Assembly: GCA_016926755.1 (NCBI GenBank)
Contig: JAFGNZ010000130.1
Coordinates: forward strand, 1-64,000
Length of the DNA: 64,000 nucleotides
Direction of reading: 5' to 3'
Source of the DNA: Myxococcaceae bacterium
GTDB taxonomy: Bacteria > Myxococcota > Myxococcia > Myxococcales > Myxococcaceae
Shown here: positions 1-64,000 of the stretch, one piece after another
How the letters are laid out: each line of letters starts with the position of its first letter
How positions within the stretch are numbered: position 1 is the stretch's first letter
Program-made: the position numbers and the translations under genes
Notes under the pieces: generated by a model
What the model saw: the letters and a program-made list of their open reading frames with translations, nothing else
Databases searched by the model: none
Told to the model about the DNA's origin: nothing

Positions 1-1
1 C

Positions 2-445
2 TCGCCGAACGTCTACACCACCAACCGCCCCGAGTACCTCCGGCTCCAGTTCCCGAATGTGACGGGCTGGGGCGCCGTGCTCGACGCCGTGTATGGCTTC
101 CAGAACGTCTACACACGCATCCTCCCCTCGCAGCTACAGCCCCCCGTCCAGTCGATGGGCCTCCAGGCCACCCCGCCCCCGGCCGCGGCTCCCGTGAAGG
201 AGAAACCGCACGACACCGAGTTCCTGGTGAGCGTGCAGGGGCTCACGCTCGACGCGCAGGCGCGCGAAGGGCTCGACAGGACCATCCGAGGCGCGGTGCT
301 CCAGGAGCTGGCCCAGATCGACATGAAGGGCACGCTGCACGTCTCCCCCCTGGGCCCGTTCGCCAAGGCTCACGGGCTCAAGATCCAGCAGGCCAGAACC
401 GCTGGGTTTGCTGTGCAGGCCGATGACGGCAAGAAGCTCCACTAA
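2..445 (+). CDS. Hypothetical protein, 5'-truncated by window edge (paralogue of next gene)
   Basis: The reading frame is open from base 2, so the gene begins upstream; the GTG at 59 is only an internal candidate start. The visible 148 residues have an N-terminal stretch rich in aromatic residues, a proline/alanine linker, and a C-terminal module 'EFLVSVQGLTLDAQAREGL' followed by 'IRGAVLQELA'. This module recurs in the next gene ('EFRFLLLGLALTPEAEERI', 'IRGAIQQQLA'), so the two are paralogues sharing a beta strand plus amphipathic helix unit of about 60 residues. No signal peptide or catalytic motif is visible in the part seen. I do not recognise the family. The same-strand spacing suggests an operon with the next two genes. 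Confidence 0.7.
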   Translation, partial: SPNVYTTNRPEYLRLQFPNVTGWGAVLDAVYGFQNVYTRILPSQLQPPVQSMGLQATPPPAAAPVKEKPHDTEFLVSVQGLTLDAQAREGLDRTIRGAVLQELAQIDMKGTLHVSPLGPFAKAHGLKIQQARTAGFAVQADDGKKLH

Positions 446-470
446 CCGCCACCTGGAAGGAAGCCGCCAC

Positions 471-767
471 ATGAGCAAAGAGCCACGCCACCGGGAAGCG
501 CCTCGTCACGAGGCGCCGCCGGAAGCGCCGCCCGTCGTCACGGAGCCGGCCGAGTTCCGTTTCCTCTTGCTGGGCCTGGCGCTCACTCCGGAAGCGGAGG
601 AGCGCATCGCGCAGGCGATCCGCGGCGCCATCCAGCAACAGCTCGCGGCCCTGGGTCACGAGGGGCGGTTCACCCTGGCCCCCGTGGAGAGTCGTGCCCA
701 GGCGCGCCCGCTGCTCAGTGAATCGAGTCGGGTCTTCGGGATCATCGTCAAAGGCTCACAGACGTAA
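471..767 (+). CDS. Small hypothetical protein, paralogue of the preceding gene
   Basis: 98 residues. The ORF track starts at 408, but ATG 471 is preceded by a GGAAGG ribosome-binding site and removes an overlap with the upstream gene, so I chose it. The N-terminus is basic and His/Pro-rich with near repeats ('HREAPRHEAPPEAPP'). The rest aligns with the C-terminal module of the preceding gene: 'EFRFLLLGLAL', then 'AIRGAIQQQLAALGHEGRF'. It is soluble, with no signal peptide and no recognised catalytic residues. It lies 25 nt after the upstream stop and 69 nt before the repeat protein, so the three probably share a transcript. Function unknown. Confidence 0.72.
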   Translation: MSKEPRHREAPRHEAPPEAPPVVTEPAEFRFLLLGLALTPEAEERIAQAIRGAIQQQLAALGHEGRFTLAPVESRAQARPLLSESSRVFGIIVKGSQT

Positions 768-836
768 GGGAGTGGAGCGCATCCATCGCTCCACTCCTGT
801 CCGTAGTCGCAGTGCAACCAAAGGAGAGGTACCCAA

Positions 837-1574
837 ATGGCTGAATTCCCCAACATGTACCCAGTCATGCAGCCGTACCCGCAGATGCCCCAGGGGTGGC
901 CCACGTATCCGCCCCAGTATCAGGTGATGGGAGGGCCGGTCATGGGCACGCGCGGCGCCGGCCCGCAGCAGCAGCAGCTCTCGCCGAGCGAGTTCGGCAA
1001 CATCCCGGGGGGCTTCCAGCCCCAGATGCCCTTCCAGGGCGCCCAGCAGGGCATGCTGGGCCAGCAGCAGGGCGTGCCGGGCATGCAGCCGAGCGAGCTC
1101 GGCAACGTCCCTGGGGGCTTCCAGGCTCAGCTGCCCTTCCAGGGCTTCCAGCAGGGCGTGCCGGGCATGCAGCAGGGCCTGCGGCAGCAAGGCGTGTCTC
1201 TGTCCGAGGCGGACAAGGCGGCGCTGAAGCCCGTGCTGCACATCCTCAAGGAGGGGCGCTCGCTCCTCGCCGCGGGGCAGCTCAGCCCGATTCACACCCA
1301 CCGGCTCCTCGCCGCGTACGCGTACCTGTCCGGCTTCCTCGAGTCCAGGGGGGTGATCGAGGTGGGGACGTTCACGAGGACGATCCCGCAGCCGGAGATC
1401 AGCGGCGCCCCCACGGAGAACGAGCAGTTCGATCAGCTGCTCTACAGCATCGAGGCGCTCGTGTCCGGCACCGAGACCCGGGTCCCTCCTCTCGTCGTCG
1501 CCGTCGGCGCCAGCGTCGCGGGCTCCGCCATCTGGGAAGGGATCAAGTGGGGCTACGGTAAGATCCGGCGCTGA
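837..1574 (+). CDS. Gln/Pro/Met/Gly-rich repeat protein with a C-terminal hydrophobic segment
   Basis: 245 residues; ATG 837 has a strong AAAGGAGAGG ribosome-binding site. Residues 1-120 are low complexity (Gln, Pro, Met, Gly) and contain two copies of 'PSE(F/L)GN(I/V)PGGFQ'. Residues 120-200 form a predicted helical domain. The C-terminus has a hydrophobic stretch 'LVVAVGASVAGSAIW' followed by basic residues, consistent with a membrane tail or buried helix. There is no N-terminal signal peptide. The composition is like that of self-assembling or disordered scaffold proteins, but that is inference. Last gene of a likely three-gene operon, followed by a GC-rich hairpin. Confidence 0.75.
   Translation: MAEFPNMYPVMQPYPQMPQGWPTYPPQYQVMGGPVMGTRGAGPQQQQLSPSEFGNIPGGFQPQMPFQGAQQGMLGQQQGVPGMQPSELGNVPGGFQAQLPFQGFQQGVPGMQQGLRQQGVSLSEADKAALKPVLHILKEGRSLLAAGQLSPIHTHRLLAAYAYLSGFLESRGVIEVGTFTRTIPQPEISGAPTENEQFDQLLYSIEALVSGTETRVPPLVVAVGASVAGSAIWEGIKWGYGKIRR
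984..1169 (+). repeat. Two in-frame repeats encoding PSE-x-GN-x-PGGFQ units
   Basis: Residues about 50-82 and 85-111 of the gene at 837 each contain 'PSE(F/L)GN(I/V)PGGFQ(P/A)Q(M/L)PFQG' and end in 'QQGVPGM'. The copies differ at synonymous and conservative sites, so this is an old internal duplication rather than a recent slip. Confidence 0.75.
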
Positions 1575-1583
1575 TCTCAGCCC

Positions 1584-1617
1584 AGGGGGCGGGCTCGGGC
1601 CATCCGGCTCGCCCCCT
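1584..1617 (+). terminator. GC-rich hairpin after the repeat-protein gene
   Basis: Arms AGGGGGCG (1584-1591) and CGCCCCCT (1610-1617) are perfectly complementary around an 18-nt loop, 10 nt after the stop at 1574. No T-run follows, so termination by this hairpin is inferred from position and stability only. Confidence 0.4.
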
Positions 1618-1796
1618 CCGGGCGTGCAGTCCTCAGAGGAGGAAGAGTTCAGGGAAAACGTAAAGGTTGACTGACACCGGTCTTCCTTGTCCGCGGGGCC
1701 AAGACGCCCAGCGACGCCGAGGCGCATCTGCGGGATACTGCGCGCGGCGGCGGCGGGTGCGGTCCACGCAGGCTCCCTGAAAGTGGAGGAGGTCGC

Positions 1797-2390
1797 ATGA
1801 AGGCTTCCGTTCCGTTTCTCCTCGGTATGTTCCTCGTGGCCGGCGTCGCCCAGGCCGGAGCCGTCAAGCAGCGCAAGCCCTCGGGCCGGGAGCTGGCCGA
1901 GGTGAAGCGGGTGCTCGCGGGTAAGCAGCCCATCGCCAAGAAGACCCTGTACGTGGCGACCCGGAGCACCGGCGCCTTCCTCTTCGCGCCGGTGATGGAC
2001 TTCACCTCGAGCCCTCCGCTCCAGCTCCACCTGATCCAGGACGGGAAGATCCTCCTCACGCTCTCGCCCTCTCCCGCGGACAAGCTGTGGCCGGTCCTCC
2101 GGTTCGAGGGCGTCACGTTCAAGGACGTGAACGACGACGGCTTCGAGGACGTGGTGACCCTGACCCGGTACATGCCCGTGACGGGGCCCAAGGCGGATCA
2201 GGTCTTCAACCAGGCCGCCCTGTACCTGGGGCGCGAGGGGAAGTCCTTCCAGCTGGTGAGCGGAGAGCTCCACGACACGCTCAACCAGACGCCTCCTTCC
2301 TCCATGGGAGAGGTGATGAAGCGGCTGAAGCAGCTGGATCTCCAGAAGCTCTCCGCCCCCGCGCGGGTCAGCTCCGGCCACAAGCCCTAG
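1797..2390 (+). CDS. Secreted hypothetical protein with FG-GAP-like segment
   Basis: 197 residues. The N-terminus 'MKASVPFLLGMFLVAGVAQAG' is a clear Sec signal peptide with cleavage near AQA-G. GGAGGAGG precedes ATG 1797, which fixes the start. Around residue 105 the protein has 'FKDVNDDGFEDVVTLTRYMP', the acidic loop typical of FG-GAP/VCBS-type beta-propeller repeats, here apparently only once. The rest is predicted beta-rich. It is probably periplasmic or extracellular; no enzyme motif is visible. It stands alone, 222 nt after the previous gene and 170 nt before the DUF1592 gene. Confidence 0.7.
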   Translation: MKASVPFLLGMFLVAGVAQAGAVKQRKPSGRELAEVKRVLAGKQPIAKKTLYVATRSTGAFLFAPVMDFTSSPPLQLHLIQDGKILLTLSPSPADKLWPVLRFEGVTFKDVNDDGFEDVVTLTRYMPVTGPKADQVFNQAALYLGREGKSFQLVSGELHDTLNQTPPSSMGEVMKRLKQLDLQKLSAPARVSSGHKP

Positions 2391-2560
2391 GCTTTCATTC
2401 CAGCCCGCCCCAAAGTCTACGCTCCTATTGCTTCATTCCTGTCTCGCTTTGGACTTGGAGTGAAAGACAGACGTGTCTGAGTGCGTAGGCAAAAACCCAC
2501 GTAACACCGCGAGAGAAAAGAGGCCATCATCCCCAGAGAGTGAGTCTCGGGAGGTGAGCA

Positions 2561-4261
2561 ATGCACCTGACTCCGCTGGGTGGCCGCGGTGATGTCTCCG
2601 AGAGAAGCACTGCCTCGCGGAGGAGGTGGCGTGTCTGGGCAGCGCTGGTGCTCGCCTTGTCGGGCTGCCAGGGCGCGGGCACTGATCCGGATGGCGGGCT
2701 GGATCCCAACGGGAACGCCTCAGGCGATCCCTCGATCCCCCCACAGCTCATCCGCCGGCTCAACCAGACGGAGTACTGGAACACGATCCGGGAGCTGCTG
2801 GGGCCCGGCGCCACCACCGCGCAGGTGCTGCCGGCGGACGATCAGGTGGGCGGCTACGACAACAACGCCCAGGTGCTGGGCATCAGCCCGGTGCTGCTCG
2901 AGAAGTACGCGCTGGCGGCAGAGGAGCTGGTGACGTCGACGCTGGCGCCCACGAACGCCCAAGGGCGCGCGCGGCTGCTCACGTGCGACTTCTCCGGCGC
3001 GAACGAGGAGCCGTGCGCGCGGCAGATCCTCGCGAGCTTCGGGCGCAGGGCGTGGCGCCGGCTGGTGGTGCCCGAGGAGGTGAGCCGGCTGCTGGCGCTG
3101 GTGAAGGCGAGCCGCTCGGCCGGAGACGCCTTCGAGGTGGCGCTGGGGGTGGGGCTGCAGGCCATCCTCACCTCGCCGCGCTTCCTCTTCCGCGTGGAGC
3201 TGGACCCGGTGCCTGGGGCGCCCTCCGCGCACGCGCTCGACGACTTCGAGCTGGCCACGCGGCTGTCCTACTTCCTGTGGAGCACCACGCCGGACGAGGA
3301 GCTGCTGGCGGCGGCGGAGATCGGCACGCTGCGACAGGCGGCGGAGCTGGAGCGCCAGGTGCGGCGGATGCTGGCGGATCCGCGAGCGCAGGCGCTGGTG
3401 GACAACTTCGCCGGCCAGTGGCTGCGCACGCGGCAGCTCGCCCTGGCGCAGCCCTCCCCCACCCTCTTCCCCACGTATGCGAGCCGCCAGCTCGCGCAGG
3501 CCATGGCCACGGAGACGGCGATGGTCTTCGCCGAGCTGCTGCAGGCCGATCGCAGCATCCTGGATCTGGTGGACGCGGACTTCACGTACGTGAACGCCTC
3601 GCTGGCGGCGCACTATGGCCTGCCGGGCAGCTTCGATCCGAGCCGCTTCACGCGGGTGGCGCTGCCGCCCGAGAGCCAGCGCCGCGGCGTCCTCACCCAC
3701 GGCAGCATCCTCACCCTGAACGCGACGCCCACACGCAACTCGACGGTGAAGCGCGGCAAGTGGGTGCTGAGCCGGCTGCTGTGCGACGAGCCGCCGCCTC
3801 CACCGCCGAGCGTGCCGCAGCTGTCCTCGGGCCCGACGACGGGCTCGCTGCGCCAGCGCATGGAGCAGCACGTGAGCAACCCGGTGTGCGCCGCCTGCCA
3901 CCAGAAGATGGATCCCATCGGCTTCGCGCTGGAGCACTACGACGCCATCGGCGCCTGGCGCGCGAAGGATGGCGAGTACACGATCGACGCGCGCGGCACG
4001 CTGCCGGACGGCCGCTCCTTCGACGGGGCGCTGGAGCTGGCCGGCACGCTCAAGGAGGATCCGGCGCTGCCCGCCTGCCTGGTGCGGCACCTCTTCACCT
4101 ATGCGCTGGGCCGGGAGCCCGAGGCCGCTGATCAGGAGGCCCTGGCGCAGCTCACGCAGTCCTTCCAATCACGTGGCCACCGGATGCGGGAGCTGCTGGT
4201 GCAGGTGGCGCTCAGCCCCTCCTTCCGGATGCGCCGCGCTCAGCAGGAGGCTCACCAATGA
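2561..4261 (+). CDS. DUF1587/1592/1588/1585 lipoprotein (Planctomycete-type cytochrome c-like)
   Basis: 566 residues. The N-terminus ends in 'LALSGC', a lipobox, so it is probably a lipoprotein. The domain order matches the family that NCBI/Pfam splits into several DUFs: DUF1587 'RRLNQTEYWNTIRELLG', DUF1595 'FGRRAWRRL', DUF1592 'SYFLWSTTPDEELL', DUF1588 'RRGVLTHGSILTLNATPTR', and C-terminal DUF1585 with 'CAACHQKMDPIGFALEHYD'. CAACH is a c-type haem attachment motif (CxxCH), so haem binding is plausible. Its stop overlaps the next start by ATGA, so it is coupled to the DUF1552 gene. This pairing is known from planctomycetes and myxobacteria; the biochemical role is unknown and an envelope redox function is inference. 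Confidence 0.88.
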   Translation: MHLTPLGGRGDVSERSTASRRRWRVWAALVLALSGCQGAGTDPDGGLDPNGNASGDPSIPPQLIRRLNQTEYWNTIRELLGPGATTAQVLPADDQVGGYDNNAQVLGISPVLLEKYALAAEELVTSTLAPTNAQGRARLLTCDFSGANEEPCARQILASFGRRAWRRLVVPEEVSRLLALVKASRSAGDAFEVALGVGLQAILTSPRFLFRVELDPVPGAPSAHALDDFELATRLSYFLWSTTPDEELLAAAEIGTLRQAAELERQVRRMLADPRAQALVDNFAGQWLRTRQLALAQPSPTLFPTYASRQLAQAMATETAMVFAELLQADRSILDLVDADFTYVNASLAAHYGLPGSFDPSRFTRVALPPESQRRGVLTHGSILTLNATPTRNSTVKRGKWVLSRLLCDEPPPPPPSVPQLSSGPTTGSLRQRMEQHVSNPVCAACHQKMDPIGFALEHYDAIGAWRAKDGEYTIDARGTLPDGRSFDGALELAGTLKEDPALPACLVRHLFTYALGREPEAADQEALAQLTQSFQSRGHRMRELLVQVALSPSFRMRRAQQEAHQ

Positions 4262-5604
4262 GAAGGCCCTGGGAGCTGTCTCGGCGCACCTTCCTGCGGG
4301 GGACCGGCACGCTGCTGGCGCTCCCCATGTTGGAGGCCATGGCGCCCTCGGTGGCGAGGGCGCAGGTGGGGAGCGTGCCGCCGGCGCGGCGGCTGGTGAC
4401 GTTCTTCGTCCCCAATGGCATGTACATGCCAGAGTGGTACCCCGCGGCGAGCGGCGAGGGCTACACGCCGGGCCCGCTGCTATCGCCGCTGGCGGCGCTC
4501 CAGAGCGAGCTCCTGGTGCTCTCGGGCCTGGGCAACAAGCCGTGCAACACCTCCAACGTGGATGTCGGGCACGTGGCCTCCACCTCCGGCTTCCTCACCT
4601 CCTCGGCGGTGTGGGACGGGCCGCTGCGCAACGGCATCTCGGTGGATCAGGTGGCCGCGGGCCAGCTCAAGCAGTACACGCGGTTCCCCTCGCTGGAGCT
4701 CGGGACGAAGAGCGGCACCTCGTACGTGCTGCACAACAACATCTCCTGGAGCGGCAACTCCACGCCCATGCCCAAGGAGACGCGGCCGGACATCCTCTTC
4801 GACCGGCTGTTCGAGGGGATGAACCCGAACGAGAACGCCCAGGTGGCCGAGGCCCGCCGCCGCCGGCGCCTGAGCGTCCTCGACTACGTGAAGGAGGACT
4901 CCACGCAGCTCCAGCAGAAGCTCGGGCGGGAGGATCAGCTGCGGATGGAGGAGTACCTGACGGGCGTTCGCGAGCTGGAGCTGCGCGTGCAGCAGACGCG
5001 GATGCTCCAGTGCAGCGCGGGAGCGAGGCCGGTGCAGCCGGTGGACGTGCGCCAGCAGGTGCGGCTGTTGCTGGACATGATGGTGCTGGCGTTCCAGTGC
5101 GATCTGACGCGCGTGGCCACCTTCATGTACGGGGAGGCGGTGGACGAGTCGAGCTACGACTTCCTCTCGGTCCCGGACGGCAATCGGTCAGTCCCGGTGA
5201 GCCAGGGCCATCACACGCTGAGCCATGACATCTCGCCGGGCGGCCTGAGCCAGCGCATGTACAGCGCGATCTGCAAGTGGGAGGTGGAGCAGTTCGCCTA
5301 CCTGCTGTCGAAGATGAAGGCGGTGCAGGAGCCGGACGGCACGCTGCTGGACAACTCGGTGGTGCTGTTCGGGAGCGGGATCGGCGAGTCCAACCTCCAC
5401 GACTCGTGGAACCTGCCGCTGGTGCTCGCGGGGCGTGGGGGCGGGAAGCTCCGGCCTGGGCGCCACCTCATCTACAAGGACTACAACAGCCTGACGCCAG
5501 GGGTCCCCATCGCGAAGCTGTTCGTGTCCATGCTCAACACGGTGGGGGTGAACACCACGAAGTTCGGCGTGGACGGAGATGGCCCGCTGCCGAACCTCAC
5601 TTGA
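4258..5604 (+). CDS. DUF1552 family protein with Tat signal
   Basis: 448 residues; starts inside the stop of the previous gene (ATGA). The N-terminus 'SRRTFLRGTGTLLALPML' is a twin-arginine signal, so it is exported folded. The body is DUF1552: 'RLVTFFVPNGMYMPEWYP' near the start and 'GSGIGESNLHDSWNLPLVLAG' near residue 375, resembling the alkaline-phosphatase/sulfatase-like core seen in DUF1501/DUF1552 proteins. It is the regular partner of the DUF1592-type protein upstream, and the two probably act as an envelope complex. Its stop overlaps the convergent retropepsin-like gene by 8 nt. Substrate unknown. Confidence 0.88.
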   Translation: MRRPWELSRRTFLRGTGTLLALPMLEAMAPSVARAQVGSVPPARRLVTFFVPNGMYMPEWYPAASGEGYTPGPLLSPLAALQSELLVLSGLGNKPCNTSNVDVGHVASTSGFLTSSAVWDGPLRNGISVDQVAAGQLKQYTRFPSLELGTKSGTSYVLHNNISWSGNSTPMPKETRPDILFDRLFEGMNPNENAQVAEARRRRRLSVLDYVKEDSTQLQQKLGREDQLRMEEYLTGVRELELRVQQTRMLQCSAGARPVQPVDVRQQVRLLLDMMVLAFQCDLTRVATFMYGEAVDESSYDFLSVPDGNRSVPVSQGHHTLSHDISPGGLSQRMYSAICKWEVEQFAYLLSKMKAVQEPDGTLLDNSVVLFGSGIGESNLHDSWNLPLVLAGRGGGKLRPGRHLIYKDYNSLTPGVPIAKLFVSMLNTVGVNTTKFGVDGDGPLPNLT

Positions 5605-6811
5605 TGCGAGGGCGCTCTTTCAGCTCCAGGCGCCCGGCCTGCGCGTCCAGCTTCACCTCGAAGCGCGCCAGGAAGCCGAGTCCGAGCAACCCGTCCACAT
5701 CCTGCGGGAGCGTGGAGGAGACGCCCACCTCGAGGTTCTCCACCCGCGCGCCCTGGAGCTCGAGGCTCCGCAGCGTCGCGAGACGAACCGTGATGGGCCC
5801 ATCCCCCGTCCGCAGCGAGTGGCTCCGGGCGTCCGTGAGGTTCAGCCCGAGCTTGTCCGCGAACGCCTGCGAGAGCGTCACCTTCGTCGCCAGGGTGTCC
5901 AGGAGGAACCGGCCGCGCTCCTTCCCCTCCACCCGCGGCTCCACCCACCTGGGGCCCTCCTTGGCGACGGAGACCACCGCCTGGCCCCGCCCACCTGTGT
6001 CGCACTGGCCCTCGTGCGCCAGCTGCTCCGCGCGCTCCATCGTCAGGGTCCGCACCCTCTCCTCCGGGTTGGCCTGGAGGTGCTGGAGGAGGACGAGCAG
6101 CGCCTCACAGGGCTTGTGGAGCCGCTCATAGGCGCTGGCGAGCTGGCGGGTCAGCTGGAGCTCGCGCGGTTGAAGATCGAAGGCCTGCTGGAAGTCGGCC
6201 AGGGCCTTCTGGGACTCCCCACCGGCCTCATGGGCCAGGGCTCGCCAGACCCAGTAATTGATGTTGTGCGGAGCGTCCTCGAGGAGCTCCGTGGCGTCCC
6301 GCGCGGCCCGCTCGAAGTCGGCCAGCCGCGTGTGCACCGAGTAGGTGATCTGCCGCACCTGGGCGGACTTCCCGCATCGGGCGATGAAGCTGTCCGCGGA
6401 CTCGCTGGCGCCCTGGAGATTGCCGGCGGAGAAGATGGCCTGGATGTACGCCACCGCAGGGTCCTGGTCGCAGGGCTGGTGCTCGTGCTGCCAGCGCAGC
6501 CGGGTGATGCGCTCGGCCTGCGAGCCGTAGTTGAAGGGCGGCGGTTCCTTCTTCACCGCCTCGCCTCCCGAGCCGAGCTGCGTCACCAGCACGGCGGCGC
6601 CGCCTACGAGGCCCACGACGCCGAGCGCGAGGAGCACCCGCTGGCGCAGCCGCTTCCCGCGCCCGTAGCGGGCGAGGCATTCCTGGCAGCGATCCAGCCC
6701 GCCCTCGAAGGTGGCGCAGGCGACGCAGAGGGGCCGTTGGCATCGACCACACTGGGTGGTCGCCTGCTCCTGTGGGTGCTGATAACACCGTGAAGACGTC
6801 ATGGCGGGCAT
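5597..6811 (-). CDS. Membrane protein with Zn-binding head, TPR-like region and retropepsin-like domain
   Basis: 404 residues. Residues 9-45 have a B-box/ribbon pattern (C9, H12, C21, C24, C29, C32, C42, C45). One membrane segment lies at about 57-78. Residues 90-270 are helical with TPR character ('YWVWRALAHEAGGESQKALADFQQAFDLQPRE', shown by parts). The C-terminal 105 residues match the clan AA aspartic protease fold: 'LLDTLATKVTLS' then 'VDGLLGLGFLARFEVKLD'. In active members the first motif is D-T/S-G-A; here it is D-T-L-A (D305), so the Gly is missing and activity is doubtful. ATG 6811 or 6802 could be the start. It is convergent with the DUF1552 gene. Confidence 0.72.
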   Translation of the reverse strand: MPAMTSSRCYQHPQEQATTQCGRCQRPLCVACATFEGGLDRCQECLARYGRGKRLRQRVLLALGVVGLVGGAAVLVTQLGSGGEAVKKEPPPFNYGSQAERITRLRWQHEHQPCDQDPAVAYIQAIFSAGNLQGASESADSFIARCGKSAQVRQITYSVHTRLADFERAARDATELLEDAPHNINYWVWRALAHEAGGESQKALADFQQAFDLQPRELQLTRQLASAYERLHKPCEALLVLLQHLQANPEERVRTLTMERAEQLAHEGQCDTGGRGQAVVSVAKEGPRWVEPRVEGKERGRFLLDTLATKVTLSQAFADKLGLNLTDARSHSLRTGDGPITVRLATLRSLELQGARVENLEVGVSSTLPQDVDGLLGLGFLARFEVKLDAQAGRLELKERPRIK

Positions 6812-7101
6812 CTACCGCAGGCAGGCGCGGAGGGTCAAACGGGCCTCTCCTCCCCTGGGAACAGCTGCCCCCCTGCTCTTGGAGGCCGAAGCCTCCCGTG
6901 CCTATTGCCTCTCGAGCTGCCGGTCTCAGGCATACAACTGCCCCAGCAGATCCGAGGTGCACGCGCCAGACACCCGCTCGAAGGCCTCAGGAGAGAGCGC
7001 CTCAAGGCGCTGGCGCAGGAAGGTCGGATGAGCCAACACATACGCTCCAGCGGAGAACCGGCGTAGCCTTGACCCGCAGCACCTCGCTTGATTGAAATGA
7101 C
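6812..7101. other. Non-coding gap with a possible gene relic
   Basis: No convincing gene. On the minus strand, about 7055-6926 reads 'AGAYVLAHPTFLRQRLEAL' and ends '...LLGQLYA' plus stop. It looks protein-like but is short, and its upstream extension is low quality. It may be the 3' remnant of a lost gene at the edge of the accessory island. Confidence 0.25.
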
Positions 7102-8016
7102 GTGGCCATGCATTCGCGAACTTGCAGTGCGCTCCTGCTTCTGCTCCTGCTCTCAGCCTGCGCGACGATGGATCCGAGCCCGGAAGCACTGGAGGCCCCG
7201 AGCCCGAGACTCGCCAACCTTCAGCGGGCGGCGCTCTACCCCTGGACGGATGATGGGCAGTGCGTGGTGCGCGAAGCCTCCAACGAGTGGCCTGTTCTGG
7301 CGGAGAGATGCCTTTACGCGCTAGACCGCGACAGGGTGAGGTTTCGGGATGTCACCAAGAGATGCGCAGTTGCCTACGCGGACGCAGCAGCTCCCGCAGC
7401 CGTGGCCCTCTGTATCTTTGCCGCCCCCGAGATCGTCGTCGGTGCAGTGGTTGTTATTGGCGCGGTGGTGGTGGCAGCCGCGATCCAAGAGGGGATTGAT
7501 GCTTATCAACGCCACGCATCCCGCGAGCGTGCGAAGCTCAAGACGCAACCGACACCCGCCAAGGAACCGTTAGCGAACCAAACACCGAAGCCAAAGGGGT
7601 CGCCCACTGGAGACATCTTCCCACTACCAACTGACTCCCCTACGGACCGCTTGAAATGCGAGCCCATCCCGGTACCCCGCGCGTCCAAGGATGATCCGCA
7701 TAACGAGTGCGCCGACACGTTTCCGCCCAACCGGTATCCCGGCATGGACGTGAGCGTGGGAGGAATACGCTTCGATGCGCTGCAAGTCGGTGTGCGCGTG
7801 CTGTGGGAGATCAAGACCCATCAATTTGATAAATACAACTCCTTCGTCCAGGAGATGGAGATCAAGAAGGAACTCAAGCAAATTCAAAAGGAGCGAGCCA
7901 TCGCAGTGGCATGTGGATATGACTTCATCATTGGGGTGAGCACCCAAGCGCACAAAGAAGCACTGCTCGACCAGGATCGTACTCTCAATATCGTCGTCAC
8001 GGGATGCACACGATGA
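7102..8016 (+). CDS. DUF6310-like lipoprotein with PD-(D/E)XK-like C-terminal domain (putative toxin)
   Basis: 304 residues (GTG 7102; ATG 7108 also possible). The signal ends in 'LLLLLLLSAC', a lipobox. Residues about 93-130 are a long hydrophobic Ala/Val stretch, probably membrane-inserting. A Pro/Lys linker leads to the C-terminal domain: 'VGGIRFDAL', then 'VLWEIKTHQFDKY' (E236-x-K238) and a helix with K/Q residues, the layout of PD-(D/E)XK nucleases. It overlaps the following DUF5953 gene by ATGA. From this I infer a surface-delivered nuclease toxin with its immunity partner; no activity is shown by the sequence. GC is lower than in neighbouring genes. The DUF6310 assignment is from memory of the family. 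Confidence 0.65.
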   Translation: MAMHSRTCSALLLLLLLSACATMDPSPEALEAPSPRLANLQRAALYPWTDDGQCVVREASNEWPVLAERCLYALDRDRVRFRDVTKRCAVAYADAAAPAAVALCIFAAPEIVVGAVVVIGAVVVAAAIQEGIDAYQRHASRERAKLKTQPTPAKEPLANQTPKPKGSPTGDIFPLPTDSPTDRLKCEPIPVPRASKDDPHNECADTFPPNRYPGMDVSVGGIRFDALQVGVRVLWEIKTHQFDKYNSFVQEMEIKKELKQIQKERAIAVACGYDFIIGVSTQAHKEALLDQDRTLNIVVTGCTR

Positions 8017-8771
8017 CCAAGCAAAGAACCCTCAAGCTTATCGTCTACGCACCTGCGCTCGTGGGCAAAGACGGTCGCACGGTCGACGTCATCCATGGAA
8101 TGGAAAAGGCGCTCCCCGGCTTGCGGCTGAAGTGGCGGCTCTCAGACAGCGGGCGCCCCATCCCATTGCCGCAGCGTGACGCATGGCTCGTAGAAAACAT
8201 TGAGGACGGGGAATTTCCTATTGTGTGCAACGGGGACACAAGTTACCCCGTGACAGTTTTTGGAAGGGAAAGTTCGGGACTCTTCAGCCCAGGCGGTCAG
8301 CCCCAGTTTGAAGTCCACGCGAAAATGCCACTGGACGAGCCTGTGATCGCGGCAGCGGCGGCTGTGCTTGAAGCCGTGGCGGAGGGCGCACGCGCGTTCT
8401 GGGGGAGTGCAACGCCGGACGCCGCTGCGGTGGATATCGCGTATCAGACAGCCCCCACGCTGCAAGGGCCGCCGTCTCCACGCCGGGGGCTGCCTGCCCT
8501 GAAACTCTTCCAGCACATTCGCTCACCCGAGATTCCTTATTACCTCGGGTGGCTGAACTATTGGTCTGCCCCTGCCGCGAAAGCCATCGGGTTCCCGGAC
8601 CCGACCCGCGATGGCGAGCTGCTCACGCGGGCGCGGCGCACGGCGTCGGGCTGGTGGGTGGTGCAGCTCACGGAGGCGCCGCTCGATCTCGACAACCCCG
8701 CCCACCTGGGCGCGCTGAAGCGGGCCTACGAGCGCTTCCCGGAGATCGGCGGGCGCGTCACTCCGGGCTGA
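8013..8771 (+). CDS. DUF5953 family protein, putative immunity partner (copy 1)
   Basis: 252 residues. The track starts at 8004, but ATG 8013 overlaps the upstream stop (ATGA) and gives the family-like start 'MTKQRTLKLIVYAPALVGKD'. It has no signal peptide and is predicted cytoplasmic. Diagnostic segments are 'VIHGMEKALPGLRLKW', 'AFWGSATP', 'LTRARRTASGWWVVQLTEAP' and 'LDLDNPAHLGALKRAYERF'. A second, inverted copy lies at 9059-9823 with long identical blocks. Obligate coupling to a predicted nuclease lipoprotein, and retention beside a toxin stump in the second copy, fit an immunity protein; this is inference. Confidence 0.72.
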   Translation: MTKQRTLKLIVYAPALVGKDGRTVDVIHGMEKALPGLRLKWRLSDSGRPIPLPQRDAWLVENIEDGEFPIVCNGDTSYPVTVFGRESSGLFSPGGQPQFEVHAKMPLDEPVIAAAAAVLEAVAEGARAFWGSATPDAAAVDIAYQTAPTLQGPPSPRRGLPALKLFQHIRSPEIPYYLGWLNYWSAPAAKAIGFPDPTRDGELLTRARRTASGWWVVQLTEAPLDLDNPAHLGALKRAYERFPEIGGRVTPG

Positions 8772-8794
8772 AGGAGTGGAGACGATCTTCAGGA

Positions 8795-9072
8795 ATGTTG
8801 ACGCGGAGCGAGATCCTGAAAGTCCTCGCAACGGAGATGAAGCGCTATAGCGTCCCGATGAACTTCACCCCCTGGAGAGGGCGATGAACGAGGATCGTTC
8901 CTGGGAGGGCAACTGGAAGGTTCGTCTGTATGAGCGGGTCCGCGAGCGCGGTGACACGTCGCTCACCGCCTTTGCCGAGGCGCGCCCCACCGCCTCTCTG
9001 GTTACGCTGGCCAGATCAAGGAGGCACTGGAACGTATCGGTGCCACGGGGGGTGAAGTTCAGGGAGGTGTAG
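8795..9072 (+). pseudogene. Two overlapping short ORFs, probably remains of broken genes
   Basis: ORF a (8795-8887, 30 aa) begins 'MLTRSEILKVLATEMKRYS' and stops inside the start of ORF b (ATGA). ORF b (8884-9072, 62 aa) begins 'MNEDRSWEGNWKVRLYERV' and continues 'LTAFAEARPT'. It then turns into low-quality sequence after 'ASLVTLA', while another frame there reads 'GQIKEALERIGATGGEVQ'. Both look like the starts of longer genes that were cut or frameshifted. ORF b overlaps the 3' end of the convergent DUF5953 copy by 14 nt. Confidence 0.4.
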
Positions 9073-9823
9073 AGCGCCCGCCAATCTCCGGGAACCGCTC
9101 GTAGGCGCGCAGCAGCGCCTCCAGGTGCGCGGGGTTGTCCAGATCCAGCGGCGCCTCCGTCAGCCGCACCACCCACCCGCCCGACGCCGTGCGCCGCGCC
9201 CGTGTGAGCAGCTCCGCGTCGCGCGCCGGGTCCGGGAACCCGAGAACCCGCGCCGCCGCGGCCGACCAGTAGTTCGCCCACCCCAAGCGACGCGCAATCT
9301 CGGGCGCACGGATGGAGTCTGGGAACTTGAGCGCTGGCAACCCTCGTGGTGGGACCCCCGGCTTACGAACCGGATCGACGGTCTGGCGTGAAATCTCCAC
9401 GGTCGCGTTGAACGGCGTCGCGTGCCCCCAGAACGCGCACGCTCCTTCCGCCACGGCTTCCAGCACCTCTACTACCGCCGCGATGCCTGCTGCGGACAAA
9501 GGCAGTCTGGCGTGGACTTCAAGCTGGGCCTGCCCGCCAGGGGAGCTGTTCGCCGAAACCTCCCAGCCAGACACCGATACATAGTCGCTCTCACTTCCGT
9601 TGTGGAGGAGCGGAAACTCTTTGACCGCCCCCTGTTCGACGAGCCATGCATCGCGATTCACCAGGAGGGTGCGCTGTCCCGCCTCGGACGTCGTCCACCC
9701 CAGTCGCAAGCCCGGCAATGCGCGCTCCATTCCATGAACGATGGCGAGAGGACGAACATCCTTGCCCACGAGTTCAGGCGCGTAGACGGTGATGCGAAGG
9801 TCATTCTCTCGAGCGGGCGGCAT
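9059..9823 (-). CDS. DUF5953 family protein, putative immunity protein (copy 2)
   Basis: 254 residues from ATG 9823; the 411-aa track ORF extends upstream through a frame that belongs to other genes. It is a clear paralogue of copy 1 ('ITVYAPELVGKD', 'IVHGMERALPGLRLGW', 'LTRARRTASGGWVVRLTEAP', 'LDLDNPAHLEALLRAYERF'), on the opposite strand and facing it. Immediately upstream, in another frame, is a stump matching the last ~30 residues of the DUF6310-like protein. This copy therefore probably survives as an orphan immunity gene. Confidence 0.72.
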   Translation of the reverse strand: MPPARENDLRITVYAPELVGKDVRPLAIVHGMERALPGLRLGWTTSEAGQRTLLVNRDAWLVEQGAVKEFPLLHNGSESDYVSVSGWEVSANSSPGGQAQLEVHARLPLSAAGIAAVVEVLEAVAEGACAFWGHATPFNATVEISRQTVDPVRKPGVPPRGLPALKFPDSIRAPEIARRLGWANYWSAAAARVLGFPDPARDAELLTRARRTASGGWVVRLTEAPLDLDNPAHLEALLRAYERFPEIGGRSTPP

Positions 9824-9824
9824 C

Positions 9825-9921
9825 TCAACACCAGTCCATGACGATGATCTGGAGGGTGTCATCGACACTCTCCAACGCTGCTTTGTGCGCGGCGCTGCGC
9901 ACGCCCACTCGAAAGTCAAAC
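9825..9921 (-). pseudogene. Decapitated 3' remnant of a DUF6310-like toxin gene
   Basis: The minus strand, in a frame not listed in the track, reads 'FDFRVGVRSAAHKAALESVD' then 'DTLQIIVMDWC' and a stop 1 nt before the DUF5953 copy-2 start. The intact toxin ends 'YDFIIGVSTQAHKEALLDQD' then 'RTLNIVVTGCTR' and abuts its own DUF5953 gene in the same way. All upstream toxin sequence is missing; the HNH nuclease gene ends here instead, its stop overlapping the first codons of the remnant. Confidence 0.75.
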
Positions 9922-10689
9922 CCGCGGGTACACGTGGGCGCGGTGCCACGCCAGGTAGCGGCGATGCCCCTCCTTCAGGTTGGCGACACGCAGCGGCAGG
10001 TGCAGCCCCAGGAGGCTCCTCGCTTCGGCCGACAGCGTGCTCGCGACCATGACGCTTCCCTCGTCGTTGACCGTGATGAACCCCCGGTCGAAGGCCGCGT
10101 CCAGGTGCGGAGCCAGCAACAAGCCGTTGAACACGTCCAGCCGCTCGGCATCCGTCTCGCAGTCGGCCCACGGCTTGATGTGGCTCGCGCGCAGCAGCTC
10201 CTTCACCGCCAGGCCTGTCACCGCACACCGCCCATCCCAGAACTCCAGCAGGCCCGCGCGGAACACGTCCTGGCCCACGCGCTGCACCACCCACCGCTCG
10301 GCCTCGGTCGCTCGCGGCAACGACGCCACCCGGGCCGTGAACACGTGCAGCAGCTCGTCTGGCAGCGACCTCGACAACTGGAACGCGCGCCGCACCAGCC
10401 GATGCAGCGAGGGAAGGTCCGGCACGCTCCTGCCGGCCACCGCCCCTTTCGGCAGCGGCGACACCACGGGCGTGCCCAGACCCTCCAGCGCCGTCCCCAC
10501 GTGCGCCTGCGAGAACGCCACCAGGAACAACGTCTCCTGCGCGAAGTGCGTCAGCCAGATCTTCAGCGGCGCCTGCGTGCTGGCATACCCCAGCCAGGGG
10601 CCCACCCGGGGCAGCGCGATGTCAAAGCCGTTATCGGCCGCCGCCTTCTCCAGCCGAATGGCGATCGCGGGGTTCAGCGCGCTGGACAT
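9916..10689 (-). CDS. HNH endonuclease (restriction-type)
   Basis: 257 residues. The C-terminal HNH domain is clear: 'CAVTGLAVKELLRASHIKPW' followed by 'DVFNGLLLAPHLDAAFDRGF' (His of SHIKPW, Asn of FNGLLL, His of PHLDAAFD). This is the HNH type common in restriction and phage-defence loci. The N-terminal ~140 residues are an unrecognised helical domain. Start ATG 10689 directly follows the stop of a 32-aa ORF (TGAATG), which itself overlaps the methylase stump, so all three were probably one operon. Its 3' end is joined to a toxin remnant, showing rearrangement. Cleavage specificity unknown. Confidence 0.8.
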   Translation of the reverse strand: MSSALNPAIAIRLEKAAADNGFDIALPRVGPWLGYASTQAPLKIWLTHFAQETLFLVAFSQAHVGTALEGLGTPVVSPLPKGAVAGRSVPDLPSLHRLVRRAFQLSRSLPDELLHVFTARVASLPRATEAERWVVQRVGQDVFRAGLLEFWDGRCAVTGLAVKELLRASHIKPWADCETDAERLDVFNGLLLAPHLDAAFDRGFITVNDEGSVMVASTLSAEARSLLGLHLPLRVANLKEGHRRYLAWHRAHVYPRV

Positions 10690-10788
10690 TCAGGGGACGC
10701 CTTCTCTCAGGGAGGGGCTGGACAAAGCGGTCCGCTTGTCAGACAGGTTCTCGCCACGCGCCGGAGTACTCGGCCAGTCCGCGCTCAT
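10690..10788 (-). CDS. Possible 32-aa ORF linking methylase stump and HNH gene
   Basis: It begins in the methylase stop (ATGA at 10788-10785) and ends directly against the HNH start. The peptide 'MSADWPSTPARGENLSDKRT' has no recognised features. It may be a leader/coupling ORF or the remnant of a lost gene. The perfect coupling at both ends is the only support. Confidence 0.25.
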   Translation of the reverse strand: MSADWPSTPARGENLSDKRTALSSPSLREGVP

Positions 10789-11608
10789 GCCTGGGCTCCC
10801 CCGCGCTTCTTCCGGCCGGCCTCGCTCGCGTGGGCCACCCGCGGATCCGCCGGTGGCGGCGCGAGCACCGTGACGTACGGGGTGCCCGCGCGGATCGCCT
10901 CGGCCAGCTCGTCGTAGCGCTCGAGGATGAGGCGCTGGGTGCGGTACTCGCCGTGGGCCTTTTCGTCGTGCTTCCGGACCACCGGGAACGTGTCGAGCAC
11001 GTACGCGGTGTCTTCGCGCGAGAGCCCATAGAGGTGGAAGAAGGCGGCGTCCAGCTCGGCGCGGAGCAGGGCGCGCCGCTCGGGATCCCAACGGAATGGC
11101 GGCCCGTCGTAGCCGACGTCGCGCGCGAAGGACTCCAGGTCCCAGGCGGTGTACGTGAGTTCGAGGACGCGCGGCAGAATCCAGTCACGGATCAACGTCT
11201 GCTTTTCCCAGGGCGCTGGCATCTCATAGACGCTGGGTGCGAGGACCGGAAGCTGTTTCAGAATGAAATAGGTCAGCGACGTGCCGCCAATCTTCTGCCG
11301 AGCGGCGTAATCAAGGGCGAAGCCGCACAGATTGGCGTAAAGCGCCGCAAGCGCTCGCGGCTCCTTGTCTGACAATAGGAGCGGGAACTTGTGGTTCACG
11401 GCGACACGCGGAATCAGCGAAGCGATGACGGCTCTGTGATCCGTGCTCCGGCAGATGTCGCGCCAGCCGAGCAGCCACCCACGGTTCCAACGCCCATTGA
11501 GCCGCTCCTCCACTGTCCTCTCATCCACCCAGTATTGGGGCCGCGCGAAGTCGTACGGGTCCTCGGAGGGGCGACGGAGAGCTCGGGTATCCCCTCTCGC
11601 CGATGCGC
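10785..11608 (-). pseudogene. C-terminal stump of an Eco57I/PglX/DrmMI-type DNA adenine methylase
   Basis: The homologous part starts at about 'SEDPYDFARPQYWVDER' and contains 'WLLGWRDICRSTDHRAVIAS', 'NHKFPLLLSDKEPRALAALY', 'QKIGGTSLTYFILKQLPVL' and 'RALLRAELDAAFFHLYGL'. These are hallmarks of the C-terminal target-recognition/tail region of large Type IIG-like, BREX PglX and DISARM-type methylases, which are usually about 1000 residues or more. Only ~270 residues remain. The SAM-binding and NPPY catalytic region is absent, and the upstream DNA is the DUSAM gene, so the enzyme cannot be functional. The 319-aa track ORF includes out-of-family codons overlapping the DUSAM gene. Confidence 0.75.
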
Positions 11609-11610
11609 GG

Positions 11611-12333
11611 TCAGGGGCTAGGTGACGGGGGCGGTTCGTCCAGGCTCGCCAGGTTCTCCTCGGCGGCGCGGCGGAACCTCGGGACGACCTCCACGGCGAG
11701 CCAGTCGCGGATCTGCTGGCGTGCTCCTTCAAGATCCCCAGCATCCCGGAGTTCCGTCATCCGGTACATGGCGCTCTTGAGCCGGTCTGCGGCATCACGG
11801 AAGCGCCCCATGATCTGCCCGAGAAGCGCCCCGGCACTCTCAGGACTGGCTAGCGCCGGTTCCGTCTCTGTCTCGCTCATGCCCACGTCAGCGGCGGCCC
11901 GGCGAAGGAAGGCGCGCATCCCCTCGTTGAGTTCGAGCGGTTGCCCTTGCTGGACGCGGTGCAGAAGGACAGGGATCTGTTCACGGACGGAGAGCTTCGG
12001 ATCTGCCTGTCCGCTTGCGGCAACCGACTTGAGCCGGGTCACCTTGCGAAGCTGGGACTCGGCTATCCTCCGGTAGTGCGGAACGACCTCAACGGCGAGC
12101 ACCTCTTCCATCAGCCTGCCTGCGCCGTCCAGGTCGCCTGCATCCTGGAGGTCGGATGCCTGGATTTCAGCCTTGCAGAGACGGTCCGAGCCCTCATCGA
12201 TGCGGCGTGTGATCTCTCCAAGCAGCGTTTTCGGGTCTGCCACGGGGAGCGGCGCGAGAGCACGAACGGTAGTGACGCGGGATCCCGTGGAACAGCCTCC
12301 CATCAGGAGTATGTCCGAACTCCAGCTTGCCAT
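11611..12333 (-). CDS. DUSAM-domain (DUF2379-like) protein, one and a half domains
   Basis: About 240 residues if started at ATG 12333; ATG 12303 is also possible, and the track start at 12450 gives an unconvincing N-terminus. The C-terminal half is a full DUSAM domain: 'GQPLELNEGMRAFLRRAAAD', 'LLGQIMGRFRDAADRL', 'RDAGDLEGARQQIRDWLAVE'. The N-terminal half repeats only the second part of such a domain ('LLGEITRRIDEGSDRL', 'LQDAGDLDGAGRLMEEVLAVE'). The family is myxobacterial and of unknown function. A truncated first domain suggests a deletion or an in-frame duplication. It abuts the methylase stump on the same strand. Confidence 0.68.
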   Translation of the reverse strand: MASWSSDILLMGGCSTGSRVTTVRALAPLPVADPKTLLGEITRRIDEGSDRLCKAEIQASDLQDAGDLDGAGRLMEEVLAVEVVPHYRRIAESQLRKVTRLKSVAASGQADPKLSVREQIPVLLHRVQQGQPLELNEGMRAFLRRAAADVGMSETETEPALASPESAGALLGQIMGRFRDAADRLKSAMYRMTELRDAGDLEGARQQIRDWLAVEVVPRFRRAAEENLASLDEPPPSPSP

Positions 12334-12454
12334 GATGAGCGATCCAGACGTGAAGAGCCGCAAGCGTGCTGGCTGGCTGGAAGTCGCTGATCGGTTGGAG
12401 GCGGCGATAGGTGAAGAGACCGGATCTTCGGGTGGGTCCGAACGCCTCACATGA
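12311..12454 (+). CDS. Possible 47-aa protein antisense to the DUSAM 5' end
   Basis: ATG 12311 has a good ribosome-binding site (CAGGAG) just upstream and encodes 'MSELQLAMMSDPDVKSRKRA' then 'GWLEVADRLEAAIGEE', an amphipathic, protein-like sequence. It overlaps the uncertain N-terminal part of the DUSAM ORF, whose translation there is poor. It is either a real small gene or the 5' remnant of a larger one, cut before the convergent symporter gene. Confidence 0.35.
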   Translation: MSELQLAMMSDPDVKSRKRAGWLEVADRLEAAIGEETGSSGGSERLT

Positions 12455-12457
12455 CAG

Positions 12458-14158
12458 CTACGGCGCGGCGGGAGCGGCCCTCGGCATGGCGGCTTGGAGT
12501 GCCAGGCTCAGGATGACGACCAGCGTGCAGCCGATCACGTTGAACCAGAGATAGCCGATGCTGCTGAACGCGAAGAGGGCCACCACCGTCGCCTGCGAGA
12601 TCAGCGCGGCGATGAAGACCGCATGCCCCCGAACGCCCCGGAGGAAGAAGGCCACCAGGAAGATGCCGAGCACCGTCCCATAAAAGATGGACCCCAGGAT
12701 GTTCACCGCCTGGATCAGGTTGTCCAACAGCGACGCGAAGCTCGCGAACGCCACGGCGACCAGGCCCCAGAAGACCGTGAACGCCTTGGAGGCAATCAGG
12801 ACATGGCGATCCGAGGCGTCGGGCCGGAAGACACGCCGGTAGAAGTCGATCGTGGTCGTCGTCCCCAGCGCGGTGAGCTCGCCCGCCACCGAGCTCATGG
12901 CCGCCGCCAGGATGACCGTGATGAGCAGCCCGAACAGGCCACTGGGCAGCCAGCCCTTCACGAACGAGACGAAGATGTAGTCCGAGTCCTTGGTCTCCGC
13001 CTTCGGCAAGGCTCGCGAGACCACGGCCTTGGCCTCCTTCCGGAGGGCGTCCGCCGTCCGCGCAGCCTCCCGGAGGCGCTCGCGCGCGCCCGCCTCGGCG
13101 GCCTCGTCCCCAGCCTCGCGCGCCGCCAGGTAGCGCTCCACCTCGGCGCGCTTGTCGCCCTGCACCTGCGCCCACTTCGACTCGATCGCCCCGAGCTCTC
13201 CCGCCTGCTCGGTCGCCTGCACGCGCGTGCGGAGGGACTCGTTGAAGAGCAGCGGCGGCGCGGTGAACTGGTAGAACACGAAGACCAGGATCCCGACGAA
13301 CAGGATCAGGAACTGCATCGGGATCTTCAGGACGCCGTTGAACAGCAGCCCGAGCCGACTCTCGGTGATGGAGCGCCCCGTCAGGTAGCGGCCCACCTGG
13401 GACTGATCCGTCCCGAAGTACGACAAGGACAGGAAGAGCCCGCCCGTGATGCCGGACCAGAAGTTGTAGCGGTCCTCGAGGTTGAAGTCGAAGCTGACCA
13501 CGTTCATCCGGCCGAACGCGCCCGCGACGTCAACGGCGCGGCCGAGCGACACGTGCTCGGGCAGCCGCCAGACGATCACGACGGCGGCCACCACCATGCC
13601 CCCGAGCATCACCACCATCTGCTGCTTCTGCGTCTGCGCGACGGCCTTGGAGCCGCCCGTCACCGTGTAGAGGATGACGACTCCGCCCATGGCCACGATG
13701 GTCGGCTCGAGCGGCCAACCGAGGATCGTCGAGAGGATGATGGCGGGGGCGTAGATGGTGATGCCCGCGGCCAGCCCACGCTGGATCAGGAAGAGGAACG
13801 CGCCCAGCAGGCGCGTCTTCATGTCGAAGCGCGACTCCAGGTACTCGTAGGCCGTGTAGACCTTCAGCCGGTAGTAGATGGGCACGAAGACGGCGCTGAT
13901 GATCACCATCGCGATCGGCAGCCCGAAGTAGAACTGCACGAAGCGCATCCCGTCCTCGTAGGCCTGGCCCGGGACGGACAGGAAGGTGATGGCGCTGGCC
14001 TGCGTGGCCATGACCGACAGCCCGATGGTGGTCCAGCGCAGCTCGTAGCTGCCGCGAAGGTACTCCTCGCTGGTGCGCTGGCCGCGCGTCTTCCAGATGC
14101 CCCACCCCACGATGAACGCCGTCGTCCCGAGGAGGACCAGCCAGTCGAGCAGTGTCAC
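12458..14158 (-). CDS. Sodium:solute symporter (SSS family)
   Basis: 566 residues with about 13 membrane helices, the size and layout of the SSS/SGLT family (LeuT fold). Typical segments: 'MATQASAITFLSVPGQAYEDG', here quoted in part as 'SVMATQASAITFLSVPG', 'GGSKAVAQTQKQQM' and 'SYFGTDQSQVGRYLTGRS'. Between the helices near residues 310-400 it carries a long hydrophilic, coiled-coil-like insert rich in Ala/Glu/Arg. The start is GTG 14158, overlapping the stop of the 56-aa gene (GTGA). It is third in a coupled operon behind a secreted PIG-L deacetylase, so it may import a product released by that enzyme; substrate unknown. Confidence 0.88.
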   Translation of the reverse strand: MTLLDWLVLLGTTAFIVGWGIWKTRGQRTSEEYLRGSYELRWTTIGLSVMATQASAITFLSVPGQAYEDGMRFVQFYFGLPIAMVIISAVFVPIYYRLKVYTAYEYLESRFDMKTRLLGAFLFLIQRGLAAGITIYAPAIILSTILGWPLEPTIVAMGGVVILYTVTGGSKAVAQTQKQQMVVMLGGMVVAAVVIVWRLPEHVSLGRAVDVAGAFGRMNVVSFDFNLEDRYNFWSGITGGLFLSLSYFGTDQSQVGRYLTGRSITESRLGLLFNGVLKIPMQFLILFVGILVFVFYQFTAPPLLFNESLRTRVQATEQAGELGAIESKWAQVQGDKRAEVERYLAAREAGDEAAEAGARERLREAARTADALRKEAKAVVSRALPKAETKDSDYIFVSFVKGWLPSGLFGLLITVILAAAMSSVAGELTALGTTTTIDFYRRVFRPDASDRHVLIASKAFTVFWGLVAVAFASFASLLDNLIQAVNILGSIFYGTVLGIFLVAFFLRGVRGHAVFIAALISQATVVALFAFSSIGYLWFNVIGCTLVVILSLALQAAMPRAAPAAP

Positions 14159-14325
14159 GCGTAGGCCCAGGTGATCGCCCAGAACAGGGCGACGAGCAGG
14201 GCAAGGGTGCCCAGCACGAAGAGGTAGATGTTGCGCCAGGATCCGAGCAGGGGCGGCGCGTCATCGAGCTCGGGCCTCGACGTGGAGGCCGCGCCCGGTA
14301 CAGGAGGCTTCGATTCGGAGCTCAT
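14155..14325 (-). CDS. 56-aa single-pass membrane protein
   Basis: ATG 14325 overlaps the PIG-L stop (ATGA) and its own stop overlaps the symporter start (GTGA), so I chose this start over the track's 14508. The N-terminal 30 residues are hydrophilic (Ser/Pro/Glu). The C-terminus 'NIYLFVLGTLALLVALFWAI' is one membrane helix. Its fixed position between enzyme and symporter suggests a small accessory subunit of the transporter; this is inference from context. Confidence 0.7.
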   Translation of the reverse strand: MSSESKPPVPGAASTSRPELDDAPPLLGSWRNIYLFVLGTLALLVALFWAITWAYA

Positions 14326-16802
14326 TGGGCGAGCAGGTTCGCGAGCAGCCGGTAGGCACCGGGCACGCCCGCGGGGAGTTGGCGGAAGAACGCGATCCCC
14401 GTGTACACGAAGGCTCCCTTGCCGTGACGGGCGACGAGCAGTCCGCCGTGGAGCGGCTGCTCCCCGGGATCGTTCATGGCGAACACGGGCCGGTAGCGCT
14501 CGTCCCACTTCGAGGCGAAGTACAGGCCCCGCTCCTGGACCCAGCCCTCGAAGTCAGCGGGCCCGAGACGGTTGGGCGCGCTCAGGACTGGCTCTCCCGC
14601 GGAGATCGGCGTCATCGCCGCGGTCTCGTCCGTCACCCGATCGCGGCCGATCTCGAACGGGTACGGGCTGATGAGCCCGGCGAGCGGGCCCACGCGGCTG
14701 TTGGTGTTGTACTGCACGATCAGCCGCCCTCCCCGCTCCACGTACCGCAGGAGCCGCTCGCGGTGGAGCGCCAGGCGCGGGTTGGCATTGAAGGCGCGCA
14801 CTCCCACCAGGATGGCCTCGAGGCCCTCGAGCTTCTCGGTGGCCAGGCGCTCCTCGGGCAGCAACGTCACCTCGTACCCGACGGCGGCCAGGCTCTCGGC
14901 CACGCGATCACCCGGCCCGGGGATGTAGCCGATCCGACGCACCTTCGTGGCGAGGGTGAAGGGCACCAGGGTGGCCTCGGAGGGCTGGCGCACCGCCTGC
15001 GGCGGGATGTGCTCATGGCTCACCGCGCGCACGCGCCACGACTCGGTGCGTCCACCACTCTCGACGAGGACGCGCAGGCGGCCCCGCTCGGTCGCGCCCC
15101 TGGGCGGGGTGAGCTGGAACCTCACCGTGCGCTCGTCACCGCGCGCGCTCAGCTGGAACGGCGCCTCCGCGGGCTCCACGCGCCAGCCCTGTGGCACCTC
15201 GAGCCGGACCTTGCCCGCGGCGTCAGCCCGCCCCGCGGCGAGCACCACCTGCACGGACTGGGGCGCGCCGTTGGGGAACATGAGGACCTCCCGGGCGAGC
15301 GTCGCGGTGACGGCAGGCACGATCTCGAAGGCCCGGTAGAGCTCGCCGCGCACCGGATCGACCCACGCGTAGACCACCGGCCGGACCCCCGTGAAGCGCT
15401 TGCCCCCAAGCTCGTAGGTGAACGTCACGGACAAGGCGGGATCGCCCTCGGGACGACCGATGAGCGCCCGATCCGCCACCTCGAAGAGCCCTCCCGCGAC
15501 GGGCTTGCGCAGCCAGTAGGGCGTCGAGATCGCTGCCTCCGCCGGCAGCGTCACCGTCTTGGAGAGCTTGAAGGGCGCCTTGTCGGCCAGCTCGGCGCCG
15601 ACCGCCACCGACTCGCCCCCCGGCAGCGTCACGCTCACGAGCCGCATCGCGGCGGGCGAGCGGTTCAGCGCCATCAGGTTCAGCGCCACCTGTCCGCCTG
15701 GGACGGCCGTCGCCTCCGCGGCGCGCGCCTCGAGGAACAGGCCCGCGCACGCGGCCAGGAGCTCCTCCGTCTCACGCAGCTTGATCGCCTTCCAGCGGTT
15801 GTCGTCAGGCAGGGCCGAGATCGCCTCGTGGACTCGCAGGAGCGCCGGGATGCCGCGGTGAGGCGCGCGCGGATCAAAGCCCTTCACCGCCTCCTCCACG
15901 GCCCGGGTGACCTTCTCGGTGCCGCTCCACCGCCGCCAGGTGAGCTCCAGCCCCTCGAAGGGCTCCGCCTTCGGGCGCACCCCGGCCAGGGGCGAGAAGT
16001 ACTCCGACAGCGAGCCGCGATCCGCCGGCACCCCGAAGCCCTGGCTCTTGTGCTGGCTGCGGCTCTCCGCCGCGATCTCCCCCCAGGAGCGCCCGAGGAG
16101 TGGATCGTAGCCGCCCACGTCCACCTTCAGGTACGCGGACATGTCCGCGTTGGGCCCCAGGTTCCACGTCGAGACGTTGTACAGCAGCCGGTCCGTCTTC
16201 CACGGCTGGAGCGCTCCGAGCTGCTCGGGGAAGCGCGTCGGGTCAGCCGCCGCCGCGAAGGCCTCCTCGGCCAGCAGCGCCGAGGCCGTGTGGTGGCCAT
16301 GGTTCGGCGGCCGGGTGGTGAAGCGCGTCACGATCACATCCGGCCGGAAGCGGCGAATGGCGAGCACGACATCAGCCAGCACCGGGTCACGCCCCCAGCT
16401 GCGCAGCGTCTCGTCGGCGCTCTTGGAATAGCCAAAGTCCCGCGCCCGCGTGAAGAGCTGCTCCGCACCGTCGATGCGCCGCGCCGCGAGCAGCTCCTGC
16501 GTGCGGATGAGCCCGAGCAGCTCATCCTGCTCGGTCCCAATGAGGTTCTGCCCGCCGTCCCCGCGCGTCATCGAGAGGTACCCCGCCCGGAGGCCCCGCT
16601 CGCCCACCGCCCAGGCGAGCAGCCGCGTGTTCTCGTCATCGGGGTGGGCCGCCACGTAGAGCATGCTCCCCACCACACCGAGGCGCCGGAGCCCCGCCGC
16701 GATCTCTCCGGCATGAGGCTGCCGAGGGGTTTGCGCGAGTGCCGTCGACCAGACTCCCAAGCTCATGGCCAGCGTCGTTCCGAGAATGACCAGGTTGCGC
16801 AT
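14322..16802 (-). CDS. Secreted PIG-L (LmbE-like) deacetylase family protein, large form
   Basis: 826 residues from ATG 16802, which begins the signal peptide 'MRNLVILGTTLAMSLGVWST'; the 959-aa track ORF adds a spurious N-terminus. The catalytic PIG-L domain is at the front: 'AHPDDEN' (residues 52-58, metal ligands His and Asp), 'SMTRGDGGQNLIG', and the second metal-ligand region 'PPNHGHHTAS'. About 500 further residues form beta-sandwich and 'GVRAFNANPRLALHRERLL' ThuA/GATase-like regions. The family removes acetyl groups from GlcNAc-type sugars. Export places it in the periplasm or outside. It is the first gene of the operon with a small membrane protein and an SSS symporter, and divergent from bshC-bshA. 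Confidence 0.85.
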   Translation of the reverse strand: MRNLVILGTTLAMSLGVWSTALAQTPRQPHAGEIAAGLRRLGVVGSMLYVAAHPDDENTRLLAWAVGERGLRAGYLSMTRGDGGQNLIGTEQDELLGLIRTQELLAARRIDGAEQLFTRARDFGYSKSADETLRSWGRDPVLADVVLAIRRFRPDVIVTRFTTRPPNHGHHTASALLAEEAFAAAADPTRFPEQLGALQPWKTDRLLYNVSTWNLGPNADMSAYLKVDVGGYDPLLGRSWGEIAAESRSQHKSQGFGVPADRGSLSEYFSPLAGVRPKAEPFEGLELTWRRWSGTEKVTRAVEEAVKGFDPRAPHRGIPALLRVHEAISALPDDNRWKAIKLRETEELLAACAGLFLEARAAEATAVPGGQVALNLMALNRSPAAMRLVSVTLPGGESVAVGAELADKAPFKLSKTVTLPAEAAISTPYWLRKPVAGGLFEVADRALIGRPEGDPALSVTFTYELGGKRFTGVRPVVYAWVDPVRGELYRAFEIVPAVTATLAREVLMFPNGAPQSVQVVLAAGRADAAGKVRLEVPQGWRVEPAEAPFQLSARGDERTVRFQLTPPRGATERGRLRVLVESGGRTESWRVRAVSHEHIPPQAVRQPSEATLVPFTLATKVRRIGYIPGPGDRVAESLAAVGYEVTLLPEERLATEKLEGLEAILVGVRAFNANPRLALHRERLLRYVERGGRLIVQYNTNSRVGPLAGLISPYPFEIGRDRVTDETAAMTPISAGEPVLSAPNRLGPADFEGWVQERGLYFASKWDERYRPVFAMNDPGEQPLHGGLLVARHGKGAFVYTGIAFFRQLPAGVPGAYRLLANLLAQ

Positions 16803-16923
16803 TCGCGCGGACCCTAACAACAAGCCCGCGCCGATGCCCTGAAGAATCCACGCCGCCGCGAGCCAGGGGACTGCCCGCCTCCCCTGTCGCCTCGGTGTGC
16901 CGGACCTGCTATCACCACGCCCC

Positions 16924-18549
16924 GTGACGTCCTCGTTCTCTGGCTCCTGGCTCCAGGGTGAGCCGCGCGCCCTCTCCTTCCTCCCAGATCGCTTCCGCCA
17001 CCGTGCCGCCCGCGCCGAGGCCGTCGCCGCTGCCGCGTCCCGCACCGTGCCCTCCGCGCTCCATGAGGCGCTCGTGGCCCGGAATGCGCGCCTGCCGCCG
17101 AGCCCCGCCCGCGAGCGCCACCTGGAGCTGCTCGCCAGGCCCGGCACCGTCGCCGTGGTGACGGGCCAGCAGGTGGGGCTCTTCCTGGGGCCGCTCTTCA
17201 CGATCTACAAGGCCGCCTCCGCGATCGTCGCGGCCCGGGCGCTCGCCGAGGAGACCGGCCGCCCTTGCGTCCCCATCTTCTGGCTGCAGACCGAGGACCA
17301 CGATCTCCCCGAGATCGATCACTGCCTCACCCCGCGCGGCGCGGGCGAGCCCCTGCGCGTGGCCCTGGAGCACGCCGACGCGGCCACCTCGCGGATCCCG
17401 GTCGCCCACCGACGCCTGGGCGAGGGCGTCACCCGTGCGCTCTCCGCGCTCCGCACCGAGCTGGGCAGCCAGCCCCACGCGGCCGAGCACCTGGGGCTGC
17501 TCGAGCGCGCCTACCGCCCCGAGGCGACGCTGGTGGACGCCTTCGCGGAGGTCCTCTCCACCGTCTTCGCGGAGGAGGGGCTCGTGTTCCTCGATCCGCG
17601 TGACGCGCGCCTCGCACCGCTGGCCGCGCCTGTCCACCGTCGGGCGCTCACGGAGGCCTCGGCCATCGCCGCCGGGCTCGCCGAGCGGGGGAACGCGCTC
17701 GCCGAGGCCGGCTTCTCCGAGCAGGTGCACGTCCGTCCGGGCGCGCCGCTCAGCTTCTTCTCGCCCGAGGGAGTCGAGGGTGCGCGCTACCGCCTCGATC
17801 CCGCCTCCCCAGGCTCCTGGAGCCTCGTGGGCCACCCCGAGGGCGCCTCCGTGACGACGCCCGAGCTCCTCGCCTGGCTCGAGCGCGAGCCGCTCCGCTT
17901 CACGACTTCGGCCCTGCTACGCCCGATCCTCCAGGACACCTGGCTGCCCACCGCGGCGTACGTGGGCGGGCCGGGGGAGATCGCGTACTTCGCCCAGCTC
18001 GCGCCGCTCTATGCGCACGTGGGCCTCCCGCTGCCGCTCATCGTCCCGCGAGCCCGGTTCCGCGTGCTCGACGACCGCACGCGCGGCCTGCTGGACAAGC
18101 TGAGGCTCGCGCCAGATGACGTGACCACCCCGCGTCACGAGCTGCTCGCCCTCCTGTCCGCCCGTGGCGCCGGAGAGGGCTTCGATCCTCCCGAGGCCGT
18201 CGAGGCCCGCCTCATGGGCGCCCTCGCGCCTGAGCTCTCCCGCCTCGGCGAGCGCATGGCCAGCCTCGATCCGAGCTTCGCCCATGCCATCGAGCGCACC
18301 GAGGAGAGCGTCCGCGGAGCCCTCTCCCGCCTCGTGGCCAAGTACGGCCGGGCCATCGCCCAGCGCGATCAGGTGACCGTCGAGCGCGTGGATCGGCTGC
18401 GGGCCTATCTCACGCCCGAGGGCGCCCCGCAGGAGCGCATCTACGGGCTGCCCTACTACGCGAGCCGCTTCGGGACTCGCGCCTTCACGCGGCTCGTCCT
18501 GGAGACGTGCCCGCCCTTCTCGGGCGAGCTCAGGGATCTGAGGCCGTGA
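16924..18549 (+). CDS. bshC: BshC, putative cysteine ligase of bacillithiol synthesis
   Basis: 541 residues from GTG 16924; the track start at 16897 adds nine residues. Neither start has a good ribosome-binding site, and '[20 protein letters not shown]' looks most family-like. BshC signatures: '[20 protein letters not shown]', '[16 protein letters not shown]' and '[17 protein letters not shown]'. BshC is thought to add cysteine to GlcN-malate in the last step of bacillithiol assembly. It overlaps bshA by GTGA, so the two are co-translated. Divergent from the PIG-L/symporter operon across about 120 nt that presumably carry both promoters. Confidence 0.9.
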
Positions 18550-19715
18550 GTGCGACTGACCGCCTCAACCTGGGCATCACCTGCTTCCCCACCTTCGGTG
18601 GCAGCGGCCTGATCGCGACCGAGATCGGGCTGGCGATGGCGGATCGCGGCCACCGCGTCCACTTCATCGCGCGGGATCTGCCGGTGCGCCTCCACGGCAC
18701 GAGCCGGCAGGTGCTCTTCCACGAGGTGACCGAGAGCGACTACCCGGCGCTCCAGCACGCGGGGACGTACCCGCTGGCGCTGGCCTCCAAGATGATCGAG
18801 GTCGCCAGCTACGAGCGCCTGGACATCCTGCACGTCCACTACGCGGTTCCCCACGCCACGGCCGCGTGGATGGCCCGCGAGGTGCTGGGAGACAAGGCGC
18901 CGCGCATCGTGACGACGCTCCACGGGACGGACACCACGCTCGTGGGCACGGATCCCAGCTACCTGCCCATCACGCGCTTCTCCATCCTGCGCAGCGACGC
19001 GGTGACGGCGCCCTCGGAGTTCCTCCGGCGAGCCACCTGGGAGGGCTTTGGCATCCCGGAGACCTTCCCCATCGAGGTCATCCCCAACTTCGTGGACACG
19101 GAGCGCTACGCGCCCGCCCGTGATCGGGCCTGCCTGCGCGAGCTCTTCCCCGCGCTGGGAGAGGACGAGCCCGTCCTCATCCACGTCTCGAACTTCCGGC
19201 CGGTCAAGCGCGTCGGGGACGTGGTGGCCACCTTCGCGGAGGTCCACCGCCGCCTCCCCTGCCGGCTGATCATGATCGGTGACGGCCCCGAGCGCTCCCC
19301 CGCCGAGCGCAGGCTGCGGGAGCTGGGGCTCGAGGAGCGCGTGGCCTTCCTGGGCAAGCAGGAGCACTTCGTGGAGCTGCTCGCCGCGGCCGACGTCTTC
19401 CTCCTCCCAAGCGAGCAGGAGAGCTTCGGCCTCGCCGCGCTGGAGGCGCTGAGCTGCGGCGTCCCCGTGGTCGCCAGCGACATTGGCGGCATCCCGGAGC
19501 TGATCGATCCCGGGGTGACGGGCTACCTCGCGCCGGTGGGCGACGTGGGGGCCATGGCCGAGCACGTCCTGGCGCTCGTGAGCGAGCCTGCCCGCTGGAG
19601 CGCCTTCTCGCGCCGGGCCCGCGAGCGCGTGCTCGCGCGCTTCAGGCTCTCGCCGGCCATCGACCGCTACGAGGCGCTCTACCGTCGCCTCGTAGCGGGG
19701 CGCGCGGGGCGCTGA
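18546..19715 (+). CDS. bshA: BshA, N-acetyl-alpha-D-glucosaminyl L-malate synthase
   Basis: 389 residues from GTG 18546 (GTGA overlap with bshC). GT4-family glycosyltransferase with the BshA opening '[20 protein letters not shown]' and the C-terminal donor site '[20 protein letters not shown]' (E-x7-E motif). It joins GlcNAc from UDP-GlcNAc to L-malate, the first committed step to bacillithiol. A dedicated BshB deacetylase is not in the window unless the divergent PIG-L protein fills that role, which its signal peptide makes unlikely. It is tail-to-tail with the DUF2911 gene with no gap. Confidence 0.92.
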
Positions 19716-20561
19716 CTACTTCTTGTTCTTCCAGTCCTCGAGCGCCTTGGCGACCGCGTCCTTGAAGAAGAAGTTCTCGTCCTTCAGGCCCAGCTCCCAG
19801 GCCACCTGAGCGACCTTGCGGGCCTCCGGGTAGTTGCCCTGCTTCGCCAGGATCTGCGCCTTGGCCCAGTGGTTGTACCAGTTGGGCTGAATGGCGATCG
19901 CGGTGTCCACGTACTTCAGCGCCGTGGCGTAGTCCTTCGTGTTCTCGGCCACGTAGCTGGCGGCGCTGGAGTGCGCGCGCCCCGCGCTGTCCAGCGCGGC
20001 CTTGATGTTGGCCTGCGCGTGCGCCGCCGTGTCGACCTTGATCGGCACCGAGACGCGCAGCTTCTCCCACTCCAGATCGAGCGAGGTGTCGCTGTCGGTG
20101 GTGTTGGAGAAGAGGAACGTCAGCCGCTCGCGCGCGGGGATCGTCGCGGTCGTCCCGGAGACGCGGACGACATCATCCTTGGCGTCGTACGGCTTGCCGG
20201 CCAGCGAGGCGAGCTCCTTGCTCAGGATGACGGTCCAGCCCTTCTGGCTGGGGAGGGTGATGATCGCGTAGGTGCCGGCCGGAACCGGCTTGCCGCCAAA
20301 CGTCACGTCGCGGCTGAAGGTGATCTTGGAGGACGCGTTGGCGCCCGTGCGCCACGGCTTGTCCCAGGGGACCAGCCCGCCCCAGATCTTGCGCCCCTTG
20401 ACGCCCGGGCTGGAGTACTCGATCGAGATGTCGGTCAGCCCCACCTCCTGGCTCACCTTCGCCGCCGGGCTGAGGGCCGGCAGCTTGAGCTGAGCGGCCG
20501 CGGGCTGCGCGGCCAGCATCACGAGAACAGCAAACACAGAACCGAAGGCAACCCTCGTCAT
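19716..20561 (-). CDS. Secreted DUF2911 protein with TPR-like tail
   Basis: 281 residues from ATG 20561, which has AAAGGA upstream; the track start at 20606 adds 15 residues before the signal peptide 'RVAFGSVFAVLVMLAAQPAAAQ'. DUF2911 core: 'QEVGLTDISIEYSSPGVKGR', 'PWRTGANASSKITFS', 'PAGTYAIITLPS'. The last ~90 residues are helical and TPR-like ('YATALKYVDTAIAIQPNWYN'). Periplasmic; found mainly in Bacteroidetes and myxobacteria; function unknown. Confidence 0.88.
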   Translation of the reverse strand: MTRVAFGSVFAVLVMLAAQPAAAQLKLPALSPAAKVSQEVGLTDISIEYSSPGVKGRKIWGGLVPWDKPWRTGANASSKITFSRDVTFGGKPVPAGTYAIITLPSQKGWTVILSKELASLAGKPYDAKDDVVRVSGTTATIPARERLTFLFSNTTDSDTSLDLEWEKLRVSVPIKVDTAAHAQANIKAALDSAGRAHSSAASYVAENTKDYATALKYVDTAIAIQPNWYNHWAKAQILAKQGNYPEARKVAQVAWELGLKDENFFFKDAVAKALEDWKNKK

Positions 20562-20717
20562 CGTCACTTCGTCCTTTCGCTCTGGGAAGGGTGAAGAGCG
20601 GCGCATCTATAGACCGGGCCCCCCGCCCCACCAAGCCTTTCGGGCCCAGGTCCCTTTGAATAAAGGCGGGGCCACCTGCGTCGGGGGGCCTGCCAACCCA
20701 CTGTCCGCAGGGCCCCC

Positions 20718-21377
20718 ATGATCCTCTCGCTCCTGAGCGTCACCCTCCTCGCCTCCGCTCCGACGATGCCGCCTCCCTCGTGCCAGACCGTGAACAGACA
20801 GACGGCCTGCGGCTACTCCTGCGCTACCAGCCTCAGCGGCGTCCGCTGCGCCAGCACCCCCTATGGGACGTGCAGGATGTTCCATGGCGAGGTGTACTGC
20901 TTCGATCCCCCCTTCTCGAGCATCCACCACCCGCCCGATGAGGGCCTGCGCCCCGAGTGCAAGGCGGTGGGAGGCGACGCGGCCTGTGGCTTCAACTGCC
21001 TGGTGGCGAAGGGCAAGGTCGCCTGCGCGCGGACGCCCTACGGCGTGTGTCGGGAGCACTATGGCCAGCTGAAGTGCTGGGACCCGCCAGAGTCCGTCAT
21101 CCACGAGTACGGCTCGCAGATGCCGCGCCCCACCTGCCTCACGGCCTCCACCTCGATCGAGTGTGGCTATGACTGCAAGGCCGATCGCGCCGAGGTGAAG
21201 TGCGCCGTGACGCCGGGCGGCCGGTGCGAGAAGCGCGACTCCGAGCTCATCTGCTTCGATCCGCCGCTGCTCTCGCACTGCTCGCACTCCCAGCCGCCCG
21301 ACCCCAACGAGGTGCGCAAGCCCAAATCCCAGCGGCAGGAGGAGAAGCCGGCCGAGACGCGCCAGACCGAGCACTGA
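20718..21377 (+). CDS. Secreted protein with three identical-spacing six-cysteine repeats
   Basis: 219 residues; the N-terminus 'MILSLLSVTLLASAPTM' is a short signal peptide. It then has three tandem 59-residue units starting at C22, C81 and C140. Each holds six cysteines spaced 9-4-9-8-9, with consensus ACG(Y/F)xC...VxCAxTPxGxC...C(F/W)DPP. The exact conservation of spacing implies three disulfides per unit and an extracytoplasmic location. The C-terminus is charged and probably disordered. It is not a family I can name. No clear operon partner; 110 nt separate it from the DUF2911 gene on the other strand. Confidence 0.75.
   Translation: MILSLLSVTLLASAPTMPPPSCQTVNRQTACGYSCATSLSGVRCASTPYGTCRMFHGEVYCFDPPFSSIHHPPDEGLRPECKAVGGDAACGFNCLVAKGKVACARTPYGVCREHYGQLKCWDPPESVIHEYGSQMPRPTCLTASTSIECGYDCKADRAEVKCAVTPGGRCEKRDSELICFDPPLLSHCSHSQPPDPNEVRKPKSQRQEEKPAETRQTEH
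20781..21266 (+). repeat. Three tandem 59-residue (177-nt) six-Cys repeat units
   Basis: Units at residues 22-65, 81-124 and 140-183 have cysteines at 22/31/35/44/52/61, 81/90/94/103/111/120 and 140/149/153/162/170/179. The period is exactly 59 residues both times. Confidence 0.85.
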
Positions 21378-21423
21378 GCCTCCCTCGGACCGGCGCGTTG
21401 GGGTAGCGTGCCGGCCCCGAACC

Positions 21424-23364
21424 ATGCCCCCTCTTGGTTTCCCCTCGGACATCCAGAAGGAGCTCGAGGCCTCCACGTCCCTGGTGGAGGCCCTGAGGGC
21501 GCATTGGCCCGAGGCCATCGATCTCCGCACGGACCGGCTCTCCAGCTACTTCGAGCTGCCCTACCTCTTCCTGCCCGCCTTCCCTCACCTGCCGCTGCAT
21601 CAAGTCCGGCCGCTGGCGGCCTTCACGCGGCTGATGAGCGGCGCCCTCCAACAGCACGACACGCTGGCGGCCGGGGAGCGCACCCCGCTTCGGGCCGGCG
21701 AGGACGCCCTGCGCCTGATGGCGATGCAGTTCGAGGCCTGCCAGGCGCTGTACGCCTCGATCCCCGCCGGCGCCCCGTTCTGGGCGCGGCTGCGGACGTA
21801 CCTGTCGGAGTACGCGCACGCGTGCGTCGAGGAGCGGGCCTTCGGCCAGGCAGGGCGCTCCTGGCGCGAGTACACCCAGGAGGTGGCCCGCCGCATCATC
21901 CTCGGCAAGCACGGCGTCGCGCGCGCGGTCGTCGCGGGCCTCGTGGAGCTGGCGCGGGACGAGCGCCTGTTCGCGCCGCTGCTGGAGGCCCTCGACGCCT
22001 TCAACTTCGCGTCGCAGCTGTGCGACAACCTGCTGGACTGGCGTGACGACGCGTTCCAGAGCACCCCCTCCCTGCTGCTGGCGCGCGTCCTCCCGGAGCG
22101 GCCGACGCTCCAGGGCACGGCGCTGGAGCATGAGCTGGACCGGCTCGGGCGCGAGCTCTACCACGGAGGGCACGCCTCCCATGTCGTCGGGCTGGCCCTC
22201 TCGGCGCTGGACGCCGCGGACAAGCTCCACGAGCTGCTGCCCGGCGTCTCCCTGCCCTGGTACCTGCTGACGGACTCGCTGCGCCGCAGGTGCCTGGCCG
22301 TGCGGGAGCACATCCAGCGCATCACCGCGGAGCAGTTGCCGCGCGTCCGTGAGGCGCCTCGGCTCGAGCTGGAGCTGCCGGAGCCCGAGGAGCGCTGGCA
22401 GCGCGTGGCCTGGGGGGCGCTGCGCTTCCTGGTGCGACAGTGGCACCTGGGCTTCGGGGAGATGCGGGCGGCGGGGCACGCGTCGAAGCAAAAGGGCGCC
22501 GCGAGCGCGATCCTCCCGCGAGCCCTGGTGATCGAGGCGCTGTGCGACGCGGACGCCTTGCTGGGGGGCCGCATGAAGGGCCTGCTCGATTACGAGGTGC
22601 GCGTGCTGCTGGGCCGCCGTGGCCTCGAGCCCGCCACGGGAGGAAGCCCTCGCCCCGGACATTCGCCGGACGCAGACACCCTGGCGCATGTCGCACGGGC
22701 CCTGGTGCGCGCCGGTCATGGCGCCGAGGCCGAGCAGTCCTTCGGGGCGCCCTTGGAGGAGCTGCTCGCCACCTCCACGGGGAGTGCGGCGGAGCGGGCC
22801 ACGCTGCTCCACACGCTGTGGCTCCTCACGCCGGAGCGCCATGCGGCCCAGCTCCAGCGCTGCGCCGAGCAGCTCGAGGGCCTGCTGGAGCCCGTGGACT
22901 TCTGGAAGGACCTCTCGCACTTCGGCCCGTACTCCCGTGCTCATTCCAGCCTGCGGCTGCTGGCCTCGGCACGCCCGGAGTCACCCGCGCTGCGGCGCCT
23001 CGTCGAATTCCTCCACGCCTCCCAGCGGGGGGATGGAGGCTGGGGCGCGGGGGCGGGGCCCAGCGATGCGCTCAGCACGGCCCTGGCGCTGCTCACGCTC
23101 TCGGCGGCCCGGGGGACCGGGACACACCTGGTGGACGCGGGGCTCGCCGCGCGCGCGCTCGGCTTCCTCGAGGCGGCCCGAGGCGCCGAGGGGGCCTGGC
23201 CAGCGCAGCCCGTGCCGAAGCCCTACCTCGACACCCCCGCCGTCAGCCGCACGCTCACGAGCGCACTCGTGCTCCAGGCGGCGCTGAGCTGCCAGCGCTG
23301 GGGTGAGGAGCCCCTCGCGCCGCGGCCACCGAAAGAAGGCAGCCGGAAGGAGAGAACGCTGTAG
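21424..23364 (+). CDS. Two-domain isoprenoid-synthase-like / terpene-cyclase-like protein
   Basis: 646 residues. The N-terminal ~300 residues resemble class I isoprenoid synthases: 'LSSYFELPYLFLPAF' and the second Asp motif 'FASQLCDNLLDWRDD'. The place of the first DDxxD reads 'SGALQQHDTLAAG', so this motif is lost. The C-terminal ~350 residues resemble class II squalene/hopene-type repeats: 'GHSPDADTLAHVARAL' in the DxDD position (here D-A-D-T, the putative acid Asp kept), 'RGDGGWG' and 'LDTPAVSRTLTSALVLQ'. Bifunctional alpha-beta-type terpene synthases have this order. With the first metal motif gone, chemistry is uncertain. The SDR downstream might act on a product. Confidence 0.7.
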   Translation: MPPLGFPSDIQKELEASTSLVEALRAHWPEAIDLRTDRLSSYFELPYLFLPAFPHLPLHQVRPLAAFTRLMSGALQQHDTLAAGERTPLRAGEDALRLMAMQFEACQALYASIPAGAPFWARLRTYLSEYAHACVEERAFGQAGRSWREYTQEVARRIILGKHGVARAVVAGLVELARDERLFAPLLEALDAFNFASQLCDNLLDWRDDAFQSTPSLLLARVLPERPTLQGTALEHELDRLGRELYHGGHASHVVGLALSALDAADKLHELLPGVSLPWYLLTDSLRRRCLAVREHIQRITAEQLPRVREAPRLELELPEPEERWQRVAWGALRFLVRQWHLGFGEMRAAGHASKQKGAASAILPRALVIEALCDADALLGGRMKGLLDYEVRVLLGRRGLEPATGGSPRPGHSPDADTLAHVARALVRAGHGAEAEQSFGAPLEELLATSTGSAAERATLLHTLWLLTPERHAAQLQRCAEQLEGLLEPVDFWKDLSHFGPYSRAHSSLRLLASARPESPALRRLVEFLHASQRGDGGWGAGAGPSDALSTALALLTLSAARGTGTHLVDAGLAARALGFLEAARGAEGAWPAQPVPKPYLDTPAVSRTLTSALVLQAALSCQRWGEEPLAPRPPKEGSRKERTL

Positions 23365-23394
23365 TCTCGCCGCCCTGCTTGCACGGAGGAGGCG

Positions 23395-23457
23395 ATGAGG
23401 CGGGCGATGGAGGGTGGGCACCAGGGCAAGGTGCTGCTGACGCCGGTGAAGGCCTGA
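23395..23457 (+). pseudogene. 3' remnant of a medium-chain (MDR) dehydrogenase gene
   Basis: The frame reads '(TEEA)[20 protein letters not shown]' and stop, which resembles the conserved C-terminus of zinc-type alcohol dehydrogenase/quinone oxidoreductases (A-x-x-x-ME-G-x-x-GK-(V/I)-(V/L)L-TP). Nothing of the remaining ~300 residues is present upstream, where the isoprenoid gene ends at 23364. A GGAGGAGG before ATG 23395 is probably fortuitous coding sequence. Confidence 0.5.
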
Positions 23458-23482
23458 AGCACCCACTGCGAGGAGCGATTCC

Positions 23483-24250
23483 ATGCCAGGACGAGTCGAA
23501 GGCAAGGTGGCGCTGGTGACGGGTGGAGCGTCGGGGCTCGGCGCGGCGTCCGCGCGGATGCTCGTGCGCGAGGGCGCGCGGGTGGCCATCACGGACATCA
23601 ACGAGGAGCAGGGCCAGGCGCTGGCGAAGGAGCTGGGCGAGGCGGCTCGCTTCTGGCGCCTGGACGTCACCCGCGAGGAGGACTGGAAGAGCGTGGTGGA
23701 CGCGGTGCTGGCCACCTTCGGCCGGCTGGACGTGGTGGTGAACAACGCCGGCATCGGCATCGTCAAGGACGTGGAGTCGCTCTCGATCGAGGAGTGGCGG
23801 CGGGTCCACGCGGTGAACCTGGACGGCGTCTTCCTGGGCTGCAAGCACGGGATCCGCGGCATGCGGCAGTGCGGCGCGCGGGGCTCCATCATCAACATGA
23901 GCTCCGTGGCCGGCCTGGTGGGAGTGGCCGCCTTCCCCGCCTACAGCTCGAGCAAGGGCGGCGTCCGCCTGCTGACGAAGTCCGTGGCGCTGCACTGCGC
24001 CCAGAAGGGCTACGGCATCCGCTGCAACTCCATCCACCCGGTGTTCGTGGAGACGCCCATGGTGGAGGCGCTGGCGAGCCTCTCCGGCAGCGCCACGGAG
24101 GGCAAGGCGCGGATGGCCAAGGGGATCCCGATCGGCAGGCTCGGCGAGCCTGAAGAGGTGGCGTACGCCGTCGTGTACCTGGCCTCCGACGAGTCCCGGC
24201 TGATGACGGGCTCGGAGCTCGTCCTGGACGGTGGCCTCACGGCCATGTGA
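23483..24250 (+). CDS. SDR family NAD(P)-dependent oxidoreductase
   Basis: 255 residues, classical short-chain dehydrogenase. Cofactor motif '[15 protein letters not shown]' (TGxxxGxG), an acidic residue in 'ITDINEEQG' favouring NAD, structural 'NNAGIGI', catalytic Ser in 'INMSSVAGL' and Y-x3-K in 'AYSSSKGG', and the C-terminal '[13 protein letters not shown]'. GAGGAG precedes ATG 23483. It resembles hydroxysteroid or cyclohexanol dehydrogenases, but substrate cannot be told from sequence. The adjacent isoprenoid-type gene makes an alcohol of terpenoid type possible. Confidence 0.9.
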
Positions 24251-24336
24251 GCCGCCGCCCGGCCCGCCGGGACACCGACGCTGGATCTCCGCCCCTCGGT
24301 AGTAGGCTGTAGCCCCGTCACTGCGGTCGCACGGGG

Positions 24337-27300
24337 ATGCAGGGGTACAGAGCCATGGGACAGCGCACGGGCTACACCTTCCACGAGACAGTTCACGAGA
24401 GCCCTCGCTCGATGCTCATCCGGGCCACCCGGCGCAGCGACGAGTGCCCCGTCATCCTCAAGCTGCCCGGCAGCGACTACCTCGATCGGCGCCGCACGCT
24501 GGAGATCCACCGCGAGCACGCCATCGCCCGCCGCGTGGAGGGGGACGGCATCCTCCGGGTCTTCGGCGTCGAGGAGCTGAGCGATCGCGTGGCCCTCGTC
24601 CTCGAGGACTTCGGCGGCCGCTCCCTCCGGCACCTGCTCGATGAGCGCGGGCCGCTCAACGTGGACACCTTCCTCGACTACGCCATCCGCATCAGCGCGG
24701 CCCTGGGGCACATCCACCGCCAAGGCGTCATCCACAAGGACATCAAGCCGCAGAACGTGATCGTCAACCCCGACACCGGGGTACTGAAGATCGCCGACTT
24801 CTCCATCTCGGTCGCCATCGCGGTGGAGGCCGCCACCCCCGAGAGCCCCACCGCGCTGACCGGGACGCTGGCCTACATGGCGCCGGAGCAGACGGGCCGC
24901 ATGAACCGCGGCGTGGACTACCGCGCGGACTTCTACTCCCTGGGCGCCACCTTCTTCGAGCTGCTGACCGACCGCTGCCCCTTCGAGTCCAGCACCCCGC
25001 TCGAGCTGCTCCATGCCCACGTGGCCCAGGTGCCGCCCTCGCCCCGCCAGGTGTTCCCGGAGATCCCGGAGCCCATCGCCGCCGTCGTGCTCAAGCTGCT
25101 CTCCAAGGATCCCGCCGCCCGCTACCAGAGCGCCTGGGGGCTCATCGCGGACCTCGAGGAGTGCCAGCGCCGGCTCCGGGCGAAGCTGCTCCACTCCCCC
25201 TTCCCGCTCGGCACCTCGGACCGGGCGATCGAGTTCCGGCTGCCCCAGGGGCTCTACGGGCGCGCCGGGGACGTCGATCGCCTGGTCTCCGCGCACGCGC
25301 GTGCCGTCTCGGGCCGGGGCGAGCTGCAGCTGATCGCCGGCTCGGCGGGAATCGGCAAGTCCTCGCTCGTCAACGAGCTCCACCGGGCGACGGCGGCGAG
25401 CCGCGGCCGCTTCACCTCGGGCAAGTGTGACCAGCTCCACCGCGGCGTGCCCTTCGATGCCGTCCACCAGGCCCTGCGCTACCTCGTCCGCCAGACGCTC
25501 GCCGAAGGTGATGCGGCGGTGGAGCTGGCGCGCAAGGGCCTCGACGAGGCGCTCGGGGTGAACGCGGCCGTGCTCGTGGAGGCCGTCCCCGAGGCCCGGG
25601 CGCTGCTCGGCGATCAGCCCCCGCCCGCGCCCCTGCCCGCCGCCGAGTCCCGCAACCGCCTCAACCGCGTGCTGGCCCGGGCGCTGCAGGCCTTCGCCAC
25701 CCCCGAGCGTCCCCTCGTCCTCTTCCTGGATGATCTGCAGTGGGCGGACGTCGCCACGCTCTCGCTGCTCCAGGCGCTCGCCAGCGATCCGGACAGCCGG
25801 CACCTGCTGCCCGTCGGCGCCTACCGCGACACCGAGCTCTCCGCCACCCATCCCCTGGCCTTCACGCTGGCCGAGCTGCGCGCCACCGGCACTCCGCTCC
25901 ATGAGATCCACCTCACCCCGCTCGGCCCCGAGGAGACAGCCCGCATGGTCCGCGAGGCCACCGGCGCCGACACCGGCCGCGCGCTGGGGCTGGGCCAGCT
26001 CATCCACGCCAGGACGGGAGGCAACCCCTTCTCCATCCGCGAGTTCCTCCGCTTCCTGCGCGATCAGTCGCTGATCCACTTCGACACGCGCTCCGGCCGC
26101 TGGGAGTGGGATCTGGCCCAGATCGAGTCCCGGGAGATCCCCGGCGACGTGGCCGGGCTGATGGCGGACGAGCTGCGACGGCTGCCTCGGGAGACCGGGG
26201 ATCTCCTCCAGCTCGCCGCCTGCCTCGGCGTGGTGTTCGGTTTCCGAAACCTCGTGGCGATCCACGGCGCGACGCCCCAGGAGACGGCGCGGACGCTGTG
26301 GCGCGCCATCGAGCACGGGTTCGTGCTGCCGCTGAGCAGGGACTACCTGCTGCTCGATCTCCAGGGGGGCATTCCCCTCCCCGAGGATCTGGAGGTGTCC
26401 TTCCGCTTCCTCCACGATCGCGTCCGTCAGGCGGCCTACTCCCTGCTGCCCGCGGGCGAGCGCGCCGAGCGCCACGCCCGGATCGGCCTCCAGCTGCTCG
26501 AGGAGGCGCGGGCCCAAGGGACGCTGGAGGAGCGCGCCTTCGTCATCCTGCCGCACCTGGCGCATGCCCCGGAGCGGATCGGCCCGGACGCGCTGCGGAT
26601 CGAGCTGACCGATCTCCACCTCCGCGCGGGGCGCCGCGCGAAGGCCTCGGGGGCCTACCGCACCGCCTGCGAGCTCTTCCGGGCCGGAGGCGGGCTGTTG
26701 CCCCCGGCCGCGTGGGAGCGCGAGTACGATCGGGCCTTCACGCTCGAGCTGGAGCTGGCCGAGTCCAGCTACCTGGCCGGCGAGCTCGAGGCGGCCGCCT
26801 CGGGCTTCTCCACGCTCCTCGCGCGGGCGCGCACCCTCGGACAAAAGGCCAGCGTCCTCGCCATGCAGGCGACGCTGGCCTCGCTGAGCAGTCAACACAG
26901 CGAGGCGCTCCGGATCGGCTTCGAGGGCCTGCGCCTGCTCGGAGTGGAGGTGCCGAGCACGGTGGACCCGGCGGCGATCACCGCGGAGCTGGGCGCGGTG
27001 GCGGAGCAGCTCGCCGGCCGCGGCCCGGCGGACCTGCTCGATCTCCCCCGGATGAAAGATCCGAATGTGGAGCTCTCGATCAACCTGCTGGCCAGCATCG
27101 CGGCCTCGGCCTACATGGCCGATCAGCCCCTCTTCGCGCTGCTCGTGCTGCGGATCGTCCGGCTCTCGCTGGAGCACGGCAATAGCCGCCTCTCGGCCTT
27201 CGGCTACGTCAGCTACGGTGTCCTCCTGGCGGCGGCGCTCGATGATCCCGGCACGGGGCGGCAGTTCGGTCAGCTCGCCGTCGAGCTGTCCGCGCGCTTC

Positions 27301-29763
27301 CGGGATCCGATGCTGCACGCCCGCGTCCGCTACATGCGCGCTGGGCTGATCGATCACTGGACCCACGGCGCGCGCGCCGGGATCGCCGAGCTCACCGAGG
27401 CGTACAAGGGGCTGATGGAGAGCGGTGACTGGATCTACGCCGGGCACTGCCTGACCACGCGGCTCTGGCGGCGGGTGGCGGTGGGAGATCCCCTGCCGGA
27501 GATCCTGGCGGAGAACCGCCGCTTCATCGAGTTCCTCGAGACGAAGAGGGATCCGGACTCGCTGCAGATGTTCCTGAGCGCGCACTGGACGCTGCTGGCG
27601 CTCACCGGCGTCGAAGAGCCCGCGCCGGTGATCCCCTCCAGCGGGATGGGCAACACGGTGCGCGCGTACCTGACGATGGCCGCGGCCGAGCGACACTACC
27701 TGCTGCGGCGGCCGGCGGAGAGCCTGGCGATGGCCGAGGAGGTGGTGCCGCTGCTGCCATTCATCTCCGGCCACTTCCATGTCGCCACGCACGCCTTCTT
27801 CCATGCGCTGAGCGCGGCCGAGGCGTGCGCGAGCGCAGACGAGCCGCGGCGCCAGGAGCTGCTCCAGGTGCTGGAGCAGCACCGGGCCTCGCTGGAGAAG
27901 TACGCCAGCCGCTGCCCGGAGAACTTCTCGCCCTACCGCCTGCTGGTGAGCGCGGAGCTGTTCCGGGTCCAGGGCAAGGAGCCCGAGGCGCTCGCCGAGT
28001 ACGAGCGCGCCATCGCCGCGGCGCGCGCCAGCGGCTTCCTGGGGGTGGAGGCGATCGCCTGCGAGCAGGCCTTCCGCTTCCTGGCGAAGCAGGGCCGCCG
28101 CCTTGTCTCCTCGGCGTACCTGCTCGAGGCCCTCTACGCCTACGAGCGCTGGGGGGCCACCTCCAAGGCGCGGCTGCTGGCGACCGAGCAGTCCAACCTC
28201 CTGCTGTCCCACGGCAGCACGCTGCGACGCTGGGACGGCAAGCCTCGCGGTGGATCGACGGCCCCGTCGACGCTCCAGCTGGAGCACGGGACCTCCACGT
28301 ACCCGTCCAGCTCCGAGTCGATCTCCGAGTCGCTCGACGTGACGTCGGCGATGAAGGCCTCGCAGGCCATCTCCAGCGAGATCCTCTTCCCGCAGCTGGT
28401 CACCAACCTCATCCACGTCGTGATGGAGAGCGCGGGGGCCCAGCGCGGCGTGCTGGTGCTGCAGCGGGGCCAGGAGTTCTTCGTCGAGGCCTCGGGCGAG
28501 GTCGGCCACCGGGACGCCCCCCCCGAGCCGGCGCGGCCCCTGGCCGAGAGCGACGCGCTCTGCCACGCGATCGCCACCCAGGTGCTGCAAACGAGCGCGC
28601 ACGTGCTGATCGATGACGCCACCACGGAGGAGGCCTGGCGCGCCGATCCCTACGTCTCCAGCCGCAGCGTGCGCTCGGTGCTCTGCGCGCCCATCCGGCA
28701 CCGAGGACAGCTGCTCGGGCTGTTCTACCTGGAGAACAACCTCACCTCCGGGGCCTTCAACACCAGCCGGCTCAAGGTGCTGGGGATGCTGACGGCCCAG
28801 GCGGCCATCTCCATCGAGAACGCGGAGCTGTACCGGCGGCTCGAGGACTACAGCCACACGCTGGAGGATCGCGTCGCGGACCGCACCGCGGAGCTGTACA
28901 ACAAGAACGCGGAGCTGCAGCGGGCGCTGGAGACACTCAAGGCCATGCAGGCGCAGATCGTCACCCAGGAGAAGCTCGCCTCGCTGGGAGCGCTGACCGC
29001 CGGCATCGCCCACGAGCTGAAGAACCCGCTGAACTTCGTGAGCAACTTCGCCGCGCTCTCGCTCGAGCGGATGCACGAGCTCCGGGAGGGCGTGAACGGC
29101 GCCACGCCTCCCACGCCGGAGCAGCGGGAGGAGGTTGACATCACCCTGGGCGAGCTGGAGATGAACGCCCGGAAGATCCGCGAGCACGGGCAGCGGGCCG
29201 TCAGCATCATCGACGGGATGCTGCAGCACGCGCGCGGCAAGCGAGGCGACAAGCGGGCCGCCAACGTGAACCAGCTGGTGGAGGAGGCGGTGCGCCTGGT
29301 CCAGCACGGGCTGAAGGCCAAGAGCGCGCGGCGCAACGTGGTGATCGAGACCGCCTTCGACGCCACGCTGCCGGACGTCAACCTGGTGTCGGACGACATC
29401 CGCCGGGTGGTGCTCAACCTGGTGGACAACGCCTGCTACTCGGCGAGCGAGAAGGCGCTGCAGCCTGGGAGCACGGAGGCGGCGCGGGTGAAGGTGTCCA
29501 CGCGGTGGACGGGCAAGGAGGTGGAGATCCGCGTGCGGGACAACGGCAAGGGGATCCCGGCGCAGGTGCGGGAGAAGCTCTTCACGCCCTTCTTCACCAC
29601 CAAGCCCACGGGAGAGGGCACGGGGCTGGGGCTGTCCATCAGCCACGAGATCGTCGTGGTGTCGCTGGGCGGCAAGCTGTCGGTGGAGTCCGAGGAGGGC
29701 AGGTACGCGGAGTTCATCGTGGTGCTGCCGGGCGGCGGCCGGCGGGCGGACCCAGCGCTCTGA
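24337..29763 (+). CDS. Ser/Thr kinase - AAA-type ATPase - GAF - histidine kinase fusion
   Basis: 1808 residues (ATG 24337, or 24355 with CAGGGG upstream). Order: protein kinase (~10-280; catalytic loop 'HKDIKPQN', but DFG replaced by 'ADFSIS'); AAA/STAND-type ATPase (~310-600; Walker A 'GSAGIGKSS', Walker B 'LVLFLDDLQWAD'); a long helical TPR-like region; GAF (~1360-1500); coiled coil; HisKA with 'IAHELKNPLNF' (phospho-His ~1559); HATPase ending 'GTGLGLSISHEI'. It has no membrane segment. NCBI calls this architecture a trifunctional kinase/ATP-binding/sensor histidine kinase. No receiver is fused and no partner regulator is adjacent. The ligand and the reason for the DFS change are unknown. 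Confidence 0.9.
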   Translation: MQGYRAMGQRTGYTFHETVHESPRSMLIRATRRSDECPVILKLPGSDYLDRRRTLEIHREHAIARRVEGDGILRVFGVEELSDRVALVLEDFGGRSLRHLLDERGPLNVDTFLDYAIRISAALGHIHRQGVIHKDIKPQNVIVNPDTGVLKIADFSISVAIAVEAATPESPTALTGTLAYMAPEQTGRMNRGVDYRADFYSLGATFFELLTDRCPFESSTPLELLHAHVAQVPPSPRQVFPEIPEPIAAVVLKLLSKDPAARYQSAWGLIADLEECQRRLRAKLLHSPFPLGTSDRAIEFRLPQGLYGRAGDVDRLVSAHARAVSGRGELQLIAGSAGIGKSSLVNELHRATAASRGRFTSGKCDQLHRGVPFDAVHQALRYLVRQTLAEGDAAVELARKGLDEALGVNAAVLVEAVPEARALLGDQPPPAPLPAAESRNRLNRVLARALQAFATPERPLVLFLDDLQWADVATLSLLQALASDPDSRHLLPVGAYRDTELSATHPLAFTLAELRATGTPLHEIHLTPLGPEETARMVREATGADTGRALGLGQLIHARTGGNPFSIREFLRFLRDQSLIHFDTRSGRWEWDLAQIESREIPGDVAGLMADELRRLPRETGDLLQLAACLGVVFGFRNLVAIHGATPQETARTLWRAIEHGFVLPLSRDYLLLDLQGGIPLPEDLEVSFRFLHDRVRQAAYSLLPAGERAERHARIGLQLLEEARAQGTLEERAFVILPHLAHAPERIGPDALRIELTDLHLRAGRRAKASGAYRTACELFRAGGGLLPPAAWEREYDRAFTLELELAESSYLAGELEAAASGFSTLLARARTLGQKASVLAMQATLASLSSQHSEALRIGFEGLRLLGVEVPSTVDPAAITAELGAVAEQLAGRGPADLLDLPRMKDPNVELSINLLASIAASAYMADQPLFALLVLRIVRLSLEHGNSRLSAFGYVSYGVLLAAALDDPGTGRQFGQLAVELSARFRDPMLHARVRYMRAGLIDHWTHGARAGIAELTEAYKGLMESGDWIYAGHCLTTRLWRRVAVGDPLPEILAENRRFIEFLETKRDPDSLQMFLSAHWTLLALTGVEEPAPVIPSSGMGNTVRAYLTMAAAERHYLLRRPAESLAMAEEVVPLLPFISGHFHVATHAFFHALSAAEACASADEPRRQELLQVLEQHRASLEKYASRCPENFSPYRLLVSAELFRVQGKEPEALAEYERAIAAARASGFLGVEAIACEQAFRFLAKQGRRLVSSAYLLEALYAYERWGATSKARLLATEQSNLLLSHGSTLRRWDGKPRGGSTAPSTLQLEHGTSTYPSSSESISESLDVTSAMKASQAISSEILFPQLVTNLIHVVMESAGAQRGVLVLQRGQEFFVEASGEVGHRDAPPEPARPLAESDALCHAIATQVLQTSAHVLIDDATTEEAWRADPYVSSRSVRSVLCAPIRHRGQLLGLFYLENNLTSGAFNTSRLKVLGMLTAQAAISIENAELYRRLEDYSHTLEDRVADRTAELYNKNAELQRALETLKAMQAQIVTQEKLASLGALTAGIAHELKNPLNFVSNFAALSLERMHELREGVNGATPPTPEQREEVDITLGELEMNARKIREHGQRAVSIIDGMLQHARGKRGDKRAANVNQLVEEAVRLVQHGLKAKSARRNVVIETAFDATLPDVNLVSDDIRRVVLNLVDNACYSASEKALQPGSTEAARVKVSTRWTGKEVEIRVRDNGKGIPAQVREKLFTPFFTTKPTGEGTGLGLSISHEIVVVSLGGKLSVESEEGRYAEFIVVLPGGGRRADPAL

Positions 29764-29821
29764 GGCTCCGCTTCCCGAGTGGACGGGCCCAGGCGACCGC
29801 AGGCTGAGCCTTCCAGTCGGC

Positions 29822-31819
29822 CTAACGCGCGATCCCCGCGGCGAGCGCGGAGTGATGCGGGGGCGTCTCCTCGTCCGTATCGTCAGGAGCGCCGAAGGCC
29901 CCCCCGGTAGAGAGGTTCGCGCCACGCCGACCCAGGACGTCATGAACGGCCATGGGCGTGCTCGATCCCGGCACTGCGCGTGAGCCTGCGGGTCGGCACT
30001 CGAACTCCGCGCCGATGCGCTGGCGCAGGCGTTCGGTGACCAGGATCTCCGCCCTCGCGGCCACCTCGGCCAGTCGCGTCGCGGTGTCCACCACGTCTCC
30101 CACCATGGTGTAGTCCAGCCGCCCCAGCTCCAGCCCTCCGAGGCCGCCCAGGATCACCTCTCCCGAGTCCAGCCCGATCCCGACGCCGTGCACGTACTGA
30201 GACTCGTCGCCGCCGCGAGAGAACATCGCGCGGATCTGCTCCCGGGCCGCCGCGCACGCCTCCAGCGCCAGCCGCAGGTGCTCCCCCCCGCGGAACACCA
30301 CCAGCGCCGAGTCTCCCAGGAAGCGCTCCACCACCCCGCCCCGGGAGGTGAACTCGGGGACGATGACGTGGAAGTTCTCGTTGAGCCGCTGGATGACGGC
30401 CTCGGGTGACTTCTGGCGTGTCACCGGCGCGAAGTCCAGGAGGCGGACGAGGATCACCGTGGCGTCCACCCGCTCCCCAGCCAGTGAGCCCGGCTCCTGG
30501 GTCAGCGGGCGCAGGCGCTCGAGGACGCTGCTCTGCACGAACATCCGCAGGAGCGAGTTCTCCTCGATGGAGCGCGTCATCTGACGCACCTCGGCCACGT
30601 GCTTGAGCGTCTTGCCCAGCGTGACCTCGAGATCCTGGAAGTCGAGGGGCTTGGTCAGGAAGTCATAGGCGCCGCGGTTCATCGCGGTGCGCAGGTTGGC
30701 CATGTCGCTGTAGGCCGAGACGATGATCACCTTGGCCAGCGGGCTCACCTCGCCCACGCGGCCCAGGAAGGTGAGCCCGTCCATCCGCGGCATGTTGATG
30801 TCGGTGAGGATGACGTCGACGTCGGGGGCCTGGCGCAGCTTCTCCAGCGCGTCCTCGCCATCACAGGCGAAGGACAGCTCGTAGACGCCGTCGCGGAGCT
30901 GCCGGCGGAACGCCTGGCGCAGCATCACCTCCACGTCCGGCTCGTCGTCCACCACGAGGATCTTCGCCGCCTGGGGCCGAGCGGCCTGGACGATCGCGGA
31001 GAAGGCGGCGGCCATCTCCTGGGCGGACTGGAAGCGCTGGGTCGGATCCGGATCCAGGGCCTTGGTGAACAAGCGATCCAGCTCCGGGCCCAGCTCGGGC
31101 AGGAGCTGGGAGGGCGGCGCGTCCGGCGGGCGGAAGCTGCCGTTGAGCAGGTTGCCCACGGACTCCAGGGAGAAGGGGAACTTCCCCGTCAGCGCGCGGA
31201 AGATCACCACCGCGATGGACCAGAGATCGCTGCGGTGATCGAGCCCCATGTCGCCCCGGATCTGCTCGGGGCTCATGTAGCGCAGCGTCCCCACCATCCC
31301 GTCCAGGTTGTCCGGCGTCATCTCCGCGTTGCGGGACTTGAGCCGCACCAGCCCGAAGTCGAGGATCTTCAGCACCTCCTGGCCATCGATCCGGGTCAGG
31401 AAGAGGTTCGCCGGCTTGAGATCGCGGTGGATGATGCCCTCGGTGTGCGCGGCGGCCAGGGCGCGGGAGACCTGGGCGAGCAGCGCCGCGACCTGGCTGG
31501 CGGGCAGCTTCTCCCTGCGCTTGAGGCGGGTCTCCAGATCCTCGCCTTCGAGCAGCTCCATGACGATGTAGGGCTCGTCACCATCCAGGCCAAAGTCGTG
31601 GACCTGGACCACGTTCGGGTGGTGGAACCGGGCGATCGCCTTCGCCTCTTTCTCGAACTGGCGCCGCGCCCCCTCGGAGGAGAGCCGCTGGGACGTGGTG
31701 AGCTTGATCGCCACGCGCCGCTGAAGGTGCGGATCGAACGCCACCCAGATGGCACCCATGCCACCGCCGGCGATCTTCCGCTCTAGAACGTACCTGCCCC
31801 CAACCTTCCGTCCGGACAT
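29822..31819 (-). CDS. Ser/Thr kinase - response regulator - cyclase-homology fusion
   Basis: 665 residues. Kinase domain ~8-270: 'GGGMGAIWVAFD', 'VAIKL', 'HRDLKPANLFL', 'LDFGLVR', so all catalytic motifs are present. Receiver ~285-405: 'ILVVDDEPDVEVML', phospho-Asp in 'VILTDINMPRMDG', then 'SAYSD' and 'KPLD'. C-terminal class III nucleotide-cyclase homology: 'FLGDSALVVF' and 'LDYTMVGDVVDTATRLAE'. The first metal-binding Asp is replaced ('VILVRLLDFAP') and the usual Asn of the N-x3-R motif is Asp, so cyclase activity is doubtful. It converges on the giant kinase gene (58-nt gap), and the two could be linked in signalling, by inference only. Confidence 0.88.
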   Translation of the reverse strand: MSGRKVGGRYVLERKIAGGGMGAIWVAFDPHLQRRVAIKLTTSQRLSSEGARRQFEKEAKAIARFHHPNVVQVHDFGLDGDEPYIVMELLEGEDLETRLKRREKLPASQVAALLAQVSRALAAAHTEGIIHRDLKPANLFLTRIDGQEVLKILDFGLVRLKSRNAEMTPDNLDGMVGTLRYMSPEQIRGDMGLDHRSDLWSIAVVIFRALTGKFPFSLESVGNLLNGSFRPPDAPPSQLLPELGPELDRLFTKALDPDPTQRFQSAQEMAAAFSAIVQAARPQAAKILVVDDEPDVEVMLRQAFRRQLRDGVYELSFACDGEDALEKLRQAPDVDVILTDINMPRMDGLTFLGRVGEVSPLAKVIIVSAYSDMANLRTAMNRGAYDFLTKPLDFQDLEVTLGKTLKHVAEVRQMTRSIEENSLLRMFVQSSVLERLRPLTQEPGSLAGERVDATVILVRLLDFAPVTRQKSPEAVIQRLNENFHVIVPEFTSRGGVVERFLGDSALVVFRGGEHLRLALEACAAAREQIRAMFSRGGDESQYVHGVGIGLDSGEVILGGLGGLELGRLDYTMVGDVVDTATRLAEVAARAEILVTERLRQRIGAEFECRPAGSRAVPGSSTPMAVHDVLGRRGANLSTGGAFGAPDDTDEETPPHHSALAAGIAR

Positions 31820-31959
31820 GGACCGTCCACCCGTGCAAGAGCCGGAGCTGCGCCCCGGCAGTCATGTGGCACCGCCGCCGCTATTCTTCCTCACGACGCA
31901 GCGCATCTCAACGGGGTGGGTTAGAAGAGGGCTGCCTGGTTGCCCGGAGGATCGCCTGC

Positions 31960-33024
31960 ATGTCCATGCCCCGCCTGCGCCGTGTCCTGCTCGTCGGAAT
32001 GGGCGCCCTGCTGCTCCTGGGGGCCACGGGGGCTGGGGTGGGCTGTCACGCCTTCTCCGCGCCTGTCTACCGCGGGCCGAAGTCCGACCACTTCGATGGC
32101 GAGCGATTCATCAACCAGGAGCCGCGCGAGCCGCGCATGACGTTCTTCGAGTGGCAGCTGAACCGGGACCGGGGCCCCTGGACCGAGTGGACGGACGCTC
32201 CTCCGGGCCCTCCCCCACCCAGGCGCGTGGCCCGTGGCGCCCTGCGCGTCACCTTCGTGAACCACGCCACCACCCTGCTGCAGCTGGACGGGGTGAACGT
32301 GCTGACGGATCCGATCTGGTCGGAGCGCTGCAGCCCGCTCTCCTTCGTCGGCCCCAAGCGCGTGCGGCCACCGGGCCTGCGCTTCGAGGATCTGCCGCCC
32401 ATCGACGCGGTGATCCTCAGCCACAACCACTACGATCACATGGACGTGTCGACGCTGAAGCGGCTGGCGGAGCACTTCCCGAACGCGCGCTTCTTCGCGG
32501 GGCTGGGGAACAAGGCGTTCCTGGACTCGAAGGGCCTGCCCCACGTCACGGAGCTGGACTGGTGGCAGGAGGTGCAGCTCACGCCCGAGGTGAAGCTGGT
32601 GAGCACGCCCTCCCAGCACTTCTCCAACCGCGGCCTGGCCGATCGGAACGGGACGTTGTGGACCAGCTACGTGCTCCAGGGGCCGTCCGGGGTGACGTAC
32701 TTCGCGGGGGACACCGGCTACGGAAAGCACTTCCGCCAGGTGCGCGAGCGCTTCGGGCCGGTGAAGCTGGCGGTGCTGCCCGTTGGCGCCTACAAGCCGG
32801 AGCACTTCATGGAGGTGGTGCACGTCTCCCCGAAGGAGGCGGTGCAGGCCAGCCTCGATCTGGAGGCCCGGGTGAGCGTGCCCATGCACTACGGCACCTT
32901 CAACCTGGGGGATGACGGGCAGGAGGAGCCCGTCACCCAGCTGCGCAAGGCCCAGGAGGCCCGGCCCGAGCCGAGGCCGGAGTTCTGGGTGCTCGGCTTT
33001 GGCGAGGGCCGCGACGTGCCCTGA
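31960..33024 (+). CDS. NAPE-PLD/UlaG-like metallo-beta-lactamase-fold lipoprotein
   Basis: 354 residues from ATG 31960, which has GGAGGA at good spacing and starts a lipoprotein signal 'RRVLLVGMGALLLLGATGAG' ending in VGC; the track start at 31864 is upstream of this. The metal site is 'ILSHNHYDHMD' (HxHxDH-type), followed by His in 'SQHFSNRG', Asp in 'FAGDTGYG' and a terminal His in 'PMHYGTF'. This matches N-acylphosphatidylethanolamine phospholipase D-like hydrolases ('NHATTLLQLDGVNVLTDP'). Probably an envelope phosphodiesterase; substrate unproven. It is divergent from the kinase-receiver-cyclase gene. Confidence 0.87.
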   Translation: MSMPRLRRVLLVGMGALLLLGATGAGVGCHAFSAPVYRGPKSDHFDGERFINQEPREPRMTFFEWQLNRDRGPWTEWTDAPPGPPPPRRVARGALRVTFVNHATTLLQLDGVNVLTDPIWSERCSPLSFVGPKRVRPPGLRFEDLPPIDAVILSHNHYDHMDVSTLKRLAEHFPNARFFAGLGNKAFLDSKGLPHVTELDWWQEVQLTPEVKLVSTPSQHFSNRGLADRNGTLWTSYVLQGPSGVTYFAGDTGYGKHFRQVRERFGPVKLAVLPVGAYKPEHFMEVVHVSPKEAVQASLDLEARVSVPMHYGTFNLGDDGQEEPVTQLRKAQEARPEPRPEFWVLGFGEGRDVP

Positions 33025-33092
33025 CGCAAAGGGGTCCAACCAAAGTGAGCCGTGCGGCGCGAGAGCGCCGCCGACTCCCGGGGGCATCCCCC

Positions 33093-33851
33093 TCAGATGG
33101 AATAGCCGACCGTGAACTCGAAGCTAGGTCCTTCGGAGCCAGGCATGGCGAGTCCGCCGAGCACCCCCACGCGGAAGTTGGTGAACTCGTACAGCAGCTG
33201 GCTGCCAAGGAAGTACTTCGGCGACTCATCGAACGTTGCGGCCTTCCCGTTCATCAGTGCCGTCACGGACAGCCGCTTGAGCAGCGATACACCCGCCGCC
33301 GCACTGAACGTATAGCCCAGAGCAGAGCTGGTGATGCGGGGGCCGCCTGCGAGCTTGAAGTAGAGGCGTCCGGCGGCCAGAGAGGCCACAGCGCTGGTGC
33401 TGAAGACAGTCTGGTTTCCAAAGACCAGCTTGGGAGTGACGCCGAGGCTCAGCGGTAGTCGCTGCGACTTCCAGAGCAGTAGCTTCAGGGCCGCCTCCCC
33501 CCCGGCAGTGCGGCTCTCACGCCCCAGATCCGCTCCCAGCAAGGTGAGGTTGAGCTCAGGGCTCAGCGGGAGCTTCGAGACGCCGAGGCCCAGGGCAACA
33601 GAGCCGCCGAGCTCCTTCAGTTCCAGGTCGTAATTGGATCCCAGCTCCGCATCGAGCGCCAGCCAGGAGCCGGTGTCGGACGTGGACTTGGGCGCCAAGA
33701 GCGACACAGGCTCCAGTCCGTCGACCGGCCCATCGAGGACCTGCTCCGGCTCGGGCGGGGTGCGAGCTCCGACGGGACGTTGGAAGTAATCGATCTCCGC
33801 GTGAGCGAGAGTGCAGAAAGTCATCAGAAGGAAGACGAGAGCACGCTGCAT
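33093..33851 (-). CDS. Secreted beta-rich (outer-membrane barrel-like) protein
   Basis: 252 residues from ATG 33851, preceded by GGAAAGGA; the track start at 33932 adds residues before the signal peptide 'MQRALVFLLMTFCTLAHAE'. The mature part is a series of alternating amphipathic strands ('SVALGLGVSKLPLSPELNL', 'YTFSAAAGVSLLKRLSVTAL') and ends in 'FEFTVGYSI', a hydrophobic terminal strand like that of outer-membrane barrels. No named family. It lies downstream of another small secreted protein on the same strand (126-nt gap). Confidence 0.65.
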   Translation of the reverse strand: MQRALVFLLMTFCTLAHAEIDYFQRPVGARTPPEPEQVLDGPVDGLEPVSLLAPKSTSDTGSWLALDAELGSNYDLELKELGGSVALGLGVSKLPLSPELNLTLLGADLGRESRTAGGEAALKLLLWKSQRLPLSLGVTPKLVFGNQTVFSTSAVASLAAGRLYFKLAGGPRITSSALGYTFSAAAGVSLLKRLSVTALMNGKAATFDESPKYFLGSQLLYEFTNFRVGVLGGLAMPGSEGPSFEFTVGYSI

Positions 33852-33977
33852 GGCACAGTCCTTTCCAGACGAGGGCATCAGGAGCAGGGCATGCTCGTGC
33901 TGCGCTCTGGTTCCAGTTTTGTTCATCACCATTTCCTCGTTTAGTTCAGTCTCACCTGCTGTATCCCCAGAACGCCG

Positions 33978-34184
33978 TCACGCCCTCTCAAGGATGAGGC
34001 CGCCGCCGGCTTGAAGTCGGTCGCGAAGCGCTGCGAGGATCGTGAGCTGCGTGATGGGGGTAGAGATCCGCGCGGGAATTCCCGAGGTGGAGAGCTTCCC
34101 GCTGAGGATCAACTCCGCTGGCGGATCCGCGTGACTCACCGACGCCCAGATGATGACGAGCGACACACCGATGACCTTGAACAT
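33978..34184 (-). CDS. Small secreted hypothetical protein
   Basis: 68 residues. 'MFKVIGVSLVIIWASVSHAD' is a clear signal peptide, and TTTGGAG lies 7 nt before ATG 34184. The mature ~48 residues ('PPAELILSGKLSTSGIPARI') have no recognised motif. It precedes the barrel-like protein gene on the same strand, so the two may be exported together. Confidence 0.55.
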   Translation of the reverse strand: MFKVIGVSLVIIWASVSHADPPAELILSGKLSTSGIPARISTPITQLTILAALRDRLQAGGGLILERA

Positions 34185-34539
34185 GTAGACTCCAAAGAAA
34201 GGGCCTGAGCCCTACCGAACTCTGTGTGCCAACACTCCGTGAAAGTGACGCGGGACTTCGCGTCACGAGAGACCGTTGAGCAAGGTCCATGCCGCACTGG
34301 CGCCCTGCGGAGGGGGGGCGAGCGCCTCGCCGTGCGGCGGACGATCTCGGCCTTGCCTCCCGACCAGGTGGACGAACGCGTCCACCTGACGAGAGAGCTC
34401 GCTGGGAAGAAGACTTGGACTCGCCCCCTCCGAGGGCGCGGAGGTCCGGCATGCAGCTTGCTCGTGCTTCCACCGCAAACCTGGGCTAGCTCACCGAGGT
34501 ATTCACGACCTGGCCGTAACCACCACCAAGGAGCATGTC
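34185..34539. promoter_or_regulatory. Divergent intergenic region with a strong inverted repeat
   Basis: 355 nt between the small secreted protein (minus) and the AT-richer gene at 34540 (plus). The ORFs in the track here are not protein-like. The notable content is the 10-bp-arm hairpin at 34365-34388; the ribosome-binding site for the next gene (AAGGAG) is at its 3' end. Promoters for both sides must lie here, but I cannot define them. Confidence 0.4.
34365..34388. repeat. Perfect 10-bp inverted repeat, 4-nt loop
   Basis: CAGGTGGACG (34365-34374), loop AACG, CGTCCACCTG (34379-34388). No T-run follows on either strand, so it is more likely an operator or RNA leader structure than a simple terminator. 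Confidence 0.5.
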
Positions 34540-35229
34540 ATGACAGTGCAGGACAAAAAGGATGATGTCGAGGTCACGCAGGAGCCTTACGAACTCAGCA
34601 GAGAGGAGCTCAGAGGAACGTACAGCAAGCTCTTCACTCACCCCGACGATCTGTCTGGCCGCGGGGAGCGGAGGAAGATCTGCGAACTCCTGAAGTCGCC
34701 GGCGCCCGCGAAGCCCGAGATCGAGAAACTTCTCGCCGGGTACAATGGCAGACCCCAAGGCGAACAGTGCACGCTCAGCGACAAGCAGCTTGAGTGCCTC
34801 CGTGAGGCCTTCACGTCCGACAAGTACAAAGACCTTCGCATGATCGACACCGGCGAAAACCGCGAACGCCAGACGCCAGTCGAAGGAAAGCTCACGGTAG
34901 GCCCCTGGGAACTGACCCTCATCTATCATGCCCTCCTTGGAAGAAGACGCGATCCAACCGACACCACGACTCATGATCTCCTTCACGAGATGAAGCGTGC
35001 TGCCATCGATCCGAGGATTCCGGAGGGTGAGAAGCTGAAGACGATCAAAGCTTGTCTGCAGAAGGCATATACCCAACAGCTTTCTGCTGCCGAGAGCTCC
35101 CAGATCGAAGTCCCCGATCAGATCGTCAAAGAGATCATCGCGATGCTCGATGACAGCAGGTTCAAGACGATCGAACCTTACGAGGGAGAGCCCTGCCTGG
35201 TGGGTAACAAAAGCATCGCCTGCTACTGA
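34540..35229 (+). CDS. Hypothetical protein with paired Cys hairpins, heading isoprenoid/two-component cluster
   Basis: 229 residues, hydrophilic, no signal peptide; AAGGAG precedes ATG 34540. It is noticeably less GC-rich than its neighbours. It contains two similar short modules, 'GEQCTLSDKQLECL' (~residue 75) and, at the very C-terminus, 'GEPCLVGNKSIACY', each preceded by a helical stretch (LLKSPAPAKPEIEKLLAGY and VPDQIVKEIIAML). This suggests an internal duplication or a C-terminal recognition tail. It lies 9 nt before the isoprenoid-synthase-like gene, so they are co-transcribed. I do not recognise the family; a modified precursor peptide or enzyme partner are both speculative. Confidence 0.65.
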   Translation: MTVQDKKDDVEVTQEPYELSREELRGTYSKLFTHPDDLSGRGERRKICELLKSPAPAKPEIEKLLAGYNGRPQGEQCTLSDKQLECLREAFTSDKYKDLRMIDTGENRERQTPVEGKLTVGPWELTLIYHALLGRRRDPTDTTTHDLLHEMKRAAIDPRIPEGEKLKTIKACLQKAYTQQLSAAESSQIEVPDQIVKEIIAMLDDSRFKTIEPYEGEPCLVGNKSIACY

Positions 35230-35238
35230 AAGACTCTC

Positions 35239-36159
35239 ATGGGCGAGTGTGATCTCGAGTACCGCAGGACGGTCGCCGAGATGCCGGTAGACCTGCGCCC
35301 GTTCGCCGCAGAGCTGCCCTTCCACCTGGGGCTCACCCATCGACCGGATGGAGGCTGGGAGGAATACGCCGCGCTCGCTCCCTTCCAGTCACTGCCCGCG
35401 TATGCCGCTGAAGACACGGACCGTCCAGGCCCGCCACTGACGCCGGAGAGCCTGTCGCGGTATCTCCGCGCGCACTGTCGAGGCGGCTTCTTCGGCCTTC
35501 TCATTGATCGTCTCGCCGACGGCCAGGTTCCAGAGAGGCCCGAGTGGCCCCGGCTGAGGCAGTGCCTGGCCGAGCGGTGGGAGCAGTCCCTCGCGGACGC
35601 GACCGGCAGCCAGGCGCTGGCGGTCCAGGCCGTACGTGCCTCGGTACAGGCGTGGGCCGAAGGGCTGCAGATGGAGCGTGCACTGCTCTCTCGACGGCGG
35701 ATGTCGATGGAGCAGTACGTCAACATCATCAGCCAGAAGGTCGCCTGGCTTGGGGCTTCCTCGTTCTGTCTCCTCCTCGCCCACGGCCGGCCGGAGCGAC
35801 TGCGCACCTTCCGCCTCGCCTTCGACCTGCTCCTGCTCAGCTCGCAGTGCCTTGATGACGCGGTGGATCACGCCGAGGACGAGCGCCTCCAAGGCATCAG
35901 CTTCCCCGCCGCCCTCGGATATCCGCCTGGCGGACTGGTCCGGGTAGCGCCCCGGGTGGCGCGGCTCGGTGCTGAGACGGCTCGCGCGGGCGGGTTCCTC
36001 CGCCTCGGCGAGTGGCTCTCGGAGCGCGCTCGGGAGCTCGACGCGGTAGGCGCTGGGGGCGATCCGGTCCAGAATGAGATGGCAGCGCTCGTCCTCGGAG
36101 AGGCCGTGACCTGTCTGTGCAGACAACCTTCTGCTCAGCCCGAGAACCCTGGCGCTTGA
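35239..36159 (+). CDS. Class I isoprenoid synthase-like protein
   Basis: 306 residues, mostly helical, no signal peptide. Two acidic motifs sit where class I isoprenoid synthases carry theirs: 'GLLIDRLADGQV' (~residue 88-99, DxxxD type) and 'SSQCLDDAVDHAEDER' (~residue 212-227, DDxxD plus ED). NCBI labels similar proteins 'class 1 isoprenoid biosynthesis enzyme'. Neither motif is the canonical first DDxxD, so product and substrate are open. Tightly spaced after the unknown gene and 18 nt before the histidine kinase. It shares its fold class with the N-terminus of the 646-aa protein at 21424. Confidence 0.65.
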   Translation: MGECDLEYRRTVAEMPVDLRPFAAELPFHLGLTHRPDGGWEEYAALAPFQSLPAYAAEDTDRPGPPLTPESLSRYLRAHCRGGFFGLLIDRLADGQVPERPEWPRLRQCLAERWEQSLADATGSQALAVQAVRASVQAWAEGLQMERALLSRRRMSMEQYVNIISQKVAWLGASSFCLLLAHGRPERLRTFRLAFDLLLLSSQCLDDAVDHAEDERLQGISFPAALGYPPGGLVRVAPRVARLGAETARAGGFLRLGEWLSERARELDAVGAGGDPVQNEMAALVLGEAVTCLCRQPSAQPENPGA

Positions 36160-36177
36160 CAGCAGGAGCCCTCACGG

Positions 36178-38517
36178 ATGATTGCCGGTTCCAGCCCTTC
36201 CCCGCGCGCCACAGTGGTACTCCTCGCCATCGCGGCGCTCGGGCTGGGCGCAGCCGTCTCACGCAGCGCGTGGAACACGCTCGGCACCCCCTTCGCCTCA
36301 CTCCTGGTGGACCCGTACGGCGCCTTCTCCTCCGTCTACCTGCCCTCCTGGAGCGAGGGAAGGATGCAGCTGCGTCACCCGGACCAGCTCGTCTCCTGTG
36401 ACGGCACTCCCATCGACACCCGGGTGAACCGCTCCAGCGAGCTCCCAGGAAGACAGCTCCAGGACTGCCTCCATCGGGCGCACCAGGGCGGTCAGTCTCA
36501 TGTGACGCTGGAGTTCCTGCGTCGAGGACACCAGCGGATCACGCTTCAACAGCGCGTCCGGCTCTTCAGCACCGAGGAGGTGCTGTTCCTCTTCGGCGTC
36601 TACGCCGTGGTAGGGGCGTTCCTGCTGTGGTCCGGCCTTCTGGTCCTGCTCCTGGCAGCGCGTCGCGACGGCGCCGTCGCCTACGGTGTGCTGTGCATCT
36701 CCAGCTACGTCTTCCTGCTCACCCTATTCGACTACCACACGCGCGCCGCGTACATGCCGCTCTTCATCGTGTCTCGGCTCGGCACGGCGGTGGGGAGCAT
36801 CTGGCTCGGCTACGCCTTCCCCGAGCGACCCACCCGCTTCCGGCCGCTCTGGCGAGCGGCCCTGGTGGTGCTCTGCACGGCGGTCGGCCTCGCCGCGGTG
36901 TGGCTCCTGGCTGCCCCCTCTCTCGGGCTCGAAACGGCGAGGGTCCGCGGATGGGTCAACCTCCTCTCACAAGGCTCGTTGTTGGTGTGCGGTCTCTCCA
37001 TCCTCGCCCGCCTCCGCGGCAGCACGGGCCGCCAGCGCGCTGAGCTGCTCTCGGCCGCCTGGGGACTCGTCCTCCTGCCAGTGCTCGTCGCGCTGGTCGT
37101 GCTGTTCGGCAGGGGCTTCTACCTGCTGATTCCCTGCCTCATCGCCACGCTCCCGCTGTCCATCGGCTATGGCCTCATCCGCCACAACATCCTGGCCGTC
37201 ACCGCGGTGCTGACGCGCAGGCTACTGGCCGTCCCCCTCGTCCTCACGGGCCTGCTCGCGGCGGCCTTCACGTGGCGTGCGACGCACCGCCTCCTTTTCA
37301 CGCTGAGCCTGCCGGAGGTGCTCCCGCTGGTGTGCGCGGGGGGCGTATTTCTCGCACTGGTCCTTCTCGGGAGGCCTGTCGTCAACCGCCTCTTCTTTCC
37401 GGCAACCCTCCAATTCCGCCCCACCGTCGAGCAGCTCAGCGACGAGCTGGCTGCGCTGAGAGAGCCGGGCGCCATCCGCGCCACCGTGGAACGTGTCGTG
37501 CTGCGCTGGCTGCCCACCGCCAAGGCGCAAGTGCTCGAGGTGCCAGAGCTGCAGGGAGTACCCCACTTGCCACCTGACGCCATGGAGAAGCTTCAGGCCG
37601 GCGCACACCTGTGGACTTTGGAGGGCCCGTGGCACCGCCAGCTCCTCGTGCCCATGCGCTCGCTCGGCGAGCTGCGCGGAGTGTTGCTGCTGGCGCCCAA
37701 GCACCAGGCCGCCCTCTACACCACCGAGGATCTGGAGCTGCTCCACACCATTGCCAGCCTCGGCGGCGTGGCGATGCACAACACCCAGGTGCTGCGCGAG
37801 CTGGACGTGCTCCGCCAGGCTCAGGTGGACGCTGCCCACGACGAGAAGCGCCTGGCCCTGGCTTTGTTGAGCGCGGAGATCTCTCATGAGATCGCCTACC
37901 CGTTGAACTTCTTCCGCCACCTGCTGCGGCAGGGAGGCTCGGGACGATCGATCGATAATGAGGACATCGACATCGGCCGTGAAGAGATCGAGCGGCTCGA
38001 GCGCATGCTCACCTCGCTGAGACGCCTGTCGCTCCCTCCTCCCAAGCTGGAAGCCGTGCCCGTGCAACCCCGCGTCCAGCGCGCACTGGACCTGATCCGC
38101 GACCAGGTGCAGGAGGGGCACTTGTCCACCTCCATTGAGGTGCCACCTGGGTTGACCCTGCTGGCGGAGCCGGATGCGATGGTGCAGCTCTTCGCCAACC
38201 TGCTGCGCAACGCCGCCCAGGCTGCAGGAGCGGCGGGCCACATCGGTGTGCGTGCATGGACCGAAGAGGCCCAGCACGTGTTGGAGGTGTGGGACTCGGG
38301 ACCGGGCATCCCCGAGTCCGCACACGACACCCTGTTCGATCCCTGGGTCACCACCAAGAAGAACGGCCTCGGGCTGGGCCTGGCCGTCACCCAGCGCATC
38401 GTCCGGCGCTTTGGATGGAGCATCTCCGTCCACCGCGAGGGCGGACGCACGTACTTCCGCGTGAGGACCCCGCTCGATGGCGATGCCCGATCCCTATCCT
38501 CCCAGGAGAGAGCATGA
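36178..38517 (+). CDS. Membrane sensor histidine kinase with PDZ-like and GAF-like regions
   Basis: 779 residues. One N-terminal membrane helix (9-28), a periplasmic PDZ-like segment ('SCDGTPIDTRVNRSSELPG'), about eight further helices (residues 125-400), a GAF-like domain (~415-540), then the kinase core: H-box 'SAEISHEIAYPLNFF' (phospho-His ~570), N-box 'LFANLLRNAAQAAG', G-boxes 'WDSGPGIPES' and 'KKNGLGLGLAVTQ'. Its stop overlaps the response regulator start (ATGA), so they form a cognate pair. The signal is probably membrane-associated. Close linkage to an isoprenoid-synthase-like gene suggests a lipid or isoprenoid cue, by inference. Confidence 0.88.
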   Translation: MIAGSSPSPRATVVLLAIAALGLGAAVSRSAWNTLGTPFASLLVDPYGAFSSVYLPSWSEGRMQLRHPDQLVSCDGTPIDTRVNRSSELPGRQLQDCLHRAHQGGQSHVTLEFLRRGHQRITLQQRVRLFSTEEVLFLFGVYAVVGAFLLWSGLLVLLLAARRDGAVAYGVLCISSYVFLLTLFDYHTRAAYMPLFIVSRLGTAVGSIWLGYAFPERPTRFRPLWRAALVVLCTAVGLAAVWLLAAPSLGLETARVRGWVNLLSQGSLLVCGLSILARLRGSTGRQRAELLSAAWGLVLLPVLVALVVLFGRGFYLLIPCLIATLPLSIGYGLIRHNILAVTAVLTRRLLAVPLVLTGLLAAAFTWRATHRLLFTLSLPEVLPLVCAGGVFLALVLLGRPVVNRLFFPATLQFRPTVEQLSDELAALREPGAIRATVERVVLRWLPTAKAQVLEVPELQGVPHLPPDAMEKLQAGAHLWTLEGPWHRQLLVPMRSLGELRGVLLLAPKHQAALYTTEDLELLHTIASLGGVAMHNTQVLRELDVLRQAQVDAAHDEKRLALALLSAEISHEIAYPLNFFRHLLRQGGSGRSIDNEDIDIGREEIERLERMLTSLRRLSLPPPKLEAVPVQPRVQRALDLIRDQVQEGHLSTSIEVPPGLTLLAEPDAMVQLFANLLRNAAQAAGAAGHIGVRAWTEEAQHVLEVWDSGPGIPESAHDTLFDPWVTTKKNGLGLGLAVTQRIVRRFGWSISVHREGGRTYFRVRTPLDGDARSLSSQERA

Positions 38518-39905
38518 AGATCCTCATCATCGACGACCAGCGGAGCGCGCGCCGTGTCCTGACCAGCGTGTTGGCTCCCATGAGGGATGTGGAGTTCCGC
38601 GAAGCCTCCAGCCTCATCGACGCGCGCCGGGTGCTTGCCGACGAGCCCGTGGACGTCGCTCTGGTAGACATCCGCCTGGACTCCGACGCACGCAATCGCG
38701 ATGGCCTCACGCTCATCGAGGAGATCCGCCGCAAGACGAGCACGGTGCCTATCGTGGTGACGGTGTCCAACGAGATGGCGGAGATCCGCACCGCCATGCG
38801 CCTGGGTGCCTATGACTACGTCCTCAAGGATGAGCTGTGCGAGGAGCTGATAGTCCCCATCCTCGAAGGGCTGAGGGACCGGAGGAAGCTGGAGCACGAA
38901 GTGCAGGTGTTGCGCGCCCGCGGCGCACCGGAAGGGTTGCCCGTGGGGATGGTGGGCACCTCCGAGGCCATGCAACGGCTGCTGTCCGTGGTGCGGCGTG
39001 TGGCGCTCTCGGACCGACCCGCGTTGGTGACGGGGCCTACAGGCTCCGGGAAGGAGTTGGTGGCTCGAGCGCTTCACACGCTAGGGCCACAACCGGACGC
39101 GCCGCTGATGGACCTCAACTGTGGCGCCATTCCCGAAGAGCTCATGGAGTCGCAGCTCTTCGGACACGAGAAGGGCTCGTTCACCGGTGCAGATCGCCGG
39201 CAGGATGGGCTGCTGACCGTCGTGGGTCAGGGAACGCTCTTCCTGGATGAGATCGCCGAGCTCCCCTTGAGCCTTCAGGCCAAGCTGCTGCGGGTGCTGG
39301 AAACAGGGAAGTTCCGCGCCATCGGCTCTACGACGGAGCTGAGCTTCCGAGGACGCGTGGTTGCAGCGACCCATGCCGATCTGGAGGAGCGTGTCCGCCA
39401 GCGGGAGTTCCGCGAGGATCTCTACTACCGGCTGGCCGTGCTGGAGATACAGCTCCCCTCACTCGAAGAGCGCCGCGACGACATCCCCGCGCTGCTGGCG
39501 CACTTCGCCAGCAAGCAGCGCCGACAGCTCCGCTTCTCCTCCGAGGCCATGGAGGCGTTGATGCACGCGAGCTGGCCTGGCAACGTGCGCCAGTTGCGTA
39601 ACCTGGTAGACCGGCTGGCCGTGTTCGCCGACGATGATCTGATCACGCCCGAAGCGCTCGCGACGCTGCCACGGCACGGGCGACCCGGAGGCCCCGCGGA
39701 GGATCCGGTGAAGCTGTTGGCACAGGCCATCCTGCGGATGCCTGATACAGGGGACAAGCTCGAGCGCGTCGAGCAGGCGCTGATCTCGGAGGCCATGGCC
39801 TTGGCGGATGACAACAAGGCAGCCGCAGCGCGGCTGCTGGGCGTGCACCGCAAGGTCATCGAGCGCCGACTCGGCAGGAGAGATGACGCGCACCAGGAGT
39901 CCTGA
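38514..39905 (+). CDS. Sigma54-dependent response regulator (NtrC family)
   Basis: 463 residues from ATG 38514 (ATGA overlap, AGGAGAG ribosome-binding site); the 549-aa track ORF starts inside the kinase gene. Receiver 'KILIIDDQRSARRVL' with phospho-Asp in 'VALVDIRLDSD'. AAA+ domain with Walker A 'GPTGSGKELVARALH', sigma54-contact loop 'EKGSFTGADRR' (GSFTGA instead of GAFTGA), Walker B 'LFLDEIAELP', R-finger region 'REFREDLYYRL'. The C-terminal Fis-type helix-turn-helix is 'NKAAAARLLGVHRKVIERRL'. It should activate sigma54 promoters on signal from the coupled kinase; targets unknown. Confidence 0.93.
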   Translation: MKILIIDDQRSARRVLTSVLAPMRDVEFREASSLIDARRVLADEPVDVALVDIRLDSDARNRDGLTLIEEIRRKTSTVPIVVTVSNEMAEIRTAMRLGAYDYVLKDELCEELIVPILEGLRDRRKLEHEVQVLRARGAPEGLPVGMVGTSEAMQRLLSVVRRVALSDRPALVTGPTGSGKELVARALHTLGPQPDAPLMDLNCGAIPEELMESQLFGHEKGSFTGADRRQDGLLTVVGQGTLFLDEIAELPLSLQAKLLRVLETGKFRAIGSTTELSFRGRVVAATHADLEERVRQREFREDLYYRLAVLEIQLPSLEERRDDIPALLAHFASKQRRQLRFSSEAMEALMHASWPGNVRQLRNLVDRLAVFADDDLITPEALATLPRHGRPGGPAEDPVKLLAQAILRMPDTGDKLERVEQALISEAMALADDNKAAAARLLGVHRKVIERRLGRRDDAHQES

Positions 39906-39941
39906 GGCGGGCCAGAAGGGCCTCGCGCCCGCGTGTGAGGC

Positions 39942-42125
39942 TCAGGCCTTGATGTCCAGGCGCGGCTGCGGCTCCGCGCTGGCGTGCGCGGCCTGCCCGC
40001 TCCCGTTGCCGCCGACCGGCTTCTCCTCCAGCGCGGCCTTGTCCACGGGCTTCTCCAGCATGGCCTTGGAGAGCGCGTGCTCGTCCGCGGCGCGGCGGGC
40101 CTCGCGCTCCTTGTAGCGCCGGATGGCCGGGGCCATGATCTCGCCAATGAGCGTGCGGTAGTCCATGCCCGCGCCCTGGGCGATCAGCACCAGATCGCTC
40201 CAGCCCGGCGTGAGGCCCGGCAGCGGGTTGCACTCGATGAAGTAGATGCGCCCCTTGTCATCCATGCGGAAGTCGATGCGCGCCACGTCCCGGCACCCCA
40301 GCGCCATGAACGAGCCTCGGGCCGCCGCGCGCAGCTTCTCCAGCAGCGTCGGCTCCAGCTTCGCGGGCGCGTCGTACCGGATGCGATCCGTCCAGTCGAG
40401 CTTGTGCTGGAAGCTGTAGACCGGCGTCTTCTCCCCCTGCTCCAGGAAGACGATCTCCATGGGCGGCAGCACGCGCGGCCGGCGCTCGCCCAGCAGGCCC
40501 ACGGTGAACTCGCGCCCGCTGATGTACTCCTCGATCAGCGCCGGCTGCTGGTACTTGCCCACCAGCTCCTTCACCACGTCGCGCAGCTCCGCCTCCGTGT
40601 GGCAGACGCTCTTGCTCACCACGCCCTTCGAGGATCCCTCCGCCACCGGCTTCACGATCAGCGGGAAGGTGGTGAACTCCTTGTTGAGCCGCTCCTTGCC
40701 CGTGAGCATGATCTGGAAGGTGGGCGTGTGGATGCCGGCCTGCCGCACGATCTTCTTCGCCAGCGCCTTGTCCAGCGCGATGGAGAGCGTGGCCGGATCG
40801 CTGCCCGTGTAGGGGATGTCCAGCAGCTCCAGCATCGCCGGCACCTGGCTCTCGCGGTTGCGGCCCTTGAAGCCCTCGGCGATGTTGAACACGATGTCCA
40901 GCGGCGTGCTGGCCAGCACGCTGGGCAGCTCCGGCGTGGCCTCGAGATCGATCACCTCGTGGCCCCAGGAGGCGATGGCCTCGCGGATGGCCTGGAGCGT
41001 GGCCGGCGAGTCGTACTCGGCCTCGCGATCCTCCGAGGCATCCACGGTGGGCTTCACGCGCTTGACGTTGTAGGTGAAGCCCACGCGCAGCGGGCCGCTC
41101 TTGCGCGCCGGCTTGCCCTGGCGCCGCGCCGAGTCCTTGATCTTGTACCGCTTCGCCGCGCTCTGGATGATGCTGCCGATCACCCCGTCCAGGTGCAGCC
41201 CCTCCAGCTCCGCCGCCGCGTAGATGCCCGCGCCCGGCTCCAGGCTGGGCAGCGCGTTGATCTCCAGGAAGTACGGCACGCCCGCGTCGCTCAGCCGGAA
41301 GTCGATCCGGCCCAGATCCCGGCAGTCCAGCACCCGGAAGATCGTCTGCGCCATCTTCCGCATGTCCTCCGCCGTCTTCGCGGGGATGCCCGCCGGGGCG
41401 CGGACTCGCACGGCGTTGTAGCTCTTCACCTTCAGATCGTAGTCGTAGATCTGGTACTTGCGGCCCGCGACGGCGGACTGATCGATCACGTACTCCACCG
41501 GGCAGAGCACGCCGTCGTAGTCATTGTCCACCGAGGCCAGGAAGGGCACCGTCACGTCCCGGCCGGTGATGTACTCCTCCACCAGCACGCCGGCGGGGTA
41601 CCGGGCGAGCGCGTGCGCCACCTTCTGGCGCACCTCGTCCAGCGTCTCCGCGATGGAGTCCTGCGTGATGCCCTTGGAGGAGCCCTCGAAGTTCGGCTTG
41701 ACGATGACGGGGAAGCGCAGGTTCTCCGCCGTCAGCTCGCTGAGCTTCTCCACGTACTGCCAGCCCGGCGTGCGGATGCCGTGCTTGGCGAGGATGAGCT
41801 TGGTGAGCTGCTTGTCCAACGTGACGGCCAGGGCGTACGCGTCGCTGCCGGTGTAGGGGAAGCCCAGCTCGTCGAAGAGGGCCGGATAGAAGGCCTCGCG
41901 GAAGCGGCCGCGGCGCCCCTCGGCGGTGTTGAAGATGAGATCCGGGCTGTAGGCCTCCAGCCGGGCCACGGTGCGCGAGGCGGGGCCGCTCACCTCGAAG
42001 CGCTCCAGCCGGTGGCCGAGCCGCTCGATGGCACCGGCCAGCGCGTTGACCGTCTCCTGGGTGTCGAACTCCGCCTCTTCTTCCGAGTCCGAGAGCCTGA
42101 GGTTGTACGTCAACGCGATACGCAC
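39942..42125 (-). CDS. Tandem D-Ala-D-Ala ligase-like ATP-grasp protein
   Basis: 727 residues from GTG 42125 (GAGAAGGGAG upstream); the track start at 42167 lies inside the preceding gene. Two full ATP-grasp ligase domains are fused. Each has the N-terminal fold ('RIALTYNLRLSDSEEEAEFD' and 'RVGFTYNVKRVKPTVDASED'), 'PYTGSD', a Gly-rich loop ('VIVKPNFEGSSKGI' and 'LIVKPVAEGSSKGV') and a metal site ('RIDFRLSD...FLEINALPSL' and 'RIDFRMDD...FIECNPLPGL'). Both halves therefore look catalytically complete. The Ala/Pro/Glu-rich C-terminus is a tail. Likely joins two carboxyl/amino substrates; peptidoglycan or a dipeptide product are possible. Substrates unknown. Confidence 0.88.
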   Translation of the reverse strand: MRIALTYNLRLSDSEEEAEFDTQETVNALAGAIERLGHRLERFEVSGPASRTVARLEAYSPDLIFNTAEGRRGRFREAFYPALFDELGFPYTGSDAYALAVTLDKQLTKLILAKHGIRTPGWQYVEKLSELTAENLRFPVIVKPNFEGSSKGITQDSIAETLDEVRQKVAHALARYPAGVLVEEYITGRDVTVPFLASVDNDYDGVLCPVEYVIDQSAVAGRKYQIYDYDLKVKSYNAVRVRAPAGIPAKTAEDMRKMAQTIFRVLDCRDLGRIDFRLSDAGVPYFLEINALPSLEPGAGIYAAAELEGLHLDGVIGSIIQSAAKRYKIKDSARRQGKPARKSGPLRVGFTYNVKRVKPTVDASEDREAEYDSPATLQAIREAIASWGHEVIDLEATPELPSVLASTPLDIVFNIAEGFKGRNRESQVPAMLELLDIPYTGSDPATLSIALDKALAKKIVRQAGIHTPTFQIMLTGKERLNKEFTTFPLIVKPVAEGSSKGVVSKSVCHTEAELRDVVKELVGKYQQPALIEEYISGREFTVGLLGERRPRVLPPMEIVFLEQGEKTPVYSFQHKLDWTDRIRYDAPAKLEPTLLEKLRAAARGSFMALGCRDVARIDFRMDDKGRIYFIECNPLPGLTPGWSDLVLIAQGAGMDYRTLIGEIMAPAIRRYKEREARRAADEHALSKAMLEKPVDKAALEEKPVGGNGSGQAAHASAEPQPRLDIKA

Positions 42126-42754
42126 GGCTTCTCCCTTCTCGCTCTCGTGAGCGAGCGACCGCGGCAAACCCTGGCCGCGGACATCAGTCGCCCCGTGGCG
42201 CGCTCATGCGCCACGGGGGTGCGGGCGGCAACCGTCGCGCCCGCCACAACCTTCCCGTCCACCACCTGCGTCTGGGCCCACATGTCCCCCAGCCGCCAGC
42301 CGAGCGGATCCTTCACGATCCGCCACGCCTCCAGCCCGCCGATGACGAGCAGCCCGGCCGCCCCCGCCACCAGCCCCAGGCCCTCGGGCATCATCCCCAG
42401 GAGGATGATGAGGGCCAGCGGCGCGTTGCGCAGGGTGCTGTCCCGGTGGCGAGCCGCCGAGCGAGTGGGCAGGTGCATCACCTTCACGCCGAAGATTCGC
42501 TTGCCCACGCTCTGCCCCTGGAGCATGCCGTCCGCCAGGAGCAGGAAGAGCAGCGCCACCACGGAGCCGGCGGCGCCGCAGAGCACCCACAGGCCCCAGG
42601 CCACGGCCACGTCCACCAGCCGCGCGCCCACGCGCAGCAGGAGCGAGGCCTTCGGGTAGGGCGAGCCGGCCATCACGTCGCCCTCGTGGACGAGGCGCAG
42701 CGCGCGCGCGCCTCGCGGCGCCACCATGAAGCTGCGTTCAGGGCCGGGGTTCAC
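42110..42754 (-). CDS. RDD family membrane protein
   Basis: 214 residues; GTG 42754 overlaps the stop of the upstream gene (GTGA). RDD features: 'KASLLLRVGARLVDVAVAWG', then a second helix 'GSVVALLFLLLADGMLQGQS' and 'SVGKRIFGVKVM', then 'RDSTLRNAPLALIILLG'. Three to four membrane helices. RDD proteins are loosely linked to transport or insertion; role unknown. Its 3' end overlaps the ATP-grasp start by 16 nt, so the three genes 43260 to 39942 form one coupled operon. Confidence 0.82.
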   Translation of the reverse strand: MNPGPERSFMVAPRGARALRLVHEGDVMAGSPYPKASLLLRVGARLVDVAVAWGLWVLCGAAGSVVALLFLLLADGMLQGQSVGKRIFGVKVMHLPTRSAARHRDSTLRNAPLALIILLGMMPEGLGLVAGAAGLLVIGGLEAWRIVKDPLGWRLGDMWAQTQVVDGKVVAGATVAARTPVAHERATGRLMSAARVCRGRSLTRARREKPCVSR

Positions 42755-43260
42755 TCCTCGGGCTCCAGATCGAGGCCCCGCTCGGGAGGCTCGGGCTCAT
42801 CCAGGCCCGCCAGCTGGGCCAGCCGCTCGTGGGCGCTGATGGGCCCCACCCGCAGCTGGGTCCGCTTCGCGTGCACGCGGGCGTGATCCGCGGCCAGCTC
42901 CGCCGTGGGCGAGCCCGTCTCCGAAAGGCGCCTCAGCCGCCCCCGGGCCTCCTCGGTGTCATGTGCCGGGGCCTCGCCCTCGCGGGTGAAGAAGACAAAG
43001 GCCATGGCCGGGCGCTTGGAGGCCTCGCGCATGGCGAACTGGACACCGTCGAGGCTCCAACCTTTGGGGATCCAATCATTGAGGGTGCGCTCCAGTGAGC
43101 CTTCGTCCACGGTGGACAGCTCGACGACCTTGTACTGGAGCGGGCCTGGCGCGCGGACGACCGGGGTGTGCCCGGAGCCCGGGCGCTTCCCGGCGCGACG
43201 AGGGCGTTCGGGCGGAGGCTTCGACGCTTTGCGCTTGGGGCGCTTCTTCTTCGTGGGCAT
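42751..43260 (-). CDS. DUF4177-like protein with basic N-terminus
   Basis: 169 residues. The first 35 residues are Lys/Arg/Pro-rich ('KKKRPKRKASKPPPERPRRA'), probably nucleic-acid- or surface-binding. Residues 42-92 read 'QYKVVELSTVDEGSLERTLN', 'DWIPKGWSLDGVQF' and 'AFVFFTR', the short alpha/beta DUF4177 pattern. The C-terminus is helical and acidic. First gene of the operon with RDD and tandem ATP-grasp genes. Confidence 0.65.
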   Translation of the reverse strand: MPTKKKRPKRKASKPPPERPRRAGKRPGSGHTPVVRAPGPLQYKVVELSTVDEGSLERTLNDWIPKGWSLDGVQFAMREASKRPAMAFVFFTREGEAPAHDTEEARGRLRRLSETGSPTAELAADHARVHAKRTQLRVGPISAHERLAQLAGLDEPEPPERGLDLEPEE

Positions 43261-43337
43261 TGCCGTTGCCGCTCACTTTGCGCGCAGTGCGGGGTGCGGA
43301 TCAAGCGGTCCGCGGCGGTTGGCGGGCCGGCTGTCGG

Positions 43338-44306
43338 CTAGAGGAGCTTCGAGGCCTCCAGGGCGTGGTAGGTGATGAGGAGGTCCGCCCCGGCGCGCTT
43401 GATGGAGGTGAGGATCTCCAGCATGACGCGATCTCCGTCCACCCACCCGTTCTGGGCGGCGGCCTTCACCATGGCGTACTCGCCGGACACGTTGTAGGCC
43501 ACCACGGGCACGTCGCAGCGCTCCTTCACGCGGTGGATGATGTCCAGGTAGGAGAGCGCGGGCTTGACCATGACCATGTCGGCGCCCTCCTCGAGATCCA
43601 ACGCCACCTCCTTGAGGGCCTCGCGCGCGTTGCCCGGATCCATCTGGTAGCCGCGGCGATCGCCGAACTGGGGCGCGCTCTGGGCGGCCTCGCGGAACGG
43701 CCCGTAGAAGCCGGAGGCGTACTTGGCCGCGTAGGAGAGGATGGGCGTGTCCACCAGGCGCGACTCGTCCAGCGCCTTGCGGATGGCGGCCACGCGCCCG
43801 TCCATCATGTCCGAGGGGGCGATGATGTCCGCGCCGGCCTGGGCACAGGTGACGGCCATCTGCGCCAGCAGCGGCAGGGTGGCGTCATTGGCCACGTGCC
43901 CGCCCTCGAGCACGCCGCAGTGGCCGTGATCGGTGTACTCGCACAGGCACACGTCCGCGATGATCTGCAGCTCCGGGACGGCCTCCTTCACGGCGCGGAT
44001 GGCGCGCTGGACGATGCCGTCTCGCGCGTAGCCCTGCGTGCCCCTGGCGTCCTTCTGATCCGGGATGCCAAAGAGGATGATGGAGGGCACCCCGAGCGCC
44101 TTGGCCTGCTTCGCCTCGGCGACGGCATGCTCGAGCGAGAGGTTGAAGATGCCGGGCATGGAGGCGATGGGACGGCGCACGTCCTTCCCCTCCACGACGA
44201 ACAGCGGATAGATGAAGTCAGAGGGGGCGAGCGTCGTCTCCCGGACCATGTCCCGGAGGACGGGGGAGCGACGCAGGCGGCGAGGGCGGTGGTGGGGGAA
44301 GGCCAT
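43338..44306 (-). CDS. hemB: Delta-aminolevulinic acid dehydratase (porphobilinogen synthase)
   Basis: 322 residues, full length. HemB condenses two 5-aminolevulinate molecules to porphobilinogen in haem synthesis. Zinc-site cysteines C120, C122 and C130 are present in '[14 protein letters not shown]', so it is the Zn-dependent form. The active-site lysines are in '[19 protein letters not shown]' and '[12 protein letters not shown]'. It stands alone, 77 nt before the DUF4177 gene; the 338-nt region upstream is shared with the divergent ABC operon. Confidence 0.97.
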
Positions 44307-44644
44307 GGCGACGCAGGTATAAACCGCCGCCGGCCTCCCATTCAGCCCTCAATTGCGCCCGGGCCCCGCTGCCCGGCAGGCGGCGAGGCGGCCGGTGTCA
44401 CCGGCCCTTCCCACCCGGGCTCAGTGCCACGTGTGCCACTGCGGCATGGAGCAGACCAGCCGTAGGCGTGGGAGAAACGCGCGAAAAGTGAACCTTTCGC
44501 GCCGCCTGAGAGCACCGACACCGCGCACATCGCTTCCCACCTGCGCGAAGCGCGTCACGCGAGCGGGCCCACGGCGCGCCCGGCTGCCCGGCCGGCCTCC
44601 CAGGAAGGCAATCGGCCTCCGATGGCATCGTTTAGAGTGGCACC
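44307..44644. promoter_or_regulatory. Divergent intergenic region hemB / ABC exporter with palindrome
   Basis: 338 nt without a convincing gene; the track ORFs crossing it are low quality. It must contain the promoters of hemB and of the ABC operon. The one conspicuous element is the inverted repeat at 44479-44502. Confidence 0.45.
44479..44502. promoter_or_regulatory. 8-bp-arm inverted repeat GCGCGAAA-N8-TTTCGCGC
   Basis: GCGCGAAA (44479-44486) and TTTCGCGC (44495-44502) are perfectly complementary around an 8-nt spacer. The total length and position between two divergent starts suit a dimeric repressor operator. Confidence 0.45.
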
Positions 44645-45556
44645 GTGTCAGCCATCGAAGTCATTGGGCTCCAAAAGACCTACCGGCGCGCCTTCAGGCG
44701 GGCGGGTAATGAGGCGCTGCGAGGCGTGGATCTCACCGTGCCGGAGGGGAGCGCCTTCGGGCTGATCGGCCCCAACGGCGCGGGGAAGACGACGTTCATC
44801 AAGGCCATCCTCGGCATCGTCCAGCCGACGGCCGGCACCGTGAAGGTGCTGGGGGGCTCGCCAGAGGATCCGCGCATCCGGGCGCGCATCGGCTACCTGC
44901 CCGAGCGCCTTCACCTGCCTGGCGCGTGGACGGCCACCGCGTTCCTCCACACCGTGGCGAAGCTCAAGGGGCTGAGGCCGGACGGCGCCGCGCACCTGCG
45001 CCTGCTGGAGCGCGTGGGGCTGGCGGAGGCGGCGCTCCGGAAGATCGGCGGGTACTCCAAGGGCATGCGCCAGCGGCTCGGGCTGGCCACGGCGCTGCTG
45101 GGCGCCCCTTCCCTGCTCGTGCTGGACGAGCCCACGGACGGCATCGATCCCATGGGGCGCGTGGAGGTGCGCGGCATCCTCCAGGAGGAGATCCGGCGCG
45201 GCACGACGCTGTTCCTCAACTCCCACCTGCTGGCGGAGACCGAGCGCGTGTGCGATCGGGTGGCCATCCTCGCCAACGGGCGCGTGCTGCGCGAGGGGCG
45301 GCTGGAGGAGCTGTCGCGCGGCGGGGCGCGGTGGGCGGTGCGCTTCGCGCCGGGCGTGGACTCGGGGGCGCTGGCGGCGGCCGGCTTCCAGGCGGGGGGC
45401 GCGGACGGCCTCTACCACGTGGAGGCGGCGGATGCGGCGGCGCTGAACCTGGCGCTGGACAAGGCTCGCGCGGCGGGGGCGCTGCTGGTGGAGCTCCGGC
45501 GTGACGGGCAGGACCTGGAGGCCGTGCTCACCTCCACAGTGGGAGCGGCGGCATGA
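44645..45556 (+). CDS. ABC transporter ATP-binding protein
   Basis: 303 residues from GTG 44645. Walker A 'LIGPNGAGKTTFIKAILG', signature 'GYSKGMRQRLGLATAL' (SKGMR variant of LSGGQ, common in ABC-2 exporters), Walker B 'LLVLDEPTDGIDP', switch His in 'FLNSHLLAE'. The C-terminal ~80 residues are the usual extra domain of drug/gliding-type (NatA/CcmA) ATPases. It is coupled by ATGA to the permease downstream. Substrate unknown. Confidence 0.94.
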   Translation: MSAIEVIGLQKTYRRAFRRAGNEALRGVDLTVPEGSAFGLIGPNGAGKTTFIKAILGIVQPTAGTVKVLGGSPEDPRIRARIGYLPERLHLPGAWTATAFLHTVAKLKGLRPDGAAHLRLLERVGLAEAALRKIGGYSKGMRQRLGLATALLGAPSLLVLDEPTDGIDPMGRVEVRGILQEEIRRGTTLFLNSHLLAETERVCDRVAILANGRVLREGRLEELSRGGARWAVRFAPGVDSGALAAAGFQAGGADGLYHVEAADAAALNLALDKARAAGALLVELRRDGQDLEAVLTSTVGAAA

Positions 45557-46389
45557 GGCCCCTGTTCGGGATCGCCGGTTACGTGCTGCGCGAGGCGGCG
45601 TCGCGCAAGTTCATCCTCGCCTTCATGGTGGGCATCACGCTGCTGCTGCTCGTCCTCTCGCTGAGCCTGAAGCTGGAGGTGCTGGACGGAGCGCTGGCGG
45701 CCACGCGGCTGTTCGGCAACGCGTTGAACCACCGCATCGTCGCGGTGGATGTGGCGCTGCGGCCGCTGTACATGGCGTGCGCGTACGTCGTCTTCTACGG
45801 GGGCATCCTCTTCGGGATCGTCGCGTGCTCGGACTTCGCGCCGAGCCTGATGTCGCCCGGCCGCATCGAGCACCTGCTCGCCCTGCCCCTCCAGCGCTGG
45901 CACATCCTGGGCGGCACGTTCCTCGGGGTGATGACGCTGGCGCTGTGCGGAGCGATCTACGGCTCGGGGGGCCTGCTGCTCATCTTCGGGGTGAAGACGG
46001 GGTACTGGACGCTGGGGCCGCTGATCGCGGCGCTGCTGGCCTGCGCGAGCTTCGCGGCGGTGTACGCGGTGATGCTCACCACGGCCACGCTGGTGCGCAG
46101 CGCGGCCTTGTGCGCGGCGTCGGGCTTCCTGCTCCTGGTGGGCGGCATCATCGCGGGCTATCGCACCCCCATCTCCCGGGTCTTCGAGGAGGGGTTGGGG
46201 CGCCGGCTCTTCGAGGGTGTGACGCTGCTGCTGCCTCGGCTGTCCTCCCTGGCGAACGCGTCCGCGGAGCTGGCGGCCTCGCAGCCGCTGGAGGTGAAAT
46301 CCCTGGAGATGCTGTTGGCGGGGGTGCTGGTGTTCGGCCTGGGAGCGCTCGCGGTGGGCTTCTGGCGCTTCGAGGGAAAGGACTACTGA
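45553..46389 (+). CDS. ABC-2 type permease
   Basis: 278 residues with six membrane helices: 'FILAFMVGITLLLLVLSLS', 'ACAYVVFYGGILFGIVACSD', 'HILGGTFLGVMTLALCGAIY' and others. A cytoplasmic loop carries 'LMSPGRIEHLLALPLQRWH', as in ABC-2 permeases of gliding/NosY type. It overlaps its ATPase (ATGA) and the next gene (TGATG), so the three are co-translated. One permease gene implies a homodimer. Confidence 0.88.
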   Translation: MRPLFGIAGYVLREAASRKFILAFMVGITLLLLVLSLSLKLEVLDGALAATRLFGNALNHRIVAVDVALRPLYMACAYVVFYGGILFGIVACSDFAPSLMSPGRIEHLLALPLQRWHILGGTFLGVMTLALCGAIYGSGGLLLIFGVKTGYWTLGPLIAALLACASFAAVYAVMLTTATLVRSAALCAASGFLLLVGGIIAGYRTPISRVFEEGLGRRLFEGVTLLLPRLSSLANASAELAASQPLEVKSLEMLLAGVLVFGLGALAVGFWRFEGKDY

Positions 46390-47510
46390 TGAAGCGACGG
46401 CGTGGTGGCATATGGCTCGCACTGGCGGTGGTGCTGCTGGCGGTCGGCGCCTGGCTGATGTTCACCGGACAAGGTGATGAGCCACCTCCCCAGGCGCCCA
46501 AGGTGGATTTCCCTCGCCGGATGCGCCAGGAGGAGTGGAAGCGGGCCGAGCGGCGCCGCACCCAGGTGCTGGCCCTCGCTCCGGATGCGGGGCCGACGGA
46601 GGCCACGCCGCGGCGCCCGAGGGATCCCGTGCTCGCCGCCCTGCCACGGGGCAAGGGGAAGTCGGCGGTGGTCATCGAGGCCAACGCGCTCCGGCACTCG
46701 CCCATCGGCGAGCTGCTGGTGGACTGCCTGATGCGTGACGGCGGGAAGCGGATGGACGCGTTCCGCCAGTTCAGCGGAGTGGATCCCCTCCAGGATCTGG
46801 ATCGACTGGTGATCACGGATGACGGGCTGATCCTCTCGGGGAACTTTGGCAACGCGCGGTTCAAGGAGCTCTTCAAGGAGCGCGTGTCCTCGGACTATGG
46901 CCCAGGCGCGCGGGTGTACGAGCCGGGCTCCATCGTCGTCACGCTCCCGGACGGAGGCACGGGCCGAGGCCAGGGAGACGAGACGGTGGCGACCTGGAAC
47001 GATCAGCTCCTCGTGGTGGGCGACACGCCTGGCGCGGTGAAGGACGTCCTCGATCGGGTGGAGGGGCGAGGCTCGGACGAGCCGCCCGTGATCTCCGAGG
47101 GGAGCACCTACGGAGAGATGTACGGAGTCGTCTCGGTGGAGCAGCTCGCGCGGATGCTGGGGAGGGATCAGCCGGAGCTCGCGGACCAGCTGAGGGAGGT
47201 GGCGGACAGCGTGGAGCTGCACCTGGACGCGCGGTCGGATGTGGCCATGGTGGCGGAGATCCGCGGCTCGGACGAGGCGAAGGTGACGGACCTGGGCAAG
47301 TCGCTGGGCGCGGCGCTGTCGGTGGCGCGGCTCAAGGCGCAGGCGGACGGCAACAAGGATCTGGCGCAGCTGCTGGACTTCGCGCAAGTCCAACCGGATG
47401 GCTCGGAGTTCAAGCTGGAGCTGGCCGTGCCGATCGACGCCATCCGCGAGCGCCTCGCGTTCTGCCGTGACGCGGGGCAGCCCCCGAGGGAAGCAGGGAT
47501 GCAGCCGTGA
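46389..47510 (+). CDS. Membrane-anchored protein coupled to ABC exporter
   Basis: 373 residues from ATG 46389; the 669-aa track ORF runs out of frame through the permease gene. N-terminus 'MKRRRGGIWLALAVVLLAVG' is a signal anchor, followed by a Pro/Arg linker. The remaining ~300 residues form a soluble alpha/beta domain outside the membrane ('VVIEANALRHSPIGELLVDC', 'LLVVGDTPGAVKDVLDRVEG'), reminiscent of DUF3352-like proteins. It may be the periplasmic partner of the exporter; no enzymatic motif is seen. Confidence 0.72.
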   Translation: MKRRRGGIWLALAVVLLAVGAWLMFTGQGDEPPPQAPKVDFPRRMRQEEWKRAERRRTQVLALAPDAGPTEATPRRPRDPVLAALPRGKGKSAVVIEANALRHSPIGELLVDCLMRDGGKRMDAFRQFSGVDPLQDLDRLVITDDGLILSGNFGNARFKELFKERVSSDYGPGARVYEPGSIVVTLPDGGTGRGQGDETVATWNDQLLVVGDTPGAVKDVLDRVEGRGSDEPPVISEGSTYGEMYGVVSVEQLARMLGRDQPELADQLREVADSVELHLDARSDVAMVAEIRGSDEAKVTDLGKSLGAALSVARLKAQADGNKDLAQLLDFAQVQPDGSEFKLELAVPIDAIRERLAFCRDAGQPPREAGMQP

Positions 47511-47531
47511 TGCCGGTGGGTTGAAGCACGT

Positions 47532-48026
47532 ATGCCCCTCTCCACCCTGTGCCAGCGCTGCGGGCTGTGCTGTGACGGGAACCTCTTCTCGTCCCTCCCG
47601 CTGCGCCGCTCCGAGGTGGCGCCCCTGGAGCGGCTCGCCTTGCCGGTGGTGGAGCGCTCGGATGGCACGCCCGCGCTCGAGCAGCGCTGCGCCGCGCTCG
47701 AAGGGCGATGCTGCACCGTCTATGCGGAGCGCCCCGAGGCCTGTCGGAGCTACCGCTGCCTCCTGCTGATGGCCCTCTCGGAGGGTGAGGTCTCCCTGGA
47801 GGAGGCGCTCGCGGTGGTGGATGAGGCCCATGCGCGCATCCAGGCGATGGACGCCCTGCTGCCCCCTGGAGATGCCCGCGCTCCCAGCGCCGTGCTCCAA
47901 CGAGCGCGAAGGGCGGGCCTTCCGGAGAACGGAGGCCCTCTCCCCCCGCGGGCCCAGGAGTCCTGGGAGCAGGCGGAGCTCTGGCTCAACCGACACTTCC
48001 GCGGGCGCCACCGTCGCGGCCAGTGA
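47532..48026 (+). CDS. YkgJ family cysteine cluster protein
   Basis: 164 residues. The cysteine pattern 'CQRCGLCCDGN', then 'CAALEGRCCTVYAERPEACR' and 'SYRC' is the YkgJ (UPF0153/Fe-S or Zn cluster) signature, eight conserved cysteines that probably bind a metal cluster. The C-terminal half is helical. It is 21 nt after the ABC-associated gene and convergent with the methyltransferase. Role unknown. Confidence 0.88.
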   Translation: MPLSTLCQRCGLCCDGNLFSSLPLRRSEVAPLERLALPVVERSDGTPALEQRCAALEGRCCTVYAERPEACRSYRCLLLMALSEGEVSLEEALAVVDEAHARIQAMDALLPPGDARAPSAVLQRARRAGLPENGGPLPPRAQESWEQAELWLNRHFRGRHRRGQ

Positions 48027-48042
48027 TCAGCGCTCCAGGAGT

Positions 48043-48840
48043 TCACCCCACCATCGCGCTCACCTCCTCGGTGAACGCGTGCTCATCCTCCGCATGGAGC
48101 ACCAGAGGCGGCAGCACCGTCAGCTCCGCGCGCCCCCCCTTCACCGCGTGCAGCAACACCAGCTTCGCCGGGCGATCGGCCCGCGGGTGCACCATGCGCG
48201 CCGTCTTCGGCTCCAGCCGCCCCTCCCGGAGCACCGCCACCAGCTCCGCGAACCGCGCCGCCGGATACACCACGCACAGCCCCCCTCGGGGCGCCAGCAG
48301 GTAGCTCGCCGCGCGCGCCACGTCCAGCAGCGAGCACGCCACCTCGTGCCGCGCGAGCGCCTTCTCCACCGTCAGGCTGCTCCGTCCCCTCGCGCAAGCC
48401 CGGTACGGCGGATTGCAGAGCACGTGGCTGAAGCTCCCCCCCGCGAAGAGCTGCTCCACCCGGCGCAGATCCCCCTGCACCAGCGCCACCTGCTCCTCGC
48501 ACCGGTTCAGGTACACGTTGCGCTCGGCCAGCGAGTACAGCCGCGGCTGGAGCTCCAGCGCCGTGATGTCCCTGCACCCCAACCGCCTCGCCAGCACCAG
48601 CGGGATGATGCCACTGCCCGTCCCCAGATCGATCAGCCTGCCCCGGTGCGCTCCCCCCTCGTACACCGCGAAGTGCGCCAGCAGGAGGGGATCCAACGTG
48701 AAGCGGTAGCCCGACCGTCGCTGGAGCACCTGCACCTCGCCGCCACAGATCGCGTCGAGCGTCTCCCCCGGGCCTGCACGCAGCTCGAGCTGCACGCGCC
48801 GGGGCCACTCCAGCAGGGTTCGGGAAGACGGGAGCCACAC
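48043..48840 (-). CDS. TrmN6-like tRNA1(Val) A37 N6-methyltransferase
   Basis: 265 residues. SAM site 'GRLIDLGTGSGIIPLVLARR', acidic 'ITALELQPRLYSLAERNVYLN', and the N6-adenine catalytic motif 'VLCNPPYRA'. N-terminal 'GYRFTLDPLLLAHFA' is typical of TrmN6/YfiC. Family members methylate A37 of tRNA1(Val). Related rRNA or protein methylases share these motifs, so the substrate is probable, not certain. It follows the DUF1015 gene by 9 nt on the same strand. Confidence 0.82.
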   Translation of the reverse strand: MWLPSSRTLLEWPRRVQLELRAGPGETLDAICGGEVQVLQRRSGYRFTLDPLLLAHFAVYEGGAHRGRLIDLGTGSGIIPLVLARRLGCRDITALELQPRLYSLAERNVYLNRCEEQVALVQGDLRRVEQLFAGGSFSHVLCNPPYRACARGRSSLTVEKALARHEVACSLLDVARAASYLLAPRGGLCVVYPAARFAELVAVLREGRLEPKTARMVHPRADRPAKLVLLHAVKGGRAELTVLPPLVLHAEDEHAFTEEVSAMVG

Positions 48841-48849
48841 CTGGGAAAG

Positions 48850-49989
48850 CTAAGCCTCCGGATCGAGGAACAGGAGGCCCGCCGGCGGCATCGGCTCCAC
48901 CCGCAGCGTCCGGGGAGGCAGCGTCGCGGCGGCCTCCATCACCGCCCGCACCTCCCATACCGGTGGAGGGTTCAGTGCAAAGCCTGCCTGGTAGAGCCCC
49001 GACTGGACGCCCTTCACCAGCTCCTCCAGCTCCCGCACCGGGAAGACCTGTGGGTGCCCGGGCTCCTCCGGAGACTGGATGCCCAGCACCGTCCGCAGCA
49101 CCAGCGCGTTGAGGAGCGCCAGATCCAGGCTCCGCAGCGTGGGGTTGCGCGGCGCCGCCTTCAGGTGTGCCAGATCCAGCCCCTGCCGGAAGCGCAGGAT
49201 CCGCCCTCGCCCCTCCGGCAGCACGAGCAGCACCGCGTGATGGCCGGTGATCAGCGTGGCCAGGCGCTCGCGCGCCGCCGCCAGTCCTCGAGGAGTCGTC
49301 AGCGGCTCGTCCAGCTCGTAGATGCGCGCATACGCCGTGACGAGCCTGAGGAACGTCTCCTCATGGAAGGTGTCTACCCCCTTCAAGGCCCGGTGGATCG
49401 GCTCGAGCTGCAGCCCGGGATCAGACAGGGGCACTACGGCGGCCAGCGTCGGGTGACGCTCATCCAGCGCCGCCAGCGGTCGCATGGGCGCCTCGTCCAG
49501 CACCGCCTGGATGCGCTTGGACACCGCCGAGGGCTCGATGCGCCGCAGCACCACGCGCGAGCCCTCGAACGCCCCCTGCCACACCACGCCCCCCCGCTCG
49601 GAGGCCTCGGCCAGCAGGCCCCTGAGCACGCCATGATCGTCCGCCGCCAGGGTGATCGCGGGCTCCGCGCACCAGGAGCGAGGGCGATAGGGATCGTGCT
49701 CGAGCGGCAGCGCCGAATCCGGCGCCAGCGAGCACAGGAGGAAGCGGACCGGGGGCCCGCTCAACCTCCCCGCGGGCCCGAAGAGCTCCACGACGTACAG
49801 CGCCGGCCGCGGATCCCGAAGGACAGCGCCGGACGAGCGCCACCGCCCCAGCTCCGCGTCGGGGTTGGGGGCCGTCAGGAGCGGCCGGACATGCGCGGGC
49901 TGGGGCACCCCCATCGAGGAGGGCCCCTCCGCTTCGAGGTGGGTACCCAGGGTGGACAGGAGAGCGGGAAACGGAAGGACTCGCGCCAT
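48850..49989 (-). CDS. DUF1015 family protein
   Basis: 379 residues, somewhat short for the family. Conserved segments: 'VVELFGPAGRLSGPPVRFLL', 'HDPYRPRSWCAEPAITLAAD', 'AAVVPLSDPGLQLEPIHRAL', with the family His-Arg (P-I-H-R) motif, and 'PVRELEELVKGVQSGLYQAG'. The usual N-terminal 'PPYDV' motif is not obvious, so the N-terminus has diverged. Function unknown across bacteria. Probably co-transcribed with the methyltransferase. Confidence 0.78.
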   Translation of the reverse strand: MARVLPFPALLSTLGTHLEAEGPSSMGVPQPAHVRPLLTAPNPDAELGRWRSSGAVLRDPRPALYVVELFGPAGRLSGPPVRFLLCSLAPDSALPLEHDPYRPRSWCAEPAITLAADDHGVLRGLLAEASERGGVVWQGAFEGSRVVLRRIEPSAVSKRIQAVLDEAPMRPLAALDERHPTLAAVVPLSDPGLQLEPIHRALKGVDTFHEETFLRLVTAYARIYELDEPLTTPRGLAAARERLATLITGHHAVLLVLPEGRGRILRFRQGLDLAHLKAAPRNPTLRSLDLALLNALVLRTVLGIQSPEEPGHPQVFPVRELEELVKGVQSGLYQAGFALNPPPVWEVRAVMEAAATLPPRTLRVEPMPPAGLLFLDPEA

Positions 49990-50056
49990 GCAGGGACAAG
50001 GTGGGGCCGTCCGCCTCCGCCTGCCACGCCGGCCGCTCGTCCGCTCTCCGAGCCGG

Positions 50057-51268
50057 CTACCACCAGACGCTCTTGTACGGCTTGCCCCTCGAGGATCGGG
50101 GCCCCGAGGAGCGCGATGGGACGGCGGTGCGATCCACGCTCTCCTCCCACAAGAGGCTCACGGTGGTGATGGCCCCCGCGGAGCCGAGGAAGGACAGCAC
50201 GTACGGGGTGGGCTGATCGAAGCCGCCCAGCACCAGCCCGGAGAGGAGCAGGACGAAGGTCCCCACCCCCGCGCCGAACATGTTCGCGCGGAGGATCTGC
50301 CCGGACGTCGGGCTGTACCGCATCGTCGCGATGGCCAGCGCGCCAGCGCCGATGCCGGGGGCGAGCAAGAGCGTGTCCGCCCAGGTCTTCCCGCGGATCT
50401 CGGTCCCCGAGAGGTGGACGATGGCCAGCAGCAGCGCGCTGTAGGCCAGCCCCCACCCTGCGCCGGAGGCGATGAGCAGGCCATGGTTCAGCGGCAACTG
50501 CCCGCCGCCGATGACGGCGGTGAGCCACGCCCCCAGCTCCGCGCCAATGAACGAGGACCACGCCAGCACATCCCGGTCATCCGCGAGCAGATCCATGAAG
50601 CCCCCCAGGAACATGCCACCCACGAGCGAGTTGGCGATGCCAAAGTAGCCCAGGGGCCGATCCACCCAGTTGTTGAACTGCCACCAGGCGGAGGCGCCGA
50701 AGCCCAGGCCCGCGCCGATCAGGGTGCCCGCGAGCATCGCCTCGCGCGAGTCGCGATCGATCTTGAACTCCTGCGCGAAGCCCTGGGTGAAGAGCCCTCC
50801 CATGGCTCCCAGGATCGAGTGGTGGAGGATGAACGTCAGGCTCCCCGGTCCGGAGAGGAAGGGGCCCTGGCGGGGACGCCCATCCAGCAGCGCGCCGCTG
50901 GCCTCGGGCGGCGGCGGAGGCGTCGGGACGGCGCCGGGCGGAACCCCTGACTCCGTCAGCGGCGGCTGGGGCCGGGTGCGCAGCGAGCCGGGCTCGGGGG
51001 GCAGCACGGGGGCATCCTCCTCCTCCATGTCCCTGTCCTGCGGATCCAGCTGCGCCGGGATCGTCGTGGTCGGCTGCTGGGTGCCAGCGGGGGCCTCCGG
51101 GTACGAGGAGGCGGGCGGCGGAGCCGACTGGGGCTCGGCGGGTGGCGGATAGTACGTCGGCGCGGGTGGAGGGGGCGGGGGTGGCGGCTGCTGCGCCCAG
51201 GTGGCCCCCGGCAGAAGGAGAGCGACGATGGTGACGAAGAGACAGCTCCAGGTTCCCAGGTGTGGCAC
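50057..51268 (-). CDS. Proline-rich exported multi-pass membrane protein
   Basis: 403 residues from GTG 51268 (GAGGAG at good spacing); the track start at 51325 adds 19 residues before the signal peptide 'WSCLFVTIVALLLPGATWAQ'. Residues 26-125 are Pro/Gln/Ala-rich with poly-Pro runs, likely extended in the periplasm. Residues 125-380 carry about seven Gly/Ala-rich hydrophobic segments ('AGTLIGAGLGFGASAWW', 'LLASG'-type). The C-terminus is basic. Not a family I recognise. Monocistronic, 68 nt before the DUF1015 gene. Confidence 0.7.
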   Translation of the reverse strand: MPHLGTWSCLFVTIVALLLPGATWAQQPPPPPPPPAPTYYPPPAEPQSAPPPASSYPEAPAGTQQPTTTIPAQLDPQDRDMEEEDAPVLPPEPGSLRTRPQPPLTESGVPPGAVPTPPPPPEASGALLDGRPRQGPFLSGPGSLTFILHHSILGAMGGLFTQGFAQEFKIDRDSREAMLAGTLIGAGLGFGASAWWQFNNWVDRPLGYFGIANSLVGGMFLGGFMDLLADDRDVLAWSSFIGAELGAWLTAVIGGGQLPLNHGLLIASGAGWGLAYSALLLAIVHLSGTEIRGKTWADTLLLAPGIGAGALAIATMRYSPTSGQILRANMFGAGVGTFVLLLSGLVLGGFDQPTPYVLSFLGSAGAITTVSLLWEESVDRTAVPSRSSGPRSSRGKPYKSVWW

Positions 51269-51354
51269 GCAAGCACTCCTCAAGATCCGGCCTCGTTGCC
51301 GCGCAGCAGAGCGCAACCGCGGCACACTTGCACCGGTTTTTCACTCTGGCCCGC

Positions 51355-52560
51355 TCAGGCCCTCAGCTCGACCAGGTCCACGAAGATGATCTCCTCCGCG
51401 CGCGAGCGGATGCGCTCCAGCACCTCCTCCGGCGGCCGCGAGTCGAGCTGGATCTTGCAGCACGCCGCCTGGGCCCCCTCGAAGATGGTGTTCTCGATCT
51501 CCTGGGCGTTGATGCCCGCCTGGCGCACGGCGTCCAGCACGTTGGCCAGCACCCCCACCCGATCGTGGTGGCGGACGATCAGCTGGTAGCGCGCCGGCGT
51601 CTTCTCCGCGATGTTGACGCAGTGGGGCACCACGCCCTCGCTCAGGAACCGCTCGACGAGCCGCACCGCCGCTCGCGCGATGGCGTCCTGCGCCTGCTCC
51701 GTGGAGGCGCCGATGTGGTGCGTGCCGTAGACGTGGGGCAGCTTGCCCAGCTCGCTGTGGAAGGTGGCCTCCCCCCCCTTCGGCTCGTCCGGGAGCACGT
51801 CCGTGGCCACGAAGATCCGCCCCTGGCGGGCCTCCTCCAGCAGCGCCTCGCCGTCCACCACCTCCGCCCGGCTGGTGTTGATGAAGACGGCCCCGTCCGA
51901 CAGCGCCGCCAGCACCTGCCGAGACACCAGCCCCTGGGTCTCCGCGGTGGCCGGCACGTGCACCGTCAGCACGTCACTCTGCCGCGCCAGGGCCAGCAGG
52001 CTCTCCGCCCGCTCGATGCCCAGCGCCTTCGCCCGCTCGGGGGTGAGAGCGCGCGACTGGCCCACCACCCGCATCCCGAAGCTCAGCGCCCGCTGCGCCA
52101 CCGCCGCGCCGATGGCCCCCAGGCCGACAACCCCCAGCGTGCGCCCGTAGAGGCCCCGCGCCTGGGAGAAGCGCTTCTTGTTCCAGCTCCCCTGGCGCAG
52201 CGCCGCCACGTTGTCCGGGATCCGACGGTCCACCGCCAGCATCAACCCAAAGGTCAGCTCCGCCACCGCGATGGCGTTCTGCCCCGGGCAGTTGGCCACG
52301 AAGACGCCGTGGGCGCTGGCCGCCTTCACGTCAATGGTGTTCACCCCCGCCCCCGCGCGGATGACCAGGGACAGCCCCCTGGCCACCTCGAACACCTGGG
52401 CGGGCACCTCCGTGCCGCGCACCACGAGGATGGAGGCGTCCCTGGCCGCCTCCGCCAGCGCCTCCCCCTTGAGGCCGGGCCGGAAATCGACGGACAGCCC
52501 CAGCCCCCGCAGGGACTCGAGGTGGACCTTGGGAAACTCGTCGGCGACCAGGATGCGCAT
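51355..52560 (-). CDS. D-3-phosphoglycerate dehydrogenase-like protein with C-terminal ACT-like domain
   Basis: 401 residues from ATG 52560, which follows GGAGGGG; the track start at 52719 is too early. NAD-binding 'VVGLGAIGAAVAQRAL' and the 2-hydroxyacid dehydrogenase triad: Arg in 'INTSRAEVVDG', Glu in 'ATDVLPDEPKGGE', His in 'GTHHIGASTEQAQ'. The C-terminal ~75 residues ('QLIVRHHDRVGVLANVLDAV') form an ACT domain, the usual serine-feedback site of SerA. Oxidation of 3-phosphoglycerate in serine synthesis is the best assignment; other hydroxyacid dehydrogenases are possible. Confidence 0.87.
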   Translation of the reverse strand: MRILVADEFPKVHLESLRGLGLSVDFRPGLKGEALAEAARDASILVVRGTEVPAQVFEVARGLSLVIRAGAGVNTIDVKAASAHGVFVANCPGQNAIAVAELTFGLMLAVDRRIPDNVAALRQGSWNKKRFSQARGLYGRTLGVVGLGAIGAAVAQRALSFGMRVVGQSRALTPERAKALGIERAESLLALARQSDVLTVHVPATAETQGLVSRQVLAALSDGAVFINTSRAEVVDGEALLEEARQGRIFVATDVLPDEPKGGEATFHSELGKLPHVYGTHHIGASTEQAQDAIARAAVRLVERFLSEGVVPHCVNIAEKTPARYQLIVRHHDRVGVLANVLDAVRQAGINAQEIENTIFEGAQAACCKIQLDSRPPEEVLERIRSRAEEIIFVDLVELRA

Positions 52561-52742
52561 GGAGACCCCTCCGCTGGGAACCGGGCGCAAGCTAGCCCAA
52601 GCCCCACGTCGGCCCGCCCCGAATTCTCGCGGGCGCGCCAGTCGCTGTTGACTTCCGCGCGTCTGGAGGCGACACGGCGGTTCCCTTCCGGCCTCGCTGC
52701 CACTAAACCGGCAGGCCACACACCGCGATCAGGAGCCAGCTC

Positions 52743-53063
52743 ATGGGCATGATGAAGTTCGACGTCTCCCACTCCCTGCCGAAGGACGAGGCGAAGAAGC
52801 GCGTGGAGCAGCTCCTCCACTACTGGGGAACCAAGTACGGCGTGAAGTCGGACTGGTCCGGCGACGGCGCGAAGCTCAACGGCAAGGTGATGGGCATCAA
52901 CCTGGACGCCAGCTTCGTCATCACCGACAAGGCCGTTCAGGGCGAGGGCACGGATCCGGGCATGCTGCTGCGCGGCCAGGCCAAGGCGTACCTGCAGAAG
53001 AAGTTCGGCGCGGTGCTGGATCCCAGCAAGAGCCTCGCCGACGTGAAGAACAGCATGGACTAG
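52743..53063 (+). CDS. Polyhydroxyalkanoic acid system family protein
   Basis: 106 residues; AGGAG precedes ATG 52743. '[20 protein letters not shown]' followed by '[20 protein letters not shown]' matches the PHA_gran_rgn family, small START-like proteins first noted beside PHA synthesis genes. No PHA genes are in this window, so the name says little about role. It is tail-to-tail with frzF, overlapping its stop by 4 nt. Confidence 0.85.
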
Positions 53064-54766
53064 TGCCCGTCCTCCTCCAGCGCCGCCAGCGCGTAGCGCG
53101 CCACCCGGGCGATGGCATCCGCCGAGTCCGGGATGTCCGGGTAGTGGCCCGCCAGCGGCCGCTGGGGGAAGCGAAGTTGGGCGATGGCGTTGCGGTAGCT
53201 GCGCCGCGCACCCTCCCGATCCCGGGTGCGCTCCTGCACCTGCGCGAGCAGGTAATGGCCGATGGCCAGCGTCGGCTCGAGGAAGAGCGCCTTGCTGAAC
53301 TCGCCGCGCGCCTCGTTCAGGTTCCCGGCCTGGAGCGCCGCCACGCCGCCGAAGACGCGCGCCTCCACGCACAGCGGCTCCCGGGCGAGCGCCTGCGCGA
53401 AGGCCTCTCGCGCCTCGGCGATGCGGCCGGTGAGGGAGTACAGGTTGCCCAGCGTCAGCAGCCCGTCCAGGTGGCCCGGCTCGTCCACCAGCATCTTCTC
53501 CACATCCTGGATGGCGGCGGTGAAGTCGCTCTGCATCATCTTCCGCACCGCCAGGTTCAGGCGCTCGGCGGGCGGGAGCGCCTTGGCGCCGCCGGGGACC
53601 TCCGTGGTGCGCAGCACCCGCGGCTCGGCGGAGCCCACGGCGGGCATCTCCAGCGTGAGGCGCGCGGGGCGGGCCGGCTCGGAGACGCCGCGCAGGTCGT
53701 TGGCGCTCAGCTTCGCGTTGGCGGCCAGCCGCTCCCGAATGGAGGACAGTGGGTCCGCCCCCGCCGTCGCGGGCCTGGGCCCCCCCTGGCCCGTGCTGTT
53801 CTCCGGCGGGCGCACGCGGGCAGCGGACGCCGAGGACAGCGAGGAGGCGTTCAAGGGCACGGGCGTCGTCAGCGGCGCCTGCGTGGTGACTGACGGCGGA
53901 GCCCCGGCGGAGGCCAGGCTCGTCCGAACCGTGGGCTCCGGGGGCCGCCGGTAGACGAACGCCCCATCCACCTCGATCATCTCGAACCGGTCGTAGACCT
54001 TGAAGAGGCTCTCCGAGTAGCCCAGGAAGAGCAGCCCGCCGGGGCGCAGCGCCCGCAGGAAGCGGTCCATCAGGCCGCGGATGGTGGGCAGATCGAAGTA
54101 GATGATGACGTTGCGGCAGAGGATGAGATCCACCGAGCCCGGCGTCACCATCTCGTTGAAGGAGGGCGCGGCGAGGTTCAACCCCTCGAAGCGCACGTAC
54201 TCACGAATGGCGGGGTGGACCTCGAGCCCCTCCTCGACGGGCCTGAAGTAACGCTCGAGCCGATCGGGGGTGATGCTGCCCGCGCGTCGCAGCGAGAAGC
54301 GCCCCTGCTTGGCGCCCTCGACGGCGGCCAGGTTCAGGTCCGTGGCCCAGATGTCCACCTCCATGGCCAGCGCGCCCAGCTCCGACATCACCATGGCCAC
54401 GCTGTAGGGCTCCTCGCCCGTGGCGCACCCCGCGGACCAGATGTAGACCCGGCGCAGCTCGCGCCGCGCCTTCGCCAGCAGCTGCGGGAGGATGAAGCGC
54501 TCCAGCGCCCGGAACTGCTTGGGATCCCGGAAGAACTCCGTGTGCCCCACCGTGACGAGCGGCAGCAGCGCGCGCAGCTCCTGCTCCCCCCCCACGTCCC
54601 GGAGCCGCTGCACGTAGATCTCCGGATCGGTGATGCCCACCGCGGGCATGCGGGTGGAGAGGGCCAGCCGGAGGCTGTGGAAGCCGTCCGGAGTGATCTT
54701 CAGCCCGGCCCGCTCCAGCAGGAGGGCGGAGAGCTGCTGCAGGGCCTTCTCGCTTACGTTCAACAC
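53060..54766 (-). CDS. frzF: FrzF, CheR-type receptor methyltransferase with TPR tail
   Basis: 568 residues from GTG 54766, which overlaps the frzG stop by 7 nt. The CheR domain (~1-270) has '[19 protein letters not shown]', SAM site '[20 protein letters not shown]' and '[14 protein letters not shown]'. A Pro/Ala linker leads to TPR repeats at ~420-560 ('[20 protein letters not shown]' region). In M. xanthus FrzF methylates FrzCD, and its TPRs control site choice. Here it closes the operon frzA-B-CD-E-G-F. Assignment rests on domain content plus full synteny. Confidence 0.93.
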
Positions 54767-55770
54767 GTCTCCACCCACTCGAGGAGGGTTGGCCCGATCC
54801 GATCCAAGGGGAGGATCTCCTCCGCGGCGCCGATCTGCACCGCCTCGCGCGGCATCCCGTAGACCGCGCACGTCTCCTCGTTCTGCGCGATGGTCCGCCC
54901 ACCGCGCTCGCGGATCTCCTTCAGCCCTCGTGCCCCATCACGCCCCATGCCCGTGAGGATGATGCCGATGCACCTGCGCCCGAAGGACTCCGCCGCGGAG
55001 GATAGCAGCAGATCGCAGGAGGGCCGGAACCCTCGTACCGGCGGCCGGCCGTCCAGCACCAGCTTGCGCTCCGGGCGCACCAGCAGGTGCGTGCCCGAAG
55101 GGGCGATGTACACCGTCCCAGGCTCCACCACCTGATCGTGCGCGGCCTCCAGCACCCGCATCGGCGTCTCCAGGGAGAGCCAGTGCGCCAGCCCCTCGGT
55201 GAAGCCGTCGCTGATGTGCTGGCAGATGCACACCGGCGCCGGGAAGTTCCTGGGGATCACCCGCAGCACGTGGGAGATCGCCTTGGGCCCGCCGAGCGAC
55301 GCGGCGATGGCCACCATGGGGAAGGGCTGCTCCGGCCCCTCGTGGGCCGCCAACCGCTTCAGCTTGCCCTGCACGTGGCGCACCACGCGCACCTGCGCCA
55401 GGATCGTCAGCCGGCGCGCGGCGGAGTGCCAGAAGTCCGGCCCGGGAGTGGCCGGGCGCTCCGCCACGTCCAGCGCCCCGAGCGCCAGCGCCCGGAAGGC
55501 CTGCTCCCGGGACAGCACGCCCGGATCGAGCGCGAGGATGGGCGTGGGGCGCTCCGCCATCACCCGCTCGATGGCCTCCAGCGCGTCCCTCGAGGACAGC
55601 TCGATCAGCATCACGTCCGGGGTCTGCGACCGCACGACGTCCAGGGCCTCGGAGAAGCCGCACTCGCCGGCCATCGTCAGCGCGTCGCCCTCGAAGAGGG
55701 GGCGCGTCAGCTGGCGGAGCCCCCCGCCCACGAGCAGCACCCGATATGAGAGCCCCGGAGCGATCCGCAC
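54760..55770 (-). CDS. frzG: FrzG, CheB-type methylesterase with degenerate receiver
   Basis: 336 residues from GTG 55770, 9 nt after frzE. The C-terminal CheB esterase is complete: S158 in '[12 protein letters not shown]', H185 in '[10 protein letters not shown]', D278 in '[12 protein letters not shown]'. The N-terminal receiver-like domain (~8-125) lacks the acidic pair ('RVLLVGGGL' instead of VDDS) and has Glu57 ('VMLIELSS') in place of the phospho-Asp. Control by phosphotransfer from FrzE is thus unlikely. It removes methyl groups from FrzCD in adaptation. Confidence 0.93.
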
Positions 55771-55779
55771 GCCGTCCTC

Positions 55780-58059
55780 TCAGGTCAGCCGTTCAATGGT
55801 CTGGGCCAGGCTCTCCACGCCCAGCTCGCCCTTGACGAGGTAGCCATCCGCCCCCGCCTCCAGGCCTCGCCGCTTGTCCTCGGGCGAGGCCAGCGAGGAG
55901 AGGATGATGACGGGGATGCGCGCCACCGCGGGAGTCGTCTTCAGCCTCCGCGTCAGCGAGAAGCCGTCCATCTTCGGCATCTGCACGTCGGTGAGGATGA
56001 GATCGTAGGTGTTGGCCTGCACCTTGGCATACGCCTCCTCGCCGTCCTGCGCCTCCTCCACCGCGTGGCCGAGCGCCTTGACCAGCGCGCCCTCGGTGGC
56101 CCGGGCGATGGGCGAGTCGTCCACCAGCAGCACCCGCAGGCGCTTGGTGGACTGCTGCTGGGTGATAGGGCGCGCCATGCGGCGCACCTCCGTCATGATG
56201 TCCGGCACGTGGCACAGCACGGCGATGCGCCCGTCCTCCAGCGCCGCGGTGCCGGCGATGAAGGGAGCGCCCTTGAGGAAGTCGCCGCCGCAGGGCTTGA
56301 CGGCCACCTCGCGCTCGTCCACGAAGCCGTCCACCACCAGCGCCGCGTTGTCCTCGCCGTGGCGGACCACCACCGCGGGCGGCTTGTCCATCCGGTTGCC
56401 GCCGTTGACGCCCAGCAGCGGCCCCAGCGCCACCAGCGCGATGGGCTTGCCCCGGTGCTTCACCGCCAGGGTGCCGAAGACCTCCATCCGGTCGTCTTGC
56501 TTCACCCGCGTCACCGCCACCACGTCCGCGGCGGGGATGCCGTACACGTCATCCCCCAGGCGCACCAGGAGGACCTTCATCAACGCCAGCGACTGCGGCA
56601 GGCGCAGCGTGATGGTGGTGCCACGGCTCATGCGGCTGGCCACCCCCACCGAACCTCCGAGCGTCTCCACCTTCCGCTTCACCACGTCCATGCCCACCCC
56701 GCGGCCGGAGATCTCGCTGACCTGATCGCGGGTGGAGAAGCCGGGGCGGAAGATGAGCTCGATGGCCTCGCGCTCGGAGAGCGCGTCGGCCTGGGCCTGG
56801 GTGATGAGCCGCCGGTTGACGGCCACCTCCTTCAGCCGCTCGGGATCGATGCCGCGGCCGTCATCCTCCACCTGGATGTGGAGCATGTCGCCGTCGGCGC
56901 GGACACGGATGCGGATGCGGCCCATGGGCGGCTTGCCGAGCGGCTCGCGGGCCCCCGGCGTCTCCAGGCCGTGGTCCACCGCGTTGCGCAGCAGGTGCAC
57001 CAGCGCGTCGCGCACGTCCGCCAGCATGGAGCGATCCACGCCGATGTCGGCGTTCTCGACGACGAGATCCACCTCCTTGCCCTGCTGGCGCGCCAGCTCT
57101 CGCATCGCGCGCGGGAAGGCCTCGAAGACGGTGGAGAGCGGCACCAGCCGCGCCTCGGACACCATGTCCGCCATCTTGGCCAGGTTGCCGTGCAGGGTGT
57201 TGATGCCGTCATCATTGCGGCGCACGAAGCGGAACGCATCGTCCCGCAGCATCAGCAGATCGCTCTCGATGCCCTCCAGCGCCGTCCGCAGCTCCGGGGT
57301 GAGCTGGAGCTCCTCGCCCACGCGCAGGAAGCGGTCGCTCAGGCGGGAGAAGCGCTCGAACAGGGTGGCGGTCTCCAGCCCCCGGAGCCGGCCCCGCGCG
57401 CTCTCCACCAGCAGATCTCCCGCGAGCACGCCGAGCGCGTCGAGGATCTCGACGTTCACGCGGATGCTGCGATCGGCGAGGGCCGGCTTGGAGCCCGTCG
57501 TGGCCGCGGGGGTCTCCTCCTCGGCCCTGGCCTGCGCCGGAGCCCTGGCGGGAGCCGCGGCGGGGGCAGGCGCAGGCGCGCTGGGAAGAGGCGCCTCCAC
57601 CCTGGAGGCGGGCGGAGCGGGCGGAGCGGGCGCGGGGCGGGCGGTCGGCGGCTTCCCGCTGATGGTCGGGGCGGGATGCCCGGAGGCCTCCGAGAGCGCC
57701 TTGACCATCTCCTCGCTGGACGGCGAGCCCGTGTGGGCGGCGGCCAGATCCTCGGTCAGATCCGACAGGACGTCGCAGGCCCGCAGGAGCAGGTCGGTGG
57801 CCACCTCCGTCGCGGTCTTGCCATCTCGCTCGGAGCGCAGCACGTCCTCCGCGGCGTGCGCGAGCTGGCCGATGCCGCCGAGCCCCAGCATGCGGGCCTC
57901 GCCCTTCATCGTGTGCAGCTCGCGCGCGACGTCGTCCGCGGCCTGGGCCGCGTTCTCCTTCTCGAGGTCCAGGACCCCGAGCTGGATCTTCTGCAGCCGG
58001 TCGGCGGTGACCTCCTGGAACTTCTTCAGGAGGGATTTCTTGAGGGCCTCGGTATCCAT
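55780..58059 (-). CDS. frzE: FrzE, CheA-CheY hybrid histidine kinase
   Basis: 759 residues. HPt domain with phospho-His H49 ('ARELHTMKGEARML'); long Ala/Pro-rich linker (~125-210); dimerisation region; HATPase with 'HLLRNAVDHGLETPG' and 'VEDDGRGIDPERL', G-box 'GRGVGMDVVKRK'; CheW-like P5 domain (~500-610); C-terminal receiver 'VLLVDDSPIARATE' with phospho-Asp in 'LILTDVQMPKMDG'. In M. xanthus FrzE autophosphorylates, signals to FrzZ (and FrzX), and its own receiver is inhibitory. Position between frzCD and frzG is syntenic. Confidence 0.95.
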   Translation of the reverse strand: MDTEALKKSLLKKFQEVTADRLQKIQLGVLDLEKENAAQAADDVARELHTMKGEARMLGLGGIGQLAHAAEDVLRSERDGKTATEVATDLLLRACDVLSDLTEDLAAAHTGSPSSEEMVKALSEASGHPAPTISGKPPTARPAPAPPAPPASRVEAPLPSAPAPAPAAAPARAPAQARAEEETPAATTGSKPALADRSIRVNVEILDALGVLAGDLLVESARGRLRGLETATLFERFSRLSDRFLRVGEELQLTPELRTALEGIESDLLMLRDDAFRFVRRNDDGINTLHGNLAKMADMVSEARLVPLSTVFEAFPRAMRELARQQGKEVDLVVENADIGVDRSMLADVRDALVHLLRNAVDHGLETPGAREPLGKPPMGRIRIRVRADGDMLHIQVEDDGRGIDPERLKEVAVNRRLITQAQADALSEREAIELIFRPGFSTRDQVSEISGRGVGMDVVKRKVETLGGSVGVASRMSRGTTITLRLPQSLALMKVLLVRLGDDVYGIPAADVVAVTRVKQDDRMEVFGTLAVKHRGKPIALVALGPLLGVNGGNRMDKPPAVVVRHGEDNAALVVDGFVDEREVAVKPCGGDFLKGAPFIAGTAALEDGRIAVLCHVPDIMTEVRRMARPITQQQSTKRLRVLLVDDSPIARATEGALVKALGHAVEEAQDGEEAYAKVQANTYDLILTDVQMPKMDGFSLTRRLKTTPAVARIPVIILSSLASPEDKRRGLEAGADGYLVKGELGVESLAQTIERLT

Positions 58060-58121
58060 GGCCAGAGGTCTTCCGGGGGGCGTGGGAGCACGTGCGGGCT
58101 CCCCCTCCCCTCGGGGCTCGC

Positions 58122-59372
58122 CTAGTCGGCCTTGAAGCGCTTGATGAGCTCAGCCAGGCGCCCGGCCAGCTGCGAGAGCTCGGCCGAAGCCCCGGTGGCC
58201 TGCTTGGACGCCTGCGTCGTCTGCCGCGTCACGTCCTCGATCTCGGCCATGGAGGCCACCACCTGCTCGGTGGCGGTGCGCTGCTGCTGGGTGGCCAGGT
58301 TGATGACGCGCGCCGCGTCGCTGGTCTCCTGGACGCCCGCGAGGATGCCCTCGACGGCCTGCGCCGCCACGGCGCCCAGCTTCTCGCCGGACTCGGTGGC
58401 GATCTTGGAGGCGTCCGCCGCGCTGCCGGCGTTGGCCGTCGCCTCGCGGATCTCCGTGATCAGGCTCTTGATCTCCTTGGTGGAGTCCAGCACGTTCTCC
58501 GCCAGCCGCCGCATCTCCGCCGCGACGATGGAGAAGCCCTTGCCCGCCTCACCGGCGCGGCTGCCCTCCAGCGCCGCGTTGAGCGCCAGCAGATCCGAGC
58601 GGTCGGCGATCTCGTCGATCACCTCCACCACCGTGCCGATCCGCTCCACCCGCTTGGACAGCTTGGCGATGGAGTCCGCCACGGCGATCCCGTCGCTGCG
58701 GATCTGCTGCATGGCCTGGATGAACTCGGCGATCGCGCCACGGCCCGCGCGGGCGGCGCCCAGCGTCTCCTCGGCCACGCGCGCCACCGCGCCCGCGTTC
58801 TCGGCGATCTGCGCCGAGGCGTGCTTGAGCTCCTCCATGGTCGCGGTCGTCTCGTGGATGGCCGCGGCCTGCTCGGTGGAGGACGTCTCGTGCTGCGTGG
58901 AGGCCGCCAGCACCTGGTTGGCCGAGGAGGACAGCCGCAGCGCCGCCTCGTTGATCTCGCGCACGAAGGTGCGCAGCGTCTCGATCACCTTGCCGAAGCC
59001 CTCCAGCAGGGGCGCCAGCTGCGGATCCTCCGTGGTGGTGTTCCACCGCGACAGATCGCCCTCGCGCACCAGGGCGATGAGCCCGTCCAGCGCCTGATCG
59101 ATCTCCTGCGCCGCCACGTGCTTGCGGTGCTCCGCGTCCGAGAAGCGCTCGAGGACCTGGTTGAGCAACTCCGCCACCTCCGCCATGTCGCCGGTGACGA
59201 TCTCCGAGGCCACGCGGGCCTGGAGGTTGCCCGCCAGCACCGAGCGGAGCGTGTCCGAGAGCGGCTTGAGGGGGAGCGCGGCGCCAGCGCTCTTGGCGGC
59301 GGGCTTGGAGGCCGCGGGCTTCTTCGCGCCGCGGGCCTTCGCCGGCTTTTCGTTCGTGGTGTCCAGGGCCAT
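58122..59372 (-). CDS. frzCD: FrzCD, cytoplasmic methyl-accepting chemotaxis protein
   Basis: 416 residues from ATG 59372; the track start at 59450 overlaps frzB. It has no membrane helix, which is the hallmark of FrzCD. The N-terminus is Lys/Ala-rich ('KPAKARGAKKPAASKPAAKS') and in M. xanthus the equivalent tail binds DNA/nucleoid. The signalling hairpin is 'DRSDLLALNAALEGSRAGEA' with 'GKGFSIVAAEMRRLAE'. Long heptad helices flank it and hold the methylation sites acted on by FrzF and FrzG. Confidence 0.95.
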   Translation of the reverse strand: MALDTTNEKPAKARGAKKPAASKPAAKSAGAALPLKPLSDTLRSVLAGNLQARVASEIVTGDMAEVAELLNQVLERFSDAEHRKHVAAQEIDQALDGLIALVREGDLSRWNTTTEDPQLAPLLEGFGKVIETLRTFVREINEAALRLSSSANQVLAASTQHETSSTEQAAAIHETTATMEELKHASAQIAENAGAVARVAEETLGAARAGRGAIAEFIQAMQQIRSDGIAVADSIAKLSKRVERIGTVVEVIDEIADRSDLLALNAALEGSRAGEAGKGFSIVAAEMRRLAENVLDSTKEIKSLITEIREATANAGSAADASKIATESGEKLGAVAAQAVEGILAGVQETSDAARVINLATQQQRTATEQVVASMAEIEDVTRQTTQASKQATGASAELSQLAGRLAELIKRFKAD

Positions 59373-59377
59373 TGCTG

Positions 59378-59749
59378 TCAGTGCCTTCCTTGAGTCCTTG
59401 CGGTTTCGACCAGATCGATGAGCAACACGAGGCGGGCCTGATCCAGGCACGCGCCGATGGTGAAGGGAGCGGCGCTCGCGGCGCGCGGCAGCCGGCGCAG
59501 CTCCGTGACGGGGATGGGGCGCACCCCTTGTACGACGTCCACCTTGAGGTGGGACTCTCCCTGAGAGGTTTCGAAGACGAGCGCCCGCCCGCCGCTCCTG
59601 AGCGGCCCCAGCTCCGGCAGGGCGAGATCCTCCGGCAGCGAACGGTCGATGCGCAGCACCTGCGAGGCATCCGCGCCGTACACCTGGCCGCCGATCTCGA
59701 AGAAGAGGATGTCGATCTCGTCCACCCCGCGCGACGCTTCTTCCATCAT
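59378..59749 (-). CDS. frzB: FrzB, short CheW-like protein
   Basis: 123 residues; its start overlaps the frzA stop (ATGA). CheW-like: 'ILFFEIGGQVYGADASQVLR', 'HLKVDVVQGVRPIPVTEL', 'LVLLIDLVETA'. It is shorter than ordinary CheW and 5 nt from frzCD. In M. xanthus FrzB contacts FrzCD but not FrzE, so it is a modulator rather than a coupler; that role is carried over from synteny. Confidence 0.88.
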   Translation of the reverse strand: MMEEASRGVDEIDILFFEIGGQVYGADASQVLRIDRSLPEDLALPELGPLRSGGRALVFETSQGESHLKVDVVQGVRPIPVTELRRLPRAASAAPFTIGACLDQARLVLLIDLVETARTQGRH

Positions 59750-60261
59750 CGCGTCACCGCCCGCTGCCGCGCCGTCTGCAGCAGCTTGGAGAAGTTGAGC
59801 AGGTTGATCGTCTCCTCGGCCGTGGGGCCGGCGACGACGCCCAGCATGTGCTCGGTGGCGGCGTCCGCGCCCACCGGGGGCGGGAGGATGTCCGAGACGA
59901 GGATCCGGCGCAGCCCCAGCACCGTGTCCGCCACCACGCCGGCGACGTAGGTGCCGCTGACGCCCACGAAGATCCGCGTGCGAGGCATGATCCGCGCCTC
60001 GCCCTTGGCCAGGAAGCGCAGCAGATCCACCACGGGGAGCACCTCGCCGCGGTGCCCGGTGACGCCCAGCAGGAAGGACGGCGCGCGCGGCAGTGGCGTC
60101 AAGAGCCCCGACCGGAACACCTCGAGCACGTTCTCACTGGGCACACCCAGCCGCAGGTCTCCTACACGAAAGCAGAAGAACTCTTGTTCGGGGCGTGCCT
60201 GCGCGGCGACGGCACGATCCGGGGCGAGCCGGAGAGCACGTTGGAGGGGAGTCGAAGTCAA
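59746..60261 (-). CDS. frzA: FrzA, CheW-type coupling protein
   Basis: 171 residues if started at TTG 60261 ('TSTPLQRALRLAPDRAVAAQ'); the track uses TTG 60288. No good ribosome-binding site marks either. CheW fold: 'EFFCFRVGDLRLGVPSENVL', 'SFLLGVTGHRGEVLPVVDL', 'LGLRRILVSDILPPP'. It should couple FrzCD to the FrzE kinase. First gene of the frz operon, divergent from frzZ. Confidence 0.9.
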   Translation of the reverse strand: MTSTPLQRALRLAPDRAVAAQARPEQEFFCFRVGDLRLGVPSENVLEVFRSGLLTPLPRAPSFLLGVTGHRGEVLPVVDLLRFLAKGEARIMPRTRIFVGVSGTYVAGVVADTVLGLRRILVSDILPPPVGADAATEHMLGVVAGPTAEETINLLNFSKLLQTARQRAVTR

Positions 60262-60390
60262 GGCGACAAAGTATCCGGAGGGGATCAAACCGGGTCAAGG
60301 GGACTTGCTCGCTCGCCTGCCTGCGTGCCGTTTCGATGGTCGGGCAAGCCCCAACAGTGTAGGGTTGTTTCAGGATTCTTGAGGAGGCAG
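60262..60390. promoter_or_regulatory. frzA / frzZ divergent control region
   Basis: About 130 nt between the divergent frzA and frzZ starts must hold both promoters. On the plus strand the frzZ ribosome-binding site GAGGAGG is plain; I could not define -35/-10 boxes or an operator. Confidence 0.5.
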
Positions 60391-61224
60391 ATGTCCCGAG
60401 TACTGGTCATCGACGACAGCCCCATGCTGGTGGAACTCAGCTTGCGGGCTCTCACGGCGGCGGGCTATCAGGCAAGCGGCGCGACGAACCTGGCGGAGCT
60501 CGAGAAGCAGCTCGCCGAGGGACCGATTGCGCTCGTCCTGATGGACGTGAACATGCCGGAGATGTTCGGTGACGACGTCGTCGAGTACCTCCGGAGCCAG
60601 AAGAAGGTCACCTCCAAGCTGGTGCTCTACTCGGACATCTCGGAGGAGGAGCTGGCCGCCAAGACGCGCAACTCGGGGGCGGACGGCTACATCCTCAAGG
60701 GCAGCGGCCTGGAGAACATGCTCAGCGAGGTGATGAAGCTGATCGGGCCCCCCGCGCTCACGCCCGCGGCGCCCCCTGCGGCTCCCTCGGCCCCCGCCCC
60801 GGCCCCGGCGATGCCGGCCGCCGCCAGCGCGGCCCCGGGCAAGCGCAAGCCGCGCATCCTGATCGTGGATGACAGCGAGATGACGGCGCGGATCATCGAG
60901 GCGGACCTGGCGGCCAAGGGCTTCGAGGTCCACGTCGCGGACACGGCGGACAAGGCGACGAAGATCATCCTCAAGAAGCAGACCCGGCCGGATCTGGTGC
61001 TGCTGGACGTGCGGATGCCGAACGTGAACGGCGAGCAGTTCTGCCGCTTCATCAAGAGCAACAGCCTCTTCCGTGGAATCAAGGTGTTGCTCTGTTCAGG
61101 GGAGAACGTCGAGGAGCTGCAGCGCATCTGCCGCGAGGCGGGAGCGGACGGCTACCTCCCGAAGGACGCGGTGATGAGCAGCCTGGTGGCCAAGGAGCTG
61201 GGCCCGGCCACCAGCGCGGACTGA
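60391..61224 (+). CDS. frzZ: FrzZ, double-receiver output protein
   Basis: 277 residues from ATG 60391 (GAGGAGG upstream); the track ORF begins far upstream inside frzA antisense. Two CheY-like domains: 'SRVLVIDDSPMLVELSLRAL' with D52 in 'LVLMDVNMPEM', and 'KPRILIVDDSEMTARIIEAD' with D206 in 'LVLLDVRMPNVNG'. They are joined by a ~30-residue Ala/Pro linker, as in M. xanthus FrzZ. FrzE phosphorylates it to trigger reversals through the MglA polarity module. Confidence 0.95.
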   Translation: MSRVLVIDDSPMLVELSLRALTAAGYQASGATNLAELEKQLAEGPIALVLMDVNMPEMFGDDVVEYLRSQKKVTSKLVLYSDISEEELAAKTRNSGADGYILKGSGLENMLSEVMKLIGPPALTPAAPPAAPSAPAPAPAMPAAASAAPGKRKPRILIVDDSEMTARIIEADLAAKGFEVHVADTADKATKIILKKQTRPDLVLLDVRMPNVNGEQFCRFIKSNSLFRGIKVLLCSGENVEELQRICREAGADGYLPKDAVMSSLVAKELGPATSAD

Positions 61225-61229
61225 GCCTG

Positions 61230-61418
61230 TCAGGAGCGGTGGCGCTCGGCCGCGCGGTAGAGCTGGGTGAGCGAGGAGTCCAGCAGTGACTGGCGCGAGC
61301 GCATGTAGTTCTCGTGCCAGAACTGGAAGTCGACGTCGGTGAGGGACTCGGGGGTCTGCTCGAAGACCGAGGGCACCTTGGAGTGCAGCAGACCGGGGAT
61401 GAGCAGGCACCTCGGCAT
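61230..61418 (-). CDS. 62-aa protein following radical SAM gene
   Basis: ATG 61418 lies 4 nt after the radical SAM stop, so the two are co-transcribed. The sequence ('PSVFEQTPESLTDVDFQFWH', 'NYMRSRQSLLDSSLTQLYRA') is amphipathic and protein-like, rich in Ser/Leu, with no signal peptide or Cys clusters. It ends 6 nt from the frzZ stop, tail-to-tail. It could be a small partner or substrate of the radical SAM enzyme; this is inference from spacing alone. Confidence 0.5.
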   Translation of the reverse strand: MPRCLLIPGLLHSKVPSVFEQTPESLTDVDFQFWHENYMRSRQSLLDSSLTQLYRAAERHRS

Positions 61419-61422
61419 CCCC

Positions 61423-62727
61423 CTACGCGGGGCCCGCGGCGTTGGCTCGCTCCTCGAGCCCCCGCGCGAAGTTGCCGATGATGAGCCCGGGCCGGGCCGC
61501 CTTCAGGCGCTTGAGCAGCGTGCGGATGCCGACAGGCTCACCTCCCGCTCCCCTCCCCCGCGCCACCTCCAGGTACTGGAGCGGATCGATGCACAGCGAG
61601 CGCGTCTGCACCTGATCCACCTGGTACTTCCGCACCAGCCGCTCCAGGGCCCGCACCTCGCCCTCGCGATCCGTGACGCCGGGGAACAGCAGCAGGTTGA
61701 GCGCCAGGTACGCGCCGCGCTCCCGCGCCAGCGCGATCGAGGCCTCCACGTCCTCCCACGTGTACTTCACCGGCTTGTAGTAGGCCTCGTAGAGCTCCTT
61801 CACCGCCGAGTTGAGCGAGACGCGGATCGCGTCCAGCCCCGCGTCGAACAGCGCCGCCAGCCCGTGCGTGAGGCTCGCGTTGGTGTTGATGTTGATGGAG
61901 CCCTTGTCCGTGCGCGCCCGCATGTAGCGGATGGCCTCGGCGATGGCCTTGTAGCGGGTGAGCGGCTCGCCCTCGCAGCCCTGCCCGAAGCTCACCATCG
62001 TCCGGCCCGACGCGTGCTCCAGGTGGTAGAGGCCGATGGCCCCCATCTCCTCGCCGGAGGGCCCGTCCTCCATGCGCTCGTGGGAGGCGGGCGGCCCGTC
62101 CTTGGGCTGATCCGAGATGCACCCCACGCAGCGCGCGTTGCACATCACGGAGGCGGGGATGGCGGCCTCGTCCCGCACGTAGAAGGTGTTCTGCGAGGTG
62201 AAGCACCGGTACAGCAAGGCGCACGTCTTGAGCTGCTTGAGGACGAGGCTGCCCGGGAAGCGCGCCATGTGGGCGTCCACCAGCGAGCGCATCTCCGGCG
62301 TGGAGTACCTCTCCGGATCCCAGTGGCTGCGCGTGTCCGTGTGGATGGCCCACGCCACCGGCCCCTCCTTGCCCCACGCGGCCGCCGTGTACGCCCACTG
62401 CGGGAGGACGGGCCCGTCCCCCTTCACCTCGCCGGGCAGGAAGGTCCGCGTGTAGCCGGGCGGCAGCAGCGCCCCCACGGCGTTGGGCACGAAGGTCTTC
62501 CCCCCCACCTTCATCTCCCGCACCAGCTCCAGTTCGCCCGTGTCCGGATTCAGCCCCACCGGCAGGCGGCCCGGCAGGTGGACGAGCCGGCCCGCGGAGG
62601 GCAGCGGGATGGGCTTGTCCTGCGGGGGGACGAGCTCCTCCCCGCTCCGCAGGGTGGCGATCAGGTACGGGTGCTCCAGCACCCGCCCCTTGGGATCAGC
62701 GAACAGCAGCTTGGGGCCGTGCGTCAT
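61423..62727 (-). CDS. Radical SAM protein
   Basis: 434 residues from ATG 62727 (AAGGAAGG upstream); the track start at 62778 is earlier. The 4Fe-4S/SAM motif is CxxxCxxC in 'SVMCNARCVGCISDQ' (~residue 198-205), preceded by a ~190-residue N-terminal domain. 'TMVSFGQGCEGEPLTRYKAI' matches the GGE-type region, and 'SININTNASLTHGLAALFDA' with 'IRVSLNSAVKELYEAYYKP' is the standard partial TIM barrel. No SPASM-type Cys cluster. Reaction unknown; a 62-aa gene follows it. Confidence 0.85.
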   Translation of the reverse strand: MTHGPKLLFADPKGRVLEHPYLIATLRSGEELVPPQDKPIPLPSAGRLVHLPGRLPVGLNPDTGELELVREMKVGGKTFVPNAVGALLPPGYTRTFLPGEVKGDGPVLPQWAYTAAAWGKEGPVAWAIHTDTRSHWDPERYSTPEMRSLVDAHMARFPGSLVLKQLKTCALLYRCFTSQNTFYVRDEAAIPASVMCNARCVGCISDQPKDGPPASHERMEDGPSGEEMGAIGLYHLEHASGRTMVSFGQGCEGEPLTRYKAIAEAIRYMRARTDKGSININTNASLTHGLAALFDAGLDAIRVSLNSAVKELYEAYYKPVKYTWEDVEASIALARERGAYLALNLLLFPGVTDREGEVRALERLVRKYQVDQVQTRSLCIDPLQYLEVARGRGAGGEPVGIRTLLKRLKAARPGLIIGNFARGLEERANAAGPA

Positions 62728-62944
62728 GCCTTCCTTAACTACCACCGCCGCCCTTTCCCTTCGACGATTCGTGCCCACGGTGGCGCCTGCCCTAGCCGCC
62801 GTGCGTCATGGACGCCGCGCCGCGCCACACTTGCAGGAGCAATGAGCCGCGCTCCGTGCAGCCATGAACGGCGCTCCGGGGGCGCCTTGATTCCCAGAGA
62901 TCCGCTGGTATGGTCCGCCCGCTTTTTTCCCCTGGAGGCACGTC

Positions 62945-64000
62945 GTGATCGTCGGAGTTCCCAAGGAGATCAAAACCCGTGAGTACCGCGTCGGCATGGT
63001 CCCGGCGGGCGTGCGCGCGCTCACGAGCTCGGGCCACACGGTGCTGGTCGAGACGAATGCTGGCGTCGGCTCCGGCCTCCCCGACTCCGAGTACCAGCGC
63101 GTGGGCGCGCAGATCGTCAAGACGGCGGACGAGGTCTGGTCGCGCGCGGAGATGATCGTCAAGGTCAAGGAGCCCATCGCGCCCGAGTACGAGCGCATCC
63201 AGAACGGCCAGATCATCTACACCTACTTCCACCTGGCCGGCGTGGATCCGGAGCTCACCAAGGCGCTGGTGAGGAAGAAGGCCGCCGCGGTGGCCTACGA
63301 GACGCTGCAGCTGGATGACGGCAGCCTGCCGCTGCTCAAGCCCATGAGCGAGGTGGCCGGGAAGATGGCCATCCAGGTGGGCGCCACCTGCCTGGAGAAG
63401 GCGCACGGCGGCAAGGGCATCCTCCTGAGCGGCGTGCCCGGCGTGCGCCGCGGCCGCGTGGCCGTGATCGGCGGCGGCGTGGTGGGCCTGTGCGCGGCCA
63501 AGGTCGCCGTGGGCATGGGCGCCGAGGTGACGATCCTCGACGTGAACCTGGAGCGCCTCACCTACCTGGATGACGTGTTCCTCGGCCGCGTGGCCACCCT
63601 GAACTCCGACAGCGAGACGATCGCCCGCACCGTGCGCGAGAGCGATCTCGTCGTCGGCGCGGTGCTCATCCCCGGCGGCAAGGCCCCCAAGCTCGTCCCC
63701 GAGGCCCTGCTCAAGGAGATGGAGCCCGGCTCCGTCGTCGTCGACGTGGCGGTGGATCAGGGCGGCTGCATCGAGACGTGCCGCCCCACCACGCACGACA
63801 ACCCCACCTACACCGTGCATGACGTCGTCCACTACTGCGTGGCCAACATGCCCGGCGCGGTGCCGCAAACCTCCACCTTCGCCCTCACCAACACCACCCG
63901 CCCCTACGCCAAGCGGATCGCCGACGTGGGCCTGGTGGAGGCCGTCAAGTCGGACAGGGCCATGGCTCGCGCCCTGAACACCTACGACGGCAAAGTGACT
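62945..64000 (+). CDS. ald: Alanine dehydrogenase, 3'-truncated by window edge
   Basis: 352 codons from GTG 62945 (GGAGG 7 nt upstream), open to the window end; the family has about 370 residues, so only a short tail is missing. '[20 protein letters not shown]' is the signature start. Catalytic K and H regions are 'MIVKVKEPI' and 'YTYFHLAG'. The NAD site is '[20 protein letters not shown]', and '[20 protein letters not shown]' and '[14 protein letters not shown]' are diagnostic. It reversibly deaminates L-alanine to pyruvate. Missing from the ORF track because it has no stop in the window. Confidence 0.95.

Follow-up and report, generated by a model that had tools for sequence, protein, structure and literature searches.

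A tandem six-cysteine domain with internal threefold similarity in probably exported myxobacterial proteins

We report a family of myxobacterial proteins built from tandem copies of a six-cysteine domain, in which the cysteine spacing is conserved and each copy is itself a chain of three similar modules. The family was recognized in the window, that is, the whole stretch of 64,000 nucleotides analysed here (contig JAFGNZ010000130.1 of a Myxococcaceae bacterium), which encodes a three-unit protein, P0001 (Table 1). The repeat is not described in the literature searched. The explanation that we favour, with roughly even confidence, is that P0001 is an exported protein of three undescribed six-cysteine domains, each made of three disulfide-closed hairpins, with a multivalent binding or scaffold role.

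Three six-cysteine units in exact register

The cysteines of P0001 follow one another in steps of 9-4-9-8-9 (C-x8-C-x3-C-x8-C-x7-C-x8-C) in all three units, and the unit starts lie 59 residues apart, as an earlier reading of the DNA from sequence only had proposed. When P0001 without its leader was shuffled 200,000 times, one six-cysteine pattern of this kind arose in 8 shuffles and two in none. That reading had also counted eighteen cysteines in register; these are present, but the protein holds 19, the one overlooked being Cys188, nine residues past the last cysteine of unit 3 and found in all three-unit orthologs with exact 59-residue spacing.

Table 1. Features of the P0001 gene in the window.
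Feature	Position	Strand	Remarks
Three-unit cysteine-rich protein ORF P0001	20718..21377	+	219 aa; dN/dS <1 against ten orthologs
Hydrophobic leader MILSLLSVTLLASAPT	20718..20765	+	Probable Sec signal, judged by eye; no basic n-region; leaders of orthologs similar
Unit 1, Cys22-Cys61	20781..20900	+	Cysteines 22, 31, 35, 44, 52, 61; modules 22-31/35-44/52-61; then FDPP and linker
Unit 2, Cys81-Cys120	20958..21077	+	Cysteines 81, 90, 94, 103, 111, 120; modules 81-90/94-103/111-120; then WDPP
Unit 3, Cys140-Cys179	21135..21254	+	Cysteines 140, 149, 153, 162, 170, 179; modules 140-149/153-162/170-179; then FDPP
Cys188 codon	21279..21281	+	Conserved odd nineteenth cysteine
Charged Pro-rich tail	21282..21374	+	No cysteine

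The offset of Cys188 after unit 3 is that of a linker cysteine in a four-unit paralog encoded in the same genome (see below), which carries a further C-terminal cysteine that is absent from the three-unit form. The three-unit form thus looks like the four-unit protein minus its last unit and tail, and from this sequence comparison the loss of that unit and tail looks like the event that left Cys188 odd. By between-unit identity, units 1 and 2 appear to be counterparts in the three- and four-unit proteins; the assignment of unit 3 is ambiguous.

Comparison of the window gene with ten orthologs gave dN/dS values of 0.28-0.63. The P0001 frame is therefore under purifying selection and belongs to a real gene, while the residues between the cysteines change fairly fast. 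Among the three units of the three-unit orthologs, mean conservation is highest in unit 2. We also considered that P0001 might be a non-coding, GC-rich ORF with a coincidental cysteine register, an idea to which the long spurious ORFs on both strands of this region lend some colour; its probability is negligible, and it is refuted by the shuffles, by the orthologs and paralog sharing the same lattice, and by the dN/dS values. Two long frames run antisense across the gene (20607-21530 and 21247-22944, both on the minus strand); they are also open in nearly all orthologs, as expected from the codon bias of high-GC DNA.

By eye, the leader of P0001 is hydrophobic and contains small residues, and hydrophobic leaders are found in all family members collected. 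Based on this leader and the disulfide-like cysteine lattice, P0001 is probably secreted or exported.

Each unit is a chain of three similar modules

The distant relatives L074-L077 read C-x-x-A-Y-G-x-x-x-C, CGYxC, V-A-A-Y-G..., CAxTPxGxC, x-A-x-Y-G-..., C, a pattern from which we concluded that each unit consists of three similar C-x8-C modules. When the modules of 54 units (less than 70% identity) were compared in register, the BLOSUM62 sums averaged 4.4, 5.4 and 3.5; shuffled columns averaged about -5, and none of 1,000 column shuffles in each comparison did as well as the real modules. Glycine occupies module position 6 in 63, 54 and 70% of modules 1, 2 and 3 of these units, and V, I, L or M occupies position 8 in 43, 81 and 93%.

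Constant linkers, the first of 3 and the second of 7 residues, connect the modules into three-module chains of 8,3,8,7,8. Longer chains occur as well: four modules in L084, L085 and L102 (8,3,8,7,8,3,8) and five in L087 and L090 (9,3,9,7,9,3,9,7,9), and the linkers alternate between 3 and 7 in every chain length. Variation in length falls inside the modules while the linkers stay constant: in L086, L087 and L090 every module is of the x9 type, and L109-L111 have x10 in the third module of their third unit. P0001 itself shows the traits of this hairpin-repeat family, namely C-x8(9)-C modules, alternating 3- and 7-residue linkers, CGY.C and CA.TP.G.C.

C-x3-[turn x, G]-x3-C is the sequence expected of a hairpin whose two-residue turn sets its cysteines directly opposite each other. 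We modelled the unit with AlphaFold, using only window sequences and locus L007 as input (six rows for the single unit, two for the triple unit). The single-unit model (mean pLDDT 59.6) has strands 3-7/10-14, 18-20/23-25 and 33-37/40-44 around turns at 8-9, 21-22 and 38-39, and places Cys 4/13, 17/26 and 34/43 directly cross-strand; most of the strand pairs are seen again in the triple-unit model (mean pLDDT 42.9). With low confidence, the models suggest disulfides C1-C2, C3-C4 and C5-C6, and their main value is their agreement with the hairpins predicted from the sequence. Structure prediction of one unit, which the sequence-only reading had put forward as a check, thus returned hairpins with opposed cysteines, but at a pLDDT of 59.6 and with no significant match when the model was compared with the PDB by Foldseek. 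The tandem use of a compact, probably triple-disulfide domain, as that reading proposed, is consistent with all the data, with the addition that the unit itself comprises three modules.

The family is concentrated in the Myxococcaceae

The window's genome encodes a second protein of the family, the four-unit paralog, again with a period of 59. Weak matches also occur in this genome (L004-L006, E 0.03-0.15), but a profile search of it recovered no significant units beyond the seven known. Matches to the unit profile were found in 83 of 147 genomes of the class and in 88 of 195 of the phylum; they are concentrated in the window's own family, with seven units in most genomes of several genera. 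A genome scan with the window protein found a sole close relative, in a metagenome-assembled genome labelled Archangium sp. An association with mobile DNA was considered and dropped, since the plasmids, phages and viral contigs searched held no relatives.

Spacing is exactly 59 at every step in 49 proteins, 38 with four units and 11 with three (the tally gives 12 three-unit strings, one being a fragment of a four-unit protein). The 59-residue period of the earlier reading therefore holds within the window's family, for its proteins of three and four units, but more distant members are spaced at 54-71. The value 59 is thus a lineage trait, and the six-cysteine core is the domain and the sole general feature. 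Within the core, the six cysteines, G11, Y/F12, A24, T26, P27, G29, F/W41, D42 and P43 are invariant or nearly so.

Some distant members (L084 and L085) resemble lipoproteins and carry the domain C-terminally. L084, L085 and L102, from other families of the phylum, are probable lipoproteins in which the four-module cysteine chain is C-terminal, and their N-terminal part is DUF2799-like (E 0.0053 in one, below the cut-off). L086 has an apparent tetratricopeptide-like region followed by two cysteine units of the x9 type.

The three-unit gene changes neighbours between genera

The P0001 gene is flanked by a divergent DUF2911 gene (19716-20606, minus strand) and a gene for a 646-residue terpene-cyclase-like protein (21424-23364, plus strand), with genes for BshC and BshA about 1 kb upstream. 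BshC (16897-18549) matches PF10079 at E 5.8e-74 and BshA (18507-19715) exceeds the cut-off of TIGR03999; the bacillithiol-type region (14322-19715) also encodes a 959-residue PIG-L protein on the minus strand, below the BshB1 cut-off. The 646-residue protein has no Pfam match; its C-terminal part is similar to squalene-hopene cyclases (8pak, E 1.6e-10), its N-terminal part contains DNLLDWRDD, by eye like the Asp motif of class I terpene synthases, and from these likenesses the protein may combine class I and class II terpene enzymes in one fused chain.

Among the loci fetched, none of the bacillithiol genes tested, the DUF2911 gene or the terpene-cyclase-like gene adjoins an ortholog, and no neighbour of the three-unit gene is common to all genera. 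We therefore set aside the neighbours as a clue to function. Being kept across genera with differing neighbours, the three-unit gene acts as a free-standing gene. The four-unit paralog has a conserved neighbourhood, with a biotin carboxylase-like gene upstream, which gives no functional clue; the comparison suggests that the paralog would be the vertically maintained copy, with the three-unit gene as the dispersed one.

What the units might do

In the explanation that we favour, P0001 would be exported and would reside in the periplasm or outside the cell. Each of the three successive C-x8-C segments of a domain would fold back on itself through a turn of two residues, usually x-Gly, to give a two-stranded beta-hairpin, with a cross-strand disulfide (C1-C2, C3-C4 or C5-C6) sealing its base. 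The short fixed linkers GYx and AxTPxGx would dock the three hairpins together, with the V, I or L at module position 8 on the same face as the module cysteines, and the linkers starting with DPP would set the domains 59 residues apart, so that the whole would form a stiff, protease-resistant, multivalent chain. Its role would most likely be multivalent binding or scaffolding in the cell envelope or the extracellular matrix. This role is the weakest step, no partner gene being conserved alongside. Against the hairpin pairing, the constant 3- and 7-residue linkers equally fit disulfides C2-C3 and C4-C5; the low pLDDT of both models and the Foldseek result, the leader without a basic n-region and the odd Cys188 without an obvious partner also count against this explanation.

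With the non-coding reading discarded, three other proposals were weighed. P0001 could be a structural protein of the envelope or matrix that has no specific ligand and is cross-linked into dimers through Cys188. The conservation of Cys188 and its paralog-like position speak for this, as do the extra C-terminal cysteine of the four-unit paralog, which the three-unit form lacks, and the exact spacing in 49 proteins. Yet the sequence between the cysteines evolves fairly quickly and differs among units, and unit 2 appears to keep more specific residues than plain scaffolding needs; we regard this role as unlikely. Still less probable, to our minds, is a metal- or redox-active cysteine protein, a metallothionein-like store or thiol reservoir for which the nearness of the bacillithiol genes would be meaningful. 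It would account for 19 cysteines in 219 residues and for BshC and BshA upstream, but CxC and CxxC are absent, the cysteine spacings within units are only 3, 7 and 8, the leader is hydrophobic, the metallothionein match in Pfam reaches just E=0.18 (12.6 bits against a cut-off of 27), and the bacillithiol genes tested do not lie beside orthologs; we hold it to be very unlikely.

Between these two in probability, and distinctly unlikely itself, stands a multi-headed serine-protease inhibitor, in which C4 and C5 would close a nine-residue loop, C-A-x-T-P-x-G-x-C, and present the variable position 25 to a protease in the Bowman-Birk manner; such a protein could protect a predator with many secreted proteases from its own enzymes, or act against rivals. 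In favour, eukaryotes commonly have inhibitor domains in tandem. Among the 38 non-cysteine positions of orthologous units, only two vary more than position 25, although its neighbours A24, T26, P27 and G29 are nearly fixed, and its preference differs among the units of the four-unit paralog (Q, R/K, K/R, A/S). Pacifastin-like inhibitors recognized by structure alone are also reported from myxobacteria (PMC13388995). On the other side, no inhibitor family in Pfam, NCBIfam or the PDB was matched, position 25 is mostly Q in distant members (CAQTP), an unusual P1 residue, an exposed variable loop residue is possible without inhibitor function, and the models pair the cysteines within hairpins instead.

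The disulfide-closed hairpins that we favour admit an extension, which has a small chance of being right: the true repeat would be the single C-x8-C hairpin, strung by alternating 3- and 7-residue linkers into chains of 3, 4 or 5 that are used in tandem, and the Myxococcota would secrete such ladders as multi-headed inhibitors or adhesion chains. If so, the ladder would be a simple, extendable disulfide scaffold. Tandem small disulfide-rich domains are already known, and it is the internal hairpin periodicity that is unusual. Disulfide-rich repeat domains are few in bacteria compared with animals. The present family, which has an exact cysteine lattice and is kept by most genomes of a large family of predatory bacteria, lacks a model in Pfam, NCBIfam and the PDB; it is a missing domain entry and an obvious candidate for a first structure determination. 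The inhibitor idea can be tested directly at the variable CA-x-TP loop.

Relation to known domains

The sequence-only reading knew of no named bacterial domain with this cysteine pattern, and a match to a known disulfide domain would have spoken against it. Searches of Pfam, NCBIfam, PHROGs and the PDB with P0001, sets of 27 and 38 units and seven distant full-length relatives gave no accepted match and upheld this view; the PDB, searched by sequence and by profile, held no relative. The sole repeated weak match is DUF6464 (PF20065), the best Pfam match of P0001 (E=0.074). Eleven of 27 units weakly match the last third of this model (best E 0.028); the matches cover part of the unit only and always fall under the curated cut-off of 25 bits (14.3 for P0001, 15.9 for a distant member). 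The best place in the window's genome reaches E 0.51, with none over the cut-off; DUF6464 exceeds it in one control-set genome, the list naming Synechococcus elongatus and Bacteroides ihuae. The defensin-like family PF24552, LNR/Notch, metallothionein and other cysteine-rich Pfam families share small size and richness in cysteine, but their matches are sub-threshold only.

The likeness to the Bowman-Birk loop lies in a nine-residue stretch from Cys to Cys in which Thr/Ser and Pro surround a single variable residue. In the window unit, however, the Pro stands one position earlier, the domain architecture is different, and no Bowman-Birk match was found in Pfam or the PDB. Pacifastin-like serine protease inhibitors, found by structure alone, are reported from bacteria, some of them myxobacteria with GC-rich genomes of 10.8-13.0 Mb, in a 2026 paper (PMC13388995). 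Pacifastin is likewise a small six-cysteine domain, often in tandem, but has about 35 residues and pairs C1-C4, C2-C6 and C3-C5 (PMC13388995), whereas the window unit spans 40 residues from C1 to C6 with symmetric 8/3/8/7/8 spacing and threefold internal similarity, and its low-confidence models pair C1-C2, C3-C4 and C5-C6. Membership in the pacifastin family was rejected on size and profile, the Pfam profile matching none of 38 diverse units at E<=1. By itself the six-cysteine domain alters no known system: the conserved family, without prior description, is a new domain and not a new kind of system.
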